From Chloroflexota bacterium (GTDB lineage: Bacteria; Chloroflexota; Anaerolineae; Anaerolineales; Anaerolineaceae), in the NCBI GenBank assembly GCA_012798515.1, contig JAAZNB010000113.1, positions 1 through 32,603 on the forward strand: DNA of 32,603 nucleotides. Direction: 5' to 3'. Positions 1 to 32,603 of the stretch are shown in pieces (positions within the stretch are counted from its first letter, which is position 1; every line of letters starts with the position of its first letter). Under the pieces are notes generated by a model that worked only from the letters and a program-made list of their open reading frames with translations, did not search any database and was not told where the DNA came from. The position numbers were made by a program, and so were the translations under genes.

Positions 1-1752
1 AGCACGGCGACGGCGGCCATCCGCAACGCCCAACTGCACATGGAAGTCCAAAAGCTGGCCCAGACCGATTCGATCACCGGGCTGCTCAACCGGCGTGGCT
101 TTTACCAGATGGCCACCCACGAGGTGGACCGGGCCAACCGATTCAAACGCCCGCTGTCGGCCATGATGGTGGATATCGATTTCTTCAAACGGGTCAATGA
201 CACGTTTGGGCACGTCACCGGCGACCGGGTGATCCAGCAGGTGGGTAAGAAGTGCCGGGAGCTGATGCGCAGCGTCGACCTGGTGTGCCGTTTTGGGGGG
301 GAAGAGTTTGCCATCCTGCTGCCCGAGACCGACCTGGCCGGAGCGCGCATCGTGGCCGAGCGCCTGCGCCAGGGCATTGCCGATCTGGCCGTGGATGCCG
401 ACGGCGCCTCGGTGTGCGTGACGGTGAGCATCGGCGTGGCCGAGTACGACTGCTGTGGGCGTGATCTGGAACGCACGCTCGAAATCCTGTTGAACCGCAC
501 CGACATGGCGCTGTACGCCTCCAAGATGATCGGGCGCAACCGGGTGTGCGAGTGGGACGATTCCCTGGACCAATTGCAGAACATCCCCGCGGCCGGGGAT
601 GGGTCCTTCCGAGTAACCCTCCTGGCCGAAAAGCTACAACAGCGGGAAGAAGAACTACGCCAGGTACAGGCCTCCCGGCGCGCGGTAGAAGACCACCTTT
701 CCAGCATTTTACAAAATGCTTCCGAAGCGATCATCACCACCGATCACATGGGCTGTATCCTGGTGTTCAACCAGAGCGCTGAAGAGATTTTTGAATATAA
801 AGCCAGCGAAATCCTGGGGGAACGCCTGGAGCGCCTGCTGCCGGGCCAGATCGAGATGTTATTCAAGGTCGAGCAAGGCCGCCTGGTGGAGCCGAGCGTG
901 GGACGCAAGACCTTGATCGGCCACCGCAAGAACGGGAGCATGTTCCCCCTGGAGGCCAGCGCCTCCGGGACCTCCCTCAACGGCAGTAAGGTCTACACGG
1001 TGATCCTGACTGACATCACCGAACGGCGCCAGGCCGAAGAGCAAATTCAAGAAACCAATCAGGAACTATCTGAGGCGTACGATAAGACGATCCAGGGTTG
1101 GGCAGATGCCCTGGAGCTGCGCGATCTGGAGACACGCGGCCATTCTGAGCGGGTGGTGCAGCTTACGGTGGAATTTGCCCGCTGGCTGGGAATTTGCGAA
1201 GAGGAGCTGGTCCCCATCCGCCGCGGGGCGCTGCTGCATGACATCGGCAAGATCGGCATCCCGGACAGCATCTTGCAGAAGCCCGGCCCGCTCACGCCCG
1301 AAGAATGGACGGTGATGAAACAGCACCCGGTGTTTGCCTATTCGCTGCTTTCCCCCATCCGCTTCCTGGCCCCGGCCCTGGATATCCCCCATTATCACCA
1401 TGAACATTGGGACGGCAGTGGCTACCCGGACGGGCTCAAGGGACACGAAATACCCCTGGCGGCGCGCATTTTCACCATCGTGGACGTGTGGGACGCGCTG
1501 CGCTCGCGGCGCTCTTACCGCCAGGCGTGGAGCGATGGCGACGCACGGGAATATCTCCAGCAGCAGGCCGGCAAACAATTCGATCCGGATCTGGTCAAGC
1601 AGTTCTTCCACCTGCTGGGCGCCCTGGGGTCGGCCGGCAACCTGGAAGTGGCCAGGCGTTCTCACCGGCGGCAGCTCAAACCGTTTGCCTCACAAACGCA
1701 TTCACTGGACGCCTTTCATCACCCGCCTCCCGTTTCGCACCCGGTAGAGTGA
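1..1752 (+). CDS. GGDEF-PAS-HD-GYP cyclic-di-GMP signalling protein, 5' end cut by window edge
   Basis: The reading frame is open from base 1 through the ATG at 40. The first codons read AIRNAQLHMEVQ, which looks like the last helix of a GAF domain, so the true start lies outside the window. Numbering from the ATG at 40: a GGDEF domain at about 10-170 with the active-site motif GGEEF (86-90) and an RSVD inhibitory I-site (77-80) at the canonical spacing; a PAS domain at about 225-335; and an HD-GYP domain at about 350-520 with HSERV, HDIGK and HWDGSGYPDG. Families with these motifs make (GGDEF) and degrade (HD-GYP) cyclic di-GMP. Because both catalytic motifs look intact, I infer a bifunctional enzyme switched by its GAF/PAS sensors. 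The stop is only 2 nt from the stop of the convergent DUF1028 gene, so there is no room for a terminator between them. Confidence 0.95.
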   Translation, partial: STATAAIRNAQLHMEVQKLAQTDSITGLLNRRGFYQMATHEVDRANRFKRPLSAMMVDIDFFKRVNDTFGHVTGDRVIQQVGKKCRELMRSVDLVCRFGGEEFAILLPETDLAGARIVAERLRQGIADLAVDADGASVCVTVSIGVAEYDCCGRDLERTLEILLNRTDMALYASKMIGRNRVCEWDDSLDQLQNIPAAGDGSFRVTLLAEKLQQREEELRQVQASRRAVEDHLSSILQNASEAIITTDHMGCILVFNQSAEEIFEYKASEILGERLERLLPGQIEMLFKVEQGRLVEPSVGRKTLIGHRKNGSMFPLEASASGTSLNGSKVYTVILTDITERRQAEEQIQETNQELSEAYDKTIQGWADALELRDLETRGHSERVVQLTVEFARWLGICEEELVPIRRGALLHDIGKIGIPDSILQKPGPLTPEEWTVMKQHPVFAYSLLSPIRFLAPALDIPHYHHEHWDGSGYPDGLKGHEIPLAARIFTIVDVWDALRSRRSYRQAWSDGDAREYLQQQAGKQFDPDLVKQFFHLLGALGSAGNLEVARRSHRRQLKPFASQTHSLDAFHHPPPVSHPVE

Positions 1753-1754
1753 GT

Positions 1755-2714
1755 TTAATCTCCTGCGCCGGCCGCGATGATGCGCCGCAGCAGCTCTTCG
1801 TCCGGGCGCAGCAGCCCGGCGGCGGGTAAACGGCGCACCAGCTCGATCCAGCGTTGGTCGCTGCGAAAGACCTGGCGGAAGATGGGCAGGGCTTCATCCA
1901 GATGGTTAATTTCAGCCAGGGTGACTGCCTGCCAGAAAGGCAGCTCGTCCAGATCGGGCGCCAGGCTGGTCGCCCGGCGATAGGCGTTCAACGCCTGTTC
2001 GATCTGGCCATTTCCCAGGAAATCGTCTCCCTGGTTCATCCACTGGTAGGCATGCTGGATGTTCACCAGGCGACGCAGTTCTGCGATAGGGTGAGGGTGA
2101 TCTTCGACACGCAGGTCGAGGAGCCTGTCTTCCCACACACGGCCGCTGGAAACCGGCCGGACTACCAGGATGGCGGCGCTCTGCTGGCCGCGCACGTCTC
2201 CACCGGCGGCCTGCCCGGCTTCCAGGGCGGCCAACATACGCTCGGCCAGGTTGCCGTTGGCGTCGCGGTAGGCGCCGGCCATGGCCGGCCATACTCCCGG
2301 GTCTGCCATCATATTGGCCTGTACAGAAAATCCTTCTCCCATTTCGTGCCCGGCATGGACGATACAGCGCTTCCCGGTGTGCACGGCGACTCGCCCGGTG
2401 GTATCCAGCATGGCCACCTGGCGGATCTCCTGGTTGGCGTCGGCGCTCAACAAGGCGGCCAACGCCGCCGGGGCGGATTTTCCGGCGCGCATCAACGTCA
2501 GGCCGAGCGGCCCGTAACTGGGCTCGGCAAAGGCCTGGGTGGCGACCACACCGGCGCCGGCTTCGGCCCAGGTGACGATGCTCCCCACCGAGAACCAGTG
2601 GGATTGCACGGCCACGCCCATTTCCCCGCTGTCCGGGTCACGCGCTACGATCGAGAAGGTGTGGGCCAAGGGAAAGCGCTTGAACGGCGCCGGTCCTGTT
2701 TCCTGGTCGGACAT
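1755..2714 (-). CDS. DUF1028 family protein (Ntn-hydrolase-like) with C-terminal helical extension
   Basis: The 319-aa product opens with the DUF1028 signature: HTFSIVARDPDSGEMGVAVQS, then AGVVATQAFAEPSYGP, and later HAGHEMGEGFSVQANMM. DUF1028 proteins share the Ntn-hydrolase-like fold, but their substrate is not settled. The core covers about residues 15-215. The remaining roughly 100 residues (AYQWMNQGDDFLGNGQIEQALNAYRRA, then LPFWQAVTLAEINHLDEALPIFRQ) read as TPR-like helical pairs. The ATG is preceded by the strong Shine-Dalgarno AAGGAGG. The gene lies 63 nt downstream of the DUF218 gene on the same strand, so co-transcription is likely. There is no signal peptide, so the product is probably cytoplasmic. 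Confidence 0.9.
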   Translation of the reverse strand: MSDQETGPAPFKRFPLAHTFSIVARDPDSGEMGVAVQSHWFSVGSIVTWAEAGAGVVATQAFAEPSYGPLGLTLMRAGKSAPAALAALLSADANQEIRQVAMLDTTGRVAVHTGKRCIVHAGHEMGEGFSVQANMMADPGVWPAMAGAYRDANGNLAERMLAALEAGQAAGGDVRGQQSAAILVVRPVSSGRVWEDRLLDLRVEDHPHPIAELRRLVNIQHAYQWMNQGDDFLGNGQIEQALNAYRRATSLAPDLDELPFWQAVTLAEINHLDEALPIFRQVFRSDQRWIELVRRLPAAGLLRPDEELLRRIIAAGAGD

Positions 2715-2777
2715 AGCTGCCTCCTTATGGGTACTATATGACGGTTGGCTTTCAATCCACGCCTTACAGGCGCGGCT

Positions 2778-3449
2778 TCATTCCCAGGTCGGGCGCAGAC
2801 CGAGCAGGTGACCGAGCAGTTTGGTGTATTCCAGGAAGGTCGCCTGGCGGCCCTCTGCGCTCATCCACCAGGTGCTCGAGCGGTACCAGTGGCCGCGCAC
2901 CGGGCGGACGCTGATGTGGATGTCGCTGTCGGCAAACACCTCGCGGAAGATGATGCGCGTGCGAAAAGTGTGGAAGGGATCGGTGACCACGATGCAGGAT
3001 TTCAAGCCACTGCGTTCCAGTAAATCGCGGATCGCCCGGGCTTCTTCTTCGGTGCTGCTGGCCTGTTCGTCAGTGATCAAGATGGCGCCGTTGGGGATGC
3101 CCATGTCCAGGGCTTGTAGCTTGTAGTAAAAGCTGACGCTGGAGTCGTAGTTTTCCAGGGATTCCCCGGTCTCGGTGAGGATAAACAGGCCGGCATATTT
3201 ATCCTGGTACAGGCGGACGGCTTCTTGCATGCGTCCCAGATCTTTGGCGCCGCTGAGCACGGCCACCGCGTCGGCGGGTTGGAGCGGATCGGAGATGATC
3301 AGAATGCCGCCCAGGGCGGTCAAGAACAACTCGCCCAGGATGGCAGCGACGGCCAGCATAAGCAGGCAGCCGAATCCCCGCAGCGTGCGGGAGAATGGCC
3401 CCCTCTTTGCGGTTGGTTGGGTTGTCAAGCGGTTCATACGGATACTCAT
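2778..3449 (-). CDS. DUF218 (SanA/YdcF/ElyC-like) membrane-anchored protein
   Basis: After one N-terminal membrane segment (CLLMLAVAAILGELFLTALGGILII), the product has the DUF218 fold pattern. This includes DAVAVLSGAKDLGRMQEAVRLY, an acidic/threonine region ending ASSTEEEARAIRDLL, and the conserved IVVTDPFHTFRTRIIF. DUF218 proteins such as ElyC and SanA are membrane-anchored envelope proteins tied to barrier or peptidoglycan functions. A specific activity cannot be read here. The ORF track starts at a TTG (3512); I prefer the ATG at 3449 because the extra residues look unlike the family. Neither start has a convincing ribosome site, and an ATG at 3437 is also possible. It is followed by the DUF1028 gene on the same strand. 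Confidence 0.88.
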   Translation of the reverse strand: MSIRMNRLTTQPTAKRGPFSRTLRGFGCLLMLAVAAILGELFLTALGGILIISDPLQPADAVAVLSGAKDLGRMQEAVRLYQDKYAGLFILTETGESLENYDSSVSFYYKLQALDMGIPNGAILITDEQASSTEEEARAIRDLLERSGLKSCIVVTDPFHTFRTRIIFREVFADSDIHISVRPVRGHWYRSSTWWMSAEGRQATFLEYTKLLGHLLGLRPTWE

Positions 3450-3579
3450 TTCGCCGCGGCGCAGCAACGCCCCTTGCCCGCATTCTCCCGAGCAGGATGG
3501 CGTGCTGTGCAATGGCTCTATTCTTCCTTATTGTATCCCCCTCTTCCGATTCGTGACCCCACCCGCTTCTGCCAGCGGC

Positions 3580-4752
3580 TTATTCCGCCGAGGCAGGCCT
3601 ACGCCTGGCCAGGGCTGTGTACATGCGTTCCAGGGCCTCGGTCAGGGTGGCGCGGGGGCAGCCGAAATTGAGGCGCACAAAACCGTCGCCCTGGGTCCCG
3701 AACTGGCTGCCATCATTGAGAGCCACTTTGGCCTCTTTGAGGAAGAATTCGTACGGGTTGGGGGCCAGGCCGGCCTGGCGGCAGTCCAGCCAGGCCAGGT
3801 AGGTACCTTCCGGGCAGGCCATGTTGATTTCGGGCATGTACTGCTGGACGGTTGTGCACAGGTAATCGCGGTTAGCTTCCAGATAAGCCAGCATGGCGGC
3901 CAGCCATTCATCGCCGTGCTGGTAAGCAGCCAGCGCCCCTACCTGGCCGAGCAGATTGACGTGGCCTACCAGCCCCTGCTGGTGGCTGCGGAGCCGGTTG
4001 CGGATCTCGGGGTTCTGTGCAATGATGAATGAACAACCCAGGCCGGGAATGTTGTAGGTCTTGCTGGGTGCGATGAGGGTAGCGGTGTGGTGGGCGATCT
4101 CCGGGCTCAAGCTGGCGATGGGCGTGTGGGGATGGCCCTGGAAGACCAGGTCGGCGTGGATCTCGTCCGAGCAGATCCACACGTTATGATCCAGGCAAAT
4201 CTGCGCCAGGCGCTGCAGCTCGGCCGGGGTGAACACCCGCCCGACCGGGTTGTGCGGGTTGCACAGGATGAAGACGCGCGTGTTGGCGTCGATGCTGCGC
4301 TCGAAGGCATCGAAGTCGATCGCGTAGCTGCCATCCGGTTTGATAGAGAGGGGCGCTTCCTGGCGTACGAGACCGGCATTCCCCGGCGCGCCGAAGAAGG
4401 GTGGATAGACCGGCGGCTGGATCAAGACGGCTTCCCCGGGCTCGGCCAGGGCGTGGCACACCCAGTTGAATCCCACCACCACGCCGGGCGCCAGCAAGAC
4501 GTCTTCGGGCTGGATTTGCCAGCCATAGCGTTCCGCCATGCGGCTGGCGACGACCTGGCTGAGTTGGGGATCTTCTTGCGGATAGCCAAAGATGCCTGCG
4601 TCCACGCGGCGGTGCAGGGCGTCGATAACCGCCGGAGGCGCCTGGAAATCCATGTCGGCTACCCACAGGGGCAGCACATCTGCGTCGTAATATTTCCATT
4701 TGATCGCGTCGCTGTTCAGGCGGTCGTGAAGTTGATCGAAATTGTAAGCCAT
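3580..4752 (-). CDS. PatB/MalY-type PLP-dependent aminotransferase (probable cystathionine beta-lyase)
   Basis: This is a fold-type I PLP enzyme of about 390 aa. Near the start is KWKYYDADVLPLWVADMDFQAPP, the typical MalY/PatB opening. NPHNPVGR and CSDEIHADLVF supply the cofactor-binding Asn and Asp. SKTYNIPGLGCSF carries the Schiff-base lysine, and FVRLNFGCPR the substrate-binding arginine. Members usually cleave the C-S bond of cystathionine or cysteine, giving pyruvate, ammonia and a thiol, and some act as aminotransferases; sequence alone does not separate these. The track begins at a TTG (4779). The ATG at 4752 is better, because GAGG sits just upstream and it begins the conserved part (MAYNFD). 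About 130 nt separates it from the DUF218 gene, so it may be its own unit. Confidence 0.92.
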   Translation of the reverse strand: MAYNFDQLHDRLNSDAIKWKYYDADVLPLWVADMDFQAPPAVIDALHRRVDAGIFGYPQEDPQLSQVVASRMAERYGWQIQPEDVLLAPGVVVGFNWVCHALAEPGEAVLIQPPVYPPFFGAPGNAGLVRQEAPLSIKPDGSYAIDFDAFERSIDANTRVFILCNPHNPVGRVFTPAELQRLAQICLDHNVWICSDEIHADLVFQGHPHTPIASLSPEIAHHTATLIAPSKTYNIPGLGCSFIIAQNPEIRNRLRSHQQGLVGHVNLLGQVGALAAYQHGDEWLAAMLAYLEANRDYLCTTVQQYMPEINMACPEGTYLAWLDCRQAGLAPNPYEFFLKEAKVALNDGSQFGTQGDGFVRLNFGCPRATLTEALERMYTALARRRPASAE

Positions 4753-5085
4753 ACTTCCTCGTGTAAGTCGAATCGTCAATGCTCAGGCAGAGCAATGCGA
4801 ATGTCCGGGATGTGGGATGGTGTGATTGGCCTGATGGCAGCTGAATCACGCCTGGCCTGTATGCCAGTTCTTACCTGCGTCATTATACCCCCCGATGGAG
4901 CCCGGGGAGCGCTCACCTGGCCTCCGGACGATGAAAAAACCCTCGGGGAGAGCGGCCCGTCATTTCCTTGCCCTTTTCTCCGTAATTCACGTTATACTAA
5001 GAACCGGTCCAACATATCCAGGGGCATCGTTTTCAAGACGGGCGCCGGATGGGTGGATCGGAAATCGTACCCAGGATTGAATCGC
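4753..5085. other. Divergent intergenic region between aminotransferase and methyltransferase genes
   Basis: This 333-nt stretch separates two divergently oriented genes. Leftward, the reverse strand has a perfect TATAAT at 4882-4887 but no recognisable -35, giving a leader of about 125 nt for the aminotransferase. Rightward, TTGCCC (4968-4973) and TATACT (4993-4998) are 19 bp apart. I found no tRNA, riboswitch or credible small ORF. The long track ORF 4087-5994 runs through here only because the antisense strand of the aminotransferase happens to be open. Confidence 0.5.
4968..4998 (+). promoter_or_regulatory. Candidate promoter for the methyltransferase-proC-GDPD block
   Basis: A TTGCCC -35 and a TATACT -10 are separated by 19 bp, slightly longer than ideal. 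This would start transcription around 5005, about 80 nt before the ATG at 5086. Confidence 0.4.
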
Positions 5086-5994
5086 ATGTCCCCTCAGGCA
5101 GCTCGTCCCCATAGCATTCCCCCTATTCTGACCCTGGATTCACCGGATTGGAAGGACTACGAGCTGTTGGACAGCGGCAATGGCATGAAGCTGGAGCGCT
5201 ATGGCAAAGTGCGCCTGGCGCGGCCCGAGCCGGAGGCCATGTGGCGCCCATCCCTGCCCGAAAAAGAATGGAAGAACATCCACGCCAGGTTCGTAATCAC
5301 CAGTGAAGAGCATGGTGGCCATTGGGAGCATTATCAGGACCTGCCTGCCCAGTGGGTATTGGGGTACAAGGATCTGCGTTTCCGGTTGCAGACCACGGCT
5401 TCACGCCACGTGGGCGTCTTTCCGGAGCAGGCGGCCCAGTGGGACTGGATCACAGCGCGGGTGAGGGCGGCCGGCCGGCCGCTCAAGGTGTTGAACCTGT
5501 TTGGGTACACCGGGGTGGCTTCGGTAGCCGCAGCGCGAGCCGGGGCGGCGGTGACCCACGTGGACGCCTCGCGCAAGGTGGTGCATTGGGCCGGCGAGAA
5601 TCGCCAGTTGAGCGGGTTATCGGAAAATGCCATCCGTTGGATCGTGGACGACGCCATCAAGTATGTGCAGCGCGAGGGGCGGCGCGGCTCGACCTATGAC
5701 GGGATCATCCTGGACCCGCCCAAGTTTGGGCGCGGCCCCAAGGGCGAAATATGGGAATTCTACAAATTCCTGCCGGACCTGCTGCAATCCTGCCGGCAGG
5801 TGATGGCGCCCGAGGCGGATTTCATGGTCCTGACGGCATACGCCGTCAAGGCTTCGGCGTTGACCCTGCACTATGCTGTGGAAGACGCCACAGCCGGGTT
5901 GGGCGGCGAGACGCAGTCCGGCGAGGTGGTTCTGATCGAGAAAAGCGCCGGCAGGGCCCTGTCCCTGGCGGTTTTTGCACGCTGGTCAAAGTAA
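5086..5994 (+). CDS. Class I SAM-dependent methyltransferase, RlmI/PF10672-like
   Basis: The real protein is about 302 aa, starting at MSPQAARPHS. The 635-aa track ORF begins inside the antisense of the neighbouring aminotransferase and is an artefact. The Rossmann methyltransferase core has the SAM-binding loop LNLFGYTGVASVAAARAGA, then VTHVDASRKVVHWAGEN, DDAIKYVQ, and the catalytic-loop motif ILDPPKFGRGP. DPPKF is typical of the RlmI/RlmK-like rRNA methyltransferase family. The N-terminal 130 residues lack an obvious PUA domain, so the target (rRNA base, other RNA or another substrate) is uncertain. An AGGA lies upstream of the ATG. The stop is 28 nt before proC, which suggests an operon. 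Confidence 0.9.
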   Translation: MSPQAARPHSIPPILTLDSPDWKDYELLDSGNGMKLERYGKVRLARPEPEAMWRPSLPEKEWKNIHARFVITSEEHGGHWEHYQDLPAQWVLGYKDLRFRLQTTASRHVGVFPEQAAQWDWITARVRAAGRPLKVLNLFGYTGVASVAAARAGAAVTHVDASRKVVHWAGENRQLSGLSENAIRWIVDDAIKYVQREGRRGSTYDGIILDPPKFGRGPKGEIWEFYKFLPDLLQSCRQVMAPEADFMVLTAYAVKASALTLHYAVEDATAGLGGETQSGEVVLIEKSAGRALSLAVFARWSK

Positions 5995-6022
5995 ATATTC
6001 ATCCCAGATCAGGAGTTGAACA

Positions 6023-6877
6023 ATGGGTAACCCTCCAACGATTGCTATTATTGGCCCGGGCGTCATGGGCGAAGCGGTCATTTCTGGCCTGTTGAAACAG
6101 GGCGTCACCACGGCCGAGCGGATTTTGGCGGCCGGGCCCGAGCTGGATCGCGGCGAGCAGTTGGTGCAACGCTACGGCATCCAGTCGCTGTCCGATAACG
6201 TCGCGGCCGTCGAGCAGGCCGACGTGGTGGTGCTCTCGGTCAAGCCCCAACTGTTGAACAAGGTGCTGGAAGGGCTGAAAGGGAAGATTCCTGGGAAGGC
6301 AGTGGTGATCTCAGTGGTCGCCGGAGCCCCCATCCAGAAGGTCAGCGACGGGCTGGCGCATCCTTGTGTAGTGCGGGTGATGCCCAACACACCCGCGCAG
6401 ATCGGCATGGGCATCAGCGTGTGGATCGCATCTCCCAGTGTGTCTCCCGAGCAAATCGAGCTGGCGCGCTGCATCCTCAAGGCCCTGGGCAAGGAAGTGT
6501 TTGTCGAAGAGGAAAGCTACCTGGACATGGCCACGGCGTTGTCAGGCTCCGGCCCGGCTTACGTCTTCCTCTTCCTGGAGGCATTGATCGATTCCGGCGT
6601 CCACCTGGGCTTCCCGCGGCGCATTGCCGAGCAGCTGGTCCTGGAGACCCTGCGCGGCTCAGTGGAATATTACGATCAAAAGAAGAACCATCCCGCTGCG
6701 CTGCGCAACGAAGTGACTTCTCCGGGGGGCACCTCTGCGGCGGCTTTGTATTACCTGGAAAAAGCCGGCCTGCGCACCGCCATCTCACGCGCCATCTGGG
6801 CCGCATACGAACGTTCACAGGAATTGGGCCACGACAAAAGCGGTCGCCCGCCGGAACGCAATGGGAACCGGGACTGA
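6023..6877 (+). CDS. proC: Pyrroline-5-carboxylate reductase
   Basis: This enzyme makes the last step of proline synthesis, reducing 1-pyrroline-5-carboxylate with NAD(P)H in the cytoplasm. The N-terminus has the dinucleotide-binding loop IAIIGPGVMGEAV. VVLSVKPQ and VRVMPNTPAQIGMGIS follow. The C-terminal dimerisation domain has ALSGSGPAYVFLFLEALIDSGVHLG and the signature TSPGGTSAAAL. The length, 284 aa, is slightly over the usual 265-275. The ATG is preceded by AGGAG at good spacing. The gene follows the methyltransferase by 28 nt and precedes the phosphodiesterase by 34 nt, so the three are probably co-transcribed without an obvious metabolic link. Confidence 0.96.
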   Translation: MGNPPTIAIIGPGVMGEAVISGLLKQGVTTAERILAAGPELDRGEQLVQRYGIQSLSDNVAAVEQADVVVLSVKPQLLNKVLEGLKGKIPGKAVVISVVAGAPIQKVSDGLAHPCVVRVMPNTPAQIGMGISVWIASPSVSPEQIELARCILKALGKEVFVEEESYLDMATALSGSGPAYVFLFLEALIDSGVHLGFPRRIAEQLVLETLRGSVEYYDQKKNHPAALRNEVTSPGGTSAAALYYLEKAGLRTAISRAIWAAYERSQELGHDKSGRPPERNGNRD

Positions 6878-6911
6878 ACGTCCCGGCTCAGGCCTGCCGA
6901 GGAGCGCAGCA

Positions 6912-7691
6912 GTGGAAGCACCCGGAAACCAACCCCGGCCCACAACAGACGCTGCCCGCCTGGTTTTACCGGGCCGAAGCCGTCCTTACCTGCTGGCCCA
7001 TCGTGGCAACCGGGCGGCGTGCCCGGAGAACACCCTGGCCGCCTTTCGCCGGGCGGTCCAGGACGGCGCCGACATCCTGGAGACCGACCTGCACCTGAGC
7101 GCAGACGGCATCTTTATGTGCATCCACGACGCTACGGTGGATCGCACTACCGATGGTCACGGCCCGGTGGCGGAGATGACCCTCGACCAGCTCAAGAAGC
7201 TGCACGCTTCAGACGGGCGCAGCGCTTACCCGGAGGAACGTATCCCTACCCTGGCTGAGCTGGCGGCCATCCTGCCCGGAGACCGGGCAGTCGCCCTGGA
7301 GCTGAAGACCGATCGTTTTCTGGAAGAGGAGACCTGTGCCCGCCTGGCGGCGGAGCTGGATACATTGGGGTTGAGCCGGCGGGCTGTGGTGCTGTCGTTT
7401 TCCTGGGACCAGCTGGCCTGTATGCGCCGGACTGCGCCGTACATCCCCACCGGCTGGATCACGCTTTCCGGCCTGCGCCCGGTGGCCGGGGTGGACCTGC
7501 TCGGCCCGATCTGGCCTTTCCTGTTCGCCAATCCAACTTACGTGGCCGCGGCGCACCGGGGCGGGCAGATGGTCTGTCCATTGGACCCTTCGCCGGACCG
7601 GCGCCTGTGGTATTATCGCCTGTTGGGCTGTGATGCCGTTTTGACGGACGACCCTGCCTCTACGGCCAGGCGGCTGCGGAAATCGCCATAG
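6912..7691 (+). CDS. Glycerophosphodiester phosphodiesterase family protein
   Basis: The GDPD TIM-barrel motifs are clear: LAHRGNRAACPENTLAAFRRAV, then ADILETDLHLSADG and IHDATVDRTTDG, which contribute the catalytic histidines and metal-binding acids. VALELKTD and a C-terminal LGCDAVLTDDPAS follow. These enzymes hydrolyse glycerophosphodiesters to glycerol-3-phosphate and an alcohol. There is no signal peptide, so it is probably cytoplasmic. The track starts at an ATG (6861) overlapping the end of proC. I prefer the GTG at 6912 because GAGGAG lies exactly 7 nt before it and the extra 17 residues look unstructured. It follows proC by 34 nt. Confidence 0.9.
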   Translation: MEAPGNQPRPTTDAARLVLPGRSRPYLLAHRGNRAACPENTLAAFRRAVQDGADILETDLHLSADGIFMCIHDATVDRTTDGHGPVAEMTLDQLKKLHASDGRSAYPEERIPTLAELAAILPGDRAVALELKTDRFLEEETCARLAAELDTLGLSRRAVVLSFSWDQLACMRRTAPYIPTGWITLSGLRPVAGVDLLGPIWPFLFANPTYVAAAHRGGQMVCPLDPSPDRRLWYYRLLGCDAVLTDDPASTARRLRKSP

Positions 7692-7803
7692 CCGTTCTCG
7701 AAGAGTTCTCCAACCTGCCCTGGCCATGTAGAATCCGGCAGGTGGGTGATTTTGGCCTGCGCAAGCCTGCCTTTTATCACCTTTCATTGAATTAGAATTC
7801 GTT

Positions 7804-7809
7804 TATAAT
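7804..7809 (+). promoter_or_regulatory. Candidate -10 box for the 64-aa membrane protein gene
   Basis: A perfect TATAAT lies in a locally AT-rich stretch. The best -35 (TTTCAT, 16 bp upstream) is poor. Transcription would begin near 7816, about 40 nt before the ATG. Confidence 0.45.
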
Positions 7810-7856
7810 CAGGCATCCAGCGGGATCGATCCGCATGCCCACATAAGGAGTATGGT

Positions 7857-8051
7857 ATGAACGAAAAATTGGTTGCCCCCAATGAAACGACTTATTGGCT
7901 GGCTGTCATCCTCGGTGCGATTGGAATTGTTGGCCATTTCCAGCTTCTACCTATTCCTCTCCTCCAACAATATGACTTCTGGTTCATCACGGTTGGTTTT
8001 CTGTTGTTGGCGCTGTCGACCAGTGGCCAGTCACGCGGCATAGGAGGGTAG
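7857..8051 (+). CDS. Small membrane protein of unknown function (64 aa)
   Basis: I do not recognise a family. The product has a short polar start (MNEKLVAPNETT) and two hydrophobic helices, about residues 13-30 (YWLAVILGAIGIVGHFQ) and 42-56 (FWFITVGFLLLALST). It ends in a short polar tail, so a two-pass membrane hairpin is likely. Support for a real gene is good despite its size: ATAAGGAG sits just ahead of the ATG, TATAAT lies about 50 nt upstream, and a strong intrinsic terminator follows. It appears to be a monocistronic unit. Nothing in the sequence points to a function. Confidence 0.75.
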   Translation: MNEKLVAPNETTYWLAVILGAIGIVGHFQLLPIPLLQQYDFWFITVGFLLLALSTSGQSRGIGG

Positions 8052-8108
8052 ATCGTAAGCCGGCCGCAGCGGAGTAAGGGCCGCGGCGCGGCGATGGGGG
8101 ATCGTTCC

Positions 8109-8141
8109 AGGCTGTCGACGGGGCAATTGGCAGCCTTTTTT
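8109..8141 (+). terminator. Intrinsic terminator after the 64-aa membrane protein gene
   Basis: AGGCTGTC (8109-8116) pairs with GGCAGCCT (8129-8136), including one G-U pair, around a 12-nt loop. The stem runs directly into a run of T (8136-8141). Confidence 0.8.
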
Positions 8142-8267
8142 CGTCGATTTAGGGCGTAACGGGATTGGCGGGCTGGATTCTCACCGGCATCCGTTCCGGC
8201 GTATCCGCATCTAAAAAACGGGGAAACCTTGCGGTTTTGTTTTTTGGGTTCTGGCGCTCCAGACATT

Positions 8268-8273
8268 TATAAT
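8268..8273 (+). promoter_or_regulatory. Candidate -10 box immediately before the TPR gene
   Basis: A perfect TATAAT ends 8 nt before the ATG at 8282. The best -35 (TTGGGT at 8244-8249, spacer 18) is weak. If used, transcription would begin at or next to the start codon, giving a leaderless or nearly leaderless mRNA. Confidence 0.45.
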
Positions 8274-8281
8274 CAATCCGT

Positions 8282-9709
8282 ATGAACGTCTCATCCCAGG
8301 TGAAGAAGTGGGGCCTGATCTTACTGCCGGCATTGTTGGCGGTCTTTTTCCAGTTGAGCCCGAGCCCGGCCTGGATCGAGCAAAAACTGCACGCGGCCCA
8401 GGTGGCCCGCCAGGCACAGCAGCCCGCGGCGCTGGCCAGGACCCTGAACGCGCTGGCCGCCGTCCAGCCCTGGCGCTCCGGGATGTGGTTGGAGCTGGCC
8501 GAACTGGCGCAGGAAAGGGGCGACCTGACGGCGGCGGTGAACGCCTACCAGCAGGCCGGGCAGTGGGGCCGGTTGAGCAATGACCAACGCCTGGCGTTGG
8601 GGCGCGCCCTGGTCCAGGTAGGCCAGCCGGACGAGGCCTTGCAGGTGTGGGGCGCCCAGGCGCGCATGGCGGGGGCGGACGAACAGGCCTATGCCGAGAT
8701 CGTGTCCCTCAACCGTGCCCTGGGGCGTTTACCGGCGGCGCGCCAGGCGGCCCGGGAGTGGAAGCACACCTGGCCGCTGTCCCCCGTGGCGCTTTACCAG
8801 GCGGGCATCCTGGACCTGTTAGATCAGACGCAGGAGGCGCGCCGGGACCTGGAAGAATGCCGCCGCCTGGACGAGGATTTTGCCGGGCGGGTGAATACTC
8901 TCCTGGAAGCTTACCCTGAACAAGGCGGCGAAGACGCCTACGCCTACCTGAAGGCCGGGCGGGCGTTGGCCGACCTGGGCGAGTGGGACCTGGCCGCCGA
9001 AGCCTTCCGGACGTCCCTGGCGCTAGAGCCGGCCTACGCCGAAGCGTGGGCCCTGTTGGGAGAATCCCGCCAGCAGCTCGGCCAGGATGGTTATCCACAG
9101 CTCCAGCAGGCTTTGGAGCTCAACCCGCGCTCTACCCTGGTGCAGGTGTTGGCAGCGTTGTACTGGCGCAGGCAAGGTCAGCCCGAGCGGGCCCTGGCCT
9201 ATCTGCGCCAGGCAGTAACCGCGGAACCGGAAGAACCGGTATGGCAGATCGAAATGGGTAACACCTTCGATAATATGGGGGACAGCCGCTTAGCTTTGCA
9301 ATACTACCAGAAAGCGGTGGCGCTCCGGCCGCGGGACCCGGTCTATTGGCGGCTGCTGGCCGAGTTTTCCGCTTCCCACGGGATCCAGCTGCACGACGTG
9401 GGGCTGCCGGCCGCCCGGCAGGTGTTGGCGCTGGCGCCGGCACAGGCTGAATCGTACGATTTGATGGGATCTGTGCTGCTGCAATTGAACGATCCACTGG
9501 GGGCGGAACGATTCTTGCATCAGGCATTGCGAAAAGATGCTGAGCTTGCAGCCGTACATCTTCATCTAGGCCAGCTTTATTTAAATACCGGTAATATGGA
9601 TCTGGCATACATCCATTTGAAGAAAGCGGTCAGTTTGACGATTCAAGACCCGGCCAGTGGATACCTGGCAGATCGTTTATTGGTTCATTATTTTCCTGGC
9701 AGCGGCTAA
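8282..9709 (+). CDS. Tetratricopeptide-repeat protein, probably membrane-anchored or exported
   Basis: The product is 475 aa. A hydrophobic N-terminal segment (LILLPALLAVFFQL, about residues 11-25) acts as a signal or anchor. The rest is a series of 34-residue TPR-like helix pairs, for example WLELAELAQERGDLTAAVNAYQQAGQW, AYLKAGRALADLGEWDLAAEAFRTSLALEP, IEMGNTFDNMGDSRLALQYYQKAVALRP and LHLGQLYLNTGNMDLAYIHLKKAVSL. TPR arrays mediate protein-protein contacts; no catalytic domain is present. The ATG has no Shine-Dalgarno, and a TATAAT sits 8 nt upstream. The last 60 codons are visibly more AT-rich than the body of the gene. It is followed by a lipoprotein gene, but the 129-nt gap holds a nested hairpin, so the two may be separately expressed. 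Confidence 0.88.
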   Translation: MNVSSQVKKWGLILLPALLAVFFQLSPSPAWIEQKLHAAQVARQAQQPAALARTLNALAAVQPWRSGMWLELAELAQERGDLTAAVNAYQQAGQWGRLSNDQRLALGRALVQVGQPDEALQVWGAQARMAGADEQAYAEIVSLNRALGRLPAARQAAREWKHTWPLSPVALYQAGILDLLDQTQEARRDLEECRRLDEDFAGRVNTLLEAYPEQGGEDAYAYLKAGRALADLGEWDLAAEAFRTSLALEPAYAEAWALLGESRQQLGQDGYPQLQQALELNPRSTLVQVLAALYWRRQGQPERALAYLRQAVTAEPEEPVWQIEMGNTFDNMGDSRLALQYYQKAVALRPRDPVYWRLLAEFSASHGIQLHDVGLPAARQVLALAPAQAESYDLMGSVLLQLNDPLGAERFLHQALRKDAELAAVHLHLGQLYLNTGNMDLAYIHLKKAVSLTIQDPASGYLADRLLVHYFPGSG

Positions 9710-9749
9710 ACGCTCAGTCACATCGATTTCTCGACCAACAAGCGATTTA

Positions 9750-9818
9750 CTCACCGGAGCGGAGGCGGTCCGGGAAACGGCTCATGTTTCCCCAGCGCCC
9801 ATAATAACAGCCGGTGAG
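9750..9818 (+). repeat. Nested inverted repeat in the leader of the lipoprotein gene
   Basis: The outer arms CTCACCGG (9750-9757) and CCGGTGAG (9811-9818) are perfectly complementary. They enclose an inner stem, GGGAAAC (9772-9778) with GTTTCCC (9786-9792). The structure ends about 10 nt before the AGGAG of the next gene. There is no T-run, so it is not a typical terminator. Confidence 0.6.
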
Positions 9819-9838
9819 CGATGCGACAGGAGATGAGC

Positions 9839-10546
9839 ATGTCAGGGATTGACGCGGATGTGTTAAAATGGATCAAACGGATCGCCTTTGGATGCCGGAA
9901 GTGCCGGATCGTTCTGGCATTTCTGGTGATCTTCTGTGCTCCGGCCTGTACCGCCCCGGATCCGGCCGCCAGCGAGGCGATTCCGGCTCCCCAGGGCCAG
10001 GTGTTATTCAGCGATGATTTCTCGGACCCGCAGAGTGGCTGGGAGACGTGGAGCGAAAATGGTTCCATGGTGATTTATCAGGATGGCGGCCTGCGCATCC
10101 TGGTCAACCAGCCACAGTATGATTACTGGTCCCGGCCGGGAAAGCGCTATGCGGATACCCGCCTCGAGGTCGACGCCGTAAAACTGGCGGGGCCGGACAA
10201 CAACGATTACGGCCTGATTTGCCGTCACAAGGATCGGGATAATTATTACGCTTTTCTGATCGGCAGCGATGGGTATGCAGGCGTACTCAAGGTTTACCAG
10301 GGTGTGTACACGCTGTTGAACCACCAGACGCTGGAATTCCAGCCGGCGGTCAACCAGGGCCCGGCCATGAACCACCTGCGCGCCGAATGTATTGGGTCGA
10401 CCTTGAGCATGTATATCAATGAGCAAAAGGTGTTCGAAGTTCAGGATCAGGATATGATCGAAGGAGAGGTTGGAGTGATCGCCGGGGCGTACGACCAACC
10501 CGGAGTGGACGTTATCTTCGATAACTTTGCTATCCTCCAACCCTGA
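9839..10546 (+). CDS. Putative lipoprotein with concanavalin/LamG-like beta-sandwich domain
   Basis: The 235-aa product has a positively charged start, a hydrophobic segment (IVLAFLVIF) and a likely lipidation cysteine in CAPAC-TAP, a fair rather than perfect lipobox. The body resembles the LamG-like / 3-keto-disaccharide hydrolase-like beta-sandwich: LFSDDFSDPQSGWETWSENG, then RLEVDAVKLAGPDNNDYGLICRHKDRDNYYAFLIGSDG, and a closing VDVIFDNFAILQP. Such domains bind or process sugars at the cell surface; no catalytic residues can be assigned. The track starts at 9821. I chose the ATG at 9839 because AGGAG lies 6 nt upstream. mtaB starts 12 nt after the stop. Confidence 0.82.
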   Translation: MSGIDADVLKWIKRIAFGCRKCRIVLAFLVIFCAPACTAPDPAASEAIPAPQGQVLFSDDFSDPQSGWETWSENGSMVIYQDGGLRILVNQPQYDYWSRPGKRYADTRLEVDAVKLAGPDNNDYGLICRHKDRDNYYAFLIGSDGYAGVLKVYQGVYTLLNHQTLEFQPAVNQGPAMNHLRAECIGSTLSMYINEQKVFEVQDQDMIEGEVGVIAGAYDQPGVDVIFDNFAILQP

Positions 10547-10558
10547 ATTAATGGTGTT

Positions 10559-11845
10559 ATGAAAATTTTTCTGGATTCGGTGGGCTGCCGCCTCAACCAA
10601 AGTGAAATCGAACACATGGCCGGCCAATTTCGCATGGCCGGGCATACCATTGTCGATCAGGCCGCCGGTGCGGACCTGGTGGTAGTCAATACCTGCGCCG
10701 TAACGGCCGAAGCGGCCTCGGACTCACGCCAGAAGATCCGCCAGGCGCACCGGGCCGGTGCGGGGGACATCGTGGTGACCGGCTGCTGGAGCACCCTGGA
10801 CGCCCAGGGCGCCGCCGGGCTGCCCGGTGTGCAGCACGTGATCCCCAACGCACGCAAAGACCGCCTGGTGGCGGACCTGCTGGAGCTGCCCGAGGAAGTC
10901 TTCGATCGCGAGCCACTGGCGCGGGAGCCGCTGCCCGGGCTGCATGCTCGCACACGGGCATTCATCAAGGTGCAGGATGGCTGTGATAATCACTGCACAT
11001 TCTGCATTACCCGCGTGGCCCGCGGGGCAGGGCGCAGCCGCCCGCTGGCGGATGTGCTGCGGGACGTGCAGGCGGCCCTGGACGGGGGTACGCAGGAGAT
11101 CGTCCTCACCGGGGTGCATCTGGGCTCGTGGGGCCAGGACCTGGGGACGGAACTGCACCTGCGGCACCTGGTGGAAGCTTTGCTACATCACAGCGACGTC
11201 CGCCGTCTGCGCCTGTCTTCCCTGGAACCCTGGGACCTGGATGAGGCTTTCTTCTCGCTGTGGACGGATGCGCGCCTGTGCCGCCACCTGCACTTGCCGC
11301 TGCAATCGGGTTCCCTGGCAACCTTGAAACGCATGGCGCGCAAGACCACGCCGGATACCTTTCGCCGCCTGGTGCAAACCGCCCGGCAGGTCACCCCGGA
11401 AATAGCCATCACGACCGACGTGATCGCCGGTTTTCCGGGGGAGGGCGACGAAGAATTTCACCAATCGCTGGATTTTATCGAAGCAATGGAATTCGCCGGC
11501 GGGCACGTGTTTACCTATTCGGCCCGCCCGGGGACTCCCGCGGCGCGCTACCCGGGGCAGGTGGATCACGCTGTGCGCAAGCAGCGCAGTGCCCAGATTC
11601 GGGCCGCGCTGGCTCGCTCGGCGGAAGGATACCGCAGCGGCTTTGTGGGCATGGAACTGCCGGTGCTGTGGGAAGCGACCGATGCGCTCAACGACGAAGG
11701 CTGGCGCTTGCAAGGCCTGACGGACAACTACCTGCGGGTCAGCGCCTACGCCCCGGCCAATTTATGGAACACGGTGAACCTGGTCCGCCTGGAGTGCACG
11801 ACTGCCGACGGCCTGGCCGGGAAGATCGTGGCTGGGGTGGCCTGA
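10559..11845 (+). CDS. mtaB: tRNA t6A37 methylthiotransferase MtaB
   Basis: This radical-SAM enzyme adds a methylthio group to N6-threonylcarbamoyladenosine at position 37 of tRNAs reading ANN codons. The N-terminal MTTase domain has the three iron-sulfur cysteines (VGCRLNQSE at C10, VNTCAVT at C46, VTGCW at C76). The radical-SAM domain has the CxxxCxxC motif in VQDGCDNHCTFCITRVARG, followed by the typical GAGRSRP. LTGVHLGSWGQD, LHLPLQSGS and TDVIAGFPGE are characteristic of the MtaB subfamily rather than MiaB or RimO. A C-terminal TRAM-like RNA-binding domain (about 365-428) completes the usual length of 428 aa. It starts 12 nt after the lipoprotein gene without a clear ribosome site. Confidence 0.95.
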   Translation: MKIFLDSVGCRLNQSEIEHMAGQFRMAGHTIVDQAAGADLVVVNTCAVTAEAASDSRQKIRQAHRAGAGDIVVTGCWSTLDAQGAAGLPGVQHVIPNARKDRLVADLLELPEEVFDREPLAREPLPGLHARTRAFIKVQDGCDNHCTFCITRVARGAGRSRPLADVLRDVQAALDGGTQEIVLTGVHLGSWGQDLGTELHLRHLVEALLHHSDVRRLRLSSLEPWDLDEAFFSLWTDARLCRHLHLPLQSGSLATLKRMARKTTPDTFRRLVQTARQVTPEIAITTDVIAGFPGEGDEEFHQSLDFIEAMEFAGGHVFTYSARPGTPAARYPGQVDHAVRKQRSAQIRAALARSAEGYRSGFVGMELPVLWEATDALNDEGWRLQGLTDNYLRVSAYAPANLWNTVNLVRLECTTADGLAGKIVAGVA

Positions 11846-11923
11846 ACCCCCGGTAACCTATCCCTGTGGTGAACAACTTGGCCTGCGGTGAAACTTTCTG
11901 GGCGACTGGATGCCCAGGGGAGG

Positions 11924-13117
11924 TCATTCCGCGCGCGGGGAGAAGAAATCGGCGCTGCCGGCGGTGTGCGCCGGGCTTTTGCGCTGGCCGGGCCTGATGG
12001 TATTGGATTGGATCAGCCCCTGGTAATCGGCGACCAGCTGGTCCAGAATGACGTCCCAACTCTGGTTTTCGACGTGCTGCCTTCCCCGGATACCCATGCC
12101 AAGGGCCAGTTCCGGCTGCTGCACCAGGAGCCGGGCGGCTTCGACCAGGGCCTGTTCCTCTTCGCTGGGGAACAGGAAACCGGTCTCGCCATCCAGGATG
12201 TGGTCGGTCACGCCACCCGAGCCGGGGGCAATGACGGGCAGGCCGCTGGCCATGGCTTCCAGGATCACGTTGCCGCAGGTCTCGTTGGCGGCCGGGAAGG
12301 TGAACACATCTGCGCTGGCGTACGCCTGGGCCAGGTCCGTGCCGCTCAGGTAGCCGGTGAACACCACCGGATAGGGGGCAAATTGCTCTTCCAGGGCGCC
12401 GCGCAAAGGCCCATCCCCCACGATGGCCAGCCGGGCGCCGGGCAAGGCGGCCATGACCGGCGCCAGCCAATCCACGCGCTTCTCGACCGACAACCTGCCC
12501 ACGTATAACAGCAACGGGCGTTCGATCTCGCCGCCAGACAGGCGCCGGCGCCACTCCAGGCTGCGCCGGCAGGGGTGGAAGAGCTGGGTGTCCACGCCCC
12601 GGCCCCACACCTTGACGCGATGGAAACCGTGCTGCTGTAACTCGGCCAGGGTGGCTTTGGAGGGGCACAGGTTCAAATCGGCCTGGTTATGGATCCAACG
12701 GAAGAAATTCCACAGGAAATCACGCGAAAATCCCAGCCCCCACAGGTCGGCATAGCCGGGGATATCGGTGTGATAGGAAGCCGCCACGGGCAGGTGCATG
12801 GCCCGGGCAGCCTGCATGCCGGTCAGCCCCAGAGAGACCGGGTTGAGCAGGTGGACCAGGTCGGGTTGAAAATGGGCCAGATCCCGGCCGACGCCGATGT
12901 GGATGGGGGGCACCAGCCTGAACTCCGGGTAGAAAGGGAATGGGAAAGCATCCAGGCCAATGACGCGGGTACGGGCGTAGGTCGTGGGCCCGCCTTTGGG
13001 CGCAAAGAGCAAGGTTTCGTGCCCGCGTTTGTCCATGTGATCCAACAAATGACAAAGCGTGTTGACAATCCCGTCTACTTTCGGCAGGAAAGTCTCGGTA
13101 AAAAAGGCTATTCGCAT
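11924..13117 (-). CDS. Glycosyltransferase family 4 (GT-B; SqdX/PimB/MgtA-like)
   Basis: The 397-aa product starts [21 protein letters not shown], the hallmark of the diacylglycerol or phosphatidylinositol glycosyltransferase group (SqdX, MgtA, PimB). The N-terminal acceptor domain includes [20 protein letters not shown]. The C-terminal donor domain has [54 protein letters not shown] and the EX7E motif in [20 protein letters not shown]. The donor sugar and acceptor cannot be read from sequence; a lipid acceptor is inferred from the subfamily. AGGAAAG precedes the ATG. It is the last of three genes, 10 nt after the PAP2-like gene. It converges on mtaB across 78 nt that hold only a weak CTGGGC/GCCCAG hairpin. 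Confidence 0.93.
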
Positions 13118-13127
13118 GTGTGCTTTC

Positions 13128-13769
13128 CTAAAGGAAGAGATTCTTGGCGACCAGGAACAGGGTGATACCCAACAGCGTACCGGCGATGGTTTGGGCCAGG
13201 GTGTGGCGGCGCAGGCGTACGCGAGACCAGATCATGAGAGGCATGGCCAGGACGAAGGGCAGTGCGGCACGGTCCATGAGCACGAACAACAACATGGTAA
13301 AGCTGGCCATGGCGGCGGCGTGGCCGCTGATCTTCCAGCGCAGGTTGATCAAGAACATCAACAGGATCTGGATCAGCCCCACCGCGGCGAAGAGGATCAA
13401 GATGGCCGGGGCCAGTCCCAGCCACATGGCGGCCAGGGTGACCGTGCAGCAGGTGAGCATGAGGATGTAAGGGCCGGTGCGCTGGTGGCGGTGGTAGATG
13501 TCGAAATCGGTGATGCGGCGTCTTTTCAACAGGTAGATCACGTAACCGACGGGGATGAGGATGGTGACGAAGATCTCGAAGGAAGCCCAATACCACGCGG
13601 CGGCGGTGTTCAGCCAGAGGGCCACGATTAGAATCCCGATTACGGCCAGGCTGGTCGGGCTACCGATGTGAGAGATGGCACGGGCCAGTCGAAAATCCCA
13701 GGTACGGGTTCGTAGGGTAGGGACCAGTATGGACTCGGTCTCGACATGGGTAGGGGGATTCATTTCCAT
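13128..13769 (-). CDS. PAP2-superfamily-like integral membrane phosphatase
   Basis: The 213-aa product has about six hydrophobic helices, the first after residue 35. The late part carries two PAP2 (phosphatidic acid phosphatase type 2) motifs: [12 protein letters not shown], containing the SGH core, and [20 protein letters not shown], containing the RxxxxxH histidine motif. The first PAP2 motif (KxxxxxxRP) is only loosely represented by [23 protein letters not shown]2 enzymes remove phosphate from lipid phosphates or pyrophosphates at the membrane. A tiny spacing (10 nt) to the GT4 gene and 24 nt to the GT2 gene points to one operon, consistent with recycling a lipid-linked sugar carrier. GAGGAT precedes the ATG. 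Confidence 0.85.
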
Positions 13770-13793
13770 AAACAGATCCTCGTCCTTCTCATT

Positions 13794-14501
13794 TTATCGA
13801 CTGTTTTGTTGATTCCAGTAACCCCAATCCTGGCTGCGCAGGCGGGGAGGCATACAGTTCAGATACAGCAGCATACACCGGACCAGGGAGTGCAGCGTCT
13901 TTTTCCAGGTGCCCCGGCGCAGGCGGCGATGGTCGTGGGCATACACGATCAGGTCCGGCGCGAAAGTGGTCTTGAAACCGTTGCGTTTGACCCGCCAGCC
14001 CAATTCGGAGTCCTCATTGACGTTCAACCGTAGATCGAAGCCACCACAGCGGGAAAAGGCTGTGCGGTGGATCAGCAAGTTGGAGCCGGAGGCGGCAGGA
14101 ATGTGCACCCGCTGCAGGATTTGCTGGCCGAGGGCGATGTTGCGGTAATAAGAGACGTACTCGTCACGGGAAAGCTTGGCCCCGTAGACCAGGTCCCAAT
14201 CCTGATAGCCGCCGACCCGGCTGAAATAATCGGCGGAGAAGTGGACGTCGGCGTCGCTAAAGAGGATCCACGGGGTAGTAGTGAGGTAGGCGCCCAGCTG
14301 GCGCGCCTCGGTGATGTTCCCCGGGTGGCGGATGACCAGGGTGCGTTCAGGCCGCAGATCGTTAATTAATTTGGGCGTGCGGTCCTGGCTGGCGTCTACG
14401 ACGATCAGGAATACGTCTTCGGGCAGTGACTGCAGAAAGACGGGCGTGTTGGCCATTTCGTTTTTGGTGGGGATCACCACCGTGATGTCATCTAATTGCA
14501 T
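13794..14501 (-). CDS. Glycosyltransferase family 2 (GT-A fold)
   Basis: The protein is about 235 aa. Its GT-A features are ITVVIPTKNE at the start, IVVDASQDRTPKLI for nucleotide binding, a DxD-type metal motif in LFSDADVHFSADYF, and NEDSELGWRVKRNG, which corresponds to the catalytic ED region. It lacks a C-terminal transmembrane pair, so it is soluble or peripheral. The sugar donor and acceptor are unknown. The track begins at a GTG (14510). The ATG at 14501 is preferred because GGTGAG lies just upstream. It is the first gene of the probable GT2-PAP2-GT4 operon, with 24 nt to the next gene. Confidence 0.9.
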   Translation of the reverse strand: MQLDDITVVIPTKNEMANTPVFLQSLPEDVFLIVVDASQDRTPKLINDLRPERTLVIRHPGNITEARQLGAYLTTTPWILFSDADVHFSADYFSRVGGYQDWDLVYGAKLSRDEYVSYYRNIALGQQILQRVHIPAASGSNLLIHRTAFSRCGGFDLRLNVNEDSELGWRVKRNGFKTTFAPDLIVYAHDHRRLRRGTWKKTLHSLVRCMLLYLNCMPPRLRSQDWGYWNQQNSR

Positions 14502-14690
14502 CTTGCTCACCGAATTTACACCTTTATTCAGATTAGTCTCTCAGCTTTAAAATGGCATTTTCGCCGGGTTAAGAGTTTGATAAAGGACGTTAAAAGGTTA
14601 ACGATAAAATGGCAAAAGATGGTCGCCGGGGAGAGAATCGGGTTTCGAGAGAACGCCGCGAGGCGGTTGGGGGTTGGCAGAGCCTGGAAA

Positions 14691-14720
14691 ATAAAAAAAA
14701 CCGGCAGCTGTGGCTGCCGG
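14691..14720 (-). terminator. Intrinsic terminator of the ldh gene
   Basis: On the reverse strand a perfect 8-bp stem (CCGGCAGC / GCTGCCGG, 4-nt loop) is followed by eight T residues. It lies 66 nt past the ldh stop codon. Confidence 0.9.
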
Positions 14721-14786
14721 TCGGGAGGACGGGGTGGCTGTGCAATACCCCAGCCGGGCCGGAGAAGCTCCGCCGTCCGGTGAGGG

Positions 14787-15743
14787 TTATAGATCGATCT
14801 GCTGAATGGTCGTCTGGAGGATATCGGCAGAACGTTTCAATCCGTCGATCTCTTCCTGCTCCAGCTTGAGCCGCACGACGCGTTTGATGCCATCCCGGTC
14901 GATGACGGTGGGCAGGCTCAGGTAGACGCCGTCGATGCCGTAGTAATCTTGCATCAGGCTGGAGACGGAAAGTACGGTGCCCTGGTCGCGCAGGATGGCT
15001 TCGACGATGCGCAGCAGGCCGGTGGCGACGGCGTAATAGGTGGCGCCTTTGCGGTTGATGATTTCGTAGGCTGCGTCGCGGGTCTGGGTGAAGATCTTGC
15101 CCAGGGCCTCATCCTGGCATTGCAGGTCGTTAGCCTCACAGTAATCGTCCAGGCGCATCCCGGCAATGTTGGCCAGAGACCAGACTGGTACTTCACTATC
15201 CCCGTGTTCGCCGATAATATAAGCATGCACACTGCGCGGGTCGACGCTGAAGTGCTGGCTGAGCAGGTAGCGAAAACGGGCCGTATCCAGGATCGTACCG
15301 GAACCGAAGACGCGCTCCGGCGACAACCCCGAGACTTTCCAGGCCACGTAGGTCAGCACGTCTACCGGGTTGGTGGCCACCAGGATGATGCCTTGCGGGT
15401 TGTACTGGACGATCTGGGAGATGATCTGGCGGAAGATCACCGCGTTGCGCTGCACGAGGTCCAGCCGCGTTTCCCCCGGCCTTTGCGCCGAACCGGCCGT
15501 GACGACCGTGACGGCCGCACCGGCGCAGTCACTATATTCGCCGGCCCAGAAGCGGGCCGGACTGGCCAGCGGCACGCCGTGATTGAGGTCCATGGCCTCG
15601 CCTTCGGCTTTGGCGTGGTTGGCATCGATCAGGACGATTTCGGTAGCCAGGCCGCTCAACATGAGAGCGTAGGCGAAAGTAGAGCCGACGTTGCCGGCGC
15701 CCACGACGGCAACGCGAACGGGTTGGTGCGGTAAATGAGTCAT
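14787..15743 (-). CDS. ldh: L-lactate dehydrogenase
   Basis: This NAD-dependent enzyme interconverts pyruvate and L-lactate. The Rossmann start is VRVAVVGAGNVGSTFAYAL, with the NAD-binding Asp at IVLIDAN. The substrate loop reads AGSAQRPGETRLDL. The glutamine at residue 87 takes the position that is glutamine in lactate dehydrogenases and arginine in malate dehydrogenases, so lactate is the expected substrate. TNPVDVLTY, FGSGTILDTARFRYLLS and the catalytic histidine in IIGEHGDSEVPVWS agree. The length is 318 aa. AGGAGAT precedes the ATG. It has its own promoter, leader palindrome and terminator, so it looks monocistronic, divergent from the transporter gene. Confidence 0.95.
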   Translation of the reverse strand: MTHLPHQPVRVAVVGAGNVGSTFAYALMLSGLATEIVLIDANHAKAEGEAMDLNHGVPLASPARFWAGEYSDCAGAAVTVVTAGSAQRPGETRLDLVQRNAVIFRQIISQIVQYNPQGIILVATNPVDVLTYVAWKVSGLSPERVFGSGTILDTARFRYLLSQHFSVDPRSVHAYIIGEHGDSEVPVWSLANIAGMRLDDYCEANDLQCQDEALGKIFTQTRDAAYEIINRKGATYYAVATGLLRIVEAILRDQGTVLSVSSLMQDYYGIDGVYLSLPTVIDRDGIKRVVRLKLEQEEIDGLKRSADILQTTIQQIDL

Positions 15744-15790
15744 TGCATATCTCCTGGTTGATTCAGGTGAACGTGTTAAACAGCTGATCC

Positions 15791-15813
15791 GGTTTTAATA
15801 GGCGATTAAAACC
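15791..15813 (-). promoter_or_regulatory. Perfect palindrome in the ldh leader, candidate operator
   Basis: GGTTTTAA (15791-15798) and TTAAAACC (15806-15813) form a perfect 8-bp inverted repeat with a 7-nt spacer. It sits just downstream of the predicted ldh start point, between promoter and ribosome site. This is a classical place for a repressor. It does not match the Rex consensus, so no regulator is named. Confidence 0.55.
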
Positions 15814-15832
15814 TACAATTGCTTAACTATAG

Positions 15833-15860
15833 TTTATATTTGGACTGATTCACGTTACAA
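15833..15860 (-). promoter_or_regulatory. Candidate ldh promoter
   Basis: On the reverse strand TTGTAA (15860-15855) and TATAAA (15838-15833) are separated by 16 bp. This puts the transcription start near 15826 and gives a leader of about 80 nt containing the palindrome. Confidence 0.6.
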
Positions 15861-15977
15861 TAGATTTGTTAAGGTTCGTGAGAACTACCATGGTGTACAA
15901 TCCCCCTAGGAAGCATCTCCAATTGATTTCTTCCAACTCGGGCCACTCCATGGCGACCCCGTCACTGTGTGTACGTC

Positions 15978-16006
15978 TTGACGAGGGTTTATGAAATTAT
16001 TATAAT
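15978..16006 (+). promoter_or_regulatory. Near-consensus promoter of the transporter-RCK operon
   Basis: TTGACG (15978-15983) and a perfect TATAAT (16001-16006) are separated by exactly 17 bp. Transcription should start near 16013. This lies inside the track ORF's first 34 codons, which therefore cannot be translated from this transcript. Confidence 0.85.
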
Positions 16007-16070
16007 CGATTGCTTTGTAAGCCTAGTCAGGCTATTTTGTTATAGGGACACGGAACCTGTAAAGAAATCC

Positions 16071-18011
16071 ATGAATATCGAAGACAACAACGGAACTACC
16101 GTATTACGTCGTCCAGGCGACTACATGCCGCCGAAATCCTGGCGGAACTGGTTGATCGGAAGGCCGCTCTCCACGGCCGATGCGCCTCACCAAACCATCG
16201 GGAAAGTCATTGGGCTGGCAGTTTTTGCTTCAGATGCACTCTCTTCGACGGCCTATGCCACCCAGGAAATGTTAGTGATCCTGGCCCTGGCAGGCACAAG
16301 TGCGTTTCATTTCTCCATCCCCATTTCATTTGGAATTGTCATATTATTAGCCATTTTGACACTTTCCTACGAACAGACCATCCACGCCTACCCTAACGGG
16401 GGCGGCGCTTACATCGTGGCCAGGGACAATATTGGCGAGCTGCCGGCCTTGGTCGCCGGGGCGGCTTTGTTGATGGACTACGTCCTGACCGTCTCGGTGT
16501 CGGTGTCTTCAGGTGTGGCTCAGATCATCTCGGCTTACCCGGGTGTTTTTCCCTACCGGGTGGAGATTGCCGTGGTGTGCGTCTTCCTGATCATGTTGGT
16601 CAACCTGCGTGGGGTGCGTGAGTCGGGGATTACCTTTTCTGTCCCCACCTACTTCTTCGTGACCATGATGTTGATCACGGTGATCACCGGGTTCGTGCGC
16701 TACTTCACCGGCACGCTGGGCGCTGTGGTAGATCCGCCCGAAATGGAGATGCTGGGTGCGGCACAGCCAATCACCTTCTTCTTGATCTTGCGGGCTTTTT
16801 CCAACGGCACTTCGGCCGTGACCGGTGTGGAAGCCATTTCCAACGGTATCACGGCGTTCAAAGAACCGCGCAGCAAGAACGCCGGCATGACGCTGATCTG
16901 GATGTCAGTCATCCTGGGAAGTTTCTTGTTGGGCATCACGTTCCTGGCCTACCAGATTCAGGCCATCCCCTCTGAGGCGGAGACGGTGATTTCCCAGCTG
17001 GCGCGTACGGTGTTCGTTGGGCGGGGCGTCTTCTATCTGGCTTCTATCATGGCTACCACGGTCATCCTGATTATGGCGGCCAACACAGCCTTTGCTGATT
17101 TTCCCCGTTTGAGCGCCCTGGTGGCTTCGGACGGGTTCCTGCCGCGCCAGTTCGCTTTCCGTGGCAGCCGCCTGGTGTATTCACGGGGGATCGGAGCGCT
17201 GTCGTTGATCGCCTGTGGTCTGATTATCATCTTCCAGGCCAGTGTGACCAGCCTGATCCCGCTGTACGCTATCGGTGTGTTCCTGTCGTTTACGCTCTCC
17301 CAGGCGGGTATGGCCCACCGCTGGTGGAAATCGGGGCGCCTCAAACCGGGTGAAGAGATCCGCGAGCGCGGCTCTACGTTAAAGTACAACCCCGGCTGGT
17401 CGCACAAGATGATCATCAACGGCTTTGGCGCTTTTACGACCGCCATCGTCATGATGGTGTTCGCCATCACCAAGTTCAAAGACGGCGCCTGGATCGTGAT
17501 CATCCTCACCCCGCTGCTGGTGGGTGGTTTTATGCTCATCAACCGCCATTACGTCCACCTGGCCAAGCGGCTGTCTCTGGAAAAGTTTGGGACCCAGCCT
17601 CGCATCGGCCGCCACCGGGTGATCCTGCCCATCAGTGGGGTACACCAGGGTACGTTAGCTGCCCTGCGTTACGCGCGCATGCTGACGGACGATATTACTG
17701 CCGTGCACGTCTCGATCGATCCGGAGGAGACTCAGCGCCTGCAAAAGAAATGGGAGTCGCGCGGCGAAGGTTACCGCCTGGTAATTCTGGAATCTCCTTA
17801 TCGTTTGTTTATTGAACCGATACTGCGTTACATCGTGGATCTCGACGACCAGCGCCAGCCAAACGAGATCATCACCGTCGTTGTACCACAGTTTGTGCCC
17901 AAGCACTGGATGTCCGGTTTCCTCCACGCACGGACCGCGGACACGCTGCGGCGCGTTCTCCTTTCTCGTGAAGGTATTGTGATCACCGAAGTTCCATACA
18001 TCGTGGAGTGA
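16071..18011 (+). CDS. KimA/YdaO-like APC-superfamily potassium transporter
   Basis: The 646-aa protein resembles KimA-type (KUP-related) potassium importers. It has about 12 hydrophobic helices, starting from the conserved GLAVFASDALSSTAYATQEML. YPNGGGAYIVARDNIG is next, then AFSNGTSAVTGVEAISNGITAFKEP and ANTAFADFPRLSALVASDGFLPRQF. A cytosolic C-terminal domain of about 140 residues (RHRVILPISGVHQGTLAALRYARML onward) has a universal-stress-like look. I use the ATG at 16071, not the track start at 15969, because a near-consensus promoter lies between them; the ribosome site is weak (AAAGAA). Two TrkA-type proteins follow at once, which supports potassium as the substrate. The predicted leader of about 58 nt is too short for a ydaO-type c-di-AMP riboswitch. 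Confidence 0.92.
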   Translation: MNIEDNNGTTVLRRPGDYMPPKSWRNWLIGRPLSTADAPHQTIGKVIGLAVFASDALSSTAYATQEMLVILALAGTSAFHFSIPISFGIVILLAILTLSYEQTIHAYPNGGGAYIVARDNIGELPALVAGAALLMDYVLTVSVSVSSGVAQIISAYPGVFPYRVEIAVVCVFLIMLVNLRGVRESGITFSVPTYFFVTMMLITVITGFVRYFTGTLGAVVDPPEMEMLGAAQPITFFLILRAFSNGTSAVTGVEAISNGITAFKEPRSKNAGMTLIWMSVILGSFLLGITFLAYQIQAIPSEAETVISQLARTVFVGRGVFYLASIMATTVILIMAANTAFADFPRLSALVASDGFLPRQFAFRGSRLVYSRGIGALSLIACGLIIIFQASVTSLIPLYAIGVFLSFTLSQAGMAHRWWKSGRLKPGEEIRERGSTLKYNPGWSHKMIINGFGAFTTAIVMMVFAITKFKDGAWIVIILTPLLVGGFMLINRHYVHLAKRLSLEKFGTQPRIGRHRVILPISGVHQGTLAALRYARMLTDDITAVHVSIDPEETQRLQKKWESRGEGYRLVILESPYRLFIEPILRYIVDLDDQRQPNEIITVVVPQFVPKHWMSGFLHARTADTLRRVLLSREGIVITEVPYIVE

Positions 18012-18022
18012 AAGGGGTCGTT

Positions 18023-18682
18023 ATGAAAGTCGTGATTGTCGGCTGTGGCCGGCTCGGAGCCGAACTCGCTTATCGCCTGTTCCTCCAGGGGAATGAAGTA
18101 TCCATTATAGACAGCGTCTCGTCGGCATTCCAGAGCCTGCCCCCGGATTTCAATGGATTAATGGTTGAAGGAGATGTTCTCAACCGCGATATTTTAGCCC
18201 GTGCCGGGATCCAGGATGCAGACGCGGTGGCGCTGGTGACCAGTTCGGACGTGCTCAACCTGTGCGCCGGTCACGTGGTCACGGAGATCTATCACGTTCC
18301 GAACGTCGTGGCCCGGAATTACGACCCGCATTACCGCCAGTTGTTCGAAATCTTTTGCATGCAGGTGGTCAGTTCCACCAGTTGGGGCGCCCAGCGGGTG
18401 GAGGAAATGATCTACCATTCCGAGGTGCGCACCGTTTTCTCGGCGGGCAACGGAGAGATCGAAATCTACGAGGTCCACGTCCCGCAGTGTTGGGAAGGAA
18501 GACAACTCTCGGAACTGCTGGCGCCCGAAGGCTGCCGGCCGGTAGCCTTGACCCGCGCCGGGCGGGCTTCCATGCCCTCCATGGAGACCATGTTGGAGGG
18601 CGGCGACGTCGTCCTGGTCAGCGCCACGTCGGATGCCATCGAGAACATGCGTAAACGCGGTTGCTTTGAGGAAGGAGCATAA
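18023..18682 (+). CDS. TrkA/RCK-type NAD-binding potassium regulator, copy 1
   Basis: The 219-aa product has an N-terminal TrkA-N Rossmann domain, VVIVGCGRLGAELAYRLFLQG with GxGxxG, and an acidic residue at IIDSVSS for the ribose. It continues with VEGDVLNRDILARAGIQDADAVALVTSSDVLN. From about residue 140 a TrkA-C-like domain follows (EIEIYEVHVPQCWEGRQLSELL). Such proteins bind NAD(H) or nucleotides and gate potassium channels or transporters from the cytoplasm. The start at ATG 18023 has AAAGGGG upstream; a GTG at 18008 overlapping the transporter stop is less likely. It is directly followed by its paralogue and sits 11 nt after the transporter. Confidence 0.92.
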   Translation: MKVVIVGCGRLGAELAYRLFLQGNEVSIIDSVSSAFQSLPPDFNGLMVEGDVLNRDILARAGIQDADAVALVTSSDVLNLCAGHVVTEIYHVPNVVARNYDPHYRQLFEIFCMQVVSSTSWGAQRVEEMIYHSEVRTVFSAGNGEIEIYEVHVPQCWEGRQLSELLAPEGCRPVALTRAGRASMPSMETMLEGGDVVLVSATSDAIENMRKRGCFEEGA

Positions 18683-19384
18683 ATGAACGTTATTATCGCA
18701 GGTGGTGGGCGCACCGGGGCGCAGCTGGCGCGCTTCTTACTCAAGCAAAATCACAACGTCAAGATCATCGACAACCGGCGGGACGTGCTGGCGCGCATTC
18801 ACCGTGACCTGCCCACCGAGGTCGTCGTCGAAGGCAGCCCGGTGGACCTGGCCGTGTTGAACCAGGCGGGCATCCAGGATGCAGACATTCTGACCGCCTG
18901 CACCACCACCGACGAGATGAACCTGGTGATCTGCTACCTGGCGCATAAGGAATACAACGTGCGGCGCACCATTGCCCGGGTGAACAACCCGCGCAACGCC
19001 TGGCTGTTCGATAAAACCTTCTCAGTCGACGTGGTCGTCAACCAGTCTGCCATCATGGCCAAGCTCATCGAGGAAGAAATGTCCATGGGCGATATGATGA
19101 CCTTGCTGAAGCTGCGCCGCGGGCATTATTCCCTGGTGGAAGAAAAGATCCAGGACGACTCTCGCGGCATCGGGGTGGCCATCAAAGACCTCAATCTCGA
19201 TCACGTCGTCATCGCGGCCATCATCCGCCAGGGGGAAGTGATTGTGCCGCGCGGTATCACTACCTTCGAATCCGGCGACGAAGTGCTGGCCGTGACCAAT
19301 GCCGAGGGCGCCCAACGGCTGGCCGAGATCCTGGCCCGCCCGGGGCAAAAAGTTAATTACGCAGACCCGGGAGACGAGAGTTAA
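18683..19384 (+). CDS. TrkA/RCK-type NAD-binding potassium regulator, copy 2
   Basis: The 233-aa product has VIIAGGGRTGAQLARFLLKQNHNVKIIDNRRD, the TrkA-N dinucleotide fold with an intact GxGxxG. It then has VVEGSPVDLAVLNQAGIQDADILTACTTTDEMN and INQSAIMAKLIEEEM-like helical sequence. From about residue 145 a TrkA-C domain follows (SLVEEKIQDDSRGIGVAIKDLNL, GDEVLAVTNAEGAQRLAEIL). The two copies share layout and phrases such as AGIQDAD but are clearly diverged. This suggests two distinct subunits that may form a hetero-oligomeric ring on the transporter. The ATG abuts the previous stop codon, with GAAGGAG upstream, so the two are translationally coupled. A GC-rich hairpin follows the gene. Confidence 0.93.
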   Translation: MNVIIAGGGRTGAQLARFLLKQNHNVKIIDNRRDVLARIHRDLPTEVVVEGSPVDLAVLNQAGIQDADILTACTTTDEMNLVICYLAHKEYNVRRTIARVNNPRNAWLFDKTFSVDVVVNQSAIMAKLIEEEMSMGDMMTLLKLRRGHYSLVEEKIQDDSRGIGVAIKDLNLDHVVIAAIIRQGEVIVPRGITTFESGDEVLAVTNAEGAQRLAEILARPGQKVNYADPGDES

Positions 19385-19422
19385 GCGACCGCCGGACTGG
19401 TCCTGTACGGGGCTTTTCTGAA

Positions 19423-19442
19423 CCCGGCGTCTCTACGCCGGG
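19423..19442 (+). terminator. Hairpin after the potassium-transport operon, possible terminator
   Basis: CCCGGCGT and ACGCCGGG form a perfect 8-bp stem with a CTCT loop, about 40 nt after the stop codon. It lacks a proper T-run (TATATGTT follows), so termination may be weak or factor-assisted. Confidence 0.45.
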
Positions 19443-19501
19443 TATATGTTGCCCGCCGGGCTCGTTAAGCAGAGAAATCTGCGTCATTTCCCCGGAATTA
19501 A

Positions 19502-19530
19502 TTGACCTTACCGGAGCCTTGATGTATAAT
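19502..19530 (+). promoter_or_regulatory. Near-consensus promoter of the rpmH cluster
   Basis: TTGACC (19502-19507) and a perfect TATAAT (19525-19530) are 17 bp apart. Transcription should start near 19537, about 50 nt before rpmH. A strong promoter fits a ribosomal protein gene. Confidence 0.87.
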
Positions 19531-19588
19531 ATTCGACTGTTGAATTGGGTTGAAATAATTTGCTTTTTGATGTAGGAAAGGGATTAGC

Positions 19589-19759
19589 ATGACGAAGAGG
19601 ACTTACCAGCCTAAGATTCACCATCGTATCCGTGTACACGGCTTCCGCAGCCGGATGGCAACCTCGGATGGTCAGGACGTGATCAAACGACGTCGTTTGA
19701 AAGGCCGCCATAAATTGACCGTGAGCATGAACAACCATGTAAAGCGGATTCGATGGTAG
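19589..19759 (+). CDS. rpmH: Ribosomal protein bL34
   Basis: This gene is absent from the ORF track because it is only 56 codons. Translation from the ATG at 19589 gives [20 protein letters not shown], then [25 protein letters not shown]. These are the typical L34 features: basic, an KRTYQP opening, HGFRxRM and a closing GR-K-L. It carries about ten extra residues at the C-terminus (ending HVKRIRW) compared with the common 44-47 aa length. L34 is a small protein of the large ribosomal subunit. AGGAAAGGG lies upstream of the ATG, and the gene sits behind a near-consensus promoter and ahead of rnpA, as in most bacteria. Confidence 0.96.
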
Positions 19760-19794
19760 TAGCACAGTGGTTCGGGTCAGTCGTGCAATCGACG

Positions 19795-19836
19795 TTCCAG
19801 CCTGCGCCTGTCCTGGCGCTCGCCAGGGAACTGGAA
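19795..19836 (+). repeat. Nested hairpin between rpmH and rnpA
   Basis: TTCCAG (19795-19800) pairs with CTGGAA (19831-19836), enclosing CCTGGC (19812-19817) with GCCAGG (19822-19827) around a 4-nt loop. It lies in the 94-nt gap, just ahead of the rnpA ribosome site, with no T-run. It could adjust rnpA expression relative to rpmH. Confidence 0.5.
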
Positions 19837-19853
19837 GGAAAGCAGGTTGATGG

Positions 19854-20201
19854 GTGAAGCGACGATTTCGCCTGACCCGATCCTCTGATTTTGTGCGGGT
19901 ACGGCGTACTGGTAAATCCTATGCCGACCCGCTTGTTGTATTAATAACGGTTCCAAGCGCAGACTCATCTATCCATGTTGGCATCACTGCTGGGCGTTCC
20001 GTCGGGAACGCTGTCCAGCGGAACCGGGCAAAAAGACAGCTTCGCTCCTGCATGGATCAGTTGCTTCCTTTTTTATTACCGGAACATGATATTGTGTTGA
20101 TTGCCAGAAAGCCAATATTGCAGGCTGATTTTTCGCAGATTTGTATGGCAGTGCAACATCTACTGGCCCGTGCAGGAGTTGGCGAGAAATCGAATGCATG
20201 A
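19854..20201 (+). CDS. rnpA: Ribonuclease P protein component
   Basis: The 115-aa basic protein assists the RNase P RNA in removing 5' leaders from tRNA precursors. It has the family opening [22 protein letters not shown], a central beta-sheet ([25 protein letters not shown]) and the diagnostic RNR motif in [23 protein letters not shown] follows. The length is normal. The start is a GTG at 19854, with AGGAAAGCAGG upstream. The stop overlaps the yidD start codon by 8 nt (ATGCATGA), indicating translational coupling. Confidence 0.96.
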
Positions 20202-20487
20202 AGAGAGCGAATATCGTCACGAATATGCCAGTGAGCCGCGGCTGCGCGATCTTCCATTGACGCTGATTACATTCCCCCGGTGGCTTTTACTGGTTTTGAT
20301 ACGGGCATATCAAAAAGTAGTGTCACCTGCGCTGCCTCCCAATACGTGCCGGTTTTACCCATCCTGTTCGCACTACGGGTATCAAGCGATTTATAAATAT
20401 GGTGTGTTGAAGGGGGGAGTGATGGCAGCCTGGCGGGTGTTGCGGTGTAACCCGTTTAATCCCGGTGGATACGACCCTGTTCCGTAA
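20194..20487 (+). CDS. yidD: Membrane protein insertion efficiency factor YidD
   Basis: The 97-aa product has the YidD core: [67 protein letters not shown]. This includes the conserved cysteines and the [13 protein letters not shown] ending. YidD is a small membrane-associated protein that helps YidC and the Sec system insert membrane proteins. The track ORF starts at 20101 inside rnpA. I use the ATG at 20194, which overlaps the rnpA stop and leaves a sensible 25-residue polar lead. It is next to rnpA, as usual, but separated from yidC by a beta-propeller lipoprotein gene. Confidence 0.95.
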
Positions 20488-20553
20488 GCTTTTAACTTAA
20501 GGTAAAATCCATCCATCTTGTGCACGATCTTCAACTTGGACGATACATAGCGA

Positions 20554-21612
20554 ATGAAACGAAAACTACCAATTTACGTAACCCTTTTTGTTCTTGCAGG
20601 AATACTTTTGAGCGCATGCGGTGGAACTCCCGCCGCGACGAGCTGGGTGGGGGCATCGGCCGGCGAAGATACCGTCTACGTGGCGTATACCAACCGTGTG
20701 ACCGCCGTACGGGTCAACGATGGTAGTATGGCCTGGCAATACCCGGCGGAGTCCAGCGGACAGCGGGTATTCTACGCCTCACCTGAACCTACCGATGGAC
20801 AGGTGGTCGTGGGCGATTACAGCTTCAAGCTGGTCGGATTAGACGCCGCCAATGGGTCAGAGAAGTGGTCTTTCGACCGCTCCAAAGGTCGTTACGTGGG
20901 CGGTTTTCTGGCCGTAGATGGCACCATCCTGGCTCCTTCAGCTGACCATACCCTGTATGCCCTGAACGATCAGGGCGAATTCCTGTGGGAATTCACCACG
21001 GGTAATGCCCTCTGGGCGCGGCCGGCCAGCGATGGGGAACTGGTATTCCAGCCCTCGATGGATCACAATTTGTACGCCTTGCAGCTCACGGATGGTACCC
21101 AGGCGTGGAAAACCGACCTGGGCGGCGCAGCGGTCTATAGCCCGATCCTGAGCGAAGACGGCGTGCTCTACCTGGGCACCATGGCCAACGAGGTCCTGGC
21201 AATCCAGGCCTCAGATGGCAGCGTCTTGTGGCGCTTTGAGGCGGGGGGGGCCATCTGGACCCGGCCGGTGCTGCACGAGGGCAGCCTGTATTTCGGTGAC
21301 ATCCAGGGCAATATCTACTCGGTCGATCCACAGAGCGGCGATACCAACTGGCGAGTCGAGACGGGCGATACCGTGGTCGGTTCGCCGGGTATCTTACCTG
21401 ATGGGCTGGTGTTCGTTTCGGAAAAGGGCAACGTTCTGGAGATCGGCTTCGACGGCCAGCGGCTTTGGACACAAACGATTAGTGGTAAACTTTATACAAG
21501 CCCGCAGGTGTTTGAAGATCGCATTGTCGTTCCTGTGACACAGGGCGAGCAACTTCTGGTTGCTTTTGACTTCAAGGGGAATGTCATCTGGAACTTTGCA
21601 CCGCCTAAATAA
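20554..21612 (+). CDS. PQQ-repeat beta-propeller lipoprotein (BamB-like)
   Basis: The 352-aa product has a lipoprotein signal: KRKLP, a hydrophobic stretch and the lipobox LLSAC-GG. The mature part is a series of PQQ-like blades in which a D.G...W motif recurs: NDGSMAWQYP, NGSEKWSFD, DGTQAWKTDL, DGSVLWRFEAG, SGDTNWRVETG and FKGNVIWNFAPPK. Seven or eight blades would close a propeller, as in BamB. BamB serves outer-membrane assembly in diderms. In a monoderm lineage the role is unknown, but a scaffold at the outer face of the membrane near the YidC machinery is a reasonable inference. The ATG has no clear ribosome site. It lies 66 nt after yidD and 18 nt before yidC. Confidence 0.88.
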   Translation: MKRKLPIYVTLFVLAGILLSACGGTPAATSWVGASAGEDTVYVAYTNRVTAVRVNDGSMAWQYPAESSGQRVFYASPEPTDGQVVVGDYSFKLVGLDAANGSEKWSFDRSKGRYVGGFLAVDGTILAPSADHTLYALNDQGEFLWEFTTGNALWARPASDGELVFQPSMDHNLYALQLTDGTQAWKTDLGGAAVYSPILSEDGVLYLGTMANEVLAIQASDGSVLWRFEAGGAIWTRPVLHEGSLYFGDIQGNIYSVDPQSGDTNWRVETGDTVVGSPGILPDGLVFVSEKGNVLEIGFDGQRLWTQTISGKLYTSPQVFEDRIVVPVTQGEQLLVAFDFKGNVIWNFAPPK

Positions 21613-21630
21613 GGAAAGCAGGATAATCTC

Positions 21631-22410
21631 ATGTGGGATGCATTCATCGGCATATTTATTAACGTTCTATTGTTTATTTACCAGTTGATCGGTAACTTTG
21701 GGGTTGCAATCATCCTGTTTACGATCTTGATCCGCCTGCTGACGCACCCGCTGACGGTGCAGCAGTTGAAGGGCACCCAGGCGATGCAGGATTTGCAGAA
21801 AGACAAACGCTGGATCGACATCCAGAATAAATACAAAAACGACAAAGAGAAGCTCCAGCAAGAGCAGCTCAAACTCTACCAGGAGTTGGGCGTCAATCCC
21901 TTTTCTTCCTGTCTGCCTACTTTGATCCAGTTTCCAATCATCATCGGCCTGTACCAGGCCGTGATCCGGGCGATGGCAAGCACGCCTATTGAATTGTTGA
22001 ACCTGACGCGCATGATCTACCCGTCTTTCGTGCAGGTCTCTTCTTTGATTCCATTGAGAAGTCAATTCTTGTGGATGGACCTTGGCCAGCCTGAGCGCTT
22101 GATGATCCCGGGTATCTCCTTTGGAATTCCCATCCTGGCGATCGTCGTGACCGCGACGACTTACATCCAATCCAAGCTCATGCAGCCGCCCAGCACGGGG
22201 GGGAGTGGTGGTGCCGGGGACCAGACAGCCATGATGTCAAACATGATGACGCTGTACATGCCTTTCTTGATGGGCTATCTGGCCCTCACCCTGGCTTCTG
22301 GTCTCTCCCTCTACTTTCTAACATCGAACTTGATCGGTATCATACAATATTCCGTACTGGGTAAAGTAAACTGGTCAAACCTGATACCTGGCCGCAAGCC
22401 AGCGAAATAA
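21631..22410 (+). CDS. yidC: Membrane protein insertase YidC/Oxa1 family
   Basis: The 259-aa product inserts and folds membrane proteins with or without Sec. It has five likely helices. The first hydrophobic segments include FGVAIILFTILIRLLTHPLTVQQLKGTQAMQ, with the conserved arginine of the hydrophilic groove (R35). A charged cytoplasmic coiled hairpin follows (QNKYKNDKEKLQQEQLKLYQELGVNPFSSCLPTLIQFPIIIGLYQ). The C-terminal helices (MTLYMPFLMGYLALTLASGLSLYFLTSN) complete the core. There is no large periplasmic domain and no cleavable lipoprotein signal, matching the short Gram-positive-like form. AGGA precedes the ATG. It is followed by jag after 31 nt. Confidence 0.95.
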   Translation: MWDAFIGIFINVLLFIYQLIGNFGVAIILFTILIRLLTHPLTVQQLKGTQAMQDLQKDKRWIDIQNKYKNDKEKLQQEQLKLYQELGVNPFSSCLPTLIQFPIIIGLYQAVIRAMASTPIELLNLTRMIYPSFVQVSSLIPLRSQFLWMDLGQPERLMIPGISFGIPILAIVVTATTYIQSKLMQPPSTGGSGGAGDQTAMMSNMMTLYMPFLMGYLALTLASGLSLYFLTSNLIGIIQYSVLGKVNWSNLIPGRKPAK

Positions 22411-22441
22411 GCGATGATTTTAGACGAGTGATGAGGCAAAA

Positions 22442-23218
22442 ATGAGTTATGAGAAGACGACACTAGAAATAATTGCACCCACAGTTGATGAAGCGATCGA
22501 AAGAGGTTTGGACCAATTAGGACTGCCGCGGGAATCGGTAAATATCGAGATTCTAGATGCCGGCAGCCGGGGTATCTTCGGGCTGGGAGGCCGCCAGGCG
22601 CGCATTCGCCTGTCCTTACAGATCGACGAAACCCCGGCCGCAGTGGTTGAAAAGGCCGTTGCTGTTGAAACCGCCGTGCAGGACAATAAACCCAAACCGG
22701 TCAGCGTCGTGGTCCCGGTGGTTACCGAGATCGAGGAAGATCTGGATGACGACACTTTGCAAGTGGCCCGCACCGTGGTGTGTGAGCTGCTCGAACGGAT
22801 GAAAGTGCGCGCCCAGGTCAAGGCAGGTTACTCCGATCCTCAAGAGCCTAACGGGCAGCCGGTGGTCAACGTCGAAATTCAGGGCGACGACCTCAGCATC
22901 TTGATCGGCCGCCGCTCCGAGACGCTCAACGCTTTGCAGTACATCACCAACCTGATCGTGGGCAAAGAACTTGGCCACTGGGTGCCCCTGACGATCGACG
23001 TTCAGGGCTATCGTAACCGGCGCGAGCGCCAGCTGCGCCTGCTGGCCCGCCGTATGGCGGATCAGGCTGTCCACACCGGACGGCGGCAGGTGCTGGAGCC
23101 GATGCCGGCCAACGAACGGCGGGTGATCCACCTGGAACTGCGGGATCATCCCAACGTGATTACTGAGAGCATCGGCGACGAGCCGACCCGTAAGGTGACC
23201 ATCTACGTCAAGAAGTAA
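22442..23218 (+). CDS. jag: Jag/KhpB RNA-binding protein (Jag-N, KH, R3H)
   Basis: The 258-aa cytoplasmic RNA-binding protein is usually encoded beside yidC. The N-terminal Jag domain has TLEIIAPTVDEAIERGLDQLGLPRESVNIEILDAGSRGIFGLGGRQARI. A linker is followed by a KH domain, with ISILIGRRSETLNALQY-like sequence from the ORF (DDLSILIGRRSETLNALQYITNLI). The R3H domain has YRNRRERQLRLLARRMADQAVHTGRRQVLEPMPANERRVIHLELRDHPNV. KhpB-type proteins bind small RNAs and mRNAs and influence cell division and envelope growth in Gram-positive bacteria. The ATG is preceded by GATGAGG. It is the last gene of the cluster, and three small hairpins follow it. Confidence 0.95.
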   Translation: MSYEKTTLEIIAPTVDEAIERGLDQLGLPRESVNIEILDAGSRGIFGLGGRQARIRLSLQIDETPAAVVEKAVAVETAVQDNKPKPVSVVVPVVTEIEEDLDDDTLQVARTVVCELLERMKVRAQVKAGYSDPQEPNGQPVVNVEIQGDDLSILIGRRSETLNALQYITNLIVGKELGHWVPLTIDVQGYRNRRERQLRLLARRMADQAVHTGRRQVLEPMPANERRVIHLELRDHPNVITESIGDEPTRKVTIYVKK

Positions 23219-23240
23219 TCGAGCAACAACGTACTGTATC

Positions 23241-23328
23241 AGGCGTTCCATCGGGATTTATTCTGCTGGAGCGCCTTACTGTTCCTGGCGGGTGAAGGAT
23301 TACACCCGGGGAAGCGCCTGAATAGGCG
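23241..23328 (+). repeat. Three consecutive hairpins between jag and the phosphorylase gene
   Basis: Hairpin 1: AGGCGTTCCA (23241-23250) with TGGAGCGCCT (23267-23276), including one G-U pair. Hairpin 2: CGGGTG (23289-23294) with CACCCG (23303-23308). Hairpin 3: CGCCT (23315-23319) with AGGCG (23324-23328). None is followed by a T-run. They fill most of the 146-nt gap and could end or process the jag transcript. Confidence 0.5.
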
Positions 23329-23364
23329 GCGCTCTGAGTTCGAATCTGGGGAGTGAGGTGATCG

Positions 23365-24669
23365 ATGCGTGCGGTGGATATCATTATCAAGAAACGCGAC
23401 GGATTGGAATTGAGCCAGGCGGAGATCGAGTTTTTCATCCACGCCTATACCCGCGGCGACATCCCGGATTACCAGGCTTCGGCCTGGGCTATGGCGGTGT
23501 TGTTGAACGGCATGAACCCGCGTGAAACCACCGACCTCACGATGGCCATGGTGACATCAGGCGAGACGGTCGATCTCACCGGCGTGGTGGACATCGCCGT
23601 GGATAAACACTCCACCGGCGGCGTGGGCGACAAAACCACCCTGGTGGTGGAGCCCCTGGTGGCTGCTTGCGGCCAGCCGGTGGGCAAAATGTCGGGCCGC
23701 GGGCTGGGTTTTAGCGGCGGTACCCTGGACAAGATGGAATCCATTCCCGGTTACCGTACTGACCTCAGCCAGGAGGAGTTCATCCACCAGCTGCGCCAGA
23801 CCGGCCTGGTACTGACCGGGCAAACAGGGGACCTGGCCCCGGCAGACGGCAAGTTGTACGCCCTGCGCGACGTGACCGGGACGGTGCCATCGGTCCCGTT
23901 GATCGCCTCCTCGGTGATGAGTAAGAAGATCGCCGGCGGCGCCCAGCGCATCGTGTTGGACGTGAAGACCGGCGTGGGCGCTTTCATGCAAACCCTGGAC
24001 GAGGCTCGCCGGCTGGCGGAGCTGATGGTCAACATCGGCCGCCTGAGCCAGCGCAAGGTCATTGCCTTGCTGTCTGATATGAACCAGCCGCTGGGCTGCG
24101 CCGTGGGCAACGCGCTGGAGTTGAAAGAGGCCGTGGCGACCCTGCACGGCGAGGGGCCGCAGGATTTCACCGAACATTGCGTGGTGGTGGCCAGCCACAT
24201 GCTGGCGTTGGCCGGTAAGGCCGCCAACCTGGACGCGGCGCGCCGGCAGATCGAGCAGGCCATGCACAGCGGGCAGGGTTGGGAACGTTTCCGCGCCCTG
24301 GTGCAGGCCCAGGGCGGCGACGTGAGCTGCATCGACGAGCCGCAGCGGCTGCCCCAGGCGCCGCGGGTGGAGACCGTCGGCGCTCCCCAGGCGGGCTGGA
24401 TCGCGGCTATCAATGCCCGAGAAGTGGGCGAGTCGGCGGTGGGGTTGGGCGCCGGCCGGGCGCGTAAGGGCGACCCGGTGGATCACGCCGTCGGGATTGT
24501 GGTCCATCACAAGGTGGGTGACCGGGTGGAGCGCGACGAGGCCTTGTTCACGCTGCACGCCAACAGCGCTGCCAGCCTGGAAGAGGCTAAAGGACGCATC
24601 CTGGCGGCCCACCAGTTGGTGGATACACCGGTCGAAGCCCTGCCATTGTTCTACGGGGTGGTGGAATAA
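23365..24669 (+). CDS. Pyrimidine-nucleoside phosphorylase / thymidine phosphorylase
   Basis: The 434-aa product cleaves pyrimidine nucleosides with phosphate, giving the free base and (deoxy)ribose-1-phosphate. [24 protein letters not shown] is the typical start of the family. The phosphate-binding region is [24 protein letters not shown]. The signature [49 protein letters not shown] and the C-terminal beta domain ([23 protein letters not shown]) are all present. Length and motifs fit the Pdp/DeoA family; Pdp and DeoA cannot be separated here, so no symbol is given. GAGGTG lies before the ATG. It follows jag by 146 nt and is upstream of the ileS leader. Confidence 0.95.
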
Positions 24670-24708
24670 GGGCCTGGAGTGCGGGAGAGGGGCTTCTCAA
24701 AATCGCGA

Positions 24709-24737
24709 TTGCGCAATCAGGCTTTTTGTGGCATAAT
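24709..24737 (+). promoter_or_regulatory. Candidate promoter of the ileS T-box transcript
   Basis: TTGCGC (24709-24714, a weak -35) and CATAAT (24732-24737) are 17 bp apart. The start would be near 24744, just before the first helix of the T-box leader. Confidence 0.5.
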
Positions 24738-24744
24738 CGTGGGA

Positions 24745-25016
24745 AAAGCGATGATGGAAACGAGTACGCTGGCCCGAGGCTGGCAGCGAACCCGGGGCAG
24801 GTGTGAGCCGGGGCAGCTGGGAGAGCGGAAAATCCTTCCGGAGCTGTGAACTGAACACAGAGCCATCTGTCAGTAGGGGTGCCGGAACCGCCGGCCGTTA
24901 CACCGGCGCAGACCTAACCGCGAGTCGGTTGCGTCTGAAAAGCGCTTGCCAGACGGCAAGAATTTGGGTGGTACCGCGGGAGTCCCTCTCGTCCCTTTGT
25001 GGATGAGAGGTTTTTT
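24745..25016 (+). ncRNA. T-box riboswitch controlling ileS (tRNA-Ile sensing)
   Basis: The leader shows the ordered T-box parts. Stem I begins with GATGATGGAAACGAGTA. The AG-bulge and distal loop region reads CAGCGAACCCGGGGCAGGTGTGAG. On the 3' side of Stem I, GGAAAATCCTTCCGGAGC offers ATC (24832-24834) as the isoleucine specifier codon. The conserved T-box GGGTGGTACCGCG is at 24966-24978; its TGGT bulge is complementary to an ACCA tRNA end, as expected for tRNA-Ile with discriminator A. A terminator follows. Uncharged tRNA-Ile should stabilise the antiterminator and allow ileS transcription. Stem I pairing was judged by eye; the exact 5' end is approximate. Confidence 0.93.
24985..25016 (+). 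terminator. Regulated terminator of the ileS T-box
   Basis: CCTCTCGTCC (24985-24994) pairs with GGATGAGAGG (25001-25010), ten pairs with one G-U, around CTTTGT. Six T residues follow. Its 5' arm lies just after the T-box sequence, as expected for the competing structure. Confidence 0.92.
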
Positions 25017-25023
25017 GGTAATT

Positions 25024-25124
25024 ACTCAGCCCGAGAAGAAAGGTTCCCCGATTTTGGGGGTGAATGGGCTGCGAAGCAGCCCATTCACCCCCAAAATCGG
25101 GCTTCTTTGCGCTAACGGCTGAGT
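25024..25124 (+). repeat. Long nested inverted repeat between T-box and ileS
   Basis: A perfect 26-bp inverted repeat (25047-25072 and 25076-25101) surrounds a GAA triloop. It is framed by a second perfect pair, ACTCAGCC (25024-25031) and GGCTGAGT (25117-25124), with a symmetric 15-nt unpaired stretch on each side. It is inside the ileS leader, past the T-box terminator. No T-run follows, and no copy was noticed elsewhere in the window. Confidence 0.9.
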
Positions 25125-25178
25125 GGTTACGTTTTTTGTTCTTTTATCTCGTTTTGATATCCATGTTCAGGAGGTAGG

Positions 25179-28100
25179 ATGTACAAACCGGTTTCTCCGA
25201 AGCTGAACGTTACCCTGATGGAGGAAGGGGTCCTGCGCTACTGGAAGTCACACAACATCTTTCAGCAGTCCATGGCCCTCAGGGAATCGGGTCCGGAATA
25301 CGTGTTTTTTGAAGGCCCGCCAACGGCCAATGGCAAGCCGGGGATCCATCACGTCCTGGCGCGGGCGTTCAAGGATATCTTCCCCCGTTATAAAACCATG
25401 CGCGGCTACCACGTCTCCCGGCGGGGTGGTTGGGATACGCACGGCCTGCCGGTGGAGATCGAGGTCGAACGCAAACTGGGCTTCACCAACAAGCAAGACA
25501 TCGAAAATTACGGCATTGCCAAATTCAACGAACTGTGCCGCGAATCGGCGTTTGCTTACATTCAAGAATGGGAAAAGCTGACCGACCGCATCGCCTATTG
25601 GGTAGACCTGAGCACGGCTTACGTGACCTACACCAACGGCTACATCGAGTCGGTGTGGTGGATTCTCAAGAGCTTCTGGGAAAAAGAGCTGCTTTACCAG
25701 GGTTTCAAGGTGGTGCCTTACTGCCCGCGCTGCGGCACGCCGCTCTCCGATCACGAGGTGGCGTTGGGCTACCAAGAGGCGTCCGATCCTTCGCTGTACG
25801 TGCGCATGCCGCTGGTCGACATGCCGGGCACGTCTTTCCTGGTGTGGACCACCACGCCTTGGACGCTGCCGGCCAACGTGGCCGTAGCGGCCAACCCTGA
25901 CCTGGACTACGTCACCGTCGAGCGCTCACTGCCGGAAGGCGGGCAGGAACGCCTGATCCTGGCCGAATCCCGCTTGCAGTCCGTATTTGGCGACCAGGAA
26001 GTGAAGATCGTCGACCGCTTCAAGGGCAAACAGTTGAAGGGCAAGCGTTATAACCCCCTGTTTACCTTCATGCCCACCGACAAACCTGCCCATTACATTG
26101 TGCTGGGCGATTTCGTCTCCGCCGAAGACGGCTCCGGGTTGGTGCACATCGCCCCGGCCTTCGGCGCCGAAGACATGCAGGTGGCCCTGGAGTCTGACCT
26201 GCCCATCTTGATGACCGTGGCCGAGGATGGCACTTTCATCCCCGAGATCCGCCCCTGGAGCGGCAAATTCGTCAAGGACGCCGACCCGTTCATCCTTCAG
26301 GATCTGGAAGCGCGCGGCCTGCTGTATCAGTCCGGTACCATCACGCACACCTACCCCTTCTGCTGGCGCTGTTCGACGCCGCTGTTGTATTACGCCCGCC
26401 CGACCTGGTACATCCGTACCAGCCAGTACAAAGACATGATGGTCGAATTGAACGACCACATCAACTGGTACCCGAGCCACATCAAGAACGGGCGTTTCGG
26501 CAATTGGCTGTCCAACAACATCGACTGGGCGCTGGGGCGCGAGCGTTACTGGGGAACCCCGCTGCCGGTATGGGAATGCAAAGATTGCCACCACCAGGAT
26601 TGCATCGGCTCGGTGGAGGAGCTCTCCGAGCGCTCCGGCCGGGATCTCTCCAGCCTGGACCTGCACCGTCCTTATGTGGACGATGTGCGCCTGCGCTGCC
26701 CCGAGTGCGGTGGCAGCATGCAGCGTGTCCCGGAACTGATCGATGTGTGGTTTGACTCGGGATCGATGCCGGTGGCTCAATGGCATTATCCCTTCGAGAA
26801 CGAGGTAGAATTCAAGAAACAATTCCCCGCCGACTATATCTGCGAGGCGGTGGACCAGACCCGCGGCTGGTTCTATTCTCTGCACGCCATCAGCACGCTG
26901 CTGTTCGAGCAGGAGTGCTACCGCAACGTGATCTGCCTGGGCCTGATCCTGGATGGGGATGGCCAGAAGATGTCGAAATCGCGTGGCAACGTGGTTAACC
27001 CATGGGACGTCATCAACCAGCACGGGGCCGACGCCATCCGCTGGTACCTGTACACCGCCAGCCCGCCCGGACAGGAGCGGCGTTTCTCCAACGATCTGGT
27101 GGCGGAAGTGGTGCGTAATTTCACCCTGACCCTGTGGAATACCTATTCCTTCTTCGTGACCTACGCCAACCTGGATGGCTGGAGACCCGATCCCAACGCC
27201 AAGGTCGAATACAGCGCCCTGGATCGCTGGCAGCTGTCGGCGCTGCACACCCTGACTCGCGACGTAACCACGGCCCTGGAGAACTACGACGTGCTGGGCG
27301 CTACCCGGCCGGTGGAGGCCTTCGTCGACCAGCTATCCAACTGGTATCTGCGCCGTTCCCGGCGGCGTTTCTGGAAGAGCGGTTCCGACGCCGACAAACA
27401 GGCCGCCTACGCCACGCTGCACCAGGCGCTGGTGACCTTGAGCAAACTGTTGGCGCCCACCATGCCCTTCATGGCCGAAGAGCTGTACCAGAACCTGGTC
27501 TGCTCGGTGGACCCGCAAGCGCCCGCCTCGGTGCACCTGGCGGACTGGCCGGCGTATGACGAGAGCATGATCGACGAGAAGCTAAACCGCGAAATGGCGT
27601 TGGTGATGAAGCTGGCCTCGGTGGGCCACGCGGCCCGCAACAAGGCCAACCGCAAGGTGCGCCAGCCGCTGGCCGAGGCGGCCTTCTCGGTGGGGAACGT
27701 CGAGGAACGCGGCGTGGTGGCAAAATATGCCGACCTGTTGGAAGACGAATTGAACGTCAAGCAGGTGCGCGCCCTGGATGCCGCTGCGGAGGCCGTGGCG
27801 TACAGCCTGAACCCGCTGCCCAAGCAGCTGGGGCAGAAATACGGCAGCCGCTTCCCGGCCCTGCGCAAGGCCATCCTGGCCTTCGACGCCGAAAAGGCTT
27901 CCCAGCAGCTGCTGGTGGGCGAGCCCATCCAGGTTTCGGTGGACGGCGAGCAGTACGATATCCTCCCCGAAGAGGTCGAAGTGCGCGCCCAGGCTCGCTC
28001 TGGCTATGCCGTGGCTTCCGAAGGAGCTTACCTGGCAGCCCTGGTGACCGACCTGACGCCCGAATTGGTCAAAGAGGGGCTGGCGCGGGAGTTCGTGCGC

Positions 28101-28331
28101 CGGGTGCAGGACCTGCGCAAGCAGGCCGACCTGGACATCTCCGACCGCATCCAGGTGTGCTACCAGGCCACGCCGCTGTTGAGCGAGGCCGTCGAGGACT
28201 TCCGCGATTACATCATGGCGGAGACGCTGGCAGTCAGGATGCAATCCTGCGCGGTGGGTGACGGATATGCCTCGGCCAGCGATGCTTTCGACGCCGAGCA
28301 GGTGACCGTCGGTCTACAACGGGCCTCCTGA
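25179..28331 (+). CDS. ileS: Isoleucyl-tRNA synthetase
   Basis: The 1050-aa class I synthetase charges tRNA-Ile with isoleucine. The HIGH-type motif appears as PPTANGKPGIHH (about residues 47-58), a variant spelled G-I-H-H. The KMSKS loop is intact in DGDGQKMSKSRGN (about 590-605). The editing (CP1) domain covers roughly 190-400 and includes VWTTTPWTLPANVAVAANP. Cysteine pairs typical of this form occur in CPRCGTPLSDHEV, CWRCSTPLLYYARPTWYIRTS and RCPECGGSMQRVPELIDVWFDSGSMP. The C-terminal anticodon-binding and extra domain matches the long, eukaryote-like IleRS form. AGGAGGT is 5 nt before the ATG. Expression is predicted to be set by the T-box leader. A 16-bp hairpin follows the stop. Confidence 0.97.
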   Translation: MYKPVSPKLNVTLMEEGVLRYWKSHNIFQQSMALRESGPEYVFFEGPPTANGKPGIHHVLARAFKDIFPRYKTMRGYHVSRRGGWDTHGLPVEIEVERKLGFTNKQDIENYGIAKFNELCRESAFAYIQEWEKLTDRIAYWVDLSTAYVTYTNGYIESVWWILKSFWEKELLYQGFKVVPYCPRCGTPLSDHEVALGYQEASDPSLYVRMPLVDMPGTSFLVWTTTPWTLPANVAVAANPDLDYVTVERSLPEGGQERLILAESRLQSVFGDQEVKIVDRFKGKQLKGKRYNPLFTFMPTDKPAHYIVLGDFVSAEDGSGLVHIAPAFGAEDMQVALESDLPILMTVAEDGTFIPEIRPWSGKFVKDADPFILQDLEARGLLYQSGTITHTYPFCWRCSTPLLYYARPTWYIRTSQYKDMMVELNDHINWYPSHIKNGRFGNWLSNNIDWALGRERYWGTPLPVWECKDCHHQDCIGSVEELSERSGRDLSSLDLHRPYVDDVRLRCPECGGSMQRVPELIDVWFDSGSMPVAQWHYPFENEVEFKKQFPADYICEAVDQTRGWFYSLHAISTLLFEQECYRNVICLGLILDGDGQKMSKSRGNVVNPWDVINQHGADAIRWYLYTASPPGQERRFSNDLVAEVVRNFTLTLWNTYSFFVTYANLDGWRPDPNAKVEYSALDRWQLSALHTLTRDVTTALENYDVLGATRPVEAFVDQLSNWYLRRSRRRFWKSGSDADKQAAYATLHQALVTLSKLLAPTMPFMAEELYQNLVCSVDPQAPASVHLADWPAYDESMIDEKLNREMALVMKLASVGHAARNKANRKVRQPLAEAAFSVGNVEERGVVAKYADLLEDELNVKQVRALDAAAEAVAYSLNPLPKQLGQKYGSRFPALRKAILAFDAEKASQQLLVGEPIQVSVDGEQYDILPEEVEVRAQARSGYAVASEGAYLAALVTDLTPELVKEGLAREFVRRVQDLRKQADLDISDRIQVCYQATPLLSEAVEDFRDYIMAETLAVRMQSCAVGDGYASASDAFDAEQVTVGLQRAS

Positions 28332-28352
28332 CCCGTTTATCCTGTTTGAGAT

Positions 28353-28387
28353 ACAAGAGCTGCGGCGTTCGACGTCGCAGCTCTTGT
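28353..28387 (+). terminator. Strong hairpin after ileS, possible terminator without T-run
   Basis: ACAAGAGCTGCGGCGT (28353-28368) pairs with ACGTCGCAGCTCTTGT (28372-28387), sixteen pairs with one G-U, around a TCG loop, 21 nt after the ileS stop. GGATTAAAGG follows, so the U-tract of a classical terminator is missing. Confidence 0.55.
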
Positions 28388-28440
28388 GGATTAAAGGCAG
28401 GTATAATGAGCTGGGTCATCTAAACCGGTTGAAAATGTGA

Positions 28441-28487
28441 AAAACAACTATTATGGTTTAAAATAAAAAAAACAACTGATTTAGTTG
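28441..28487 (+). promoter_or_regulatory. AT-rich region with repeats before satD-like gene
   Basis: AAAACAACT occurs at 28441-28449 and again at 28469-28477. The second copy overlaps a small inverted repeat, CAACT (28473-28477) with AGTTG (28483-28487). The surrounding stretch is strikingly AT-rich for this genome and should hold the promoter and perhaps an operator. Confidence 0.4.
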
Positions 28488-28501
28488 ATTTATGGGGCCA
28501 T

Positions 28502-29146
28502 ATGACACACAATTACCTGGTATTGATCGCCGATATCATTGCTTCCCGCCAGATCGTGCAGCGGGCGGCCTTCGACGCGAGCCTGAAAAAGGCCTTGGAC
28601 GATCTCAACGCCCGCCGGCAGGGTGAGCTCCTCTCACCCTATACGGTGACCATCGGCGATGAGATCCAGGCGGTCTTCGGCCGGGCGGATCACGTCTTTG
28701 GCGACGTTTTTACCATCCTGGCCGCCGTCTATCCCCGGCGCATGCGCTTCTCCTTCAGCGCCGGGGAGCTGGTGACGCCCATCAATCGCGAGCGGGCCAT
28801 TGGCATGGACGGGCCGGCTTTCCACATGGCGCGCGAGCGGATGGACGAGTTGAAGAAATCGGGCCATCTATTCGACGTGGCCATGGCGGAGAGCGCCCAG
28901 GATCATGCTCTTTTGCGCCCGGTGCTGGAGCTGGTCTCCCACGAGGTCAAGCGGTGGAAACGTAACCGCCTGGAGATCCTGGCGCTGATGATGGAAGGCC
29001 AGACGCCGCATCAGATCGCGGAGCGCCTGGGTCTGTCGGACCAGGCCGTGTACAAGAACATCGACGCCGGGGCGTTGGGGGTCATGGTGGACATCTTTGC
29101 CCAGGTGAGCCAGCACTGCAACCGGTTGATCCAGGCGCAGCCATGA
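28502..29146 (+). CDS. SatD family protein with C-terminal helix-turn-helix
   Basis: The 214-aa product starts NYLVLIADIIASRQIVQR, the opening typical of SatD-family proteins. The middle part includes TVTIGDEIQAVFG and RMRFSFSAGELVTPINRERAIGMDGPAFHMARERMDEL. The end (ALMMEGQTPHQIAERLGLSDQAVYKNIDAGAL, about residues 160-192) is a clear helix-turn-helix, so DNA binding is likely. The family name comes from a streptococcal acid-tolerance locus; its biochemical role is not settled. The stop overlaps the next start (ATGA), so it is coupled to the membrane protein gene. The 60 nt before it are very AT-rich, with repeated AAAACAACT units that could be its own binding site. Confidence 0.87.
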   Translation: MTHNYLVLIADIIASRQIVQRAAFDASLKKALDDLNARRQGELLSPYTVTIGDEIQAVFGRADHVFGDVFTILAAVYPRRMRFSFSAGELVTPINRERAIGMDGPAFHMARERMDELKKSGHLFDVAMAESAQDHALLRPVLELVSHEVKRWKRNRLEILALMMEGQTPHQIAERLGLSDQAVYKNIDAGALGVMVDIFAQVSQHCNRLIQAQP

Positions 29147-29901
29147 CCCAGCCTTTTTATTTCATGCTCAACGTGTTGATCGCCTCGCGGTTGGTGTTCA
29201 CGTTCAAAGACATGCCCATCGATTGGAAGCAGTGCGCTGTGATGGGCGCCGTGCAAGGGGCCGGGCTGTTGTTTTTGCAGCCAGGCGCGGCCCAATGGGG
29301 CCTGGCCGGGCTGCTGCTGGCTTTGAACGTCTTGCTGCTGCGTTTTGAGAGCAGGCATACCCAGACCAACGAAGTGCGCCTGGGCATGTTTGTGTTACAG
29401 GTGGTGGTGTTGAGCGTTTTCTTTTCTCCCCGGCTGGGACTGGATTTTAGCCCCGGTTTAGCGCAGTTGGGCGCCCGCCTGCAAGGCCTGACCCTGCTGT
29501 TTCCTCCGGCGGGAAGGGTGGATTGGCCCCGGGCCAACGCCCTGGTGCTGGGCCTGCTGCTGGTCACCAACGAGGCCAATCTTTTCATCCGTTCCATGTT
29601 CAAGGTGTTCAGCCTGGCGCCACACCGCCAGGTGGAGGCGGAAAAATATCTTATCACCATGACGGATAAACGCGAATTGAACGCCGGCCGGGTGATTGGC
29701 ATCCTGGAGCGGGTCATTATTTACACTTTCGTCCTCCAGGGGCAGTACACGGCCATCGGTTTCATACTGGCGGCCAAGAGTTTTGCGCGTTTCAAAGAGC
29801 TGGACAACCGTGAATTTGCCGAGTACGTGCTTATTGGGACCTTACTCTCGGCTTTGCTGGCCATGATGATTGCCCTGTTCGTAGGCCGGCTGATTATGTA
29901 G
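29143..29901 (+). CDS. Integral membrane protein coupled to SatD (DUF3307-partner-like)
   Basis: The 252-aa product has about six hydrophobic helices, for example WGLAGLLLALNVLLL, MFVLQVVVLSVFF, ANALVLGLLLVTNEANLFI and the last LIGTLLSALLAMMIALFVGRLIM. The C-terminal part, GQYTAIGFILAAKSFARFKELDNREFAEYVLIGTLLS, resembles the conserved end of DUF3307-type membrane proteins that sit beside satD in other bacteria. The N-terminal half does not obviously match, so I avoid a firm family name. The ATG overlaps the satD-like stop (ATGA), so one transcript and coupled translation are nearly certain. It may be the membrane partner or target of the SatD-like protein. Confidence 0.8.
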   Translation: MTQPFYFMLNVLIASRLVFTFKDMPIDWKQCAVMGAVQGAGLLFLQPGAAQWGLAGLLLALNVLLLRFESRHTQTNEVRLGMFVLQVVVLSVFFSPRLGLDFSPGLAQLGARLQGLTLLFPPAGRVDWPRANALVLGLLLVTNEANLFIRSMFKVFSLAPHRQVEAEKYLITMTDKRELNAGRVIGILERVIIYTFVLQGQYTAIGFILAAKSFARFKELDNREFAEYVLIGTLLSALLAMMIALFVGRLIM

Positions 29902-30185
29902 GACCTCCCCGGCTCACCTGTTCCGGTCACACCGGCCGGTTGTGGGCCACCCAATCCCCATTCTGTGCTTTACACTGGCCGGGCCGAGGCTCCGGCGGCA
30001 ATGTGGAAAGGCGCGACGGGCTCCAGGCAGCGGGCCTGAGCAAGTCTCAGCGCGCCCTCACCTTGTGGGAAAAGTTGCACCAAATCAGATAATTAGTATG
30101 CTAAAAAACATAATTGTGCGTATACTTATGGGTAAGGGGGCTTGGGATTGAGATATCGGTTCGAGCGCGTAGTAGAGGAGGAACC

Positions 30186-30536
30186 ATGGCGCAGCCCGAG
30201 ATTCAGCAGTCGCAATTAAGTCCAATAGACGCCGGCATTATCTTGCTCACCATCGCCACCGGTTTGATTCACCTCTCGCTCAACTTTGCGATGGGTCGTT
30301 TCGATGCCATCTTTACTTTGAACGGCCTGGGGTACCTGGGGCTGCTGGCGGGGTTGTATCTACCGCTGCCGGTGGCTCAGGATAACCGCAGGCTGGTACG
30401 CTTCGCCTTGCTGGGGTTTGCCCTCCTGACGATTGTGTTGTGGATCTTTCTGGGCCAGCCTTATACCACCCTGGGTTTCATCACCAAGGCTATCGAAGTC
30501 GTGCTGGTGATCTTGTTGTTCTTGAAGCGGCCATAG
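30186..30536 (+). CDS. Small four-helix membrane protein of unknown function
   Basis: The 116-aa product has a polar start (MAQPEIQQSQLSPID) and four hydrophobic helices: IILLTIATGLIHLSLNFAM, LNGLGYLGLLAGLYLPL, FALLGFALLTIVLWIFL and FITKAIEVVLVILLFL. I do not recognise a named family. The track starts at 30114, but the ATG at 30186 has GGAGG immediately upstream and starts the conserved-looking part. The 284-nt gap before it holds an AT-rich stretch around 30075-30130 with TATACT (30121-30126) as a possible -10, but no good -35. The ribA leader begins after it. Confidence 0.78.
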   Translation: MAQPEIQQSQLSPIDAGIILLTIATGLIHLSLNFAMGRFDAIFTLNGLGYLGLLAGLYLPLPVAQDNRRLVRFALLGFALLTIVLWIFLGQPYTTLGFITKAIEVVLVILLFLKRP

Positions 30537-30656
30537 ACTGGAGCGAGAACCAAATCACAGGCTAAAAAAGGTGTTCATGGTGGGGTGGCGTGGATGGGAG
30601 AGAGAGACTTCACCGCGCAGTGGAATGCAGCGATGGGAGTACAGGGGGACAGATTC

Positions 30657-30677
30657 TCCGCGGGGTGGTCCCGCGGA
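30657..30677 (+). repeat. GC-rich hairpin directly before the ribA ribosome site
   Basis: TCCGCGGG and CCCGCGGA form a perfect 8-bp stem with a GTGGT loop, ending 6 nt before the AAAGGGA of ribA. The loop region reads GGGTGGTCCCGCGG, one base away from a T-box core, but no T-box stem or terminator surrounds it. Confidence 0.5.
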
Positions 30678-30698
30678 ATTGCAGAAAGGGACGATTCG

Positions 30699-31346
30699 AT
30701 GACAGATGCGTTGGTTCTCCACCGGGAAGTGTGCGCACGGGTGCCCACCGGACATGGAGAGTTTCAATTATGCTTGTACACCAATAACCAGGATGCAAAA
30801 GAGCACCTGGCCCTGCTGAAAGGTGACGTACAGGGTAAGGAAAACGTATTGGTGCGCATCCATTCTGAGTGTTTTACCGGGGATGTACTGGGCTCACGGC
30901 GCTGTGACTGCGGAGAGCAGCTGGACCGCGCCATGGAGCTGATTGCTGAAGAGGGGGAAGGCGTGGTCGTCTACCTGCGTCAGGAAGGGCGCGGTATCGG
31001 CTTGCTGGAGAAGCTGCACGCTTACAATCTGCAGGACGAGGGCATGGATACCTTTGACGCCAACCTGGCCCTGGGACACGCTGCCGACAGCCGGAATTAC
31101 CAGGCTGCCGCGGCCATCCTGGCCGACCTGGGGGTACGCTCGGTGCGCCTGCTGACCAATAACCCTTCCAAGATCCAGGACCTGCGGGCGCACGGCATCG
31201 AGACTACCGAGCGCATTCCACTCGTGCCGACCGTGTATGCCGAAAATGAAAGATACCTGTTGACCAAAGTGCTGCGGATGCACCACCTGATTCCGCTCGA
31301 CCGGGAATCCCTCCCGGCCCAAGAAAAGACCAATGGGCGTCATTGA
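30699..31346 (+). CDS. ribA: GTP cyclohydrolase II
   Basis: The 215-aa enzyme opens the GTP ring to give the first committed pyrimidine of riboflavin synthesis. The zinc cysteines lie in SECFTGDVLGSRRCDCGEQLDRAM. The catalytic region is VVYLRQEGRGIGLLEKLHAYNLQDEGMDTFDAN, followed by ILADLGVRSVRLLTNNPSKIQDL and a closing HGIETTERIPL. It is the GTP cyclohydrolase II domain alone, without the RibB (3,4-DHBP synthase) domain found in RibBA fusions. The track starts at 30585. The ATG at 30699 has AAAGGGA upstream and starts the conserved part. The stop overlaps the RibD-like gene by 14 nt. Confidence 0.95.
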   Translation: MTDALVLHREVCARVPTGHGEFQLCLYTNNQDAKEHLALLKGDVQGKENVLVRIHSECFTGDVLGSRRCDCGEQLDRAMELIAEEGEGVVVYLRQEGRGIGLLEKLHAYNLQDEGMDTFDANLALGHAADSRNYQAAAAILADLGVRSVRLLTNNPSKIQDLRAHGIETTERIPLVPTVYAENERYLLTKVLRMHHLIPLDRESLPAQEKTNGRH

Positions 31347-32055
31347 AACCATCCGGTCGGAAGCGGACCGCTTTATCCAGCAGCAGGACGACCGGCCTTA
31401 CGTCACGTTGAGCTATGCTCAGAGCCTGGATGGCTGCCTGGCGACCCGTGACGGGCGGCCTTATGCTTTGAGCGGCGATGAAGCTCTGCACCTGACCCAT
31501 TCCCTGCGCGCTGCGCACCAGGCCATCCTGGTGGGAGTGGGCACAGTCATCTCCGACGATCCCTTGCTGACCGTGCGCCTGGTCAACGGCGAGAGCCCCC
31601 AGGCGGTGATCGTGGATACCAACCTGCGCACCCCCCTTAACAGCCGCTTGATCGCCCGCGGCCATCACCTGCCCTGGCTGGCGGCGCGTTCCAATGTGGA
31701 CGAAGCCTGCCGGCAAACTTTCGAAGCGGTGGGATGCAAAGTGCTGCGCTGCAGTATGGACGAGGGCGGTTACATCTTGCTGCCCGACCTGTTGTCTCAG
31801 CTGCGCCGCCTGGGGATCACGACCTTGATGGTGGAAGGGGGCATGCATGTGATCACCAGTTTCTTGCTGCGCCAGTTGGTGGATATGGTGGTCATCACCG
31901 TGGCCCCAGTCTGGTTGGGTGGGAAGCCCTCGCTGGCGGAGGAGATGGTCACCCACAGCGCCCCGGATCGTTACCCGTTGGCCCAGATCTCTGCACCCCG
32001 GTTGGAACCGGCCGGGAGAGACATGGTTTTATGGGGCCACTTGAAAAAGGAGTGA
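31333..32055 (+). CDS. RibD C-terminal-domain reductase (stand-alone)
   Basis: The 240-aa product belongs to the dihydrofolate-reductase-like RibD_C family: RPYVTLSYAQSLDGCLATRDGRPYALSGDEALHLTHSLRAAHQAILVGVGTVISDDPLLTVRL, then PQAVIVDTNLRTPLNSRL and LMVEGGMHVITSFL. In riboflavin synthesis this domain reduces the ribosylamino group with NADPH to the ribitylamino pyrimidine. The N-terminal deaminase domain of bifunctional RibD is absent, so the deaminase step must be encoded elsewhere. The overlap of 14 nt with ribA makes a shared riboflavin role very likely. The dehydrogenase gene starts one base after the stop. Confidence 0.92.
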   Translation: MGVIETIRSEADRFIQQQDDRPYVTLSYAQSLDGCLATRDGRPYALSGDEALHLTHSLRAAHQAILVGVGTVISDDPLLTVRLVNGESPQAVIVDTNLRTPLNSRLIARGHHLPWLAARSNVDEACRQTFEAVGCKVLRCSMDEGGYILLPDLLSQLRRLGITTLMVEGGMHVITSFLLRQLVDMVVITVAPVWLGGKPSLAEEMVTHSAPDRYPLAQISAPRLEPAGRDMVLWGHLKKE

Positions 32056-32056
32056 A

Positions 32057-32603
32057 ATGAAACGACAGTCACTCTACTTTTTCGCACCCGGGCAGGTGGA
32101 TGTCCTGGAAGAGGAAGTATCGCCGCCCGCCGAGGGGCAGGTGCTGGTAACCTCCCTTTTGTCCGGGATCAGCTCGGGCACCGAGATGTTGGTCTACCAC
32201 GGCCAGGCGCCAGAACAGATGGAGGTCGACGCCAATATCGCGGCCCTGCCGGGCAATTTCCGGTTTCCCCTTAAATATGGTTATGCCAGCGTGGGGCAGG
32301 TGGTGATGGCCGGCGCCGGCGTGGCGCCGGGTTGGGTCGGCCGGCGGGTGTTCGCTTTTCACCCCCACGAGAGCTGTTACACGGCCAGCCCGGAAGAGCT
32401 CATGCCCCTGCCGGATGGCGTGACGGCGGAGGACGCCATCTTCCTGGCCAACCTGGAGACGGCGGTCAACCTGGTCATGGACGGCCGCCCGCGGGTGGGG
32501 GAAACGGTGGCCGTATTTGGCCTGGGGATTGTAGGCCTGCTGGTGACCGCCCTCCTGGCGCAGTTTCCCCTGGGGCGGCTGGTGGGCCTGGATTGCTACC
32601 CCC
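32057..32603 (+). CDS. Zinc-type MDR dehydrogenase, 3' end cut by window edge
   Basis: The ORF track does not list this gene because it has no stop in the window. From the ATG at 32057 (AAAAAGGAGTGAA ahead of it) the frame stays open to the last base, 182 codons. It reads MKRQSLYFFAPGQVDVLEEE, then SGISSGTEMLVYHGQAPEQM, KYGYASVGQVV and GRRVFAFHPHESCYTASPEELMPLPDG. The Rossmann loop VAVFGLGIVGLLV with GxGxxG follows. This is the GroES-like plus NAD(P)-binding layout of medium-chain (zinc) dehydrogenases. The substrate is unknown. It begins one base after the RibD-like stop, so it belongs to the rib transcript. Confidence 0.9.
   Translation, partial: MKRQSLYFFAPGQVDVLEEEVSPPAEGQVLVTSLLSGISSGTEMLVYHGQAPEQMEVDANIAALPGNFRFPLKYGYASVGQVVMAGAGVAPGWVGRRVFAFHPHESCYTASPEELMPLPDGVTAEDAIFLANLETAVNLVMDGRPRVGETVAVFGLGIVGLLVTALLAQFPLGRLVGLDCYP

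What the first reader, a model, noticed from the sequence alone, without database searches (positions are those of the whole stretch)
25024..25124. Perfect 26-bp hairpin framed by a second 8-bp pair, between the T-box terminator and ileS
A stem this long and perfect with a 3-nt loop is rare in a leader and is not part of the standard T-box. The nested ACTCAGCC/GGCTGAGT pair with symmetric 15-nt internal loops suggests one designed structure or a palindromic element. It could protect or process the ileS mRNA, form a cruciform, or be a small mobile palindrome.
Basis: seen in the sequence. Interest (0 to 1): 0.62.

Follow-up and report, generated by a model that had tools for sequence, protein, structure and literature searches.

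The report
Jumping mini-element beside the ileS switch
The perfect hairpin is one copy of a small, gene-less transposable element (a MITE) that inserted into the tail of the ileS T-box switch in a Chloroflexota bacterium; it is a new family of a known kind, not a new regulatory structure.

Summary
The hairpin is real, but it is the core of a longer unit. [quoted passage not shown] It has 14-bp terminal inverted repeats (GTAATTACTCAGCC / GGCTGAGTGGTTAC) and is flanked by a perfect 8-bp target duplication, GTTTTTTG (25010-25017 and 25131-25138). That duplication is the U-tract of the T-box terminator. The same genome holds 9 full-length copies (92-100% identical) and about 12 shortened ones. Of 14 insertions examined, 10 have perfect, site-specific 8-bp duplications. 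One further copy, also with a perfect duplication, lies in another Anaerolineaceae MAG. In 24 relatives the T-box-to-ileS distance is 64-117 nt without the element; here it is 214, and 214 minus 121 is 93. The ends match full-length IS66-family (single-ORF, ISBst12-type) elements in the same order, so an IS66 transposase most likely moved it. No IS66 transposase is assembled in this genome, so mobility today is unproven. A relative carries about 150 copies of a different-sequence MITE with the same ends and fold-back layout. Effect on ileS is untested; most likely it is a passenger that adds an RNase III-type hairpin and a weak second terminator to the leader.

The parts
24742..24999 (+). T-box leader of ileS (host sequence, target of the insertion)
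   Evidence: Rfam RF00230, 94.9 bits, above gathering score 93
24985..25017 (+). T-box terminator hairpin (24985-25010) and its U-tract (from 25011)
   Evidence: terminator scan, 10-pair stem followed by TTTTTTGGTA; same place in relatives' leaders
25010..25017 (+). left 8-bp target site duplication GTTTTTTG
   Evidence: identical to 25131-25138
25018..25130 (+). MITE, 113 bp, IS66/ISBst12-type
   Evidence: 8 further full-length copies at 92-97% identity in the same genome and about 12 shortened ones, one 96% copy in another Anaerolineaceae MAG
25018..25031 (+). left terminal inverted repeat GTAATTACTCAGCC
   Evidence: 55 matches with at most 1 mismatch in the genome, 0 for the reversed control pattern
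25039..25043 (+). 5' strand of a predicted 5-bp middle helix
   Evidence: MFE fold
25047..25072 (+). 5' arm of the perfect 26-bp hairpin (family consensus 25 bp; the first pair is private to this copy)
25073..25075 (+). 3-nt loop GAA (TTC in copies L008 and L009)
25076..25101 (+). 3' arm of the perfect hairpin
25104..25108 (+). 3' strand of the predicted middle helix
25117..25130 (-). right terminal inverted repeat (GTAACCACTCAGCC read on the minus strand)
25131..25138 (+). right 8-bp target site duplication GTTTTTTG, which puts a second U-tract right after the element's closing stem
25179..28331 (+). ileS, isoleucyl-tRNA synthetase (host gene downstream)
   Evidence: ORF of 1050 aa; PF00133 and anticodon-binding domain

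Best explanation
The feature is an insertion of a 113-bp non-autonomous transposable element (MITE) whose ends are those of the ISBst12 group of the IS66 family. An IS66 transposase acting in trans cut the A/T-rich U-tract of the T-box terminator with an 8-bp stagger and joined the element there; repair duplicated GTTTTTTG (shown by the footprint; the transposase step is inferred). Because the duplicated octamer is the U-tract itself, the T-box terminator keeps its U-tract upstream of the element, so tRNA-dependent control of ileS should remain intact (inferred). In transcripts that read through, the leader carries one extra long hairpin (26-bp perfect stem inside a 14-bp closing stem), a plausible RNase III substrate in an organism that has RNase III. 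The closing stem is followed by the second copy of the U-tract, which could act as a weak constitutive terminator (both inferred). Most likely the insertion is near neutral for ileS.
For: Target duplications: 10 of 14 insertions of the family in this genome have perfect, site-specific 8-bp duplications and one has 7 of 8. The copy in another MAG also has one, CTATATTT. Dispersed copies: 9 full-length and about 12 partial. Empty sites: 24 relatives have T-box core-to-ATG distances of 64-117 nt; here 214, or 93 after removing element plus duplication. IS66 link: full-length elements of about 1.5-1.6 kb with PF03050 transposase end in GTAACT(A/G)CTCAG at both ends in several relatives; the G065 element has exactly GTAACTACTCAGCC at both ends, and the G180 element also has a perfect 8-bp duplication, CAAATTTC. 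Published ISDge4 (ISBst12 group, IS66 family), caught transposing, has ends GTGACTACTCAGCA / GTAACTGCTCAGCA and an 8-bp repeat (PMC12898284). RNase III is encoded in the genome.
Against: No IS66 transposase is found in this genome's assembly, so the helper is inferred from relatives. Four of 14 insertions lack a perfect duplication (one of these has 7 of 8). The assembly is a fragmented MAG with 8.96% contamination, so some copies may sit on foreign contigs. Nothing here tests any effect on ileS expression.
Confidence: 0.94

Rival explanations
1. The hairpin is a dedicated regulatory part of the ileS leader (a second attenuator or mRNA-stabilising stem) that evolved there together with the T-box.
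For: It sits in the leader, folds very stably, and its closing stem is followed by GTTTTTTG, so it resembles a terminator.
Against: The same sequence occurs at about 20 unrelated loci; it is bounded by a target duplication; it is absent from 24 relatives' T-box/ileS leaders.
Confidence: 0.03
2. MITE insertion that has since been co-opted: the element now sets ileS level through RNase III cleavage or a second termination step.
For: RNase III present; 26-bp perfect stem; RNase III processing is documented for Correia MITE transcripts in Neisseria (review PMC10969869).
Against: No expression data. Insertions show no bias for terminators (2 of 14 sites against 11% of A/T-rich octamers nearby). The perfect stem is a family property apart from its first base pair (25-bp consensus), so its perfection is no sign of selection at ileS.
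Confidence: 0.2
3. A REP-type palindrome moved by a RAYT (TnpA-REP) transposase, or an IS200/IS605-type single-strand element.
For: Dispersed intergenic palindromes with hairpins.
Against: REP and IS200/605 elements make no 8-bp target duplications and lack long terminal inverted repeats (general knowledge); both features are present here.
Confidence: 0.01
4. Assembly artefact (inverted read joining).
For: Fragmented MAG, 768 contigs.
Against: The same 113-bp unit is assembled at 9 places with different flanks, most with matching duplications, and in an independent MAG.
Confidence: 0.01

Closest known systems
IS66 family, ISBst12 group (e.g. ISDge4 of Deinococcus geothermalis)
   Same: Terminal repeats GTAATTACTCAGCC / GTAACCACTCAGCC (family consensus GTAACTACTCAGCC) against ISDge4's GTGACTACTCAGCA / GTAACTGCTCAGCA; 8-bp target duplication; full-length single-ORF relatives in the same bacterial order share the ends.
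   Different: The element here has no transposase gene and is 113 bp, with a long central palindrome not seen at the IS ends.
Bacterial MITEs in general (Correia/NEMIS, ERIC, MITEPsy1)
   Same: About 100-200 bp, terminal inverted repeats, mostly intergenic, fold into hairpins when transcribed, presumed moved in trans (review PMC10969869).
   Different: Different ends, target duplication length and transposase family; here most of the inside is one perfect palindrome.
G056-type MITE (different family of the same order, found here)
   Same: Same ends, 8-bp duplications (24 of 29), same layout: terminal stem, internal loop, 5-6-bp middle helix, asymmetric loop, 26-28-bp perfect hairpin in the copies folded.
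   Different: Internal sequence largely different; about 150 copies instead of about 20.
T-box leader RF00230
   Same: The element lies directly behind it.
   Different: The element is not part of any T-box; Rfam's match ends at 24999.

Membership tests
MITE | short, dispersed, multi-copy within a genome | tested here: met
   113 bp; 9 full and about 12 partial copies
MITE | terminal inverted repeats | tested here: met
   14 bp, conserved in the full copies with a few substitutions
MITE | target site duplication of fixed length, differing between copies | tested here: met
   8 bp, 10 of 14 perfect
MITE | no transposase gene inside | tested here: met
   113 bp; no ORF of 80 aa or more lies inside it
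MITE | empty site in relatives | tested here: met
   24 T-box/ileS leaders of related genomes without it; no same-species genome was available
IS66 family (ISBst12 group) derivative | ends GTAA-, matching autonomous IS66 elements | tested here: met
   literature
IS66 family (ISBst12 group) derivative | 8-bp target duplication | tested here: met
IS66 family (ISBst12 group) derivative | helper transposase in the same genome (not strictly defining for a non-autonomous derivative) | tested here: not met
   PF03050 absent from the assembly; a fragmented MAG may lack it
IS66 family (ISBst12 group) derivative | mobilisation by an IS66 transposase | not testable with these tools
   needs a transposition assay
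T-box riboswitch component | part of the conserved T-box structure | tested here: not met
   outside the RF00230 match; absent from relatives' T-box leaders
REP / IS200-IS605 palindrome | no target duplication, no terminal inverted repeats | tested here: not met
   both are present

The most novel reading that the evidence does not exclude
The long perfect palindrome is itself under selection for spread. Two MITE families with the same IS66-type ends but largely different insides (G000-type and G056-type, with a third in G043) share one fold-back layout, and their arms change in pairs (A-T to C-G, loop flipped), as if hairpin-primed template switching or a structure-dependent step accompanies their multiplication.
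Probability: 0.15. Interest if true: 0.5.

Novelty: new member of a known kind. Interest (0 to 1): 0.3.

Why it matters
It turns an apparent new RNA structure into an identified mobile element with exact ends, so it should not be annotated as part of the T-box. It describes an IS66/ISBst12-type MITE group in Anaerolineae-type Chloroflexota (about 20 copies here, about 150 in a relative); I found no description of such elements in the literature I could search. The insertion in a terminator U-tract that is rebuilt by the target duplication shows how an element can land inside an attenuator without destroying it.

Tried and rejected
ileS leader-specific structure: rejected. Preference for terminator U-tracts: 2 of 14 sites against 11% expected nearby, so no evidence; the preference is for A/T-rich octamers (82% A+T against 41% background). 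Promoters in the region: none found. Plasmid or viral carriage: no meaningful match in plasmids, none in viral contigs. IS66 transposase in own genome: none. Covariation as proof of RNA function: paired arm changes exist, but palindromes can keep themselves perfect by template switching or inversion (flipped loops in L008 and L009), so this was not counted as evidence for an RNA function.

Full report
Observation. The 26-bp perfect stem and the outer ACTCAGCC/GGCTGAGT pair are present as described. The stem is the longest perfect hairpin in the window, 26 bp against 8-13 bp in shuffles, and the fold is 11 standard deviations more stable than shuffles.

Repeat family. A search of the window's own genome (4.9 Mb, 768 contigs) with 25015-25140 found eight further full-length 113-bp copies (92-97% identity) and about a dozen shortened ones. 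Fourteen insertions were inspected: ten have perfect 8-bp duplications, all different (GTATTTTC, GGTTTTTT, TCTTTATT, AAAAAAGG, TATTTATA and so on), and one has 7 of 8. The duplications, counted with that of the copy in another MAG, are 82% A+T in a 41% A+T background. A scan of one genome per species (GTDB) gave one further copy, in Anaerolineaceae MAG AS27yjCOA_78, with duplication CTATATTT. Together these are the defining marks of a transposable element without genes, a MITE.

Empty site. In 24 genomes of the same family with a T-box directly before ileS, the distance from the T-box core to the ATG is 64-117 nt, with nothing like the element; in the window it is 214 nt. Removing the element and one duplication (121 nt) leaves 93 nt, within the relatives' range. 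The insertion point is the U-tract behind the T-box terminator hairpin (24985-25010). Since the duplicated octamer is that U-tract, the terminator keeps it, and a second copy now follows the element.

Which transposase. Ends starting GTAA with 8-bp duplications are known marks of the IS66 family (PMC11946415). ISDge4, an ISBst12-group IS66 element caught transposing in Deinococcus geothermalis, has ends GTGACTACTCAGCA and GTAACTGCTCAGCA and an 8-bp repeat (PMC12898284). In the same order as the window, IS66 transposase genes (PF03050 with zf-IS66) lie in elements of about 1.5-1.6 kb whose two ends read GTAACT(A/G)CTCAG; the one in G065 has GTAACTACTCAGCC at both ends, and the one in G180 has a perfect 8-bp duplication, CAAATTTC. 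The window's genome itself shows no PF03050 match, so the helper is lost, unassembled, or was only transiently present.

Structure of the family. In nine of the ten full-length copies compared (nine here, one in the other MAG) the hairpin core is 25 bp, in one of them with changes on one side; the window copy has a private T-to-C change that makes it 26. Copies L006 and L007 each carry a paired change in the two arms, and L008 and L009 have the loop flipped. Such changes are expected from template switching or inversion within a palindrome and are not by themselves evidence of a selected RNA. Four copies share an 80-bp form that lacks one arm, three of them with perfect duplications. Either this form is mobile or the same deletion recurred; if mobile, the hairpin is not needed to jump.

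A wider group. Relative G056 has 153 exact copies of one end. Of 29 of its elements read, 24 have perfect 8-bp duplications. They share the ends and the layout (terminal stem, internal loop, 5-6-bp middle helix, asymmetric loop, 26-28-bp hairpin in the copies folded) but most of their internal sequence differs. G043 has a third version, duplication CATTTTTT. The shared layout is the most interesting observation here: either common descent with fast internal change, or selection for the fold.

Effect on ileS. Unknown. The T-box switch upstream is intact in sequence. The read-through transcript carries a hairpin long enough for RNase III, which the genome encodes; RNase III cleavage of MITE transcripts is documented for Correia elements (review PMC10969869). 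The closing stem followed by GTTTTTTG could terminate some transcription. Insertions are not enriched at terminators (2 of 14 against 11%), so the position is best read as a hit on an A/T-rich octamer. I put co-option at about 0.2.

Verdict.

Noticed in passing
window 28353-28387: A second clean hairpin (16-bp arms, one mismatch, 3-nt loop) about 20 nt after the ileS stop codon, with no T-run behind it; possibly a 3' stem or a different small repeat.
   Followed up: no
L045, L048, L049, L050, L060 (own genome): Very short (about 45-60 bp) units with the same GTAAYYACTCAGCC end and a degenerate opposite end, without obvious 8-bp duplications; perhaps decayed or minimal elements.
   Followed up: partly
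L015, L016, L018, L027 (80 bp) and L026, L028 (54 bp): Shortened copies: four share exactly the same loss of one hairpin arm; two keep only the last few bases of one end yet have a perfect or 7-of-8 duplication, so they were probably deleted after insertion.
   Followed up: partly
L012/L043 (G000:C451:5516): A copy whose hairpin tip is replaced by another palindrome (TTCCAGCGGCACGATCGTGCCGCTGGAA) and which lacks the right end.
   Followed up: no
L116:380-564 (G056): A 185-bp G056-type element with an internal duplication of its left half, still with a perfect 8-bp duplication.
   Followed up: no
L161, L180, L185 (relatives): In three relatives a T-box is followed not directly by ileS but by an ORF that looks like a SAM-dependent methyltransferase (by eye, not searched), with ileS behind it.
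   Followed up: no
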